Positions 1-64,000 of a stretch of 64,000 nucleotides of DNA are shown one piece after another. A program made the position numbers and the translations under genes. The stretch covers positions 248,001-312,000 of the forward strand of contig JAHNUO010000005.1 in the NCBI GenBank assembly GCA_019787685.1. Reading direction: 5' to 3'. This DNA is from Chiua virens (Eukaryota; Basidiomycota; Agaricomycetes; Boletales; Boletaceae). Each line of letters starts with the position of its first letter. Within the stretch, counting starts at the first letter, position 1. The notes beneath the pieces are model-generated. The model was not told where the DNA came from. It ran no database searches and was given only the letters and a program-made list of their open reading frames with translations.

Positions 1-39
1 ACCATTTGCGGCTACACGGTCTCTGGGTGGGTCTACTTT

Positions 40-249
40 CTAGAGCATTTGCACGAGGCCCACAGTCTTTGTGGGACAAATATGGCTTGTTGTTGGATCA
101 ACTGCAGGTGGATGGGTGATGGGGACATCGTAGGCCATATAAAAGAGGTACACCTTGGATACAGCAAGGCTTGCCGTGTTTGCAACATGCGGTTTACAAG
201 CCGGGAGATGTTAGGAAATCACTTCGCGCTGCGCAAGTCCGCCTTCTAG
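40..249 (+). CDS. 3' exon of a C2H2 zinc-finger protein (5' end outside window)
   Basis: The window opens inside a gene. A splice acceptor (tttctag) ends at about 43, and the frame then runs open to a TAG at 247-249. The short peptide carries a degenerate C2H2 pattern: a Cys pair in CCWINC, then H-x4-H around GHIKEVH, then CRVC followed by a lone His near the C-terminus (GNHF). That spacing fits one complete zinc finger and the start of a second, as in fungal DNA-binding proteins. With only the last exon visible, target and full domain count cannot be given. The gene identity is unknown, and the exon could also belong to a decayed copy. Confidence 0.45.
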   Translation, partial: LEHLHEAHSLCGTNMACCWINCRWMGDGDIVGHIKEVHLGYSKACRVCNMRFTSREMLGNHFALRKSAF

Positions 250-669
250 CAGGGAACTCAGACAATTCAGACAATCATTGTTTGATGCAATGAAACGCTG
301 GAAAGGGAGTTGGAGGTGATGGTAAGCTATGCCGTCCTACTCCTTTACTATCATGATAGATGTCTGCGGACTGAAGAGGCACCGCCAACCTTAGCGTCGC
401 GGCAGAATCGGAGTTCTATAGATGTACTTACTCTCGTGTACAAATGTGAAACACATTTGTTAGATCGAAGAACTTCGTCAAAGATGCTGAGACACGTCGC
501 AAACCGCTGCACTTTCATTAGGATTAGGTACTGTACAATGATTACATACATGCACTACACGAAATCAGTACAGACAAACAACCATTACTCAAGAATCACG
601 AAGCAAACATCGAATAGCAAAGACAACGAGTGTATAAGCAACGAAAAAGAATGCGATGCGGTACGATCG
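250..669. other. intergenic, no gene seen
   Basis: About 420 bp between the zinc-finger stop and the 3' end of the coiled-coil gene. Open frames on both strands here lack recognisable protein character and overlap each other. It probably holds two convergent 3' UTRs. Confidence 0.4.
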
Positions 670-2790
670 TTAGCCATCCCCGTTCCCGCTCTCGCTCCCA
701 TCGTGGCGAGACTTTGTCTGCATCTCCAGCTGAAGTCGTTCCATCTCCGCACGCAACTCCTCTAACGCCTCTTCTTTCTGCGCCAGGAGCGTCCGTGCAA
801 CATCCAGTACCGCTTGTACCCTCTCAATGTCTTGCGGGGTGGAGCTCCGACGACTAGCGGGGGAAGACGTAGGGGAAGGCGCGGGCGCAGGAGAGGACAC
901 GTGTCTGGGGGAAAACGGAAGCGCAGCGAGGTCTGCTTCTATCTGCACATCCTGAAACGGGTGACCGGTCAAGGGGTCTGAGATGATTGTAGGCATGAGG
1001 GGTGATGCGAGTTCCATGCTCTCCTCTGCGGTAATGTCTTCTTCTAACGGCTGCGGACTGAAGATCTGGTGCCAATCCCTGTGCAAGGACGTGAACTCAG
1101 GATTACGGTCCTGCTATCGAGAGTATATGGAATGAAACCTACTTGAGCAGGATCCAGAACGGGCGACCGGGATGAAGACGCTCGTAGTTGTGTGATTTCG
1201 CGCAGAAGGGCTTTCTCTCGACCGCGTGCAAAGATACGAGCCTGCTGAAGCTGTTCTCGAAGGTCGTCAACTTCGGCTTGAAGCCTTCGGGCGCCGTCAG
1301 AAACGGCCAATCAACTATGGGATGCACTTCTCACCGAACACATTCCCCTTCGACCCGCAGGACGTCTTGAAAGGTGTCGATATTGATCCCATCAGCGACC
1401 TAGCAAATGTCAGGACACCTCCACGACAAATTAAAAGTCGTAAACGCACTCTTCGACGTCTCGCGGTCGCTTCGATCAGCGTTGTCCGCTCCGATACAAG
1501 GGCTTCCGTTTGAGTAGGTCATGGTCCGTATCTGGATTGTCAAGCTGAGCTATCGAAAGCATCGTAGAAGGTGACGTCGGTGCTGGAGATAATGTAGCCT
1601 TTCCGGCATCAAATGGTCGCGACAGTACGCTTGAATCGACTGAGGCACTTCTCGTTCGAGGGTTGGGAGTTGGAATCACGCTCGAGGTCGAGGTCACCGT
1701 CCTAACTTTCTCTAGCTGTCCACACCAGTGACTACAGTTACTCTCGCATGAGAGCAAAACACACCTTTTCTGCGATTTGACGAATCTCAATCTCCAGGGA
1801 TCTGTTTCGCGCATTGTTGCTCTCCAAGAAGCGGAGACATTCCTCGTCTGACAACGGTTTTGCCTCAAGAATTCTACTATCCAATTTTCGCTTCTCGAAT
1901 GCGCGGGCGGTAACATTCTGGAGTCCGTGTGGCTGTTGCTCGTGGCCTCCAGGAGAAATGATACACATTTCCAGCTCAGCCTCGCGTACTGCAACCTTGG
2001 CTTCCAGTTCCTCGATGCGGAGGTTCGCCTCTTCTACACTTCTGCTGTGACTTTGTCGCTCAAAATAGAGTTCCGTCCGTAGTCTGGCGATGATGGAGGT
2101 TGCATATGCCAACAATTCATCGTTATGGGCGTCTCTCACGACTCCACAATCAAGCGCGCCTGGAACAACCTGTTCTGAGGATTCGACATTGAGATTGGCT
2201 CACTAGACTGCGTTGGATGAGCTGAGGAAGTGGGAAAGGGCGACATACCTGCATGTTTCGCGATACGCATCCGGCTACACGGCCATGAATTCCACTCGTT
2301 CGATACTTGAACTGACGAACCGTCCGCCACGCAGCAACGTAACAGGATCAAAGTGTGAGACAAATGACCAGGGGAGAAGAAGGACTATGGGCATACCTTT
2401 CTCAATCAGATCCTCGACGACGTCCTTCAGCTCATCCTTTTCCACCTCTAAATTCATCGCTAAGCGACGCCAACGGTCCACTTGATGTATCAGCTTCAGT
2501 TTCGCCTGTTCCTCGGCGGAAATTTCCAACGCGTGTTGAGAATGTAATGCATCCAACACATCGATCGTTTTCATCAAACGGGTGTGGGCGGTCGACGCAC
2601 GCGCACTATATGCTTCCAAACGTGCTTCGAGGGCAACTATCTGGCACGATGCAAGATGTGAATGAGATATTCGATGAGTCATAAGTCAAGTCGTACGGAA
2701 GTCCACGCACTCGGTCGTCCTTTTCGCGAAGCAACGCTCTGACGTCGTCCTGTGCTAGTTTCGGATCTCCTGCGTGGCTTCGGTCCCATG
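670..2790 (-). CDS. multi-exon coiled-coil protein, function unknown
   Basis: A minus-strand gene of at least five exons. Coding segments lie at about 2682-2400 (heptad-rich, with EARLEAYSARAS and WRRLAMNLEVEKDEL), 2139-1760 (RIEELEAKVAVREAELEM), 1737-1480 (Ser/Thr/Pro-rich), 1310-1140 (RLQAEVDDLREQLQQAR) and 1086-670 (acidic, Pro-rich, ending in a coil QKEEALEELRAEMERLQLEM and a TAA). The whole is an alternation of long coiled coils and disordered stretches, as in scaffold or cytoskeleton-linked proteins. No enzymatic motif is visible. Two junctions (near 2160 and 1085) do not stay in frame with the nearest canonical splice sites, so either the exon ends are misplaced or the gene has small indels. 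The start is not resolved; an upstream exon near 2750-2700 (ALLREKDDRVRG) may belong to it. Confidence 0.55.
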
Positions 2791-2968
2791 TATTGTGCTG
2801 TCGTTATTGCAGTCGGGGCATACACTGTAGACCTTGTAAGGAAATTCGAGCGCCACACGTTTCAATGCGCGCGCCGGCGGCCACGTCCGGCGTGACCGGG
2901 AAACGACGACGATGTCGCTCAATCTACCTTTCTGACTCTCATAGAGACCTACGAGTCGTCGTAACCTC

Positions 2969-4011
2969 ATGGGCGCAACGAACTCCAAATTCGTGGAATG
3001 GGAGACACCGTTTCTCAACCCACTGACGACACACCATGACGACACCCGACGGGCATTGATCATCCTCAACCAACCCTTGTCGCTGCATTCGCTCGAGACG
3101 CTCTGGAATGTCAGCTCATGGCGGTGTTGTGCCGATGGTGGCGCGAACCGTTTGTATGATCTCTTGGGCCAGACACACGAGGGTGAACAATTGCGACGTC
3201 GGTGAGCACCAGATAGGAGGCGTATCATCATTGAGGCGTTGACCAATGTATGCTCAGATACATCCCTGATTTGATAAAGGGGGACTTGGACTCTCTCCGC
3301 GAAGATGTTCGAGAGTACTACCTTGCCCAGGTCTGTTTCGGATACCTCGCAGCTGGACGGACGATCTAACGCTTTCCAAGGGCGTATCCATACAGCAGGA
3401 CTTGAATCAAGATACCACAGATCTCATGAAGTGTATCGAATCACTTGAGGAGCATGAGCGCAGGGAAGGGCTCGATGTGAGGATAATCCGTTGATTGGCC
3501 GCATTCATGAATCTAACCATCTAGATTCAGCACGATATCCTCTTTCTCGGAGGACTTTCTGGTCGACTCGATCAAACTGTACATGTTCTCTCATACGTAC
3601 ATAAGCTCCGACGGACGAGGAAGAGAGTCTACGTCATTACCGACGATAACATCTCTTGGGTTCTTGACGCGGTGAGTGTCAGCCTGGGTTGACGGCATCC
3701 AGCCCTGATCTCTCCCTAGGGACATCATCGAATAGCCATCGATCACGACGTTTTGGGCCCCACTTGTGGCCTCTTACCCGTCGGAGTAAGCTCTACCGTG
3801 TTGTCTACATCTGGTCTTCGATGGAACCTAGGTAAATCAAACTCATCTACCTCGACCCATCTTACTAATCACCTTGCTGGAAGATATGACACAATCGTCG
3901 TTTGACGGTCTAGTGTCTACCTCCAATCATCTCGTCCCTACGGAACCTTTCGTGACGATTAAGACTTCGCGCCCGATCTGGTGGTGTGCAGAGTTGCGTC
4001 GGAAAGCATGA
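2969..4011 (+). CDS. THI80: thiamine pyrophosphokinase
   Basis: Cytosolic enzyme that transfers pyrophosphate from ATP to thiamine, giving thiamine diphosphate, the cofactor of pyruvate decarboxylase and transketolase. Six exons join in frame: 2969-3201, 3258-3330, 3381-3476, about 3525-3671, 3720-3830 and 3884-4011. Family landmarks appear in order: [11 protein letters not shown] near the N-terminus, [13 protein letters not shown] (the ADGGANR nucleotide-binding motif), KGDLDSLR (the conserved GD-DS acidic motif), [15 protein letters not shown], and the C-terminal thiamine-pocket region with [10 protein letters not shown] and TSGLRWNL. The length, about 260 residues, suits the fungal family. 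Intron 5 contains a near-perfect branch site (ttactaatc). No frame break or missing motif was found, which matters because the adjacent ATG17 gene is badly broken. Confidence 0.93.
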
Positions 4012-4261
4012 CATATGCACCAGCGAGCATCATGCTTACTCTCAGAGAAAGTATGTATTGAAGATGTTGAGAGACTCGCATATCATTATCGCATATCGAT
4101 AATTCTTTGTATCTTGGTAGTGTGCATTTACTTATGGCTACAGTTACGGAGGGGTATTCTAGATCATTAAAATCAACGTCGCGCCATGTGTAATTGCAGG
4201 TCCCCATTGAAGATTTCGCATTACAGCCTTGAGCGTTCTCGCACCCAAACTGCACCAAGAT

Positions 4262-6281
4262 CTATAGGCTATCGCCAACGGGCATGCCCACAGCTATCAC
4301 ATCCTCCGCCGTCACTGGCACCTTCAACTTTTTTCTCGCCTAAGCAGAGGGGAAAACCAAGTCAGCCATCTGTCACAATAAGCCGAGCCTCGGTTGACAA
4401 GGGAGGTAAAAAAAGACAACAATAGAGGCTCGACTCACCTGCGCCAGTAAATCTGCATCGATCTCTGGAAGTACTTCCCGAATGTCACCTGCCCAGGGGA
4501 TAACCTCCCATCTCGTCGGCGGGTTCTCAATACAGAGACATATATCCGCTGGAATGTGAGCGCCGTGTTCTGCATTGAAATCGTCGCGTAGCTGACGCTC
4601 CTCTATACGATAGCGTCGTGATTATGACGGCACAGCACAAGGTCAGAAGAGTCCAAAGAGAGACCTTCTCCACTCACCAGACGACATGGTTTCCAGTTCG
4701 GCCATCATACCTTCGACAACCTTCTCAACACCCTCCCGAAATCGTCGTCGGCGAGCAATCTCGAGGAGCAGTTTGTGAACGAGAATTGGTACTGGACGAA
4801 TCTGTGATGTAAGTCCTCTACTACCAGCAACCGCTGTTTGAGGTCATCCAAGAGCTCTTCGCAAGTCGACCTACCCAATGCGCAAGGACGGGATGGAATC
4901 ATGAATTGACAAGTGGGGAAAGGGAAGAACCCACCTCGACATCCTGCTGCTTTTGAAGCATCTCAGACATGATATCTCCGAGTTCGTCTACATCATCTAA
5001 GGTACTACGGCTCAGTGTCTAGTTGTTCTTGTGCAGCAGTCTTTGCAAGTATCAACTTCTCGCTATATTGTAGGGTATGAGTGATACGTCAACCGGTCGA
5101 TTGCACTGCTCACTGAGTTTCCTGAATGGAATAAACGTCTGCCTCGAGCTCTCCCATGATTGCCGGAAGTTCTTCTGTGTCCCGATGTATCGCTGAAAAA
5201 TCCGAGTTAGTATGGCCTTGAGCTCCGACGCGCAAATCCAGTCTACACCTACCCTGCATCTCCTCCTCGGAATGAGATGTCCCGGCCTCGCTGTCATGCA
5301 ACGCATCTGCCATTTGCTCATAATGTGATGCCAAGCTCTCCAGATGCCCTGCCATTTCCGTCGTCGTGCTCTCCTGGGAAGCCAACAGAGACTGGATCGG
5401 TGGTGCGTCCGCGACGGGTAAAGAATCGCGTATAGAAGACACGGTGGCTGAGAGCGTCTCTGGGTAGTCGTACGTCGCCGACATGGTATCCTGCATGGCA
5501 CACAAACACATCAGCGTGCCGACGACGTATGAGACCGGATACGTACGTCGAGTCTCGTTCGATCACTTTCTACAGCCTCCAACACCTGCTCGATCGCACT
5601 TTCATCCACAAAGTCCCTCAACGTCTTCCAGGTCGACCGATCGACGTGTTTCTTCGTGAGCTTCTTCTCAAACATGTTCTCCCTCACGGTGGCAGAAGGA
5701 CTCAAAGTAGGATCGATAATACCCTTGGGTTTGTCGAGCGAGTGTTGACTCCCGAAAAGGGACGAATCGGTCGAGGTTTGGTGAAATCCAGGAGGGACGA
5801 GTTGACCGCCGAGAGACTCGAGGATGGTATCGAGGGCTGAATGTACGTTCCAACCGGACAGCGTCCCATTCCTGTCATATGGTAATAAGTACAACACGGA
5901 AAGTAAGACGTTGTCAGAAGGGTGAGTAAGAGACGGAGACGTACGCGTATCTGTTTCTCTAGCTGTGCGCGTTTGTATTCGATGCTCTTCGCCACGCTTG
6001 CAGCCAACTACGCGGGAGGACAACAACGCGTGAGTACGAGCGTAATGCATTCAAGTATGCCTTGGCGCACCTTGAGCTGTTCGATGACTTGCTTCGCTGA
6101 TCCATTTCACTTTGGCGTCGAGCGCGAAGCACCTCTACGGCACATTGCGCAGATACGGTTGGTAAGGGCATTGGCCTTGGAGCAGAGTTGTTCACCAGTG
6201 TTGGAGGGCCTTCTTGGATTGAAGTACGAGGGAAACGAGATGTGGTTGGTCTGCGCGAGCTGCAGACGGCGGGGATGCCAT
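4262..6281 (-). pseudogene. ATG17: autophagy scaffold ATG17, full length but with eight one-base frame breaks
   Basis: Atg17 is the coiled-coil scaffold of the Atg1 kinase complex at the pre-autophagosomal structure. Start ATG 6281-6279, stop TAG 4264-4262, about nine exons. Family segments are recognisable in order: LVLQSKKALQH, AQCAVEVL, LDAKVKWI, LAASVAKSIEYKRAQLEKQ, ALDTILESLGGQLVPPGFH, WKTLRDFVDESAIEQVL, GHLESLASHYEQMADAL, DTEELPAIMGELE, CEELLDDLKQRL, KLLLEIARRRRF, then the C-terminal FNAEHG and PTRWEVIPW block. Splice sites are normal. Within exons, however, the frame moves by one extra base at about 6197, 6157, 6126, 6089, 5841, 5010 and 4864, and loses one near 4776. Codons on both sides of each break are conserved, so the breaks look young. 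Either this is a recently dead copy, a badly sequenced patch, or an unusual decoding case. The identity is secure; its functional state is not. Confidence 0.85.
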
Positions 6282-7318
6282 TAGTAGAGGCTGGTAGTCA
6301 GGAAGGTCAGTTGGTACAGAAGTACCGCGAACCGTACGCTGGGCAGTCGAACTTCAGCAAAGTTTGGCTGCAACTCCGGACTGAATGTTCAGGGACGAAT
6401 GGTATACACAAGTCAGTGAGCTGCCAGAGAAATACTTGAGGTAAATTGATACGAGCGAATCATTGTGTATTATAGGTACACCTGTAACCCTGGGCCGATA
6501 ACGACTAGCTAATTGAACAGGACCATGGATTCATCCCATTGTAGAAGTTCACTTCTAACAGTCACTATCAATGATGAGTTTCTCACCCATCAATGCATCA
6601 CCGATGTGCTGGAACATCGACCAGCTCATATGCCGATTCGTCGGAGTGAATACGGGCTTACAATATCATTGTGGTTTTTTCACACTCGTCAGCACGCCAC
6701 CTCCTTTTTTCTTTCTCCGCTTGGTGAGACTACGGGTCCTTCCTTCAGGTGCGCTTCATCTTTCGGTTTATCGTTGTCGAACTTGTCTCTCATCGTGTCG
6801 CCAGTGTATTAGTTTTTTGCGCTCACCCGTCCCTTCCTGATCCCATGTAATGTATCTGTATTTCCACTTTATTTTCGCTCTGTATTTCTTGTAGTAGCGT
6901 TTCGTGTGACTCGCCTGACTTATTCGGGTGTCCTGCTCGCGCCGTTGCTGAGTTGCCATCGTCGTGCAACCCGAGTTCGCTGGCTTCACGACGTGGCGCA
7001 TTTTCCTCACGCGAGACTGATTATCGAGCTCAACTTGTCCAAAAATTCAATCAGAGGGATGTCTGGGTTAAAACTACCCATGGTAATGAGTGAGTCCGAA
7101 TTCTATGCCGGAGTGATCACAAAGTACGTAACTAGTCGCAGTGCCGTAAGATTGCGCTGGAGTGGAAGAATTTATTCTCTTTGTAAAAGTCATCACAGGG
7201 TATGTAGTAAGTAGGATCAGAAGCAGCCTCGAATCTCCGATCAACGGACAACACTGGTCACAAAACATGACCACGATGTTACCGGTCCCTTAACTTTATT
7301 TTTTTTTCCACCACATCT
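6282..7318. other. intergenic between ATG17 and acyltransferase copy 1
   Basis: About 1 kb holding the ATG17 promoter (leftward) and the promoter of acyltransferase copy 1 (rightward). The open frames here are overlapping and have no recognisable domains. Just before copy 1 there is a T-rich run followed by CCACCACATCT directly at the ATG. The same block precedes copy 2, so the duplication carried the promoter. Confidence 0.5.
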
Positions 7319-9304
7319 ATGGCAGGCTGGACATTACTAGACGACAACGATCCAGCCCAAGGTCGTATCTTCGAGCGTCCTCTGGACCACGAGGAGGTCG
7401 CTTTCGTGTTGGATGCACGCATGAAAGGCACCACAGACTCTGGACAGTACTGTCAGCTGCGTCTCTTAAACGGTTCTCGAGACGCTCACCTCTTTTCGGA
7501 CGCCAACATCATTAGAGCGTGGTTGTCTACAAAGAGACGCTTTCCGCTCGCAGCAGCGACCATCCGTGGTCCGAAAATAGAAGGTGGTAATGGCGACAGC
7601 GATCCCGGCATCAATTCTGCTGCATTCCAAGCTCACTTCACTGTCCGCGAACGTGATCTCGCTGTCGTTCGTCCAAACGAGATCGTGTTCGGGCAGGTAG
7701 CGAGGTCAGAGGAGCTTACAAGGCCAGGTAGTTGCGATCCTTGATGGCCCACGTGTGCTTTCGCAGAATCTGCTCGTCCAGTTGCGCGTCTATCGCGAGA
7801 TCGACCCACAAAAAGCAGACATCCTGCATGTGGTTTCATTCATAGCGCATTCCGTGTCGGATACGACGGCGATACAGACGTTGACATCGTGTTTCTTGGA
7901 CACACTTGCAAGGGGAGGGGGTCCAGACTCAGAACCTGCGCAAATGTCACTGGAAGAGCGGTTGACTATGGCGGTTCCCCTTGCAGAGATGTTGTCGAAA
8001 CATATGCCCTCCCTCAGTGTGGCAAGGCGACGGTGGCGATTGGCAATTGCAAGAGTGATATTCGAGTGCAGAACAAGAAATTTTCAGGTAGGTGTCGTCT
8101 TTCTTTCTATGTCGTATATGTATATGTTGATCCCTGGCCCTGGGATGAGCAGGGTGGGTACACCCTTCCATGTCGCATCACACCCTCGACACAGATTACT
8201 CCCGCAAGAACTGGCTACGCATCTGTCTCCTTCACGGATGCGCAGACTGCTACCGTACTAGCTAACTGTCGTCGACACAATCACACCTTCGGAAACGCCT
8301 ACCTGCCCCTCGCACAGGTCGCGATGACCCGCGTGCTCTACCGACGATACCTTCGCGGAGAGATCTCAGAGGAAGAATGGGAATATCGAAAGAGGCAGCC
8401 ATATCTTACTGCAGGTCCTGTCAGCCTGCGTTCGCGTGTAGACAAGGAATGGCTCAATAGGGGAGGTGGAGGAGAATTTGTCCTTTCTTTGAGTTTATTC
8501 TTCTACCTACTTCCATTCATGACGCTCGGTACAGCAACAGAAAGTTCAGACCAAGGCCGACGCGTCTATTCGGACGGTGCACCTCCCTTCTCGAATCTGC
8601 TCACGTTCGACCGATTCTTACATCGCGTCGGGGTGGTCAAGAAGCAGGCAAATGCGTTTTTGAAGCATCCCTTACTTCTCGATATCGCCTATGCAACTAG
8701 TATGCGACATGCTTGGCTTGCACGGCTCGGGTTTATGCAATGGATGGATGGCAAGGACGAACCATCGAAGGGACGAGGTTCTGGCAGTATCAGACGACCC
8801 GATGGTTTTCGCTCACGGGGGGTCCAGTAGGGGCAATGTGGGTCTTCCCGTACTTCCTAAACTTCCCTCATGTTAATCTGTCAGCAGTTGGATTTAGTGT
8901 CCTCGACTAAATACCCCTTGCCACCTACTCACCCACTCTCACCTTACGCTCCCGTCTCGCATCCACTCAGAGCCGGCTATGTCAATCCTCCCGCTCAACC
9001 GCTACCTGACGCGGAGATTACGACAACCCCAAAGATCGTGGTGGAGAATAGCACACAAACGCTCTGTACCCGTCCGGGGGAACTATACCTTGGAGCTTCG
9101 AGCTCACGCGGACGATTGACAATGAACAGCTACTACGACAGAAACGTGTTCGAAGAAGAGGTGGTCAAAGAATGGTTGGATGAAGTAAAGGCAGCGGTAT
9201 TATGGTACCTCGGTCAAACGCACCAGTCGAGCCACGCTCCGCGTGGCAGCGTTGGTGGTAATGGACGACCTGAAAGTGGCAAATATTTATCCGCTAAACT
9301 GTGA
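7319..9304 (+). pseudogene. HxxxD acyltransferase-like protein, tandem copy 1 (two +1 frameshifts)
   Basis: First of four tandem paralogues. Exons 7319-8087, 8153-8837 and 8888-9304 match those of copies 2, 4 and 5. The N-terminal GWTLLDDNDP-QGRIFERPL block, an HSVSD motif (HxxxD, as in BAHD and condensation-domain acyltransferases), FLDTLARGGGP, the long second exon (YRRYLRGEISEEEWEYRKRQP) and the C-terminal EWLDEVKAAVLWYLGQTH all survive. The substrate is unknown; families of this fold move acyl groups from CoA or carrier proteins to alcohols or amines. Compared directly with copy 2, there is one extra C at about 7715 (after the codons for EE) and one extra G at about 8771. Each throws the frame; otherwise the copy is open. 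Probably a young pseudogene. Confidence 0.8.
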
Positions 9305-9635
9305 AATAAGAATGCGATATTCTGTTACAATTGTTATGACTGTTGTTCTACATACAGTGCTTATCATGTGATCCCACTGATGGACTTACATAAGTCAGCT
9401 CGTTCGTATATATAATGCACACTTTCGCAAGTACACACGACGACCCGAGGACCGGATACGGGACCCGTATGGTCGCGCTCACTCGGTGACAGTAGACCGA
9501 TTGCCGCGCCTTGCCACTAAATCCATGTCATCATTTAAGATTGCCCTGGAGTAGAGGCCCGGAGATTAGTTCATCCTGCGGGAAATCACGGTACAATAGT
9601 ATTGGTTCCTTGACCTTGTTTTTTTCACCACATCT
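9305..9635. other. spacer between acyltransferase copies 1 and 2
   Basis: Copy 1 terminator region and copy 2 promoter. The last 40 bases (a CCTTGACC-like stretch, T run, CACCACATCT, ATG) closely match the sequence before copy 1. Nothing else was recognised. Confidence 0.5.
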
Positions 9636-11599
9636 ATGGCAGGCTGGACATTACTAGACGATAGCGATCCAACCCAAGGTCGTATCTTCGAGCGCCCTCT
9701 GGACCACGAGGAGGTCGCTTTCGTGTTTGATGCACGCATAAAAGGCACCTCAGACACTGGACAGTACTTTCAGCTGCGTCTCTTGAACAGTTCTCAAGAC
9801 GCCCACATATTTTCGGACGCCAACATCATTAAGGCGTGGTTGTCTACAAAGAGACGTTTTCCGCTCGCAGCAGCAACCATCCATGGTCCGAAAATAGAAG
9901 GTGGTAATGGCGACGGCGATCCTGACATCAGTTCTGCCGCACTCCAAGCCCACTTCACTGTCCGCGAACGTGATCTCGCTATCGTTCGTCCAAATGAGAT
10001 CGTGTTCGGACAGGTAGCGAGGTCAGAGGAGTTACAAGGCCAGGTAGTTGCGATCCTTGATGGCCCACGTGTGCTTTCGGAGGATCCTCCTCGTCCACTT
10101 ACGCGTCTATCGCGAGGTCGATCCACAGAAGGCAAACATCCTGCATGTGATGGCATTCTTGGCGCATGTCGTGTCGGATGCAACGGGGACACGGACATTT
10201 ACATCGTGTTTCTTAGATACACTTGCAAGGGGAGGGGGTCCAGACTCAGAACCTACACAAATGTCACTGGAAGAGCGGTTGACTATGGCGGTTCCCCTTG
10301 CAGAGTTGTTATCGAAGCATATGCGCTCCCTCAGTCCAGCAAGGCGCCGATGGCGATTGGCAATCGGAAGAGTAATACTCGAGTGCAGGATGGGAAAGTA
10401 TCAGGCAAGTGTCGTCTTTCCTTCTATGTCGTATAGTCGCGCAGAATGGTGATTCATGAAATGAGCAGGGTGGTCACACACTTCCACGCCGCATCACGCC
10501 CTCGACACCGATCATTCCCGCAAGAACTGGCTACTGCAGCTGTCTCGCTCACGGATGCTCAGACTACTGCCGTGCTAGCGAACTGTCATCTCCACAATCT
10601 CAGCTTCGGAAACGCCTACCTGCCCCTCGCACAGGTCGCGATGACCCGCGTGCTCTACCGACGATACCTTCGCGGAGAGATCTCAGAGGAAGAATGGGAA
10701 TATCGAAAGAGGCAGCCTTATCTTACTGCGGGACCTCTCGCCATGCGTTCGCGTCTAGATAAGGAATGGTTCAATAGGGGAGGCGGAGGAGAATTCGTGC
10801 TCTCTATGGGCACACTCTTTTACAAGCTTCCATTCATGACGCTCGGTACAACGGCAGAGAGATTAGTCCACAGCCGTGTCTTTTCGGATGGTGTCCCTCC
10901 CTTCTCGGATCTCCTGACGTTCGACCGATTCTTGTATCGCGCGGGGTTGGTCAAGAAGCAAGCAGCGGCGTTGTTTGGACATCCCCTCTTTCGGGAGATT
11001 GTACATGCCAGCACTATTGGACATGCTTGGCTAGCGCGGCTCGGTTTTATGCAGTGGATGAATGACAAGGATAAAACCTCGAAGGATGAAGTCCTGGAAA
11101 TCTCGGGAGTTCCATGGGTATTTGCTCACGGGGGATCAAGTATGGGTAACGTGAGCCTTCCGATGATCTCCTGAATTTCCGCCTCATTTGAATCTGTCAC
11201 CAGTTGGATTTGGTATCCTCGACCGAATACCCCTTGCCACCTACTCACCCACTCTCACCTTACGCTCCCGTCTCGCATCCACTTAGAGCCGGCTATGTCA
11301 ATCCTCCCGCTCAACCGCTACCTGACGCGGAGGTTACGACAACGCCGAGTATCGTGGTGGAGAACAGCGCGCTAACGCTCTGTGCCCGTCCGGAGGAACT
11401 CTACCTTGGAGCTTGGAGCTTACGCGGGCAATTGAAATTGGACATGTGTTACGACAGAAATGTATTCGAAGACGAGGTGGCCGAAGAATGGTTGGATGAA
11501 GTAAAGGCAGCGGTATTGTGGTACCTCGCTCGAACACACCGGTCGAGCCTGGACCAACCTGACAGCCCGGGTGGCAAAGGCCTATCAGCTAAACTGTGA
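9636..11599 (+). pseudogene. HxxxD acyltransferase-like protein, tandem copy 2 (two +1 frameshifts)
   Basis: Closest paralogue of copy 1. Exons are 9636-10404, 10469-11150 and 11204-11599. HxxxD is present as HVVSD, and the C-terminal EWLDEVKAAVLWYLARTH block is intact. There is one extra C at about 10086 (GAG GAT[C]CTC CTC) and one extra T at about 10535 (GGC TAC[T]GCA GCT), both visible by comparison with copy 1, which keeps the frame at these places. Intron 1 starts with gcaagt, so it would be a GC-AG intron, where copy 1 has gtaggt. The two broken sites differ from those of copy 1, so the copies broke independently after duplication. Confidence 0.8.
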
Positions 11600-12261
11600 A
11601 ATGAGAGCGCGATATTGTGTTTTTGGCAGAGATATCATATGATTTCCATGTGCCAAGATCACTCTGTGTTGAACCTTATAGGATTGACCGGAAGTAAAAT
11701 GATCGTTGTAAATCCATGCCTACTGGGATCTTAGATTGATTTCATATCTCAGCGGCTTAGCGCTTCCGTCTCGGAGAAGTTAACGTCGACCCATAAGTAC
11801 GTGGATGGTCAGCACTTGATTATTATCATACTCGATTCCTGCTAGGCTTTCGAATTTATGAAACCATTCCACCAGAATACAGAAGTGTGCCAGGTTCCTT
11901 CCGGAACGATTTTCTGAGCACTTGTGTCCTTGCCAGGAGATCTCCGAGTCTGAACGTTGAACGTTGAACGTCCGCAGAAAGATGTACAGCTGAGCCGAGG
12001 AAGAATCACGTGATGAACCACGATTATGTAAGGTTCCAAATTGGTAAGGCGGAAAGCCCCGGGAAGAACATGACGAAAACAAAATTGCCGATTTGAACAC
12101 GGCCTTTCGACCACCGAATCCTGCATAAATGACGACACATCCGAGTCGGACCCGAAGAGCAATTTGCTCATGGTATGTACCATGCTATGAAGCAATCGAC
12201 AACGGGGCTCTGTGAAAAAGACGTGATGCTTTTGTGGCATAGCTTGTTTTCACCCCATCTG
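11600..12261. other. spacer between acyltransferase copies 2 and 3
   Basis: About 660 bp with no convincing coding sequence. The open frames on the minus strand (11780-12240) overlap in several frames and match nothing known to me. Confidence 0.4.
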
Positions 12262-14082
12262 ATGCCTGGTTGGACGTTAGTGGATGCCCATTCAACCCAA
12301 GGCCGTACCTTCGAGCGTCCACTGAACCACGCAGAAGTCGCTTTTATGTGGGATGTGCGAATGAAGGGAACCACAGACGTTGGGTTAACGAACATTTCCA
12401 AAGACGCTCACCTTTTTTCGAAAGCTCACATCATTAGGTCGTGGTTGCCCGTTTCCCGCTCGCAGGTGGTACCATCCGCGGTCCGAAAATGAAAGGTGGA
12501 GACGGAGGCGGCTCTCCCAACGAGGAGCTCGAACCCGCATTCCAAGCTCATTCTATTGTTCGGGAACGGGAACTCTGTCGTTCGTCCGGACGAGATGCAA
12601 GACAAGGTGGCTGAGATTTTGAATGGCCCCCGTGCGCTTTCGGAGGACCTATTAATACAGTTACGCATCTTTCGTGAGAACGACCCACGAAGGGCAGATA
12701 TCCTGCATGTGGTGGTATCAGTGGTGCATTCAATCGTGAATGGTATTGGGATAAACACCGTGGCGCGGTGTTTCCCGGAGACTCTCGCAGGGGGAGGAGA
12801 GCCTTCATACGTCCCACTAGCTAGCGATAGCCGTTCCTTCTGCAATGCAGTTGCCGAAGAAATTTCGCTCGTTGATAGTGGCAAGACGACGGTGGATAAT
12901 GGCGATTGGACATGTCATATACCAGCTGATGAATGAGAAAGAACCTGGTGAGTACCATCCTTCCTTCATGACGATTGGCCGCGTTGATGGGACGGACAGG
13001 GTGGGCACATACTTCCATGCCGCGTCACACCCTCGACATCGACCACTCCGGCGAGAACAGGCTGTATGGTCGTCTCCTTCACAGACGCAGAGACTGCTAC
13101 TGTGATAGCCAATTGTCATCTCCACAACACAACCTCACGTCTGGAAACGCCTATATACGCCTCGCTCAGGTCGCGATGACTCGAGTACTCTATCGACGAT
13201 ACATGCGTGGAGAACTATCAGAGAAAGATTGGTAATATCGAAAGAGGCAGCCTTACCTTAATGTTAGTCCTCTCAGCTTGCGTCCGCGACTAGATAGAGA
13301 TTGGTTTGAGCGGGAGGTGGAGAACTCGTGCTTTCCGTGAGTTTCTTCTCTTATAGGCTTTCGTTCATGACACTGGGTACGACAGAGAGACGAAGCCAAA
13401 GCCACCTTCTTTCGAATGCCTTTCTCGGATCTCCTCACTTTCGACCGCTTCGCCGGGTTGATCAAGAAGCAGGCAAAGGCGTTTTTTGGACATCCCCTCT
13501 TTTTCGAAATCGTAGAAGTGGCAGGTATTGTTCATGCTCGCCGTGCATGGCTCGGAGCCCTGCGGTGGATAGAAAGTAAAGATAAACCTTTGAATAAGAA
13601 TGACAAGGTTACGGCCGTAACAGACCTCCCTGTTGCCGTTGCTCACGGTGGATCTAGCCCCAGCAACGTGCGTCTGTCCATCATCGATTGCCCACCTCAT
13701 TTCTGATGCATCATGTGTAACCAGATAGATGTAGTATGTCGGACTGAATACCCGTCCACTCTCGCTTTACGCTCTCGTGTCGCATCCAGTTCGTTACTAT
13801 AGCTCCGGAGACCGCGGTAGAAAATGGCCCAATACAGTTCTGCATGCGTCCGGGGGAGCTGTACTTTGGAGCCACGAACTTGGGTGGACGGATGAATATG
13901 AACCTATACTATGATAGAAACGTATTCGAAGACGGGGTGGTCAAAGAGTGGTCGGACGAAGTGAAGGCGGCGGTCTTGTCGTACCTTGAATTCCAACCAA
14001 TCGCGTCGTGCTCAGCGGGGTAGTGTTGACGGTGATGAAGTTCCGGCCTGACCATAGCGAGGGCGTTTCAGCTAAACTATGA
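12262..14082 (+). pseudogene. HxxxD acyltransferase-like protein, tandem copy 3 (heavily decayed)
   Basis: Begins MPGWTLVDAHSTQGRTFERPL and ends with the family's last residues before a TGA at 14080-14082. Much is lost. An internal in-frame deletion removes the QYFQLRLLNGS region after TTDVG. The frame breaks near 12450 and near 12570. The catalytic motif reads HSIVN, with the Asp of HxxxD replaced. There is a stop after LSEKDW in the second exon, a further break near 13310, and about 45 codons are missing from exon 3. This is the oldest pseudogene of the cluster and is certainly non-functional as an acyltransferase. Confidence 0.8.
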
Positions 14083-15897
14083 AATGAGAACCAAGCATAT
14101 CCTAATCGTTGAACCCACTGTTGCACGATAATACCTCGACATTGTCGATGAACCTGCTAGAAAACCAGAACTCGGTCGGCAGCAAACGATTGAGATCGTT
14201 CGTAGCTGATATGGTTCCTGAATATTTGCGCATAGTATGTCAACACTAGGTAATTAAAGATGATACGAAAGGATCACAAAAACGCACTTCAGCTTCTACC
14301 CCGCTCAAGGTTTGGGAAGTGAGAAATCTATCGAGCGCCATACACGCTCCACACAGATGGCGTCCCATTCCTGCTTTGCATTGATCAGTAGTAAAGCACG
14401 CGTCGTGTAATTGTGTGGAACAAAGACGTAGTGTCTGTTCATTAAATTTGAAATTTGAAACGTACTTCCCCGAGCAAGACCGTTGAAGACGTTTCGAGTC
14501 TTTGAAACAACCCAGTCGTGTACCTCAAATTCCTCAACGAATAATTGGCCTTTAGACATAATCGTTGGTAAACAGTTAGGGCCCCCGTCAAAACTAGAGG
14601 TACATTGATGTGACAAATCTATCCTGAATTCACATTTCTTGTTGTGTTATTTCCTCCAATCTGTTGTCAAGCACTGGCAGTTCAACTCATAAGCGGATTA
14701 CAACTGTGCCAGTGGGGGTTCTAACTGATTCTGAATCGGATCAACTCGCAACTTAAAGTTGGCCCATCGTGGCAGTAAAAGGTTAAATTCATTCATCTTA
14801 CGAAGCCATGACGTGACACCACTTGCCGTCAATGCTGGAGGCAGCAGAGTTCGAATTTCGAAAGGAGTGGGACCGCACATCGTAGTACTTAATTCCTTTA
14901 TAGCGCGGGAAGCGAAGAGGATGAAGCGGCCGCCGGGGGTCAGAACGATCAGTCAGGTCTGATAGTGATGGCCCGAGACTCAACTAGTACTGTAATAGCT
15001 TGGACCGATATGTAGTATATTAAATGCCGTGTAAGTACATACTACACGGTCTGCGCACAAACGGCACGCTGACAGCCGCATGGGCAGCTGCATGTGTTCG
15101 TGTCCCCGTAATAGGCAGCTTCTACTATTCATGTAGAATACTTCAGAACCGATACTACTAGAAAGAAGTGTTCGCAATGCTATAATTAGATCGATGTTAT
15201 CAGTTCCATCGGAAGAGAAGCCTGTATGGCGGCTGATTCTTTTCCAGTTATGATTGCTTCTATGGCCCGGATCTCTCACGTGTCCAATTGTAAAGTTGAA
15301 GCCATAGTACTTCATCGAATTCACCACGAAATTTATCAAATTTATTTACGTCGTGAAATGCGCGCAGAAATTACGGAAGTTGCTCACGAGTCACGCCAAT
15401 GGACCAGTGCTTAGTAGGACTCCGTGGTAAGTGTGCGTGCGAGGGAGAGGCTTCAAAGCTTCAGCTTCAAGCTTCAGGGCTGTCCGACAGTCGGAATCAG
15501 TCGGACTCTGTTTGTGCGCCCGTCAGGCACACATATGGGTCGGACTATAGGGCCCTGGGCTCCAGCGCTCCGCTACCCTGACCGCCTCCCATCGTTGTGC
15601 GTTGTGAGTGTCGATGAACTTGAGTGCCGCGGGAACTGGGGCTGCATTAGCAATGATGAGACGTGGAGCACTCCCACGAACCTTCGAGCACGCCACACCT
15701 TGTTGCATACATGCGGCACCACACACAGAAACCATTTTCGTGTCCTAAAGCTCATGCGATACATTGTAAAACTAATACTTACGTTGGTCAACCCTGGATG
15801 CTCCACGGGAAAAAAAATCACGCAATATGCGTCAATGAACAAACCATAAAAGGGACGTGCTTGGTCTCGTGTTGGTCTCCATTTCACACCCCATCAG
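14083..15897. other. spacer between acyltransferase copies 3 and 4
   Basis: About 1.8 kb with no recognisable gene on either strand. Near 15,450-15,510 there are short direct repeats (CTTCAAGCTTCAG-like). The last 20 bases (TTTCACACCCCATC before the ATG) resemble the promoter end of copy 3. Confidence 0.4.
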
Positions 15898-17833
15898 ATG
15901 CCTGGCTGGACATTAGTCAACACTCATCCCATCCAAGGTCGTACCTTCGAGCGTCCTCTGAGTCCAGCGGAGGTCGCCTTCATCTTGGATGCGCGGATTA
16001 AAGGGTCCGCAGATTCTGCACAGTACTTTCAACTGCGTCTCCTAAATGGTTCTCGAGATGCTTACCTCTTCTCGAATGCCAACATTCTTAGAGCGTGGAT
16101 CTCCACAAAGACGCGTTTCCCTCTCGCAGGTGCCACCATCCGTCGTCCAAAAACGGATGGCGATCTCAATGACAACCTCGGACCCGCACTCCAGGCTCAC
16201 TTTGTTGTTCAGGAACACGATCTTGCTACCGTTCAGCCACATGAGGTTATTTTCGAGGAGGTGGCGAACGCGGAGGAGCTGCAAGCCAAGGAGGTTGAAA
16301 TTCTCGATGGTCCACGTGCGCTTTCGGAGGACCTTCCTGTCCAGTTGCGTATCTATCGTGAGACTGATCCGCGCAGGGCAGACGTCCTGCACATAGTGAT
16401 GTTGATAGTGCATTCTACCTCAGACCTTATGGCGATTAACACCTTAACGCGGTGTTACCTTGATGCACTCGCAAGGGGAGGGGAACCAGAGCCTGCGCAA
16501 TATCCACTGGAGGAGAGGTTGGCGATGGTGGTGCCCCCTGCAGAGCTGTTTCCAAAGCAGCTTCGCTCGTACAATGTGGCACGGCGACGATGGAGAATGG
16601 CGATCGCGCAAGTCGTATATCAGCTTATGATGAGAAAAAATACCGTGAGTGCTACCATTCTTATTGATGTCCTGGGCCGTGTTGATGGGATGGGCAGGGC
16701 GGACAAACACTTCCTTGTCGCGTCACGCCCTTGACGTCGATTACTCCTGCAAGAAGTGGCTACATGTCTGTTACATTTACAGAAACACAGACTGCTACTG
16801 TGCTAGCCAATTGTCGCCTCCACAATCTCACCTATGGAACTGCCTATCTACCCCTCGCACAGGTAGCGATGACCCGAGTGCTCTACCGACGATACTTGCG
16901 TGGAGAGATATCTGAGAAAGAATGGGAATATCGAAAGAGGCAGCCGTACCTCAACGTAGGTCCTCTCAGCTTGCGGCCACGACTAGAGAAGGATTGGTTC
17001 GAGAAGGGAGGTGGAGGTGACTTTATTTTTTCCGTGAGTTTCTTCTTTTACAGGCTCCCGTTCATGACGCTGGGGGCGACAGAGGGGTGGAAACAAAACG
17101 GCCACCTGTTGGACGGTGCACCCCCCCTCTCGGAGCTCCTCACGTTTGACCGGTTCTTGTATCGCGCCGAGTTGGTGAAGAACCAGGCAAGAACACTTTT
17201 CGGACATCCCCTCTTTTTCGAAATCGTAGAAGTGGCCGGTATGGCCCATGTTCGGCGTTCATGCATGGGTGCTCTACGGTGGCTGGATCATAAAGATAAA
17301 AGCTCCGAAGATGATGAAAAGATTCTGTCCGTTACGGACTTGCCTATAGCCGTTGCTCACGGCGGGTCTAGCCTCGGTAATGTGCGTCTTCTCATCATCG
17401 ATTGTTCCTCAAATCATTTTTGATCTGTCACCAGGTGGACTTAATATCCCCGACTGAATTCCCCTTACCACCCACCCACCCACTCTCACCTTATGCTCCC
17501 GTTTCGCATCCACTTCGGGCAGGCTATGTCAACCCTCCCGCCCAGCTGCCATCGGTTACCACGGCTCCGAAGATTATAATGGATAGCCGTCCAACAATGC
17601 TCTGCGCGCATCCGGGAGAGCTGTACCTTGGAGCATCGAGCTCACAAGGACGGATGAAAATGTTCGTATATCATGATAGGAACGTATTTGATGATGGGGT
17701 GACAAAAGAATGGTTGGACGAGGTGAAGGCGGCGGTGTTGTGGTACCTTGGCCAGACCCACCTGTCGTGCCGTGCTCGTCGGAATGGGGTGGATCACGAT
17801 GAACGACACGGAGGCACACAAGCAAAACTGTGA
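15898..17833 (+). CDS. HxxxD acyltransferase-like protein, tandem copy 4 (intact)
   Basis: The only full-frame member of the tandem array. Exons 15898-16644, 16698-17381 and 17435-17833 join in phase 0 throughout, giving roughly 610 residues. The N-terminal block is PGWTLVNTHPIQGRTFERPL. The motif HSTSD (HxxxD) falls near residue 165, and the second half carries FFYRLPFMTLG, LLTFDRFLYRAELVK and a C-terminal PGELYLGASSSQGR plus EWLDEVKAAVLWYLGQTH. The His-Asp motif and two-lobed size suggest a BAHD or condensation-type acyltransferase acting on a small metabolite. The family has no function I can name. It is the likely source or surviving partner of the decayed copies upstream. Confidence 0.75.
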
Positions 17834-18039
17834 AGTGGAGTACTGAACGTCTGGAATTACATTCGTCCGAGCTTTTTGGCTTCTATTGAATAGTTTACTC
17901 TAGAAAGCGGCATGGTTTCCATAGATCTTAGACTGTCCCCGCTTGTTCCGATTTTACACTTTAGAATTTCGTCGCTACCTCGACCCAGCTTGGTCGCCCC
18001 TACCAACTTACACTTCTACTACTACAAATGACGGATCCC

Positions 18040-18469
18040 TTATGATTCAGACTCGAATTTCTTGACGATGTTCTTTTGCTATTTGACATCCACTCATCAA
18101 CACTTACACGAGTAGAGAAGAAAAACCTTGACATACGAGATAGCTAGTTGTCTTGCCGGTATTGTCATTCCTGATGGAGTACCTAGCATCCTGCAAATGA
18201 GCACGTCAGATCATGTCGACACTCTTAAATAGTGCATCACTTACCGTACCCGATGTATTCACATCTACTATCTCACCAACGCTGTGCGAGACGTTGTCCG
18301 CGCCGCCGCCAACGGGTCTATACTCGACTTTGTCTCCCTTCTGCAACCGGACGGTCAGTGAGTCAAGTAATAAATCATCACAACGCTCGTCACCTGGTAC
18401 CGTGTTTCAGCTTCGGCCTGCCGTCAGCGTCAGCCGCGAGACCATGAGCAAGCTTATGGGACTCACCAT
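18040..18469 (-). CDS. small TUDOR-domain (hypervirulence-associated type) protein
   Basis: Exons on the minus strand are 18340-18245, 18190-18137 and 18078-18040, all in phase 0, with TAA at 18042-18040. The protein is about 65 residues. It contains KGDKVEYRPVGGGADNVSHS, GEIVDVNTSGT, RYSIRNDNTGKTTSY and KNIVKKFES, the signature of the short fungal and bacterial TUDOR-like domain once described as hypervirulence-associated. Its molecular role is not established; the fold suggests binding of a ligand or nucleic acid. The best start is an ATG at 18469-18467 that is itself a 3-nt coding exon tail: the next bases are gtgagt, and a 126-nt intron follows. If right, the start codon is separated from the rest of the reading frame by an intron. 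Confidence 0.75.
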
Positions 18470-18989
18470 TTGCAAATTTGTTATGATTTCTGTTTGTTGT
18501 TGGTCGAAAGAAAAAGAAATAAGGATGAAGGAAAGCTGTTCGCTGTTGGCCTGGTTTATATACTGTCGATTTTTGATGAAGTAATATTCGACGTCACCGC
18601 GCTCAGGAGGTTTGATGACGTCGGTGTGCTCCTCTCCAATCTACCTTCCACGTGACCTGGTAAAGGTGGTACTCAGTGAAGTTTGATTTTATTTACTGCA
18701 ACGGTGCTTGCCGCTTCATTCTCCCCATCCGCATTGGAAAACAGGAATTCAAGACTTGACTTGACGCAGTTCGTCGCCGTCGCTTGTATTGCCCAACGTC
18801 GGTCAATGCACCGTTTATTACGTTATGAACAGTTTATTTGAGCGCTGGACCAAGGATCCATCTCGATTGGCCATCGATATCAGATTTGCAAACTGGGTCG
18901 ACAAAAGACCAACGCCACCTAGAAGGATGGTCATATTTATGCATCATCAACCTGTACACGGAGGACTGTCCAGATGTTTGGGGAACCCG

Positions 18990-20059
18990 ACTGGGATCAT
19001 CGGAATATGTGCCACTCCTCATCATCGCTGAACCCACGGACATCGTCAATTCCAAGTTCTTATCCTGTCTCGATTCCAAATTCCCTCGACTCCGTTCCGT
19101 CCTGCCAGACCCGGCGCTATCCATCTCGATCGAGAGAATGAACTCCAACTCGTCTCACGCAGCTTTTGTCGAGTAACAGCTTCCGTGTGGATTTGATTGG
19201 ACGACTACACGACTCACTCAGGCTATTATACCAACGCTTCCTCCCTGTCGCTCGCGGATCTCGACGTTCTCGTTCTTGATTACGACCTGCTTTTCGCCGC
19301 GTCCGACTCGCATGTCAAGCTTCACCACTTGCGTGTGTTGTACGACCTCGCCGACCGCCGACCGCCTCGCCAACAACCTAGGTCCGTTTCCAACCGACAC
19401 TGGAGGATGGAAAGCGTGCCAGTGGTGCGCGGTATCATTGGTCAGCATTCTCCGCGCGCTCCTCCAAAACGACGATGACGGCACGGGAAAGCACGTCAAG
19501 TACGTGTGGCTGGCGACGGACCACCCTCTCCCGCTCAGCGCATTCACGGATTCGCGTGTCTTTCCCGTCGATGAGGATGGCACCTTGCAAAACAAGAGTG
19601 ACAATGGCCGCCTCGGGGTGACGAAATCGGGTACGTTCAAGTCATTATCGTCCGAGCACGACGACGCGATCTGAATTTTGCTGACTCGGAGGCATCCTAG
19701 CCTGGGAGAGATATCGAGACATGCACACTGACGGATCTTGCGGACCAATATCCATACGTCGAAGGCAGGCTCGCAGGCATGGGCGATGAGGCACTATTAG
19801 AAGACCCCGGAGTGTTGGGCATTCTGGATAAATTGGTGGCCATACAAGCGAAGGTATTCGCCAGTGGTTCCGAGTCGGAATGTAGCAAAACAAGGTTCGT
19901 CGTCCTTTGTCTCTTCAATGTCGCGTTCTCGATCCATCAAACATCCATCCCTCCAGCTCCTTTTCGAAACAGGTGATCAAGGCGGATCAAGAGACGTTTG
20001 AAGCGGAACGAGGAAAAGGGGCTGCCCGTAATGTGGTTGAATGTTGTTTTGGTGAATGA
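18990..20059 (+). pseudogene. fucosyltransferase-like protein of the fungal GT family, frame-broken
   Basis: The C-terminal half is clear: RLANNLGPFP, then KHVKYVWLATDHPLPLSAF, then EGRLAGMGDEALLEDPGVLGILDKLVA, and a last exon SSFSKQVIKADQETF ending in TGA at 20057-20059. Agaricomycete proteins with this order (YVWLATDxPxPL and a late EDPG-LGILDK-like segment) are related to O-fucosyltransferase-type enzymes. Upstream, LDVLVLDYDLLFAASDS is in another frame. The switch coincides with a tandem 7-bp duplication (CGACCGC twice, at about 19350-19363). An in-frame stop also precedes it near 19175. The 5' end is not resolved. Probably a pseudogene, or one whose exons I have misplaced. Confidence 0.5.
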
Positions 20060-20789
20060 TGATCGTTTATTTCAAAAGTCTGCTCTTCTTCATTGCACCA
20101 ACTATACAGTACTTGGAACACAGCATATAACATGGAATACATTCTTGTGACGAAGGCAGTTTATTCCATCTGTGTGGTCCAAGTCGACCGTCCTATTTAC
20201 CTCAGCGCTCAGCGCTCAGCATCCATCCCGACCGACAACACCAGCAAACTTGGATGGTGCTCCTTCCTTCGGTTGCACTCTGAAGCGCGTCCTGGCTTGG
20301 CAGGCGACCCATCGAAAGACAAAGACCACAGTATGCCACCGTGATCCGTCGGCTTCATTCTCGACGCTGCTTCCTTTTCCTCGTCCGTTTCGTCACAACC
20401 AACAGCATCGATGCCGTCCAGGACAACGTCCGTCGCGGACGCTCTCCCAACGATATTCGATCAGATGAAAATGACTGCCTCAAACCATCAGAAAATGTTG
20501 TCGCATCCCACAAAGTCCACGTCGAAGGCTCGAACCTGTTGCGTTTGCAGAAGTAACAAAACCCATTTACGGTGGGAGAACATCAAACTCACCGACGAGC
20601 GTCTTTTCGAACACAGATTTATCAAGCTGCTACTATGTCGTGCCATTGTCCTGAGAAAGGATGTTTCTCAAGCGCATAGAGTCGTCAAGTTTGTCGGCGC
20701 ATATGTCTTCTGTATCAGTCTGAAATGTACGCACGTACTTTTCTTTGATAGCAGGCCGCGTTGTCATCTGGTTCGGCCAGAAAAAGAAG

Positions 20790-20807
20790 GACGACGACGA
20801 CGACGAC
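20790..20807 (+). repeat. GAC trinucleotide run in the YCG1 relic
   Basis: Six GAC units encode an Asp run at a place where condensin subunit 3 proteins are naturally acidic. It is a slippage-prone tract. Confidence 0.8.
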
Positions 20808-20897
20808 ACCACTTCACCCCACTTCATCGCGTGCCTTCTCAACTTCCTCTCAAAAGGACTCGCCGCAAGGACAGCGTTGTCGAATACCGCTGTGTGC

Positions 20898-20911
20898 ATA
20901 TATATATATAA
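20898..20911 (+). repeat. AT dinucleotide microsatellite inside a YCG1 exon
   Basis: Seven AT units interrupt the conserved stretch between the YRCV and AAMVGYLDEI segments of the condensin relic. The flanking conserved frame is displaced here. Confidence 0.7.
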
Positions 20912-23230
20912 ATTCGCCGCCATGGTTGGCTACCTCGATGAAATAGAGTGCGTCCGTTTAAATTCCACACGCGACTTGTCTCAATTCATGTTTTACAGCG
21001 GGGACGGCTACCTTCTGTTGGGAACGGCCCTCATCGAGCGCATACTTGGCAAAGAAAGCGCATCCACATCCAAGCAATCTTCGCGCTTCTCGATACCCTC
21101 AGCCATGATCCCGCCGCGTTCGTGCCCTTGTCTACTTGATGTCTTTCTTGCTCTAACTGCACTAACTTCGGCAGGAAGTCCGTCGTGCCACTCTTCTCAA
21201 CATCCCACTCGCAAACCATTCTCTGTCCTCCCTCCTTGCCCGTTCACGCGACACCGACACTGTCATGGGTCACCTTGTCTACTCTGCCATTTTCGAGAAA
21301 AACCCAGGACGGTTCACTATGGGGCCCTTCCAACCACGCCTGCTTTCCATCCCCCAAAGGGAGTTCATAGTCCATAATAGACTTGGAGATCGTGAGCCGG
21401 CAGTCCTAGGTGCCTGGGTCGATGTCATGAGAGGATCAACCAAGGCAGAGGAGGGTGGTAGCGAGATGGACGACGTACTAGCGTTGCTCGAGTGATTCAA
21501 CCTGAGCGAGAACTCAATCGCCGAAGACGCGCATCTCGGCATATTGGCCGCTCACGTTGATATATTCGACCGCTCGAGTTCAAAGGTGTGCACCTGTCTG
21601 CTTGAAATCGTGACACGAAGTCACCTGACTCCAAAACACAGACGATTTTTGGACTACGTTGACCCAGAAAGGGCATTTTTGGTGCATGTATGTGTGGAGC
21701 ACTGTATCGCAACCAACGACCAAGCGAAGCTGGAGGTATCCCTTCCTGTTGTAACTCGTCTCGCATATCAAATCAAATTCAAAACATCTACAAATTCCAA
21801 GATCTCGATGTGGTAGCCCAGGAACGAGCTATACGGGTCTCAGCACTAATATGCTCCGATCGTGACACGGGTAAACGTCTGGATGATCTGTTCCTGGATA
21901 CCGTGTTCGTCATCGCGACGTGGAGATGCTCAAACTCGCAGCGAACCTCGACTGCGCGGACGGGATTGGTCGGCGAAAATGTTTCAGCTCGTGCGAGAAG
22001 AGAGAAGGACAAGGATCTCGTGGACGAAGGAGATGGAGATGGAGCAGACAGCAACGAAGACGGTGCCAGGCCAAGTACCAGTACCGTCAGGGTACACACG
22101 GTGCCAAAAGCTCCCAAGGAACTTGGCCCTGAAGAACAGGCACGAGCAGACGCGCTTGATCTTTGGTGCTTGTCTCTTTGCATCGTGATGTTGGAGCGCG
22201 TGAATGGCGCAAGTCAATTTATCTGCCCTGAGGGTCACTTATCATCTGTTGGAAGGGATCTTGGGTGAATTGATCATTCCGGCTGTCAAGTGCGAGCTCG
22301 CACTCCGTGAAGAAGGCCTCGTGTGTCTTGGGTTGTGTTGTCTCATCGCACACGTACGATCGCACTTACACTTATCGAATGCTGCTGATGTGTACATTAC
22401 TAGCGAATGGCCCTTACTTCCTTCCAGCTCTTCATCACACAAGTCCAATCTTCTCCCGAAGTACTCAAGACATGCATGCTTCAAGTCATTTTCTACATCT
22501 TCATGGTGCACAAAGTCCCTGGGCAGGGTGCAGTTGCAGTATGTTCTGTTTGATGCATTTTACCTTTGTCATCAGTGTACTGACACCTTTTTTTATGACT
22601 AGGGTGAACAGGTCATCGGGTTCCTGTTACAGACTCAATGGGGAAGAATCCGAAAAGGTTCAAGCCTTGTTGTGCATCCGAGTTGGGTTCTCCAAGCTTG
22701 TCTTGGCAGGTATGATTTCTGACAACTGGGTACTTGTCACTGGCACCATTTGTTCTGGGACATCTAGAACATTGATGGTGACATTGTATGACAAGCCTGG
22801 CAAGAGACCACCAAAAATCAGGAGTTGAGACAGTGTCTAACAAACTTCTTCCCTGTGTATTGTTATTTGTCAAGCATCAATTGGCAGTGGATATGCCAGG
22901 TAAGGTGAACAGTGTCTTGGATTGCTGAATTTTGGGCACTGATACTTCTGATTTCTGGTTCCATGACTGTGGTCCCTCTACATATCTTGACACTTTATTG
23001 CCCCAGCATTGACCAACCCTCAATGTCTACACACAATGCACTCAGAAAATTTGATGTGATAATCAGTAAGAAATACTCAGAGAGAAGCTGTCCAAGAGTA
23101 TGAACAACTCAAGTAGCTGGGCAAGTTATTTGAATTTTTGGATGATATTATACTGTTGTCTAAGTTGAACAGGGAGGAAATTGAGATGCTGAGGATGAGA
23201 GGGTGGAAACAGCACATGTGATTGGTTGTT

Positions 23231-24014
23231 ATGCACAACAATGGAAATGCTAATCAGGAAGTAGAGGGATAGGGATGAGAATTAAGTGACTGATGTGGAC
23301 TGCTAGATGACAGAGGGTGAATGGGTTACAAGGATCATGGCAAGCTGCCTAAGGATTTAAGGATTATGTGGTGCCTGCACCATCAAGGTGCTTCCAAAGA
23401 GGGTTGCACAAATGTTCTTGGCTGTGTAGTTTTGTTGTGAGATCATGGGGACTGAGCTGGACATAGGTTGACAGAGAAGATTCCTGTGCAACACATCCCT
23501 GAAAGGGATGAAGACAAAGACAAAGAAGCAACACTTGCATTGAAATGGCAGGATACACATGCTACATAAGTATGTCTTTCCATTCATTTTCAATTGTTCT
23601 AACACCTGGGATGAACAATCAGGGCACATTTACTGTATATACATATATCTTGTCTTGTTTGGATTGTTTCATCACTCTCATGTCGTGTAGGAGTACTGAA
23701 GGATGTCTTTATTGTCAAACAAGTCTTGTGACAGTCCACAAGCATTCTGGGCATGTACTTCAGGAAATAGAAATAGACAGAAACAGAAACAGAAACAGAA
23801 ACAGAATGTGTAAGATATAAGTCCCATGATTGAATATATGGTGGGATTAAGTGAGTCAACATGCATTGTGTAAGCAGGACCTTACAGCAAACACAAATAA
23901 GCAAAACAGGTTCTTTAAAGGAAACAAAGAAAAGTGATTGTGGCAAAAGAAAGAAAACCTAACACAAACACATTCTAGACCTTGTAGTATTGTTGTAGCA
24001 TTGTGCATAGTGGT
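23231..24014. other. AT-rich, CpG-poor gap, no gene seen
   Basis: About 780 bp between two convergent genes. Only one CpG (near 23684) was found. No convincing open frame beyond a short hexanucleotide repeat. Confidence 0.4.
23776..23804 (+). repeat. short CAGAAA hexanucleotide repeat
   Basis: About five tandem CAGAAA units in the AT-rich gap between the YCG1 relic and the GTPase gene. No function is apparent. Confidence 0.7.
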
Positions 24015-27000
24015 TCACTTTCTGATGTTTGTAGCTATAAAATTTGAAAACATGTTAGAATGATCAAGAGGACTGATAACTTACAAATCAGATTCTGAGA
24101 TATGAGATGCATGATATGCTGTTTCATTTCCTTGTGATCTTCAAAGTCATATTCAGAAATGAGCTCAGAGATTGCTTTATTGACAGCATTGATTGTGCCA
24201 GAGGATATGTAAAGCTCATTAGCCACTTTGAGTGGATTGTCAACACCTTGTTGGTGTACAAAGAAGGAATGTTCTAGAATAATAGCACAACCTACAAATA
24301 CCAATGAGTGTAATCATTGAATGTAATTAAAAACCAACCAATCCCAGAATGAAGTGCTTTGTTCAACAGACTGCTTTTCTTTGAGAACTGAAGTATATCA
24401 TCATGATAATGTGAGGTAAAAATAACGATGCAGTCAATCTACTTACAATAGATGTGGATGACATTGAGTGTGGTACTATAGCTGAAGAATCTGCAACCTG
24501 ATTTTATATGAATTGAGTAAAATGGCAGGATAATGATAAAAAATGAATTAACATACTCTTGAAGATGCCAATATCTACAGATTTAATGTTATGTATTATT
24601 TGTATAGTGAAATATACAAATATTACAAACCTCCTGGGAAGGAATGAAAATAAGTAAAAATGAGGGGAAAATAAAATGAATTGGCTCATACATGCTAAGT
24701 GATTAAAATGAATAGAAAAGAAAATGTTAAAAATTTAATATGAAAGCTCACATCCTAAGTGCAGAAATATTAGTATCCATATAAAGTAAAATTAATGAAA
24801 GATTACCTACAAACTATGAATGGGAGAATGGGGTAAGACAGATAGACATGAATTAGCATACTTCTAAAGTTCTATTTGTACTCAGAGCACTAACTTCCTA
24901 TAAATGAGAGAACAAGGGCAAGAGAGAGGGGCATGTGTCAACAGCCTTCTGAAACCCTATTCACAATCAGAGCACCTACTTCCTATGAATGAGAGGACAA
25001 GGGAAAGACAGAGGGGTATAGATCAGCATCCTTCTGATACCCCATTCACAATCATAGCACTTACTCCCTATGAATGAGAGGACAAGGGAAAGACAGAGGA
25101 GCATGCATTAGCATCCTTCTGAAACCCCATTTACAATCAGAACACTTACTCCCTATGAATGTAAGGACCAGGGAAAGACAGAGGAGCATGCATTAGCATT
25201 CTTCTAAAATCCTATTCACAATCAGAGTACTTACTTGCTATGAATGAGAGCACAAGGGCAAGACAGAGGGACATAAATCAACATCCTTCTGAAACTTCAT
25301 TCACAATTAGAGCACTGACTTCCTATGAATTAGAAGACAAGGGCAAGACAGAGGGGCATGCATCAGCATCCTTGTGAAATCCCATTTACAATCAGAGCAC
25401 TTACTTGCTATGAATGAGAGCACAAGGGCAAGACAGAGGGGCATGCATCAGCATCCTTCTGAAATCCCATTAACAATCACAGCACTTACTTGCTATAAAT
25501 GAGAGCACAAGGGCAAGACAAAGGGGCATGGATCACCATCCTTCTGAAATTCCATTCACAATCAAAGTACTTACTTCCTGTGAATGAGAGCACAAGGGCA
25601 AGACAGAGGGGCATGCATCAGCATCCTTCTGAAATCCTATTCACAATCAGAGCACTTACATACTATGAATGAGAGAACAAGAGCAAGATAGAGGAGCATG
25701 AATCAGCATTCTTCTGAAACCACATTCATAATCAGAGCACTTACATACTATTAATGACAGGACAAGGGGAAGACAGAGGAGTATGGATCACCATCCTTCC
25801 AAAACTCTATTCACAATCAGAGCACTTACTCCCTATGAATGAGAGAACAAGGGCAAGACAGAGGGACATGGATCAGGATCCTTCTGAAATCTTATTCACA
25901 ATCAGAGCACTTACTTTCTATGAATGAGAGGACAAGGGCAAGACAGAGGGGCACAGATTAGCATCCTTCTAAAACCTCATTCACAATTAGAGCACTTACA
26001 TACTATGAATGACAGGACAAGCGCAATACAGAGGAGCATAGATCAGCATCCTTCTGACACCCCATTCACAATCAGAGCACTTACATACTATGAATGAGAG
26101 GACAAGGGCAAGACAAAGGGGGATAGATCAGGATCCTTCTGAAACCCTATTCACAATCAGAGCACCTACATACTATGAATAAGAGCATAAGGGTAAAACA
26201 GAGGGGCATAGATTAGTATCCTTCTGAAACCCCATTCACAATAAGAGCACTTACTTGCTATGAATAAGAGAATAAGGGGCAAGAGAAAGAGAAAGAGAGA
26301 TGAATCAGTATCCTTCTGAAACCCAATTCACAATCAGAGCACTGACATACTATGAATGATAGGACAAGGGCAAGACAAAGGAGCATGGGTCAGTATCCTT
26401 CCAAAATCCCATTCACAGTCAAAGCACCTACTCCCTATGAATGAGAGGACAAGGGAAAGACAGAGGGGCATGGATCAGTATCCTTCTCAAACCCTATTCA
26501 CAATCAGAGCACCTACTTCCTATGAGTGAGAGGTCAAGGGAAAGACAGGGACAGGGATCAGTATCATTCTGAAATCTCATTCACTGTAAGAGCACTTACT
26601 CGCTATAAATAAGAGGACATGGGAAAGACAGAGGGGCATGCATCAACATCCTTCTGAGATCCCATTCAAAATCAGAGCACCTACATACTATGAACAAGAG
26701 AACAAAGGCAAGACAGAGGGGCATACATCAGTATCCTGCTAAAATCCCATTCACAATCAGAGCACTTACTCGCTATGAATTAGAGGACAAGAGCAAGACA
26801 GAGGGACATGCATCAGTATCCTTGTGAAACACCATTCACAATTAGAGCACTTACTTGCTATAAATGAAAGGATAAGGGCAAGACAGAGGGGCATGCATCA
26901 GTATCCTTCTAAAACCCCATTTATAATCAGAGCACTTACTTGCTATGAGTCAGAGAACAAGGGCAAGACAAAGGGGTATGGATCACCATCCTTCTGAAAT

Positions 27001-29893
27001 CCTATTCACAATCAGAGTACCTACTCGCTATGAATGAGAGAACAAGGGCAAGATAGAGGGGCATGGATCACCATCCTTCTGACACCCCATTTACAATCAG
27101 AGCACTTACATACTATGAATGACAGGACAAGGGCAAGACAGAGTGCTATGCATCAGCATCCTTCTGAAATCCCATTCACAATCAGAGCACTTACTCACTA
27201 TGAATTAGAGGACAAGGGCAAGACAGGGGGGCATGGATTAGCATCCTTCTGAAACCCCATTCACAATCAGAGCACTTACTCGCTATGAATGAGAGAACAA
27301 GGGCAAGACAGAGGGGCATGGATCAGCATCCTTCTGATACCCCATTCACAATCAGAGCACTTACATACTATAAATGACAGGACAAGAGCAATACAGAGGG
27401 GCATGGATCACCATCCTTCTGACACCCCATTCACAATCAGAGCACTTACTTGCTGTGAATGAGAGGACAAGGGCAAGACAAAGGAGCATGCATCAGCATT
27501 CTTCTGAAACCCCATTCACAATTAGAGCACTTACATACTATGAATAAGAGGACAAGGGCAAGACAGAGGGGCACAGATCAGCATCCTTCTGAAACTCCAT
27601 TCACAATCAGAGCACTTACATACTATGAATGACAGGACAAGGGCAAAACAGAGGGCCATGCATCAGCATCCTTCTGAAACCCCATTCATAATCAGAACAC
27701 TTACTTGCTATGAATGAGAGGACAAGGGCAAGACAAAGGGGCATGCATCACCACCCTTTGGACACCCCATTCAAAATCAGAGCACTTACATACTGTGAAC
27801 AAGAGGACAAAGGCAAGACAGAGGGGCATGCATCAGTATCCTTTTGAAATCCCATTCACAATCAGAGCACTTACTTCCTATGAATGAGAGGACAAAGGCA
27901 AGACAGAGGGGCATGCATCAACATCCTTCTGAAATCCTATTCACAATCAGAGCACTTACATACTATGAATGAGATAACAAGGGCAAGACAGAGGGGCACA
28001 GATCAGCATCCTTCTGAAATCCCATTCATAATCACAGCACTGACATACTATGAATAAGAAGACAAGGGCAAGACAGAGGAGCATGGATAAGTATCCTTCT
28101 GAAATCTCATTCATAGTCAGAGCACTTACTCCCTATGAATTAGAGCACAAGGACAAGACAGGGGGGCACAGATTAGCATCCTTCTGACACCCCATTCACA
28201 ATCAGAGCACTTACTCCCTATGAATGAGAGCACAAGGGCAAGACAGAGGAGCATGGATCAGCATCCTTCTGAAGTCCTATTCACAATCAGAGCACTTACA
28301 TACTATGAATGAGAGGACAAGGGCAAGACAGAGGGGCATAGATTAGTATCCTTCTGAAACCCCATTCACAATCAGAGCACTTACTTCCTATGAATGAGTG
28401 AACAAAGGCAAGACAGAGGGGCATGGATCAGCATCCTTCTGAAATCCCATTCACAACCAAAGTACTTACTCTCTATAATGCAAAAACATAAATTAGATCT
28501 TGTTACCATGACTATTAACTTATACTACATATAAGATTGCTTACCTCAACATGTGGAAACCATGATGCAATTCCTGTCCTCATGGACTGCTGTTCAGCAC
28601 TAGTCAGTGACTCATTCACCCTGTGTTTATGCTCTATGAGAGGTATCAAAATCCTATGGAACATGTTAACAGGTATGATCAAAAGGATGTACACTTTATC
28701 TAATTACCCTTCCATGGCAAACTCAATGCAGAGCATGATATTTGTGTGTTGTGCAGTCACAAGTAGCATTTGCAGGGCTTCTTCATCTAAGGCCCTCACA
28801 GTCATTTCAATGAGAAGTTTACACTCCTGATCAGATTTGTTCAAATCTTTATGTATGACATCAGTTTGTATGCCATGTAAAGAGAAATTTTATGTGCACA
28901 TACCCCTTAACTCCACCTTTGCTGTTGGTTTATACTTCATATTTGTTACCTTTCCCCATACAGGATTATTCTTTAACATCCTCTCAGCATTTTCCTGTCC
29001 CCTCACAAGTCTTTCCTCTCGGGGTAGCTTTTTCTCCTCCAGTGTTAAGGCTGCAATGCCTTGCAGCAGAAGTGCATCACATTTTGTGAGCACAAGTATG
29101 ACAGGCACTGTAAACAAACATGAAAAATGAACAAGTTGCCATTATAGTTGAGGAATGTTCACCATTTCCGGTGTCACACTCATCAAAAAACTTTTCCTCA
29201 GCAGCCAAGACTGCCCGGTGGTATTGATCCATAGGAATACAGTACCTATTCGATAACATGTCATTGTTGCTACATGCTGCTGTTTCTGGTTACGATTACC
29301 ATATGGCATGGATACGCTTCTTCAGGAATGTTGTATTTGCGCGGTCCGAAACAAAGTCCTTCATCTTCTCGAATTCTTCTATACTTCCAGCTTCGAAGCC
29401 CTGCGAGTCGTGAAAAATGAAATTCGGGTTGCTTCGAAAGACCAATTCATTCTCGATATTATGAATTCCGCGCTAGAGATGTGTTAGTTGAATGTTACTG
29501 ATAACGACGTCACAGTCGTGGAACTGTGTCTGTGGAACTTACATCCGTGGTTCCCTCGATCTCTGCTGGATCGACCTGATCACAGACCATCAGTGTCCCG
29601 TGTCCACCTCTCGTGAGGAATTGGCATACCTTGTTCCCACTTCCATCGTAGACCTCTGGATCTTCCGTAGAGTTACAGATCTGCTTGAGTATCGTAGTTT
29701 TCCCAGCATTGGCACGGCCAATGATAAGGACTCTGAAACGTCCGAATTTCTCTCTGATGTTGTCGATCTGTATGGTAGTAGATTCTGCGGGAACGTCACC
29801 GGGAATGTCACCGAGGGATTCTCCAAGCACTTCTCCAGGGACGTCTGCGGGAGCTTTGGAGCGAAAGCATGGGAGGCAAAGGAACATTTTCAT
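24015..29893 (-). CDS. P-loop GTPase with an array of candidate 3-nt micro-exons
   Basis: Start ATG 29893-29891, stop TGA 24017-24015. Upstream exons 29893-29543, 29472-29300, 29245-29163, 29107-28904, 28846-28708 and 28653-28545 join in frame. They carry G1 GRANAGKT, G3 DSQG and G4 TKCD, followed by a helical region (EMTVRALDEEALQMLLVTAQ), as in the large basidiomycete family of small G-domain proteins of unknown role. Downstream exons are 24633-24627 (7 nt), 24574-24553 (22 nt), 24490-24447, 24387-24339, 24291-24085 and 24034-24015, giving EVYIGIFKSIFFSYSTTLNVI and CAIILEHSFFVHQQG. Between them, phase 0 on both sides, lie 46 candidate 3-nt exons (see the repeat entry). One junction (24447 to 24387) leaves one extra base. 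Codon use is AT-rich, unlike the neighbours. Confidence 0.75.
24692..24694 (-). other. candidate single-copy 3-nt micro-exon (CAT)
   Basis: CAT between a cacttag acceptor and a gtatga donor. The following intron (24691-24634, 58 nt) has a strong pyrimidine tract ending in cccag, then the 7-nt exon GAGGTTT with donor gtaata. Confidence 0.5.
24752..24754 (-). other. candidate single-copy 3-nt micro-exon (GAT)
   Basis: GAT lies between a cacttag acceptor and a gtgagc donor. The upstream intron (24810-24755, 56 nt) contains tactaat, a near-perfect branch site; the downstream one (24751-24695) is 57 nt. It lies outside the satellite, so it is independent support for one-codon exons in this gene. 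Confidence 0.5.
24808..28480 (-). repeat. 43-unit, 85-bp tandem array; each unit is an intron-like 82 nt plus 3 nt
   Basis: Period 85 bp, with three exceptions (83, 92 and 84 bp). On the minus strand each unit reads: donor gtaagt (rarely gtaggt, gtcagt or gttagt), an internal tttcag, GGATGCTGATCC holding a CTRAT branch-like site, a pyrimidine-rich stretch, then catag, three bases, and the next donor. GT and AG are present in all 43 intervals. The three bases are TAT (15 units), CAA (8), GAA (7), GGA (6), CGA (4), AGA, AAA and TGA (1 each), starting at 28472 with AGA; a TTT at 24813-24811 closes the series. Read in the host gene's phase 0 these are Tyr, Gln, Glu, Gly, Arg, Lys and one stop. 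The inner tttcag is lost in about five units, so it is under less constraint than the outer AG. The array could instead be one long intron containing a satellite. Confidence 0.9.
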
Positions 29894-30699
29894 CGTTGTT
29901 CGTTCGGTGTCGACTGCCAGTGATAATGAATCAAGGAGCCCGTGTCAACAACCCACAACAAGTTGAACAACGATAATCGATATTTCTTTAGCGACTTCAA
30001 CATTTCGATATCTAAGGCTATGTACAGCAAGCGACTACTACAGAAACATCACTGAAATAAGGATACGTGACTTCAGTGTGAAACCTGAATGTAGCGATCG
30101 GTCAGACACCCCGAATCGAGACCTGACTCTGGTATAGAAACCGGCCCTGAACCAGTGATACCTAAAGGCCACAGTATCGAGTAGTCCATATTCAGGGTAC
30201 AAACCGACTTACACCATAATCGTGACTAGCAAGTCAGCATAAGCATCATGTCACCAAGGTCTCCATCGTTCTTCAAACCTCTGCGAGCAGATTGGTGTTG
30301 CAAGAGTTGCAATACCAAGCCAACGGTGAACTTGTGCAAGACACCGATGAGCCAGCCAGTCCGGACCCAACGCGCGGACAGTACTTCGAAAGAAGATCGT
30401 GTTGATGCACAATTGCCAACAGCCAATGTGGATGCTCGATCCTGCTCGTATTCGAGAGGGTCAACATTGATCTCGTCAATGACCGTGGCTTCGATAGTCG
30501 ATAGTCGAGATCATTGGTAGAGGCTGAAGACCGGAGATACCCCAAGCCTTCGAGCGATTTCATCGATCCTTCAAATTCGAGTGTATTCGTGTCTAGATGA
30601 GACAATCCGCGCCGAAGGATAAATCTGCAGTGTATTTAGCGCTCCCGCACAAACTTTGACTGGACTCACTGGCAGTATGCAAACCTAGATTAGAAAAGA
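29894..30699. other. GTPase promoter and possible remnant of the transportin 3' end
   Basis: The first about 300 bp upstream of the GTPase ATG show nothing specific. Minus-strand open frames at 30226-30605 could be a decayed continuation of the transportin relic, but I cannot align them with confidence. Confidence 0.3.
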
Positions 30700-31610
30700 G
30701 AAATGGTTGCGTTGAGGTGAACGGAAGGGCAGATGAAATGAGTGTACACGTTAACAATCCAAGCTGTTGCTGCGAAGCCAGTCCGCACTCAGCTTGTGTT
30801 GTCGCTACACCGTGGGGGCATCAATACCTCAACATATTGAGGATTTTACAATGCAAGTCCCACAGCGTTTTCAAGGGTACCGATTGTCTCATACAAGATG
30901 AGCATGTTCTTTTGCCTACGCTTCAGGAGCGCGAGGATCAAGCTACGGAGAATCGGCTCAAGGTAGGGAAAAAGCTTTGTGCCAGCGACATGTTCGAAGG
31001 TAGCGAACGCGTTACAAGCAGCCTCTTGAACGTGCTTGTCATCGTCCAAAATCATCCGAAGAAGCTGACAAGTGAGTTAACGAATCATCATCTGTCGATC
31101 ACGTACGTATCCCTTCCACCGTAGATATGAAGTATTGGTTCGTGTGGTCCCCTGATATCGGTCCTGTGCACTAGCTCGCACGACAGCCCAGCGTCCAGCA
31201 GGTGGTTGAACGAACGAGGGGCTGCATAAATCAAGTATAGTGTATTTGGATTATAATCGCGCGACGCACCGCAAGATCATTTAGTCTGTTGAGCAAATGG
31301 GGAATGAGAACCTTCAGGTATTCCTCGATGTGATCAACACAGCTTCTTACGCTGTTAGCATTGGGCCACCAGAAAAGTCAAGCCAAACCCATTCAAGAGA
31401 GTAAAGAGGTCGTTGATGAAGTCGGCACCAAGCCTGACGGTCAACGCGTCCAAGGCAGTACATTTCCGAGGACTCCACTCTTCCTTGTCGTGCTCCGCGC
31501 CGTTGTCGTCTTCGTCGACATCGGCCGTTTGCTTGTGAGAGTAGTATATCGTGAGAACTTATCGCCAGAAATTCGGAATGTCCAACATTCCATCGGACGT
31601 CGACGTCTGA
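30700..31610 (-). pseudogene. KAP104: transportin (karyopherin beta-2, KAP104) relic
   Basis: Transportin carries PY-NLS cargo such as mRNA-binding proteins into the nucleus. HEAT-repeat segments of the family appear in order on the minus strand: an acidic linker then EEWSPRKCTALDALTVR (about 31480-31420), EEYLKVLIPHLLNRL (about 31330-31280), PLVRSTTCWTLG (about 31190), TNQYFISTVEG (about 31145), LDDDKHVQEAACNAFATFE and KNMLILYETIGTLENAVG (31055-30860), and NPQYVEVLMPP (about 30830). Two nonsense changes are visible: TAG in place of the Trp after CWTLG, and TAA after AVGLAL. The beginning and end of the gene are absent, so this is a truncated, dead copy of a conserved import receptor. Confidence 0.7.
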
Positions 31611-31619
31611 GTGTGACGA

Positions 31620-32576
31620 ATGGCAGAGTCGAGCCCTCTTCAATCTTCCGACGCACACCAGCTCCTTCAGGTAGGTTAATAGATCGTGTTTACTCCTTCA
31701 TATGCTAATTTCTACTCCAAGGCTGCTCTGGAGCACCCTTTTGAGCCCACTGAGGTTCCCTCGTCTACGTCCCAAGCCCCGCCTGCATCTACCTCCGTCC
31801 CTCCTCCAGAACCCACATCCTCAGAGGCTCCTTCCGAAGGAGATACTTGGCAATCAGCCTACTCTGCACATGTGTCAGAATGGCGCGCCCAATCCGCTTC
31901 TGTCCGTACCAAAGCCGAACTCGCCCGGGCCAAATGGGAGGCCATTCGCACCAGTGAAGCAGCCGAGCGTCAGGCCAGTGGTCAACCACCTGAGTCGTGG
32001 GATGGCCTTGGTGATCATATCACCGCCTCTGCTGTAGCTGCTACCGAAGTGGTCACACATTCTCTCGCTGCCTCGGTGGCTTCCCTCAGCTCCATAGAGC
32101 ATGTCGAGTCGCGCATGGGCCATGAGGAGAGTGTAGAACACGCCTTACAGCATGGCAAGTTGGAGAATGGTTCGCCTTCTCAGCGGTGGGAACACCTCTC
32201 AGCCTCACCGACATCGTCGTATCCTTCCATGTCCTTCCCGGAAGCTTCCGTACCCCAATCTCCCTCCCACCAACCCGTCTCGCTCGTGCCGACTTCCGCT
32301 TCGCTCCCAGCCCAGACTCATTTGCATCGTAAAATAGAGCAAATCCCAACGCATGTTCCTTCTTCTACCCTTCCTTCCGTCATGGACAACAGGATCGCAC
32401 CACGGACACGACTGTCGCTCGTATTATCCTCGCTTGCTATTAACCTGCTACTTCCGTTCATTAACGGCATTATGCTTGGTTTTGGAGAGCTCTTTGCAAA
32501 AAACGTTGTCGTTGGTTGGTTCGGTTGGAAATCCCGGCCTGGAAATACAGCTGCTGGTCTCGGCCTTCGTCGGTGA
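31620..32576 (+). CDS. MIM1: mitochondrial outer-membrane insertase subunit, Mim1/TOM13 family
   Basis: Mim1 helps insert single-span and multi-span proteins into the mitochondrial outer membrane. The first exon 31620-31670 (MAESSPLQSSDAHQLLQ) joins in phase 0 to 31722-32576, for 302 residues in all. The N-terminal two thirds are disordered, Ser/Pro-rich and acidic. The conserved domain is at the C-terminus: one hydrophobic span SLAINLLLPFINGIMLGFG followed by ELFAKNVVVGWFGWK, the pattern of the TOM13/Mim1 family with its glycine-spaced membrane helix. Yeast Mim1 is only about 110 residues, so the long disordered leader is an expansion. It lies head to head with the transportin relic. Confidence 0.8.
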
Positions 32577-33033
32577 CGACGCCAAACTTGCCAGGCTGCC
32601 ATACCTTGTATAGTCGCGATATATGTCCATCTATACTTAGATCTCCACCGCAAACTATAGTTGCACGTGTCTATGAGTGCCCGAGTATAACTCGTTCAAT
32701 ATAGCCTCACATCTTCATAAAGAGAGCTCGTAATTACAGACACCTACATAAGTAAGTGCTGACTAAGTGTATTTGTATTACATAATATAGTTAGCCTTTT
32801 GAGTAACGGAACAAATAGGAATAGTGTTTAGAACAGGCGTGGTCATTCGACAGACTGGCTGGTGACCGATCTCACTGGATCGGCTAGCCTCTTCATCCCA
32901 AGTGTCGTATGAGCAGCAGGCTTCGCAAATAAATGATATCCCAATTTCCAAGTTGATTCCAAGTTCGTAAATACATCCCTAAGATCCATCCTGCGTGTAT
33001 TCTTTAAGTAGCGTGACGTTGTCGTTCAAACGA
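32577..33033. other. intergenic, convergent 3' ends
   Basis: About 460 bp between the MIM1 stop and the stop of acyltransferase copy 5. No gene seen. Confidence 0.5.
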
Positions 33034-35023
33034 TCATAACTTAGCCTGAGGGCCTTGCCTCGGCTCTGCTCTCCCCTGACGCGACTCGTGCGTCTGACCA
33101 AGGTACCACACGACTGCCCCCTTGATTTCATCTAGCCACTCCGTCGCGACTGCGTGTTCAAAGATGTTATTATCGAAAGAAGCGACCAATTTCATGCGTC
33201 CCCTGAAACTCCATGCCGTGATATAAAGTTCCGCTGGGCGTGCATGGAGATGCAGCCAGCTGTCTACTAACGCGATTTTCGGGGTCGTACTATCCTTCAA
33301 GGCAGTCGATGGGGGCGTGACATAGCCCGCCTTGAACTGGTGTGGGACAGACGAATCTGGCGAGAGCGGGTTCGTAGCCGGTATGGGGTATTCGTGTGGT
33401 ACCATCGACGCCAGCTACGATCACCGATCAACGACAAGGACTGACAACGGGAGAGAAGGACATACGTCACCAAAGCTAGAGCCCACATGAGCGGGCATCT
33501 TTAGTATGTCCGAGACCGCCACAACCGTGTCGTCTACCTCTTCGCGCACGCCGTTTTTGGCGGCTTCGGTACGCTTCAACCACTCCAACGTCATTGGCCG
33601 GAAACGTACGAGACGTTGTGTACTGGACATGTTCACCATATCAAGGAAGAGAGGAAGTTTCAAAAGCGCCCTCGCCTGCTTTTTTATCAAGTCTGTACGA
33701 TGCAGGAAGCGGTCAAACGTGAGGAGCTCGGAGAATGGCGGGGCGCCATCCGAGAGACCAACGTTCCGTCCATGGGGTGTGTAACGACTCTCCGTTTCAC
33801 CGAGCGACATGAATGGGAGCTGGTAAAAGAATAAACCGAGGGACATGACGAACTCGCCTCCACCACCCGCCTGGAACCACGCCTTATCGAGAGACGGGCG
33901 TAGGTTAAGGGGACCTGTAATCGTATGGGGTTGCTTCTTTCGATACGCCCATTCCTCCTCCGAGATCTCGCCGCGTAAGTAACGTCGGTAAAGCACCCGA
34001 GTCATGGCCACTTGAGCAAGAGCGAGGAAGGCATTTCCAAATGTGACCTTGTGCAAACGACAGTTGGCCAACACATCAGAGGTTTCTTGCGACGAGAGCT
34101 TGACGGATATTTCGCGAGATCTTGCAGGGACGGAAACTGTCGATTTCGTAAACCGGCCCGGAAGCGTATGTCCACCCTACGATAACGATGCAGGCGCCGT
34201 AAGTGATTCGGGGGAAGATCCACAACTGATAGTCGAAAGACATGCCTGTATCTTTTCCATCCGCGATCGGAATATCAGGCTTGCGACAGCGTTCCGCCAC
34301 CGTCGCTTTGCCGGACTGATGGAACGCAAATACGGAGGCTCAACGTCCGGTAAAGGGACGGCCATAGGCCAACCTCTTCTCTAATGGTATTTGAGCAGGC
34401 TCCTCTCCAGCTCGTGCGAGCGTGTCCAAGAAACACCGTATGAAGGTGTAGTTGGCTGTCCCATCTGTCACGCAATGCGCCACCGTAACAAGCAAGTGCA
34501 GCATGTCCGTCTTGATCCCGCGTACGACGTGCAACTGCATCAAAAGATCCTCCGAGAGCGGTCGTGGGCTGGCATCAAAGAAGCTCGATATTCGCTTCGT
34601 CACCTCCTCCTCCGAAACCGCCTGTTCGAAGATGATCTCGCCCGGACGAACGACAGTAAGGTCGTGCTCCCGGATGACAAAGCAAGGCTTCGAGGCAAAG
34701 CCTGCGATCCTTCCACCGTTGACACCGTCATCGGCAGCTTTCGGGTCTGTCACTTTGAATGGCATGCCGGACGGCCCTTGTATGGTGGCGCCGACTTGCG
34801 GGAAACGTCTCTTTACAGATAGCCACGTTTTGATTATATTGGCGTCTGAAAACAGATGGGCGTCCATGGGACCGTTCAGCAAACGTATTTGATAAGCGAG
34901 AACAGTGTCTGCGGTGCCGTTGAAGATGCTATCCCAGACATAGCTCAGCTCGGATATGTCCACGGGACGTTGGAAGGTACGTCCTTGAGTAGGATGGGTG
35001 TCGAGCAAGGTCCAGCCAGTCAT
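33034..35023 (-). pseudogene. HxxxD acyltransferase-like protein, inverted copy 5 (one +1 frameshift)
   Basis: Start ATG 35023-35021 (MTGWTLLDTHPTQGRTF). Exons are 35023-34246, 34176-33466 and 33414-33034. This copy has the clearest active-site motif of the five, HCVTDG (HxxxDG), and ends like copy 4 with EWLDEIKGAVVWYLGQTH. It is the most diverged in sequence and lies 15 kb away in the opposite direction. One extra T at about 34366 (TTG GCC[T]ATG GCC) breaks exon 1 between KRLA and MAVPLPD; without it the exon reads through. Intron 1 begins gcatgt, so it would be a GC-AG intron, as in copy 2. If the extra base is a sequence error, this is a second intact enzyme. Confidence 0.75.
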
Positions 35024-35641
35024 CGATGTGAATGTTAGGTAGCCGGAAGGAGGGGGGAGGGAAGAAAATACCTGTTTCACTAGCATGGGTTTTATAGAAC
35101 CCCGCTCAAGAAGTTGAAGCTGTGCCTATCACTGCCAGATTTGAGGCCAGGACCGAGGATAGCGGAACGTTCTAGATTTCTTGATTAATTGATCCTCGGA
35201 CTCAAATCGTCGAAGTACATTCCGAGCGTTTGCAGCTTGGAGCTACAGCGCCGCAGCAGCGGAGTGGTTCAGTAACTTCATGATGACGCAAAAGGCATCA
35301 ATGATTGATTCACCAGTAATTTTTGACGAACGGAACTTATGAACGCCGATTAGTAGTCGGTAACTTGTAAACAGAATTAAGAACCCCGTGCCTCGTTGTA
35401 ACGCCTCAGGCATCAGGCCCAGGCAGCACCCTTCAAATCCAGCAGTATTGTTGGCCGCATCTTGGTGATTTCGTAGACGTCAGCAAGACCGTGACCGGCC
35501 CGGTGACGAGTTAGTCGTGGCTGCGGAGGATGCACATGCTTGGACGTAATGGTCTTGACACTGAATCTTGTTCGGGACGAGTGCTGTATAATATGTACTT
35601 ACGTCACTAAAATGGCTACCATCAGGTGTTCCTGGTCACGA
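35024..35641. other. intergenic upstream of copy 5
   Basis: Promoter region of acyltransferase copy 5 and 3' flank of the zinc-finger gene. No gene seen. Confidence 0.4.
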
Positions 35642-36525
35642 TCACCCTCGCTTACTGCGATTCCTGGTCCCTCTAGGGAGCGGAACATATCTCACATCTT
35701 CACCCAGCGCACTCCTCCACGGCCGCTCCAAATCCAACAGCCCCTTCAAACTCGCCTCCGCCGGTGGTCCCAACACTCGTTCTTCCTCCGCCCTATCTTC
35801 TTCCCGCGATGCCAGCCGAGATAGCGTCGCTGTCGGTGTACTATAAGACGACACTGTTACCCTCTTTGTCTCCGAGTTCAGCGATAACACCGTGCGCGTG
35901 GCAGGCAGAGGCGGCGGCGTGCGCGACACTCTCATCAGCTGCGTGTTTGCCTGCGCACCAGGTAACATCGGAAACGCCCCCTCGGCTGCGCGTGCCTCCT
36001 CGATCGCCCTTTGTCGCTTTGCTTCCTCCCTCGCCAGTTGTTCCGCCAATTCCGCCTCCAATCGCCCCACCAACGCATCTCGTGTTCGCTCATCCAGTAA
36101 TGCCGAACTACAGTGTGGACACGCAAAGTAGGGCTGGTTGAGAGCACACAGAATCAATCCGCAATGTTGACACATCAGGACGTAACTCGACAGTGTGTGT
36201 TTTCGAGCTGGTAGATAGATAGTTCAAGTTAATCATATGAGTGTCAGTCAGTTGAGGTACACCTGATGTGATGTACGCCAAGGAACGGTGACACACCCTG
36301 GCAGAAGCACCCCCCTTTGGGGTCTTTGCTATGGCCGTTCGATCTGCGCGCACCATCGAGGCATGTTTCGAGGACACGAGTGGCTTGGCTCTTGGGGGGT
36401 TCTGGTGTGGGGGCTTTACTACCCTTGGCGCCTTTACCTTTGTTCTGCTGGTGCTGCTTTGGTAGAGATGGATTTGAACGGATGCGATCCGAAACAAGGG
36501 AACCTGAACTTGACCAAGGAGGCAT
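35642..36525 (-). CDS. TRIP4/ASC-1-type C2HC5 zinc-finger protein
   Basis: Exon 1 is 36525-36297 (starting MPPWSSSGSLV), exon 2 is 36207-35642; the 89-nt intron begins gtgtgt and ends taccag. The spliced protein (about 265 residues) has CFCQARKHTLSSYVLMCQHC followed by GLILCALNQPYFACPHC, the C2HC5 zinc finger of activating signal cointegrator 1. TRIP4 is part of the ASCC complex linked to ribosome quality control and transcription. After the finger comes an Arg/Glu-rich helix (LEAELAEQLAREEAKRQRAIEEA) and a disordered tail with RYVPLPRG. No C-terminal ASCH domain is present in this frame, so it matches only the fungal short form. The splice across CQ-AR is needed to complete the zinc ligands. 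Confidence 0.8.
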
Positions 36526-39500
36526 TGGTTTCAATAATCAGTCGATATGGGATCGTAAAGATGACGCGCCTCACTCCGAGTCAGAATGCAAGTTATTCCC
36601 ACTGTATGGCCACGTGTGTCACTGCTTTCATTACCCAATTTCGTTTGAGTCCAACTTCAAGACGAGTGTCTATAACGTTCGTTGTGGTCACCGTCGTTCA
36701 AGATTCACGCCGGAATTGATACGGGTTGTGGGTTTTGACACTATTTTCGCGGGTACATGTGTGGGCTACTAGTTGGACACCGCACTGATAGTATGAACAC
36801 CGCTGCACGTAATATGCAACGTTGGGTCCGTACTCGTCGTAGATCATAGTGTTTGAAGGCACCGCGAGCGAGCGCAAATGTGTTTGTCGCAACTCTTTCG
36901 GTCATGTCAATGCCACGGCTTATCACCCTTACGACCGCTTTAGAAGTTCTACTAATCCTGATATGGACATTACAGCATTTCAATGTTTAAAATTATAAAA
37001 TTCGCATTATCAATATTACATAAGATACTTATGGTATGCAATTCACTACAAGAAAGTTGCGACGATTATTTTCGTATGTTAGTGGTCACCGACTCAAGGA
37101 TCCGAACGCATGCCACACGTACAAGCGAAACGAATTTGAACGTCGTTGTGAGTAAACGGGTTGATGCCGCACGTATCATGTCATTCGACATCCTTTTTGA
37201 GCCTAACACGATAGGCATATATGCTAGTGGGTCAAACGAAAGCCTATCATTGATACATGTATGGCCGCTCAGAAGAATCAATGCATCCGAGTCTTTGATA
37301 ATGACCCTGGCCTTCGTTGTTCGCCACCGAGGCTTCCAAACAGCCCAGGCCCTGTAGCATCATTCAATTCCTGCTCTTTCAAAAGTTCAACAAGCTCCCA
37401 TTGATATCAATCCCGTTCGCAAACATTCCACTGGTACTACAGCAAGGTGAGGCCCTCGTGGACACGACTATTAGCTACACTCACGGCGGCGATCAACGCG
37501 TACGTTCTCATCGAAACTTGTAGGAGTATCCTTTGCGATCGCTTACCATTTTCAGTTTCTTGTCAATTGCAATCAAGGCTGCATTGTGTGCACACATCAA
37601 TATTAATCGGCCCCAAGTGGCGGGATCGTGATGGCCAGAGAATCGTTCTTCCTCGACCTTCGACACGTGAAACCAACCTTGGCAACCTTGGCGATATTCG
37701 GCTTGACAAAACTACTGTATTCGAGGTATAGACTTTGCAATGGTCCGCATCGAGACGAAATAAACTGAAATATCGTGCAGCTGGGGCTCACTACTGCAGC
37801 CGATTCTTATCTAGTGGTGCATGTAAGCATCCCGGGCCAGACGGGAATTTGATATCAGAAGACGGTACTTCAACATGGACTTGCTCAGAGCGGAGTTGCC
37901 ACAGGTAAAATGATATTCTGAGTCGTAAAGTCAGGTCACGACCGTTGACGCTTCTCCCAGTTCCTGGAAACTCATCCGAGACCGTTGGTGCCTTGATGAG
38001 TGTGTTGCCTCCGCACAATATACATTCGGCGAACCAGGAATTAAAATTTCAATGGTGCCAGATACAACATGTCTACAGGTGCGCATAGATGCAGATATAT
38101 TTCGGATCCAGAACTTTGATATTTGTCATAAAGGGTGGTGTGCTGTACATAGTACAATCGCATGCCGCTTCGACTGCAATTGCCGGTATCCAGGTGGTTT
38201 TACTTGGCCAGTGGGAACGTTTCAGTGAGTCTTTAATTTGTTTCTTGTGTTTTTGTGCATGATCTTTGTTTCGGCTATGGCCACAAGCCGGAACACGATT
38301 TCCTGCACTGACGTTTGCTCGATAAACCCACGACTTCTAATGTGAATCATTCGGGCAGTTTTATAAATGCGACAACCGTTAACCACTTGGAATTAGCAAT
38401 ACAAAATTGTCGCAATTCTTGGTGGCCATCGTCGAATGTCCAGGCCCGGAACGGGATAGGTGAATTCCACCCTCCTTCCTTCAGTGCAACCCCACAAATG
38501 CTGTGAATCTCAGTCGCGTTACTGGCACGATGGTGTCCTCGAATGTCCCTACGAGTCCCTCATTGCCATCAGTTCTTCCGATCCGCATTTTCAGTCCGTA
38601 TACCATACCACCAGAAGCGCCGTCCCGTCTGGATGGCATCGAGTCCATCACGACGGTAAGCCGGCAACGCAAACCAACCGTGACCGGCACATATGGGTAT
38701 TCCCGGGCCGATCACCCCCATTACGATCGTCGCGTTCATGACGCACGCCCCGTCGAGTACACCTTCTGACACATCTTCAAAGGACAGGGTCATGAATTCA
38801 TTGCCACATTCGACCCGTTTGGGCGAGGTCTATTTCAACGAGAACCCGAGGGCGGAGTGGACCAACATCGAAGCACCTTGTCACGAGCGATTTGAATGAC
38901 AGACGAGGCAAGTCTTATTTCTTCTTCAAGGGACATGTGTTTTCTTATACCCATCAGGCTCGTGACGGTGCTCGAAGTTGTTTGTATGTGAAAGGTATTT
39001 GTGATGCAGACCTACTGGGCAGGACCTATTTTGGAGGTTAACATACGATCTTGTAAGAGTGGCGGTTCTCTGCGGTTTACTATCCATTTATAGATCTTTG
39101 TGCTGTACCATTAAGGTCCTAATCCCGGTCTTCGTCCTGATCAGGACCAGGACCAGTGATGTGCCAGGCCCCCCAAATTCCCCTGTATGCCGGGTTGTAT
39201 TATGGTGCTTTGGCTGTGCGTGACTGAGATAAATGAACGAATGATCGTTCAGTGGACTGCCTGTTGCAATTTCATCTGGTTGCAGTACTGTCATGATCCG
39301 CTATTGTCTCTTCCTCCTGCTATCACCTCATTAGGCAACTGTAGCGAGCATCAAAGCATCACAGATCAGTACACTCATCTCAGTATTCGATGTCCAATTA
39401 CATTCTCTCCCTTCAAAGTAGATAAATGATCAAGAATATTTGACATCATGTAGCATTCGACTTCTAGCAGCAAAGAAGCAAACAAAGACAAAGATATCGC

Positions 39501-39557
39501 GCACAAAAACAACAGCTTACAGATAATCACCCCCACCCTCGACTTACACACGGCGCA
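36526..39557. other. 3 kb without a recognisable gene
   Basis: Several short open frames occur on both strands (for example 38503-38769 and 38693-38899 on the plus strand) with intron-like signals, but no segment matches a family I know. It may hold a rapidly evolving or decayed gene. The plus-strand frames around 38500-38900 look the most protein-like (Pro/Ser-rich with an NENPRAEW segment). Confidence 0.3.
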
Positions 39558-41421
39558 TCAAGAGCCTTGGTTCCGCCTCCACGACGAAAAGCTCAACGCC
39601 CCGATCACGCCCACGACCAACAACGCCGTCCCAGCACCCACCAAACTCGGCACGTACAGGTACCATGCACCCTCGATCTCCTCCTTGCCCTTGACTTCGT
39701 CCAAAAAGATCAACTCCTCTTTCTTCTTTTGTCGGCGTCGACGCCGCACCAACATTTCCTTCTCCGAATAAATCGCGGCTTCACCCGAGCACACGCTCTC
39801 CGGCGCAGACGGATGGATCTCGATGGATGGCATCTCGAGCTCGTGTATGCTCCCTGACACAGCTTGGCCGGAGCCATCGTCAGGAATGACGGGTACGTCG
39901 AGCTCTGAGTGTAGCGCTCTTGCGCGATCGAAATACCGACCTGCCAGCTCCCTGTCTCGTTTCCATGCCTCCGAACCGCCTTCACCAGGCTGAGGCGGAG
40001 GAGGCACGCGAATGGAAGAAAGGGTGGAGTAAGAGGCGGAAAGGAGAACCGAAGCAGCGCCTTCGAGATGGAGGAGGCCCGCTTCAAGGTACAGTTGGGC
40101 TAGCCCCATAGGACCACCGATACAGTGTAAATAGTACGACATTGTGCCACGTTGCTTTTCCTCATCAACATCGATCGCGTTGAGTGGTATCTGGAGAGGC
40201 AAATAATGCGTCACGAGTTTCATGGTGGCAGAAGGTAGGTGTGCTTGGTGCCAAGCGCGTCTATACATTCGACGTCATGGTGAGTACCCGACATGCACCA
40301 GGGTCAATATGACTCACACGAAGCATTCAAACGCCTCTTCTCTGTCCTTTCGGATGTCGAATAACTCAATGGCAAACAAAACGAGGCTCGTCGGATCCAT
40401 ATTGTACTTGCCTTCCGGATCAGTGTCCAGAGCAGCCGGTACCGGGGCCGACGGAGACAATTCCTGAGGTACGGGCCCAACAATGAGCGACGGCCATATG
40501 ATCGACTGCTCCTTTTCCAGATGCAACGTCAACAACCTCCCAGAATGCGACGGCAACGACTCGAGCGACGAAAAGGACGATAATGCATGGGGCTGCATCG
40601 CGGGGGACACCGCCCCTGATGCTGCGACCTCCGATCGGCGCGGATACGCCAACCCAGACCGTTCATCCCCAGACGACACTGGCGAGGCCAACCCGGGGGA
40701 CATGATCGTCACTACCTCCTCCGTATCCGACGTTTGCCCGCTCTCGAGCGACGCTGCGAAACTGCTCGATATCTCCGGGTCCGAAACAAATGCATAGGAC
40801 GACTGCGTCGACGTGGTAGATATCGTCGACGTGGTGCGTTCCCGCGCAGACAAGCGACGCGACGTTCGAGGTTCGAGTTGCCACGCCGAATTGGCAACGT
40901 CCACGTTTCCGTAAAGTCGACCCTAAGAATGAGAGCGTTGAGAAACGTTGGCACAGAGAAAGAACGCAAGATAGGAGGAGGAAAAGGTGGATCGTGGGCT
41001 GGGAAGGTCCACGCTTGTCGGGTAGTGGACAGGCGCGAGAGAAAGAAGTTTAGCGCTTACCTTGACCACTGGCTGTTGGCCTCTCACGCCAGCCAACAGA
41101 TAGTCTCGTTCTATCACCACCTGTGTGAGGAGGAGGCTTGGGCGTGAGGAAGAACGCGACAGTGGGGTGTTTCATAAGGTAGCTACATACCACCACATCT
41201 TCTTTGGATGTCTCGTACGGAACAAGGAGGAGCACCGTCGCCTGCAAACGATGATAGATAGTGAGGAACCGAGACGGCCATGTTTCCTGGAGAGCTTTAC
41301 CTGATCATGGGACTAGAATAACGGGTCAGTGAAGGGTTACGCCACCACCCATGGCAGTAGTAGTTGTACGAACCTGATGCCAGGAATAAGGTTGTCTGTG
41401 TATGTCTTGGCTCTTGTCCAT
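39558..41421 (-). CDS. CS-domain (p23/Hsp20-like) membrane protein with tetratricopeptide-like region
   Basis: Six exons: 41421-41374, 41312-41301 (a 12-nt micro-exon coding SHDQ), 41241-41191, 41120-41061, 40922-40318 and 40260-39558. The N-terminus reads SWHQ, then TVLLLVPYETSKEDV, VIERDYLLAGVRGQ, GRLYGNVDVANSAWQLEPR, a typical CS fold as in p23 and NudC co-chaperones. A Ser-rich linker follows, then a helical part (TSLVLFAIELFDIRKDREEAF, RAWHQAHLPSATMKLVTHYLP, GLAQLYLEAGLLHLEGAAS) like tetratricopeptide or Sel1 repeats, a basic RRRRRQKKKEE stretch and one membrane span near the C-terminus (LVGAGTALLVVGVIGALSF). Likely an ER or organelle tail-anchored co-chaperone; its role is inferred from domains only. 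All junctions keep frame. Confidence 0.75.
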
Positions 41422-41736
41422 CGTAGCTTTCGTTATAGGTTGCTTGGAGGATGTGGAGGACACTCAAGGTGATATAGTAGAGCAATAGCTGCGACCATCT
41501 CAATTAGGTTGAGGAGCGGAGTCAGAACACGGCAACCTTCACGTGCAGTCACAGGAACACACCACAGCAACTCAGCCTTCAACTAAATAGCATTCATGTG
41601 CATCCAGTTACAAGCAGGGAACAAGAAGAGGCAATCATAAACGGGTATGTTGAATGTGTAGTATGCCAAATTTCAAGACGGCGAAATGAAAGAGAGTAGG
41701 GTAAATAGTAAGAAAAAGATATAAAAAAGAGTCAAA

Positions 41737-44700
41737 TCATGATTTCGATACTTTTGCAGTTTCAGCGATTCTCTTCAACGTGTCCTTTTCTGCTTGCATA
41801 TGCCGGATAAGCAAACCGTCTAATCTTTTCGAAGACTCCTGGAACACCTCTTGATCCTTCTGCCACCGCCGAACGTTTTCGCTCCCCGCTGTCGCAGGAC
41901 GGGGATCAAGCGAGGATCGTATCATAGGCAGGTGTTCCCGTGAATGTTGAGCGAGTGAAAGATGTGTCAGAGAGTCAGGTGCCCCTTTGACACTGGAGAA
42001 GTAGGGCGTCTTCTGTGCTGTGTGTCCCACAGGCTTCCGTCGTTCAGTGGAGATGACAGACGGATAAAAGGGTTCCCTGGCCCCAGGATAGACATTTGGT
42101 GTGGACAGATTGCCTAACCGCATCATCTTGGGTCTACGAGGTGTAGAAGCAAAAACAGCAGTGAGGTCTGGATCCGTTTCACTCGCGCTATCGTCAGAGT
42201 CATCCAGGTCATCCATCACATCCGTGTGTGCCTGTATGTGATCAAAGAAGTCGGCCGTAGAGGAGGGGGGAGGCGCAGAATGGAGGGCAGAGTGGAAGCT
42301 CTGCGATGAGACGTTTAGGAAGAGTGGCGGACGTGCAGGTACTGATTGTGACATGGTAGAAATAGATGCAAACGAGTGAACAGTGCTCTGAGAGGATGAC
42401 CGACTAGGGGAGATTGCAAGTATGCGCGAAGACGTGGGCTTTAAAGGAGGGCGAGGGCGAACTAGACGAGGTGGCGGCGACAAGGCAATACCTGCGACAG
42501 AGGAAGACGGCCGAGGTGGAGGAGAAATAGTTGACGGGCGTGAGTGTGGATAAGAAACAGGCGGGTTGTGAGAAGGGTTTGCGCTTGCCTCGGGAGCTCC
42601 CGAGTTGGCAGAGTAATAACCATCCGATATTCTGTCGCGAAATGCGGAAGCAGTCGGCGAGGGCTGCGAATATTCGGAGATAGACCGTCGATCATCTAAG
42701 CTCGGCAGTGTTATGGCAAGTGACGGCCTGCCATGATGGTCGTGGTCGCCGTGATCGCTGCTTGTATAGCGGGATATCGAGGTCATTCCGCTCATTCGGT
42801 TATAAAAAGCCGAAGGGGCAGGCGATGGAGTTAGGGCATATATAAGAGAAGGCGGTCTACTTGATGTGACCGTCCCGTTTGTCTTACATTCTAGCTTATC
42901 AGACAACATGGGAGACGAGATGGACTTGCGCAAGGTCGTTCTGTGCGTTGGATACGTGGGATGAACCAAAGCCCGCGAGATATTGGTCTGCGACTGCGAG
43001 AACTGAGGGTTGCAAAACGGTCGACGGGGAGGAGGAGAAAGGGGTGTATGTGGTACGGGCGTCTCCGCTCTCAACAAAGCGAGGTTCGACAACCGCCTCA
43101 GATCCGGATCGGATACGACAGTAATCGAGGCCAGTGGCTGCGGCACAGGATTGGCCGGTGGTGGTGGTGGCGCAAAGTCTTCCGAGGGGTCGATGATAGG
43201 ATGACTCAGTATCTTCTGGTCCAGCAACCTCTTTTGTTCATCCACGACCCGATCCGGGAAAAGCGAGTCCGCTGACTGCGTACCAAGGGGCGTCCTCGCC
43301 GGGGTGGAGAAGGGCGAAATGGAGGAGGTCGCTCTCGAATCATGGAGAGAATGACCGACTGCTTCCCGAAGTAGTGCCTTTCTCCAGGCATCTTCCCGAG
43401 GGTCTAGCGATGATTGACCAGGACTATCTGGGGGTGGTAACCGTTCTGCCAAAATAGCTGCACCGACTGAATCTTCGATGCCAAGCCCGTGAAGCGCCGA
43501 AGCCTGCAGCGCCAAAGGATAATTGGCCGAAGGGGGTGGTACATCAACCGTCTCGGTGGGATCGACGATGCCATCAAACGCGGTAAATTTAGCCCTCCGA
43601 GACCCCCGGTCCCGATCCAACAGAAACTCGTGCTTCCCGTAATCCATTTCCGCCTGCCTAGCAGCAGCTGCCAAGTCCTCCATTTTCTCCCGAACCACTA
43701 CTACCCGTGCTATGTGCTGGCTGCCCGGCGGAGGACGGAACGCTTGTGGTGATGCCAGTTGACGGGAGATCGCTGTGGAGTCCGAAGTCACTCTGAGAAT
43801 CGGGCTGGTCGCATTCGCGAAATCAGGGCTGAGAGACTTCGACTTGGGCTTTCCGACACGAAACAAGTCCAAAAATGTCGGTGCCAGTGGCTTCTTCGAG
43901 TTGTTAAGCGACGGGAAATCGGCCGGAGACGGTTTGGAATGTGCAGGTGGGAGAAAGTAGCTATTCTTGACGAGAAGCTGCAGCCGGTAAGATACATCAT
44001 CTGCGTCAAACTCTTGTACTCTCCGGCCATCAAACTCGAACACGGGAGCGGGCACACCGCGTTCTGGTAGGACAGGGGATTGAGGGGGGGAAGGAGGAGA
44101 GTCGGTTCCCATACAGGAGGAGAGTGGATATACAGAGGAAGAAGTTGAAGACTGCTGTGTCAATAGGGAGTCGCGCAAACTACTTCGAGCCCGGTCGGGG
44201 TCCGTTGGAGCAGGTTTGAATGACGACGGAGGAGAGGTCAGCCGAGACAAGTGTCTGGCTTTCCCTTTTGTCTATGCAAGCGCGGAATTGAAGTGGGGCA
44301 GAATTTGCAACGAAAGGTTGAACGTACCGTGGGAGGGGTAACCACTGGCTCCGACGACGAGACTATGCCTGATCGGGTCGGGGAAGGATGACTATGTGCA
44401 ACATCACCTGGAGATGGTTCGTGACCGTCCGTTGGAGGACCAAATGTCCCGAAGCTGATAAAACTCCTATCAGCGTCTGACGCGCTAGATATAGCTGGAC
44501 CCAGAGCGGCGTCTGCATGCGGTCGGGGTAGTGTGTGTACGGTGCCATGTGGGGTCCCGGAAGCAGTAGCAACCATACCCAAGGGTGGGTCCGCACTGTT
44601 GGCTGCGGATATATCCAAGACCTGGTCGACGACTACCGCGCTCTTCTCGTCGGGACGCGAAGTTGCAGTGATCGTCCTAGTTCGTTTTCGAAGAATACGC

Positions 44701-44798
44701 GAACCACGAGTGAGACTAGCGCCGCTGCTGCTGGCGGTGCTTGCGGAAGAGTTTGAGCGGGACGGACCAGGGAACGACAAGGAGGAGGGATCTGGCAT
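41737..44798 (-). CDS. large disordered Ser/Pro-rich protein, unknown function
   Basis: Exon 1 is 44798-44328 (start MPDPSSLSFPG chosen because the upstream in-frame starts are not ATG); exon 2 is 44271-41737 and joins in phase 0, giving about 1,000 residues. Most of it is low-complexity Ser, Pro and Arg with many SP and TP sites, as in cell-cycle or signalling substrates. Two short parts look ordered: ADDVSYRLQLLVKNSYFLPPAHS near residue 230, and a C-terminal helix with RRWQKDQEVFQESSKRL and IRHMQAEKDTLKRI. I do not recognise a named family. It is transcribed divergently from ERG28, with about 150 bp between the two start codons. Confidence 0.65.
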
Positions 44799-44947
44799 GA
44801 CCCGCTTGCTTGTCCCTCCGACGTTGGAAAGGGAGCACTCGAAATTGTACAAAGCAAAACACCCAACTCAGTCTTTTAGGAAACATTACCTAAGCCAATA
44901 TACCTCTCCCGAATTGGGTCACGATCGACATTCAACACAAACCATCC
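44799..44947. promoter_or_regulatory. short divergent promoter region, disordered-protein gene and ERG28
   Basis: Only about 150 bp separate the two start codons, so both 5' UTRs and core promoters must lie here or overlap coding sequence. It contains a CCAAT-like box (AGCCAATATAC, near 44895). No clear TATA box. Confidence 0.45.
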
Positions 44948-45567
44948 ATGCAAGACTGGCAATTCCTCCTCGACGGTAACGACCTCCACCTTCTCTTATG
45001 CTTTGCTGATCCTGTTCGATTAGCTCTCCCTCAAACAGAAGGGTTCTTACCGAAATGGCAGCTCATCGTCGCCACAATGGCCGTCTTCAACACTGTCCAA
45101 AATTTTGCAACGCTCAAGCTTACGCGCAGGCTCTACACTGGTGTGGCACCCACCTCAAGTACGCTTTCCTCTCATCTACCCTTCCAGTCGACTTGACACC
45201 CCCCAGTTACTGAACTGCAGGCACGCACGTTCGCTGCGTGGACCCTGACTTCAGCCATCGTGCGGGGATATGCCGCTTATAACATCCACAGCAAAGTGTA
45301 TGTCTTCCCCGTGTTTCCTAGACTGATCTAACTCATCAAAGTGTATATGACATGGCCCTGCTCACATACCTCATTGCCTTTGGTCACTTTACCTCCGAGC
45401 TCTTCATCTTCCGCACTGCCAAATTCAATGTACCAGTGCTTAGTCCGGTGATAGTGTCAAGTTGAGTTCGACAAGCAAGTTCTCTCTACAGCCCAGCTGA
45501 CCCCATCTTAATAGCTGTTTCGCTTGTTTGGATGATACAGCAATACGAGTTTTATGTCAAAGCATGA
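44948..45567 (+). CDS. ERG28: ergosterol biosynthesis scaffold protein Erg28
   Basis: Erg28 is an ER membrane protein that tethers the C-4 demethylation enzymes of ergosterol synthesis. Exons are 44948-44975, 45024-45158, 45207-45297, 45342-45460 and 45515-45567. The first intron (48 nt) could be read through in frame, but it has a canonical gtaacg donor, ctgat branch and ttag acceptor, and removing it gives the usual short N-terminus. Family segments: LPKWQLIVATMAVFNTVQNF, TLKLTRRLY, ARTFAAWTLTSAIVRGYAAY, YDMALLTYLIAFGHFTSELF, LSPVIVS and SLVWMIQQYEFYV. About 140 residues with several hydrophobic spans, as expected. The frame is intact throughout. Confidence 0.93.
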
Positions 45568-48500
45568 CCTGTTTCAAGCACCCCATTTGTCACATGACGT
45601 CCTATCGTTGATGGGGTTGCTAATACATATATGTTTGATGGACGGTTCCCCACGATTTCGGAGGCCGTTGCCATGCTGATTTATGCGGAATCTGACTCGT
45701 CCAGTTCGGCGGGAATGCAAATACTGACAACGGAATGTATTTTTGTTGAAACATTTCAAAACAGTGTCCGCGGATGTTCTAACGTTCTTCGCGACGTAAT
45801 AGCCAGCGCTTGGCGGCGTTAGGAGTGTTGTTAGCAACATTCAGCGTTTCCCTCCTAGCTGCCAGCGAACCTCGCTAGCTTACCCGATTTGGCATAGTCA
45901 TAAGGACCTTGACGTGGCTAATGCAGGCTACTAGTGCTCGAACTATCGCAAGCTTCAGCTTGCTCGAAGAAAATCCTATTAGAAAGATAGCCAAGAATTC
46001 CAAAACCAGAATTTTGTTGAAAAAATCTAAATTTGTATTGACCAATGTTCTAAAGTAGGTCAAGCTTATCGGTCCAGCTACTTCTTGTGGCTTGACGCTA
46101 CTAGTAGACCCCAGCCGCACGAGTTGATTAACGTCATTGGTCGACCCACGATGAACTGGGGCATTGGGGAGATAGGCATTATTTTTCTCCGCTCATGTCC
46201 CGTTCAAGTTGATGTACAATCACTCCATGTAGGACAATACATAATACTACTAGCTAGAAAGGTGCACCCGCGCCCCGTCGGCCGGCTATCGCTCGAGTGC
46301 CTCAACAGGCGGGCGTAAGTCTGAGGCTCCAACGAACCCACCTTCGAATCAGTGGCGGCCAGTGGTGATAGCTGGCGAGTTTCGCGCGCACTGATGCGTA
46401 ATGGCGAAACAGATGGGCCCAGAGTAAGTAAAGAGCCAAGCACGGTCGACGATAGGAAAGTGGAGTAGGCGACATGACAGGGTGTGAGGGTATGACGAGT
46501 AGGGAGCTGCACGTGTGTATAGCCTGAGGCGACGTGAGTAGCAACATCAGCATGTCGGATCATGACGCTTGCTCCCAGAGCGATCCGAGACCCTGTCCCT
46601 TCCGTTGCGTGAGCTCTGAGTGTTGCTTTGTAGCTTCGGTGAAACGTGGAGAGAGACGTCTCGTGAACGTGGTCATTTTCATTTCATATCGACTGACTCG
46701 GACGGCAGTGAATAAGAAAGCCACGACTCACGAGGAAGATCCGAGCAATCCCGCTAGTTTACCTGATTTGACATCATTGTCAGAAATTCGGGGGTTGCCA
46801 AGTTGATTGGCAATGCCTTTGCGAAAATCGCAAACCTTGAGAACAATCCTGAAATGCATGTCAGTGTGTCTAAGAGAAAGTTTGGGCCCACAGCGCTAGT
46901 GCATTGTTGATACAATTCATTTGCATCGATGAATGTTCTACGTCAGTGGGTATGTACCATTGCTCTATCTGGTGACTCGTCGTGAGAGAGAAACCAGTCT
47001 TGAACGTGTTGTTATGAAGGACCAGCATCTTGGTTTCGGTTGCCTTGGAGCGCAACTGACAAGAACTTGAGGGCTGCGAAGACGAGGAACCTCGCTACTA
47101 GTGGTTGACCCGATATGGGATCGTCACAGCGGACAACTCGAACGTTGCCAATACCCTTACGAAGATCGCAATCCCTGAGAATATTCCAGAGCCACCCTAC
47201 CTACTCCGTGTCAGAGCTGTGGGTACAATTCTCCGCAGAAATGAGTTGCCCGCTCGGAGGTCACGCGGATCAAGATTGGTTCTCTATTGCCGATGGGTTC
47301 ATATCACATGATCTCCTTTTATGCCAGTTTCAATTGGTCCAGAACTCGTAGTTAATCCAAAATCGCTGGCGTACGGCCAAAGTCCTCCCAAGCTGACACC
47401 GTGACGGACACGTCGATATCAGCTCCTTTCGCACAGCCTTCCCTTCCCATTTCGTCTCTAATCCACACAAATGAGCCTGTTGTGTTGGATGGTTCTCACA
47501 ACAACTCGAACGATCCAATCATACAAGTTGAGAATGAACTGAAGTGAAGCCCAGGCTGGACGAACTAGAGGCGGCTGGTGTTCTTCAACGTTCTAACCGA
47601 ATGGACCTTGCAGAGCTTCTTAATCCGTCCGCGGAGGTACACAATATCTGCGATGCGACGGACAGGGACATCTGTGACGCTGTCATGGAGGCGAAAGCAG
47701 CACGAGAAAGGCCGATTACGATAGGACAAGTGATGCGGTGGCGGACGGTGACTCGGATGAAAAGGATGTGCCGCCCCACTCGCGATCATTGAGGAATTAA
47801 TGGCTTTCACAAGATATATTCGACAACCCAATCCTGAAAAAAATTCAAGTCGATGGTGCCCACTGGCATGGTTGGGAAGAGCTCACGCGCTCTCGAGATG
47901 CAGCGTACTCTACCGGGTAGAATACAAAGGCACCTGAATAATGAAAAATTCTTGTTATTTGTCGGCCTCACTCGAGACCCCTGTCCCGAGAGGTATGGGT
48001 TGTTACAGCTTCGACTGTACACGCTTGCCTTTGAAATTGCCAGCGGTCAACCTTGTCAGCTTGTCCACCAGTGTGGCAAAATGTGGGTCGCTTGAGATTT
48101 GATACCGACTTGGCTCCATAAACCAAGTGAGGTAAAGAAGCACTAATTGCGTGCTATTGACGTCGGATTCAGATCCATTTGGGCATCCTGCACATCCTGC
48201 ACGAATATGTCGGACAATGACGGCTTAGCGAACATCGTGTCTTCTCGGGATTGAGAAGGCGCCATATGATTGTGCGCGCAAGAAGAATACTTCCCGCCTG
48301 ATTAAAGGATACGAGGCGTGTGGGACTAAAACATCCAAGGGTAGGACATACTAGGCTTAAGCTATCCCTGGTTCAGAGACGAGGAGATACACATTAGCGC
48401 TGGGTAGACACGGAGATGAAATAAAAGTTATACAGGGAAGTTATATTTGAAGCGTGCATCGATCACGAACTGAAGAACTCCAAGTTGGGTTAGTACAAGA

Positions 48501-48774
48501 TCGCTATTACCCCCTTGATTGACTTGGCGACAACAAGCGGTCCCGCCCTAGCGATTCAGATTACATAATATACGGCTAGCACCCCCATTTTGTTGCCATT
48601 TTGCGTACCTTTTTATCCCCGGATCACATAATCCGACCAAAAAACGTTCCTCGGATATGATGCAAGTCCCGACCGTGACCGTTGGCTGTAGGTATATAAG
48701 GAGCTCAGTATACCGCCCACAAACTCACTCCACTCGTCCGGGATATTGAGCAGCCATTCCTGCCATCCGTAATC
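45568..48774. other. gene-poor region with degenerate repeats
   Basis: About 3.2 kb without an intact gene. A roughly 100-bp sequence recurs in diverged form near 46745-46855 and 47090-47190 (both contain TCGCAA followed by TTGAGAA or CTGAGAA), with a weaker relative near 45900-46000. A possible transposase scrap lies at 47544-47792. This looks like old transposon debris. Confidence 0.4.
47544..47792 (+). pseudogene. possible transposase fragment
   Basis: An open stretch with ELLNPSAEVHNICDATDRDI and DAVMEAKAARE. Agaricomycete DNA-transposon proteins often carry a similar acidic segment (NP-x-E followed by TDxxIxxAVMxAxxAxE) shortly before their C-terminus. No DDE triad or terminal repeats were found, so this is a tentative call. 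It could also be chance. Confidence 0.3.
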
Positions 48775-51109
48775 ATGTCTACTATTTCCCGATACCCCTC
48801 CGAACTCCTTTTCACCATCTGCGCACACATCTATGCCTCGGGCCTACCATCCGCCAGAAGCTCCTTGGATCCCATCGCGCTTGGGGACCATGGTACTCCA
48901 ACCGCCTTGCCGTCGTCCATGCCCCCTAGTAACTCTCCGGAACCGCTCGTGCGCAGGACCTTGGTAAACCTTTGCTTCGTTAATCATGCGTGGTACGATG
49001 CTGCCAAGCCTTGGTTGTGGCAGAGAATCGAGGTTCGCCTTCCTCGGAGCTGGCTTGCACTCGTAGATGAGATAACCGGCGGAGAAGATCAATCTGTCGA
49101 GGACCATACTGCTCTCGCCGTCGAACAATCTATCCATGCCGCTACCAAGGCTGCTCTTGCAACTACCACCGACGGAGGGGCTTCCGATGAGGAGGAAGCC
49201 CTCGAAAAATGGAAGGAGTCCATTCTTGAGACTCTAAACAGTCCAGACGGATCCATTCCTCCCTTTTTATTGTCTCCACCCGCATCTCGTGATCCGAGTC
49301 CTCGGCGTCTTCGGGCGAAGAGTCAAAGTCCTGCGCGGTGGAAGATCTTGCGTTCCATCAATGATGCAGTCCGAGATGTCATTCAAAGAAATCAACTCGA
49401 TGTTTATAGTAAGCTTTATTCTTTTGTTTTCTCACGTCTCGCTGAACACTTTTGGATCTAGTTCCAACATTACATGACTCACGCCCCGGAAGGTTTGTAC
49501 AGCACCTTGATTTCAACCATTTTCGGACCATCGGTATGCGTCGATCTGTTGAGGAAGGTGTGACCAGCCGTTTCGTTACTGGCGAACGTGTGGGGGCAAT
49601 TCTGAAGGTTCGTTTTACATCATTTTACTTGTCTTTCGGCGCATGTGCGTTAATTAATACTACCCTGTAGGAAATGCCGAACCTGACCGCGTTTGGCGCC
49701 ACTGAATACATGGACGGAGCGCTCACGTTACCTGTTTTGAACGAGCTATTTCTCCGGGGTTCTCCCTCACAGGGTATACGGGGTCGTCCGTCACGTGGAC
49801 GTGGACCTTCCGATGATCTCGAAGAGGACGATCGTGAGAGAAGGCGGGACTGCAAAGATCTCGAAGCTGTTGATTTGGCTGGTTGCGTTAGCGCTGTCTT
49901 TGTTGGAGCACTCACCGAGTTTGTCAAAACCCACTTACTCCCCCAAGATGGTCATTCAAGTGGAAGTGAAGACGAGGATCGCATAGAAGCTAGACGTTCT
50001 CGGACTGTCCGTTTTTCCCGAGAAGAGTCGTTAACATTCCCCGGTCTTCTACGACTCTGTCTACGTGGCGTGAAATCCATCCAGCCACGTATTCTTACTC
50101 CGTTCGTTCTCGCCTTTCCTTCGCTTACCCACCTCGACCTCTCTGCCACACGTGTAACGCCAGAATTACTTGGCGCTTTGGGCGATTCGTCTGCGAGACT
50201 TCGTTCACTTGCTTTGGCCCGATGCACCCGTTTGACCGGAAAGTCGATCAGAGATTTCCTCGTCCAAGCTCCCGCAGCTGCTCACATTCAACAGCTCACT
50301 CTCTATGGTGATCAAACTTTCCCATCCCCGCTGTCTACCGATGATCTACGCGAAATTTTCACCCTCGCGCCGTGCTTCACCAGCGGCGAGCTCACATACC
50401 TCGACTTATCTAGCTCTCCGGTAACCAAGGAGCTGCTAGAGGACGTATGCAGACCACAGCCGAAGCTACGCTCGTTAGGTCTCTCGTATATCCCCGAGCT
50501 TGAACTGGAGGCGATCGCCACGTTCCTCAAGACGAAAGCTGCCCACGTTGAGGTACTGACCCTGATATCCACATCACCGGAGCTCGACTGGGGCCGAGGA
50601 GGTGCTGGGATAGGAGGGCCACGAGTTTCCGCACGTCAAGCATCCATCACATTGCACGCGAAAATTATCGGGCCGTTGTGTACACCCCCGTACACGTCCA
50701 TTCTTAGCCCCGAACCTATTGTCCCACAGGCACCCACTCGTCTTCGTATCATCGAACTGTCCATTCCTGCACTTGTCAGCCTCGGTTTTGGTGCTGGAAC
50801 GTGGCGAATCATTCGGAGCAAAGGAGGCAGGGGCTGGTACGTTGACACAGCGAGCGGGTGGGTCGGCGGGGAACTACAAAGGAGACTCTCGTCAGATCAT
50901 CCTTTACGAGCTGAGATGGAGCGGCTAGCCGACGCCAATGGGAATGTTAACAGCGGGGTAGGGTGGCATGCGAGAAAGATGGAGGTATGTAACGTATAGT
51001 TCGTCGCAAGGTTGGGCTAACATTCCCCATTCAGGTTTTGCATGGCCATGGCATGTTAGGTCGCGAAGATGGTTTATACGGCGCTGTTTCGTTTGCCTAC
51101 CAGGGGTAA
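48775..51109 (+). CDS. F-box-like leucine-rich-repeat protein
   Basis: Four exons, 48775-49408, 49462-49607, 49671-50984 and 51035-51109, joining in frame for about 720 residues. The N-terminus (YPSELLFTICAHIY, LCFVNHAWYDAAKPWLWQRIEV) is F-box-like. Later parts show leucine-rich repeats: LRLCLRGVKSIQP, FPSLTHLDLSATRVT, LRSLALARCTRLTGKSI, ELTYLDLSSSPVTKELL, LRSLGLSYIPELEL. Acidic inserts (SDEEEALEKWKE, DLEEDDRERRRD) break the repeats. F-box/LRR proteins usually recruit substrates to SCF ubiquitin ligases; the target is unknown. The C-terminal segment (GAGTWRIIRSKGGRGWYVDT) is characteristic of this family in basidiomycetes. Confidence 0.75.
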
Positions 51110-53023
51110 CTGGACTAGACCACGGTTATTCGATTGGGTGATATATGGGGATCTATATATCTATTTGGTTTTCATGTTTATTGGAAGAAACGTCATGCTA
51201 TTTATAGACTACCACTGGCAGTAGCTTTCCGACTTACGATTTTCTGTAATTTGCTTTTTCTGAACACGTGCTAACGGGTCAGGAACCTGACGGTAGTATA
51301 CGTACGTTCGGAGTCATCGGTTTTGCCGGTGAAATGTTTATCCACGAGTTTATGCAAACGGTTTGGCATGCCAATATGATCACGGAGAGAATGTAGGTAG
51401 GTCTCTGCCAAAGGCAAGAAAGTGGTTGCCGCAAGTCCTTTATAAGGTGGCTTTTGTGAAAAGAAGAGAAGAACATATGAATTCCCCTGTTCTTTTTATT
51501 TCTGTCCTCCCCTATCAGCCTCGTAGTAGAACCGAAATGCGGGTGCTACCCCAGACTCGGAGCTGACACCATGTCAAATTTAACGGACCATGCTAATGCC
51601 AGGATGCCACCTACTGGGATTAATCTTGTTGATTCGGATGGAGACCACTCGATGTCTGTCAAAACCCACTCATATCTCCGTCTCCGGCACGTCGACCAAA
51701 TCGCTTGCACTGTTACTAAAAACGGCTGCTTCACGAATCTGATGGATCATGGAAGGTCTCAAATTTTAACCGTATTCAGCCAAGGCTGACGAAGTTAGTC
51801 CAAGTCTATATTTCATTGTTGAATGCAGCAGAGCCTATATCGGGCCCTTTCGTTTTTTATCTCCGTTCAGTAACCGGCTCAGATATTGTATAATCGGAAT
51901 GAGAGTCTCCACGTTACCTCTAACTCAGAGCGCCCTAGTAGGCTAAACCTGGCTAATAAATGTCACACAAGCACCCATATTCAAATACTTGGAGTTCGAC
52001 CACGACTCTTTTTGAAAGTTTGATCTCAACGTACTATTTCGGGTCCCAGACTAACTCACATGTAGTTATATGTACACATCCCGATTTTAAGTTAGGGGCG
52101 TACTTTCTAATTCGAGATCTTGAAGGCTATATCGAGTCACTCGCCGGGACTCGACCTGCGCCGATGGTGCCAGTATATTAAGTTGTAAGCACAGGTTACA
52201 AATCAGCTGACCGTACCGTGTCACATGTTTTATCAAGTGACGGAGCTCGCTTCTCAAGGCACTACGCATGTCCGATGATTCGTGTGATGAAGACGAGGTC
52301 CGCAGCTCGACAATGCTCCGGCGTATAGGTGGCGTCATTGCCGGACGGAGCACCCGGGCCGGCTAACACCTCTTACTTGAAATGGTAATGCGAGATTGAT
52401 CCCCGGATGCATGAACATTCAAAAGAGAGCGATTGAACTTGGGGAGGAGGGAAATCGTGACCAGTCGTCTTGCTCTTGGCGGGAGTAACTTGACGGGCGG
52501 GGTGGGGCGATACCGCCGATACGTCGTAAGCCCAGGAAAGTTTGAAATCAAAGGTGCGGTGCGTGCGAGGGTAAGGAACATTCGATTGGAACGTCCTGTT
52601 GTTCGGACTTCTCCGGACCAGACTGGCTGGTGGGCTGCTGATGTGGACCGGGTGGACTCGGCGTGGACTGCGGGTACGATCGTGATACACTGAAATGCGG
52701 GTGTTCGTAAGAAAACACCAGGGCAAAACATGGCAAGAACACCGTTTTTTTGCGGTTCTTTGTGGCATCAACGACAGTCCTTGCCTTTTTTGGAGAAGCG
52801 TTTCGATGCACGAGCCGTGCTCGCAGTCGCCAAGCGCACATCTGCCAAATCACCGCGTCACGGAGCTCAGTGCTGTGCCGTTCAAATAGCATCCTCCGTT
52901 GGAACTTTCGAGTCCCCTTTATTTTCTCTTGTTCCTCTCTGCCTTCTTTCTACAAACCAATAATTCCAAGGTAGATAATAGTGGGTTACTTATTCCTACT
53001 AAAGGTCAACACCTGCGAAACTC
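51110..53023. other. 1.9 kb intergenic region
   Basis: No gene recognised. It should include the 3' UTR of the F-box gene and the promoter of the calcium exchanger, where a T/C-rich stretch (TTTATTTTCTCTTGTTCCTC, 52918-52937) lies about 90 bp upstream of the ATG. Confidence 0.4.
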
Positions 53024-55628
53024 ATGGAGACCCCGCGATCGTCGACTCCAGTGGCACAACCAGGCACTTCAGAGTTGCATTACGACTCCACGCAACTCAT
53101 GATTCCCTCACAAATGGCTGGTACATCCTCGGCGGTGAGGGGTTCAACGACTGATGGAGGAATCCAACGAAAGAAGACCCTTCTTCTGCATCATGCGACC
53201 ACTCTCCTGCAACCTCCCAAGAAAGTCGGACCGGCTCCAACGGTCTGGCAAAGTATACGAGCTATCGTATTAGCGTCCTGTGAGTTTTGTTCGGGAGTCA
53301 CGTCTTCTTCCTCAGACCTTTCTTGTCAGGGCTGAATATTCTTCTTGTTTGTATCCCAATATCCGTGTGTCTTATTTCCCTTTCTCTCTTGTTTTGCGCT
53401 GACATTCCTGGGTCAGTGGGCACTAAATTTTATCTTGCCCGATCAGTATACGCTCATCTTTGTCTGTGTGTCGCCCTCACTCTTGGCACGTATACTGTTA
53501 GCTTACTTTAATAGTCTCCTTTTTGGCCATAATACCTCTCGCCAAGGTGGGTCACTAAACTCGAGGCTTACAACATGGTATTCATGAATCATCAGCTGCT
53601 CGCATTTGCCACGGATGAGTTGTCGATGCGAGTCGGTCAAACCCTAGCGGGCCTCATGAATGCCACACTCGTAAGTACGCCATGATCGCCCTCTTTCGTC
53701 CCCACACAACTCCTTCTGTTTTAGGGAAATGCGTATGTGTTACCTCGTTGCGTGTCCTGTTATGCTTAGCTTTACACACGTTGCCGCAGTGTCGAGCTGA
53801 TTGTGTCGGTACGTTATTTCATCATGCATACCTGCCTTCGCATGTTGATCGTGCGTTCCATCAGATAATCGCTTTAGTGAAATGCGAATTGGACATCGTT
53901 CAGTCATCCCGTGAGTAGAGTCTCTTTGTAAGCCATTTATCACCGAAATCACACTTTCTTACAGTTCTCGGATCTATCCTGAGTAACCTGCGTGAGCCCT
54001 CCCACCCATACCCATACTATTACCTGTGTTTTTGCTGAAATATTTACAGTGCTCGTGCTTGGCATGTGTTTCTTTGCAGGTGGCTTGAGGTTCTCGGAGC
54101 AAGGTTTCGGACTCAGTATGTTTTTGTCAATCGCGTTGTCTTTTATACTGATCGAAATCCCAAAGTCGCCGCGCAGATGAATTCGACTCTTCTGACCATC
54201 AGTGTTATCGCCGTCCTTATTCCCGCTGCTTTCGCGCTGACAGACTCTGGAGGAGATCAAACTGCCCTCCAACAGTGGATCCTTCAAATGAGTCATGGGG
54301 TACGTCCACTGACTCAAGCGATGAATGATAATCTCTGAGTTTTTTCGCAGGTCGCCATCATTTTGCTCTTGAGTACGGTTGTTCTTTCAAGTAATTATTA
54401 CATGATCCACTCAGATTTCTCTGCCCTTCAGTCTATGGGTCGTACCTCTTCTTCCAGCTCTCTTCACACAAAGCTCTCTACCAAGATGATAGTGAGGAGA
54501 TTTTGGAATCAAAGAGATACGAAGAAAACCCGTTCAAGCTCAAAGGATTCCGCCATGGAAAGCGAAATATGGCACCTCAATACACTGAAGCGGGACTGGT
54601 TCTGTCACCTTCGTCCTCTCGGACGCAGGTCCGCTTCACCCAGCCGGAGGACGGGAACTCTCCAGTTGCTCAACCAATCTCCGATCCGGAGTCAGGCCCG
54701 GCCGCGTTAATGACCCCTGAGGAAGAGACTGAAGTACCTCAGATGAGCATCCCTGTTTGTATAGGACTCCTAGTTGCCGTTACCGTGGTATGTTAACTAG
54801 CCATATGCTCTCTTGACGAGAAAAGGATCATAACGTTCTATGTAGTTCGTCGCTGTAACCGCAGAGTTCTTAGTCGACTCCATCAACGGCATGACCGCTA
54901 CTGGAGCAATTAGCAAGGGGTTTGTCGGCGTCATTCTCCTGCCTATTGCGGGAAATGCTGCAGAGCATGTCACGGCAGTCACAGTATCTGTCAAGGACAA
55001 GTTGACGCTCAGTCTGGGTGTTGCAGTTGGTTCTAGCATCGTGAGTTCTACGTCGCATCTTGTTTTTGGAATGAAACAATAATCTCCTACTTTAGCAAAT
55101 TGCACTCTTCGTCATTCCGTACGCCGCGTCCTGCCTCTGATGGTGCTACGTGTACTCACTGGCACCTTTCCGGTTGAATATAGGTTTATCGTTACGTTAG
55201 GATGGATACTTGACAAGCCACTCACGCTTTTGTTTGACCCTCTCCAATCCGTCGTGTTGTTCCTCTCAGGTACGTCCTCGACATCCCATACGATCTATCT
55301 AGCGACGAGTGACTGATAACCTACGACGACCTATGTAGTGCTCACCGTTAACTATGTCGTCCAAGATGGGAAGTCGAACTGGCTAGAAGGGATGATCCTC
55401 ATGTGTACGTGTTCTCACCTCGCGTCGATGCCAAATCTACGTATTGCACGATCGTTGTCGGCTAACCTATGCCATACTTACCCAGCCTTATACCTCATCG
55501 TTGCTGTCACGTTTTGGTACTACCCCGGTACGTTCGCTGTTCAGGAATCTACGTCCCCCATGACTGTCAGTGTCTGACATTTCTTTGTGCCCGTTTCAGG
55601 TGTCACGTCTACTGTACAGTGCAGTTAA
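53024..55628 (+). CDS. VCX1: vacuolar Ca2+/H+ exchanger (CAX family, VCX1-type)
   Basis: Moves Ca2+ into the vacuole against protons. I place 19 exons, all in frame: 53024-53279, 53330-53364, 53417-53465, 53515-53546, 53596-53670, 53725-53732 (8 nt), 53790-53808 (19 nt), 53865-53910, 53965-53991, 54050-54115, 54166-54299, 54351-54372, 54432-54787, 54846-55040, 55096-55118, 55194-55269, 55339-55404, 55486-55527 and 55600-55628. Both CAX repeats are present: GQTLAGLMNATL then GNAVELIVSIIALVKCELDIVQSS, and the second GVILLPIAGNAAEHVTAVTVSVKDKL. Membrane spans include SWALNFILP, LLLVLGMCFFAGGL, TISVIAVLIPAAFAL and LIVAVTFWYYPG. The conserved GNAVE is split over an 8-nt micro-exon. The very high intron density is typical of old basidiomycete genes. 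Confidence 0.9.
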
Positions 55629-56098
55629 GAATGCAAAAAAGGTAACATGTCAACGGGTTCGAGGCTCATCGTGGCCACACGAGCGCCCATCATCCTACTC
55701 ACGCCCCCTAGAACGTTTACCCGTATATCCCTCTCTTATCCTTTCTCCGAAGATCTCCATTCTTACCCCATGGTTTCACGAGTTTATTTGTGTGACACGT
55801 TTCGGATGGACGTGTCACGGATCATGTACATAGCCCCCGCATCTTCTATCACGGACATTGACCTAACGACCCTAAGTGATAAATCCCAAATGGCGTTGTC
55901 TTCGACAAGCTACCGCGGAGCTATTCTGTTACCCTGATATTTCCGTTGTCTAGTTCTAGCCCTGAGGCCTGATGAAATATTTATTCGTTTCGAGCTTCCC
56001 CGCACACGAACGCACCCGTGGTATTCCGTCTCAGGTACAAGATGCCCCATGAACAAACACATTGTATGGTACGCTTGAATTCACACGAAAATTCGACG
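55629..56098. other. intergenic, convergent 3' ends
   Basis: About 470 bp between the stops of VCX1 and the enoyl-CoA hydratase gene. Open frames here lack recognisable features. Confidence 0.5.
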
Positions 56099-57640
56099 TT
56101 ATAATTTGGGCTTGTCCTCGTCGGCCAGCGTAACCCCAGCACTCGTCAGCACGGTCGTCCCTCGTTCTTTGATTTTCGCAGCTGCGAGACAGAAACGAAA
56201 CATGAGATGTTTTCTTTGTGAACAGCGGAAACATGACGCACTGAATATCACCTTGTCGCCTTCTTTCCACATCTCCGTGACCAGGGTTTCCCCTGGGTAA
56301 ACGACACCGGCGAACCTGGAGGCACGGGGATTAATTATCCAGGTCAGTGGAATTCATTATGATGGGCATTCTCCTCGGGAAAGCACAAAAACTGCCCAAG
56401 TATTTTTCCGTGACTTACCGAACCTTGATGTCCTTGTAGGGACCATACGACTTCAAAACATGTTTACCCGCGATCCCCATGAAGCAAAGTCCTTTGTTGT
56501 CATCACACCGCACCCCACAACCCCCATGTGCCGTCAGTACGGAAGAACTCGGCAGTCGAATTGCAAATATGACATACCGTGGAGTATCGGTTTATCAAAC
56601 CCACCCATCGAGGCGAACTCTGGTGAGATCTGGGTCCAACCGACCGATTCAAGAATCAATTTTAAGCATGATCAGATAAAGTGCGGAAATCAAAAATTGG
56701 GATCTCAGACTCCGGTTCACCAAAACAGAAAGGGGCGATCGTACATGCAACGGATTGTAATCACCGCTCAGACTAATTCGATGCATGGGTTGCGGCATGG
56801 GTACCCTCGTTAGCGAGTGCCTGAGATGGGGTGATGAACGAGAATGGACTAACCGGTACAGGGCGGCCTGTGTGAACGACGTCTTTTCTTCCATGACAAC
56901 ATCTGGCGCACGTTTGGGCGGCACGTTCGTTGCGGTCGCTGCGCCCCGGTCTATAAACACAGGTGAGGATACCGAAAGACGTAATCGAGTTCGGCCGAAC
57001 GTACCGGTTCCTATGCGCTTACCCCCAAACCCGCCAGCGCCACGAATGAAAAGCGTGGATTGATTTTCGAGAAGAAGTTGGCCCGTGCGTTTGTCCCTGG
57101 TCTGAACGAGGGTCGTGACGGAAGCGGCTTTACCCTTGTCCAGGACTTCCAGCAGCCTATGCTCCGTATGGTCAATCATGTGGCGCGCTTGGCCGCTATC
57201 GGCCGATGAGGAAGTCGGTGACACACCGAGTTTCGTTCACGAGGGTTGCTTCTGTAGGGATGGAACCCTTTATAGACAAATATTGCTCGCCATGCAAAAG
57301 CTTTGCCTGCAGTTTATGGTTAGAATCGCCACAGGGCGAGGCACCGGCATCCAATCAGAAAGCAAAAAAGTACGGGGTTATAATTCGGGAGCCATCCGAG
57401 GGGTATGCCTGAGCTAGCGGCAAGCTGTGGAATGACCCCAAAAGTAGGAAGAGCTCCAAATTCCTCGTGACCCTCGTACGTCCATTGGAGCTCTTGCTCG
57501 GTAGCACCGACGCCAAGGTTGTAAAGGATCACGTCTCGTTCCGTGTACGAGTAGTCTTGATCTTCCGGTACTTCCTTCTTCGCATCTGCTACCAATTGGG
57601 AGTCCTCAGAATCAACGAAAGCGGTGGGTAGCTTGGACAT
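56099..57640 (-). CDS. peroxisomal-type enoyl-CoA hydratase 2 (MaoC-like hot-dog)
   Basis: Hydrates trans-2-enoyl-CoA to (3R)-hydroxyacyl-CoA in beta-oxidation. Start ATG 57640-57638 ([13 protein letters not shown]). About eight exons join in frame to TAA at 56101-56099. In order: [95 protein letters not shown], the motif LSGDYNPLH with the conserved catalytic Asp and His of hydratase 2, [14 protein letters not shown], and [18 protein letters not shown]. It ends in PKL; a C-terminal xKL tripeptide fits a peroxisomal targeting signal type 1. This is the stand-alone form corresponding to the C-terminal part of yeast Fox2 and human HSD17B4. Confidence 0.87.
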
Positions 57641-58082
57641 GGTTTCGGTTACTTGTAAAGCACGCGTGGGGAAATGCGAGCACGCACCGTGGATCGAAAT
57701 CACATGCCTGTCAATGATTGGAATATTGGCTTGTGAACAATGTGATGAGCCTAAAGATCTCACACACCGATATACAATGAGTATAATCCCCAATGTAATG
57801 GTTATTCTGGGTCGATTATGAATGACCCCTGGGACGAAAGAAAGCAGCGATTCAAACAAGCCAATTGCAAATATCGAAAAATGTAAGCAATAAGACTTCC
57901 AGCCTGAGGACAATATAACTAAAGCTTGGAAGCTCGACGCGACACTGAGTGTTACTTTCCAAGTACCACTCACTTACTGAAATGGACAACTTTGTGTCAC
58001 AGTCGCGATCACGTGGTAAATACTGTTGTGACGCGCCCAGTCTGACGCGTCTTTCTGAACCCACACTCTATTTGCTATCATC
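57641..58082. promoter_or_regulatory. divergent intergenic region, hydratase and DUF7918 genes
   Basis: About 440 bp separates the two start codons. No obvious TATA box. An open frame on the minus strand extends the hydratase frame upstream but lacks conservation, so I treat it as 5' UTR or promoter. Confidence 0.4.
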
Positions 58083-59241
58083 ATGCAAGTAGGGGATCAC
58101 TCTGTACACATCCTCGTCGACGGAAAGGAATTAGAAGAACATTGCATCGAATTCGAGACGCCGACAAGAATGAGATGTTGGATTGCGTCAGAAGAAGGCA
58201 AGGTATGTAGTGGTACTTTCTTACATCTGCTATTGCTGACACGAGCTGTCACCTCATTCGTGTCAGACATTCAGTATAAAATGGCAATGCCATGCGGAGA
58301 CCCGCACGCAAGGAGGCAAGGCTGACATTACTGTGGATGGAATCGAATGCGCGCACCCAACCATGTATCCTGGCGGATTGGGCAAAGGAGATATTAAAGT
58401 GAGGCAGGGCATGAATACTGCCAGCAAAACCCATGATTTCATGTTCTTGCGTGTTCAGCTGGATGGTGAGGCCTTGAGGTTCCATTTCTCGTTTGTCATG
58501 CAAGCCTGAGGAGGCTGATGTTTTATTCTCTTGATCAAGATGATGACCGATTGTTAGACAAAAAGGTCCCTAACGGATTTGGGGAGATTTCAGTGAGGAT
58601 TAGACACGGGACATTGGACATAGTTCCCCTTGTCTGCCAGCATAACAGAACAGTTCCAGAGGTTGAGTGCAGGTTTCACGAAAAATCCATTAAGGCATGC
58701 GATCATCGAATAGGGTAAGTTTGTGCCTCAGCATGATTCCCAAAACATTGTCCAATTTTCATAGTTTCGGTCCAGAGAAACCTAAAGCTTTCCTCGGCAC
58801 ACATGTCTCTCATCTCACCGCCAATGATGAGTTACCATTGTTCTTTATTTTCAAGTACAGTCCGCTTGGTGTGCCATCCATTCCTGCATTATTTTCACTT
58901 TATCTTTTTTGACTTGACTGTCCTAGCTGTTTTGCAAGCGCATGGAATTGTCCCAAGTCCTAGTCCCAAACTCGAGTCCCAAAGACTCCAGAGTGATGAC
59001 CCGCTTCAAGCTAAGTCTGAATTGCAAGAAATACGGGAAACGATGAATCTTCTTCAGGTATTTTTATTTTTTACGTTTGTACTCGAGCTGCATATATGCA
59101 TCACAGAAACAGCTCAAAAGACTTGGGGATCTGGAAGTTAGGTTGTCAGAACCAAATCCGAAAAGAATCAAACGCGAAGATTCAAATACAGGGAAACGAC
59201 TTGTTTTTGCTTCTGACGTGATAGATCTCACTGTGGATTGA
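58083..59241 (+). CDS. DUF7918 domain protein with C-terminal basic tail
   Basis: Six in-frame exons: 58083-58202, 58267-58465, 58540-58714, 58765-58868, 58927-59057 and 59107-59241. The N-terminal beta-rich domain (LEEHCIEFETPTRMRCWIASE, TFSIKWQC, GDIKVRQGM) and the SIKACDHRIG motif match the DUF7918 family that is abundant in basidiomycetes. A helix (ELQEIRETMNLLQKQLKRL) follows, then a basic cluster PNPKRIKRED, a likely nuclear localisation signal, and the ending VIDLTVD. No enzymatic function is known for the family. The final IDLT resembles a SUMO-interacting motif, which is inference. Confidence 0.75.
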
Positions 59242-59552
59242 TTCACGTGTTGATTCGAATTATCCACATATCCCCTTTAGATTTCAAATCTGGTTTGCAG
59301 GTTCTATGGGCATTCTACGGTAATCTGGTGTCGTTTTCACTTGTAATTTGCATTCAGTCAGTACAGATCATGTCAGTCTTTGTCTGTTGAGGTGACTGAT
59401 TGGGGAATGATGCAACAAGCCTGAGGGGGTAGGGAACCAATGCAACAACAGAAACTGAGAGAAAGAAGGATGAATTTTTGATATCTGAATGTCGACGTAG
59501 CCTCAGCTAATGAGAAATGACCAGATCTTGTGTAACGCACTTTGCATGTCGA
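59242..59552. other. intergenic, convergent 3' ends
   Basis: About 310 bp between the DUF7918 stop and the stop of the HET gene. No gene seen. Confidence 0.5.
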
Positions 59553-62500
59553 TTAAAGCACGTCCAACATGCGTACATTAGCAACCAGCTTGGACACCGG
59601 CACATCCTCCCGGATTTGCACTCTGATAATACAATCCGTAGCGACCCTTTTATACTCTGCCATGTTTCGGCGAGTAGGCGCAAGTAACAGTGCACTAAAT
59701 GGCTGCCGAAGGCGAGCAAGGAGCTGCATCGCTTCCGCTTCAACACCCGTGTCTGTCGATATGAACGGCGAAGCAGATCCAAATGGCACTGTATCTGACA
59801 GCGCTGGGCAGGCCGCATCAGCAGGATCAAGGACGCTGGAAGAGCTCTCCAAGTCCGATGGAAAGGACTGATCATCTGCGTCCCCAATGTCTTCAACGAG
59901 CCGTCTGTCTAGCAAGAAGTCGATCCAGGGGTGAACTAGAATCAGAGAATCCAATCGAGAAATATTTTCTGTGGTTCGGATCTCTATGCGTCCGAAAGCG
60001 GCCGTCTTCACGTAGAACACGCGTTCCGAAGCGACGAGAGTTGCGGATACGTGTCCGAGTCGGAAGGCAATGCATGGCAGCCTCATCCGCTTTCCTGAAA
60101 ATAACGGCGCAGAAAGCTTAAGGAGTTCGTCGTACAACTTCATAAGTTGGGGCATGCTGGGTGAGGAGGCTCGCAGTCCGGTGGTCATGGTTTCCATCTC
60201 GGCAGTGCTGATAGTGTGAGGGATGTGTGTTGTCGGTAACTCGCCAAACACAGTAAGTTCACTGGGGAGGCAGCTATTGAAGCTCCCAGATCTCCCTGTC
60301 CAGGCTAGGATACTTGTATCCCCTGAGCTTGCCAGGAGCTGTGCCAACAGTCGCCCGAGCGCGTGATCTCGCTCACCATAGACGACAGGTAACTGAAACA
60401 GAGAAGATGCCGAACAATGCATATGCTGCATCCTCTGGGACTGTCGTCTCGCGTTGAGAGGCTAGGCAAAGCTTTTCCCGAATGTTGTCTAACCCCGGTT
60501 GAAGTGCTGTCAATGCGTCTGTTGAGACACCCGTAGCTTCCTCCATCTCCGAGACAATCTCCGGTGACATTTTGTGGTTCGGAGCGTCGAGGTTCCTGTA
60601 TAGTGTCCAATCATCGTTGTAAAATCGGACAACCTTGGACGCATGATACTCTTGGAATGTCCATATACGAGAATTCCAGATGCTATTCACAAGATCGCCG
60701 TGCTCTGATGGCGGGGATACTCCGAGGAGAAAGACAATGGTCAGAGAAGCACCTCGGTACCAGCTGAACATGGACACGAGGGCCTCTTGGAGCACGAAAT
60801 GATCTGCCTTGTCGATGCAGCACGTATCGCTCCACGCCCAATGAAATCCGGCATCTCGCGCAACCTTGCAGAATTTTTGGAGCTTTTCATGAGTCGGAAA
60901 AACTTCGAGGTCATAAACGGGGACGCGGATGACCTTTTCATACAGGGGCTCGTAATCTTCCCACTTGTGTGAAAACATGGCATAACGAAAGTATTTCCCA
61001 ACTTCTTGATTGATACGGTCGGTAATCGATGTTTGTAGTCATGGATGACACAAGCTCCATGCAGGTTGGCGACACTTCGAATGCTGAAGCTTGCTCGGGT
61101 CTGGTGCAAAGACGGCCAGAAGCAGTGTCGATGAGCACTCGCGGTAAATCACGGATAGCATCCTGAATCGTCTTCCGAATGACTGTCCTCGTGTTCTTGT
61201 ACCGGAGGTAGTGTTCTACGGGACATAAATTCAATAGACGATTTTTACTGGGGAGCCATCACTCTTACCGCGTGTATCCGCATCAGGGGACTCTGACAGC
61301 TTCACGAGCAACGTCTCGAATGCATATAATGCATCCTGATAACGTCCAGACCCACGCAATGCCATGTACTTCTGCTCTTGGTTAGCTAGTGACATCGGAT
61401 CGAGAGTAGTGGCCTGACATGACAAATTTCGTTGGAAGATATGTCAAGTGTAGTTACAGTGACAATGACATACCTCATCTGCGTCGTTTATCGCATGCTC
61501 CCACTTGCCCCCTGCTGCGTGCGCCTTGCTTCGCTTGAGGAACAAAGCTTGTGGAGAGGGTGGATCCAGTCCCAATGCATCCGAGTAAAGAGAGGCGGCT
61601 CGTTCGTATTGCTTTGCTGTCACCGCGATGTCTCCGAGATCCTCTAGCTTCTTGCAAGAACGAGATTTGAAATCGAACAGAAAACGAGGGCTCAGCTTGA
61701 AGCGTAGCCTGTTCCGCGGGTCCAGGAAGTCACTGAGAATTTGTTTTGCCTCCTTGCTTTCGATTTCTTGCTCTAATTCACGCATCATCTCGTGGAAACA
61801 CTCGGTCTCATCACGGATCCGACGGACCGCTTCAAGGCGTTCAAATAGTGCTTTGATAACAGTGAGTCTCGGCACCTTGAACTTGATATTAGATTTAGTT
61901 TCTCTCGTGCACATCATCAGAGGATGGCACGCACGTTGCTGGCGTAGGATAAAGTGTTCTTCCACGACCCATCCTGGGCCGTCAACTTAGCCTTTGCCCA
62001 TTCACCCAAGACGCTCTCGTGGTTCCATGGTGACAGTGGATCAAGCTCAATCGTCTGAAGATCTTGCGTGAGAACGTCTAACTAGCACAAGTCGGACATG
62101 ATGCACTTGATTTGTATCATTCAACGCATCCTCCCACAAACCCTTCATGATATACGCCTGGCTTCGCTTGACTAAGGTGCGTTGCGGAAGGGCCGGGTTG
62201 AGAGATAATGCAGCTGAATAGTGGGCGATAGCATCGTCGGGTCGTTGGGAAGACATAGCGTCATCTCCGAGGGACTGTGACATTTCGAGGCACCGCTGCC
62301 TGAAATCTAACGTAGATCGATCAAATAAGTGAAGCAAGCGATGGCACCAGGGTTGCTCAGGCGCTCACCTGCGGCCCATCCCGCGCGCTCTTCGTTCGTG
62401 TTTATCTGTGCTGCCAATTCTTTGTTCATCTGATGGAAACACTTGACTGCGTCTGTTATATTGTTGCATATCTCGAGGTGGTCACAAATTGCACGATAAA

Positions 62501-63709
62501 GCACGAATCGTAAAGCCACAAGCTACAAACAGCACGTTAACCGTGGCACACGAAATCCAACTTGAATGAGATACTCGCATTGACGAGGGCAGCCAAGATG
62601 TCCTTCCACGAGCTTCTCGTTAGCATTGACTTTACCCACTCCCTCATAAGCGATACAGGGGTAGACAAATCGCCTAACAGTGCCATCTCCTGGAAAGTGG
62701 GGATGCAAACAGGGCCAGGGTGTTGTTCAAATACGCGGTAATACGATGATATACAACTCACCAAGAGTGCAGACAAACTTTGTAAGGCAATTGTCCCGCT
62801 CTCTCCAACTACTGCAACAAACTGGCCATCTGGGGACAAAGAAATTGAACGTATATTTTCATGATGGTAGATGACTCCGAGCGCAGTAGGAATCGACGCC
62901 TCCCAAATGGTGAGTGTATTCTCGATAGAGTATGCGAAGAACAGCTCGTGTTGGGGTAGGGCGATGGCAGAGTAGCAGCTGGGGCTTAATGGAATTGTCC
63001 ATTTGGAGACGGTGGACCCGGTAGATGTGTCGAGTTTTACGACCATGTCGCTAGATATGATGAAGAGATGATTGTTAACCCAGGAAAGACCACGCCGGAG
63101 GTCACCCTGGCCACATTGTACAGAAACGCTGACGAGTGATTTGGCTCTTTCGCTATCCCAGATTCGGAGATTTTGCAGAGTGACTGTTGCAATTCTGTCT
63201 CCCTGTGGTGAGTATTTGGCTGCTACCACCATGACTGAGAAGTAGCTGTGTTTGAGTGTTTTTATCCTTTTCTGAATTGCGATGTCCCATACGGTAGCTG
63301 TGTCTTCTGACGCGATAACGAGTTGCGTCGAGTCTTTAGGCGAGAAGTCAACTGAATTGACGAGGTGGAAATGCCCGTCCGAGTCATCCCCAAGTCGGAA
63401 GCATTCGTGTGTCTCTGCGTTCCACACCTGCACCCCGCTCCAACGTGTCCCCGCTGCGATCCATCTACCATCATTAGAGACAGCGAGAGACACAACATCG
63501 CTTGCTTTTAGTAATGTTGCCACTTGTTGACTATCTTCGAGTCGCCACACTTGAACTTCTTGACCCCCGCTCACCAGATGCTTGCAATCTGGCATGAATT
63601 CTACGATATGTATTTTGTCGCAAGATTGGATTTTGCATTCTGGTCTGATGGTGAGTATCAGCACGATTCCTCCGTGTCTGAACGTACCTGCGGCTGACGA
63701 CATGGACAT
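59553..63709 (-). CDS. WD40-TPR-HET protein (allorecognition/NLR-related)
   Basis: Start ATG 63709-63707 (MSMSSAAE spliced to CKIQSCDK), stop at 59553. The first part (about 63,640-62,700) holds WD40-type repeats: VSLAVSNDGRWIAAGT, VQVWNAETHECFRL, NSVDFSPKDSTQLVIASED, IRSISLSPDGQFVAVVGE. Next come two TPR blocks (RCLEMSQSLGDDAMSSQRPD, YSAALSLNPALPQRTLVKRS; then CKKLEDLGDIAVTAKQYERA, ALGLDPPSPQALFLKRSKAH) and LRGSGRYQDALYAFETLL. The last third is a HET domain: MFSHKWEDYEPL, DAGFHWAWSDTCCIDK, ALVSMFSWYRGASLTIVFL, SRIWTFQEYHA, and AAYALFGIFSVS with LPVVYGE. HET domains trigger cell death in fungal non-self recognition. Most junctions fit; the one near 62,570-62,520 leaves one extra base, so two adjacent genes or a frameshift remain possible. 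Confidence 0.7.
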
Positions 63710-64000
63710 CCTGAGCTCAGATGAGGCCCCAGAAAGGCAATTGAGGGAGTCAACGCAGAATCCCCACTCGGTCCATCTTAAGATAGCGCAAGACCCATTG
63801 TTGACAAAGTGCGTGCACAGGATGCATCGCCTCGTGTTTTCAGCGACACGCACCCTCAGCCCAGCCGTTCCGGGCCGATGTGTGAGCGACGTTTCGTCGG
63901 CAACTCATAATTCATCCATCATTCGCAGTTATGTCAGGAAGTTCGTTGGGAACATGTGCGTGCAGTGTTGTGCATCCACGAAAGCGGCACTGAAGACAAT
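63710..64000. other. upstream region of the WD40-TPR-HET gene
   Basis: About 290 bp of promoter or 5' UTR to the window edge. No second gene was recognised. Confidence 0.4.

Follow-up and report, generated by a model that had tools for sequence, protein, structure and literature searches.

Why should a GTPase gene carry, between its two conserved parts, dozens of near-identical introns that lie only three bases apart, and are those three bases read as codons? The question is raised by a locus of Chiua virens within the stretch of 64,000 nucleotides analysed here, which we call the window. We consider it very probable that the variable segment of this GTPase family is encoded as tandem one-codon exons between near-identical spliceosomal introns of about 82 nt.

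The array and its host gene

The N-terminal part of the host gene matched the GTPase family PF01926, and the Pfam scan gave GTPase families only. The coordinates of the gene model are collected in Table 1. Exon 7 terminates in ...WFPHVE in phase 0, and the introns among exons 1-7 are 54-70 nt long. The array that follows was detected independently by TRF with a period of 85 and 42.2 copies (24882-28470), and an exact parse of the minus strand resolved 43 consecutive head-to-tail units. The preliminary description of this DNA had claimed 43 tandem copies of an 85-bp unit, and both methods bore this out, with 40 of the 43 units being exactly 85 bp and the others 83, 84 and 92 bp. The corresponding introns are 82 nt in 40 units and 80, 81 and 89 nt in the rest.

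Every one of the 43 introns starts with GTNNGT and closes with ATAG or ACAG, just as GT and AG had been said to be kept in every interval. Position by position, the 40 units of 85 bp vary most at the first triplet base, with an entropy of 1.7 bits, and the GT, the GT at +5/+6 and the AG are invariant; this pattern of a variable triplet base against fixed GT and AG exceeds chance. The AG of the inner acceptor is retained in 34 of these 40 units, in close agreement with the loss in about five units described before. When G or T was allowed as the first base, branch-like sites were found at positions 39-43 (CTRAY-like, 39 of 40 units) and 72-76 (CTNAY-like, 36 of 40 units). The units carry the signature of U2-type spliceosomal introns, namely GT...AG, an extended GTRAGT-like donor and a CTNAY branch-like site. 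They are not stwintrons, as the 43 introns are sequential, three bases apart, and none is interrupted by another copy. The triplets between them are TAT (15), CAA (8), GAA (7), GGA (6), CGA (4), TGA (1), AAA (1) and TTT (1). Read without splicing, the array meets 74, 82 and 79 stops in its three frames, and this reading was rejected.

Downstream of the array, three further one-codon exons are flanked by introns of 56-58 nt that are not copies of the unit. The exons after them encode the C-terminal domain ...GIGCAIILEHSFF..., which was found by tblastn with the relative P0015 at 44% over 72 aa. The flanking exons had been described as phase 0, and the frame indeed runs on to this conserved C-terminus. 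The complete model has 59 exons, 47 of them of one codon, and is open to the terminal stop save for one internal TGA. Introns outside the array are 47-72 nt, and all introns of the gene fall within 47-89 nt. The internal TGA, in unit 15, would truncate the window copy if its exon were included, and this copy may be inactive or may skip the exon; its array is old, with an intron divergence of 0.09 from the consensus.

Table 1. Features of the window gene, in positions of the window
Feature	Position	Strand	Evidence or remark
GTPase-domain exons 1-7	28545..29893	-	PF01926, relatives P0001 and P0015
GTPase exons 1-4	29893-29630, 29575-29543, 29472-29300, 29245-29163	-	
GTPase exons 5-7	29107-28904, 28846-28708, 28653-28545	-	
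First one-codon exon AGA, non-repeat	28472-28470	-	Between 72-nt non-repeat intron and first array intron
Array, 43 x (intron GT...AG + three-base exon)	24811..28469	-	TRF and exact parse
In-frame TGA, exon of unit 15	27197-27195	-	Exact parse
Last array exon TTT	24813-24811	-	
Post-array one-codon exon GAT	24754-24752	-	
Post-array one-codon exon CAT	24694-24692	-	
Post-array one-codon exon GAG	24633-24631	-	
Downstream exons	24574-24557, 24497-24447, 24387-24339, 24291-24085, 24034-24015	-	tblastn with P0015
Terminal stop TGA	24017-24015	-	

The predicted structure of the protein had a mean pLDDT of 82, and a PDB search gave weak matches that carry no weight (BDLP, E 6.4e-6, TM 0.32); the model weakly resembles dynamin-like GTPases. 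A search of the genome with PF00071 found 54 small-GTPase pieces elsewhere and gave no lead. Just past the downstream end of the gene lies a perfect (ACAGAA)5 microsatellite (23777-23806). Elsewhere in the window, a protein family whose members begin M(A/P/T)GWTL is present in four copies (7271-8830, 9600-11174 and 15850-17423 on the plus strand, 33421-35125 on the minus strand), each broken across two or more reading frames.

Arrays across the genome, splice sites and stops

The genome of Chiua virens (48.3 Mb, 136 contigs) was searched with the unit consensus, which gave 1137 matches. The junction CATAG-NNN-GTAAGTGCTCTG occurred exactly 997 times and, at no more than one mismatch, 1595 times, and the same junction written backward, as a control, occurred 0 times. 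The arrays are a genome-wide phenomenon and are not confined to the window locus. A search with the GTPase exon gave 214 matches, about 150 of them listed, and 41 of 42 parsed segments behind GTPase paralogues contained an array of at least four core units; in the remaining segment, C4+137221, an array was absent. These segments were mostly picked by their GTPase match, and several arrays end at the segment edge, so it does not follow that every copy of the unit is located with a GTPase gene. By tblastn, the C-terminal domain was located beyond the array, on its downstream side, in 14 of 30 segments, and the majority of the remaining 16 do not extend that far. Unit junctions also occur at C4:84.1-84.4 kb and C3:645555 with no GTPase match among the matches listed, and may be fragments, unlisted genes or dispersed copies. 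As to whether the units occupy dispersed sites, as introners do, the parsed segments were mostly GTPase-chosen and 100 of the 1595 junction places were listed.

An HMM was trained on at most 300 distinct intron interiors, with the splice sites left out, and recovered 902 copies, of which 777 were full-length with both ends inside the segment. AG stood at the expected place in all 777 of them and GT in 773. Among the four others, two read AAGTGC, probably through a two-base shift of the alignment, one reads AAAGGT, and one has a GC donor. The latter (GCAAGT, on C5 near 322.97 kb) makes an apparent GC-AG intron. Elsewhere in the intron, old arrays diverge by 8.6% from their own consensus. In the sister arrays C11-1839595/C59+67287, substitutions were counted at 103 of 1739 intron sites and indels in six introns, as against a change in one of 22 codons, in which all three bases were altered. 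Two other sister pairs, C8+1529520/C26-106159 (introns 57/2041 sites, codons 2/25) and C11-1607042/C82+36568 (introns 6/685 sites, codons 0/8), yield counts that are too few alone to demonstrate constraint.

To count stops, we dropped two near-identical arrays from 41 and retained 39 arrays with 800 triplets. Three stops were seen, compared with 77.9 (61-96) expected when the three triplet columns were shuffled within arrays, a procedure that treats units as independent; in 300 runs the shuffled count was never below 61. Genome-wide, the 997 exact junctions comprise 434 NRA and 259 TNN triplets and only five TRA, all TGA, where independence predicts about 113. Both tests overstate independence, since units share descent. 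A stricter test, in which codons were taken to mutate like introns, was applied to 18 old arrays with 373 codons, and found two stops versus 6.9 expected and 27 off-lexicon codons versus 42.9 (25-59) expected; it points in the same direction with modest, weaker strength. The codon agreement in some sister arrays, together with selection against stops, suggests that most codons are usually included. Besides the window copy, stops are borne by C8+1529520 (TGA at unit 5) and C4-1807528 (TAA at unit 37), and such copies may be dead or may skip the exon. A further TGA triplet, at C2:2553685-2553704 on the minus strand, lies further along the array C2-2555500, whose parsed units have near-identical introns, so that stops can arise in young arrays too.

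The triplet set nearly assigns a single codon to each amino acid (GGA, TAT, CTT, GAA, TTT, CGA, GAT, CAA, CCA, GCA and so on), with synonymous exceptions such as GCA/GCT and CGA/AGA. TGG accounts for 12 of the 22 triplets whose third base is G, and NAG occurs once among the 800. The NTA triplets (TTA, CTA, GTA and ATA), none of which is a stop, number three of 800, where shuffling predicts about 87. Stop avoidance thus leaves part of the triplet bias unaccounted for, and one guess is that NTA is scarce owing to a competing TAG acceptor. Decoy donors, in which AG-TRA-GT would create GTRAGT, were rejected as the cause of the missing TAA and TGA, as TAT (124/800) and TTT (58/800) are common and make GTATGT and GTTTGT. 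Targeted random hypermutation of the triplets was likewise rejected as the main cause, since young arrays, with 362 triplets, use only 21 kinds.

The triplets are in frame and nearly stop-free, as translated one-codon exons should be, with one stop in the window copy. The chain of single-codon exons proposed in the preliminary description is supported by the scarcity of stops, the kept GT and AG, the frame and the variable segment of relatives. The same description had left a codon chain and a serial splicing relay side by side; as judged from sequence, the chain is strongly favoured over a neutral satellite, and a relay or the skipping of exons could coexist with it.

Codon strings in paralogues, probable alleles and relatives

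Codons and introns vary largely independently. Over 28 arrays, exons differ at 0.38-0.71 per site whatever the age of the array, as against 0 to 0.18 per site for introns. Pairs of units with identical introns share their codon a little more frequently than all pairs do in C26+6253 (23/136 versus 15%), C8-1645812 (79/267 versus 23%), C27-285568 (47/177 versus 24%) and C41+83500 (15/67 versus 22%), and a larger excess was seen in C5-1936716 (8/19 versus 18%). Seven identical introns in C10+1397962 go with the codons GAA GGA GAA TGG GGA GGA GAA. One 83-nt intron sequence occurs 85 times in four arrays and precedes 11 different triplets, and slow neutral divergence was rejected on this ground. 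It had been proposed that one intron plus one codon was amplified into the array. This account is incomplete, as codons and introns are largely uncoupled and the codon strings differ between paralogues and between probable alleles.

Gene positions and 1-kb probes (97% and 99%) show the contigs C26 and C27 to be collinear with parts of C8 and C6 in inverted orientation. For C26 the mirrored region is that of C8 at around 1.39-1.65 Mb, and two gene positions show C27 to mirror C24 as well. On these grounds C26 and C27 resemble a second dikaryon haplotype, and the assembly would locally contain both haplotypes, a long segmental duplication being the alternative. A 1-kb probe at C41:150000 found no second copy in the genome. 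Codon strings disagree in four of the five probable allele pairs. C8-1645812 and C26+6253 have flanks of 99.3% and 98.8% and the same intron consensus, with 35 and 19 units, respectively, whose codons are unalignable (z 1.5). The codons are likewise unalignable in C24+381493/C27-285568 (upstream 95.1%; z 0.1) and in the first 11 units of C8+1428704/C26-207596 (97.5%; z -1.1), and are partly alike in C6+98503/C27-56025 (100% over 472 bases upstream, 99.1% over 344 downstream; z 6.2). In the fifth pair, C8+1529520/C26-106159, the strings are alike (z 7.9). The candidate alleles C41/C42, with flanks of 99.7% and 98.5%, have unalignable codons (z -0.1). Across 54 array pairs with upstream flanks of at least 93%, among which many arrays are incomplete, five reached z of at least 3 and four more z of 2-3; the intron consensus in these 54 pairs is 95-100% identical.

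Nine close pairs were compared, namely the five allele pairs and C41/C42, C46/C9, C11-1607042/C82 and C11-1839595/C59+67287. The introns of the four that agree in codons (C8+1529520/C26-106159, C46/C9 and the two C11 pairs) are diverged, at about 0.03 or more from consensus, and each of the five that differ includes at least one array with nearly uniform introns, less than 0.01 from consensus. Such a relation between intron uniformity and codon agreement is a prediction of recombination-driven turnover, although it was noticed after the fact. Two older pairs with diverged introns and flanks of 93% are not clearly alike (C1/C13, z 2.7; C1/window array, z 0.1).

Among relatives, we considered the best 120 of 1183 proteins and P0121, making 121. 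A WFPH-like motif occurs beyond residue 180 in 52 of them, and 49 of these 52 (43 annotated, six from jgi contigs) terminate no more than about 45 residues past the motif, in a set for which the main search returned proteins of at most 446 residues and so favoured short models. The early-ending GTPase proteins (among P0011-P0119) come from Boletus, Suillus, Rhizopogon, Pisolithus, Tylopilus, Imleria and others, and gene models of these Boletales relatives may fail at WFPH owing to such arrays. P0015, P0023, P0039 and the partial P0121 continue past WFPH into the C-terminal domain, and searches with the C-terminal part, which covered proteins of up to about 770 residues and were word-based so that distant relatives may be missed, returned only these four. 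Their contigs, of 1094-1691 bases, have no room for the introns of the window gene and for this reason are taken as cDNA, by length rather than from a label.

Between WFPH and the C-terminal domain, at the place occupied by the array in Chiua, these four proteins have a variable segment of 15-32 residues, with borders set by eye: SQERFEVFREFVFEF, FWIRPGYPKWPPANHKQFDDGYEKGERFEVDF, FWTRDNFDWYYQDDRRDF and TKEKELLWLLGGLEEELLLERKRDRERNQ. In the segments, 4 of 94 residues are I, M, S, T or C, versus 22.6 expected from the rest of the proteins (24.1%; P=2e-7); in the Chiua arrays the count is 16 of 800. The composition of the segments correlates at 0.51 with the Chiua arrays and at 0.26 with the rest of the relatives' proteins. 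Three of the four segments end in F; TTT is the last exon in 11 arrays of the 85-bp type, and is replaced by another exon in C4-1807528, C34-218613 and C17+708498. The peptide predicted for C26+6253 is ADAARDYYRYYGYYTDGAF, with its final F from a TTT exon. We infer that the genes of the four relatives contain one-codon exons as well. P0019 (WFPHFW-EYYYLGAG-VSCALW...) can be interpreted as a string of eight codons spliced together, after which an intron of the array type was retained. Boletus edulis P0024, when back-translated after WFPHFQW, fits one intron present twice in tandem at a spacing of 91 nt, in a run of 35 nt that reaches the protein end, where the best of 4080 control offsets gave 23. 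Arrays thus probably exist outside Chiua.

Mechanism, alternatives and known systems

Short fungal introns are recognised across the intron (intron definition), and each array intron would be removed in this manner, like any other short intron of a fungus. Once an intron is gone, the growing exon would abut the following donor, so that one-codon exons would need no exon definition, and in the mature mRNA a string of roughly 20-45 single codons would link the WFPH motif to the C-terminal domain. The intron copies would be homogenised, the units would be duplicated, lost and shuffled by recombination like a hypermutable minisatellite, and selection would keep the codons translatable and diverse; the outcome would be a peptide that differs among paralogues and probable alleles. 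Arrays with diverged introns, that of the window included, may recombine little and be frozen. For introns homogenised without their codons, diversifying selection plus exchange would be the default account, and conversion confined to introns a possible one.

A single splice from 28545 to 24813 or beyond could also skip the 3.7-kb array altogether, in which case the repeat would be a non-coding minisatellite inside one long intron, and GT, AG and triplets would be functionless. Tandem repeats are common within introns, the window copy does hold an in-frame TGA, and since the relatives' gene models stop near WFPH the triplets appear in none of those annotations. We nevertheless regard this as very unlikely in view of the depletion of stops among the triplets, the GT and AG that persist in all but four full-length units despite the divergence of old arrays elsewhere in the intron, and the codons that changed less than the introns in the sister pair C11-1839595/C59+67287. 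Relatives also have segments of similar composition at the same place, and the other introns of the gene reach only 72 nt.

Equivalent splice sites in all 43 units would equally suit a splicing device for diversity, in which combinatorial skipping, every skip being in frame, or a stepwise relay would yield many isoforms and the exact codon string would be less important. Alternative choices do exist, as TAT exons make GTATGT and the inner acceptor is mostly kept, and P0019 looks like eight joined codons plus a retained intron. Selection against stops and the codon agreement of sister arrays suggest instead that most codons are usually included, and we hold such a device to be very unlikely as the explanation, although it is compatible with the codon chain and could coexist with it. 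The least likely of the accounts considered is an introner burst, by which a mobile intron was inserted repeatedly between the codons of an existing coding stretch whose remains are the triplets. Near-identical introns in arrays on many contigs, identical introns that part unrelated codons, and the junctions on C4 and C3 apart from any listed GTPase match would fit it. Insertion after every codon and always in phase 0 is hard to account for, however, and triplets ending in A or T at near one codon per amino acid are unlike an ordinary exon. The allele-like pairs moreover differ in codon number and order, and the parsed segments sit behind GTPase genes, though they were mostly chosen so.

Returning to the chain of one-codon exons, we infer for the segment a role as a self/non-self or other recognition surface. 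Somewhat doubtful, and offered tentatively, is the further idea that the arrays are an actively rewritten peptide repertoire, in which introns are kept identical, one-codon cassettes are reordered and the two nuclei of a single mushroom carry different recognition peptides at one and the same GTPase gene. Excised intron RNA, being codon-free, would then possibly be the template for intron homogenisation, and the repertoire would be a hypermutable minisatellite with its variant code read out by splicing.

A literature search of open-licence papers found no description of such one-codon exon arrays, and several known systems resemble them in part. Introners or introner-like elements are near-identical introns multiplied in a genome (PMC9860276, PMC4457414), described as making introns by insertion into exons in a way that best fits DNA transposition (PMC9860276), whereas the Chiua introns are head-to-tail arrays at one homologous position. 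In Cryptococcus, an intron-containing DNA repeat was expanded such that two introns became identical to three others in one gene (PMC2395259); this case concerns few introns, and the cited excerpt mentions no one-codon exons, dozens-long array or family. The micro-exon genes of Schistosoma mansoni are likewise a family rich in very short exons, reported at 3-81 bp with introns of up to 5 kbp (PMC10526429), but the array exons in Chiua are all of one codon and the introns are one tandem 82-nt sequence. That the spliceosome can include exons of 1 nt and 3 nt is described for Arabidopsis APC11 (PMC4674806) and Drosophila homothorax (PMC7392893), in both cases single tiny exons in otherwise ordinary genes. 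Isolated exons of 1-3 nt have been curiosities until now, and in Chiua protein segments are seemingly spelled by them wholesale. If confirmed, the arrays would test intron definition against a long series of one-codon exons and make testable how small exons in series can be, and introns would act as spacers in a coding minisatellite that changes rapidly.

The nearest evolutionary mechanism seems to be that of the hnwd genes (het-d/het-e/het-r) of Podospora anserina. These NTPase WD-repeat genes are reported to carry repeats up to 100% identical within and between genes, with concerted evolution and four codon positions under diversifying selection (PMC1805685), and deletions, duplications and new repeat variants are described in mutants (PMC2873952). 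The Chiua arrays share with them homogenised repeats with few diverse coding positions. The hnwd repeat is, however, a coding WD unit, while that of Chiua is a spliceosomal intron whose variable coding part is a three-base exon, and the N-terminal part of the Chiua protein is a PF01926 GTPase rather than belonging to a STAND/NACHT protein with WD repeats. By analogy, the Chiua arrays would work like hnwd without being members of it, and it becomes a testable question whether GTPase-based recognition repertoires driven by repeats exist in fungi alongside hnwd-like genes.
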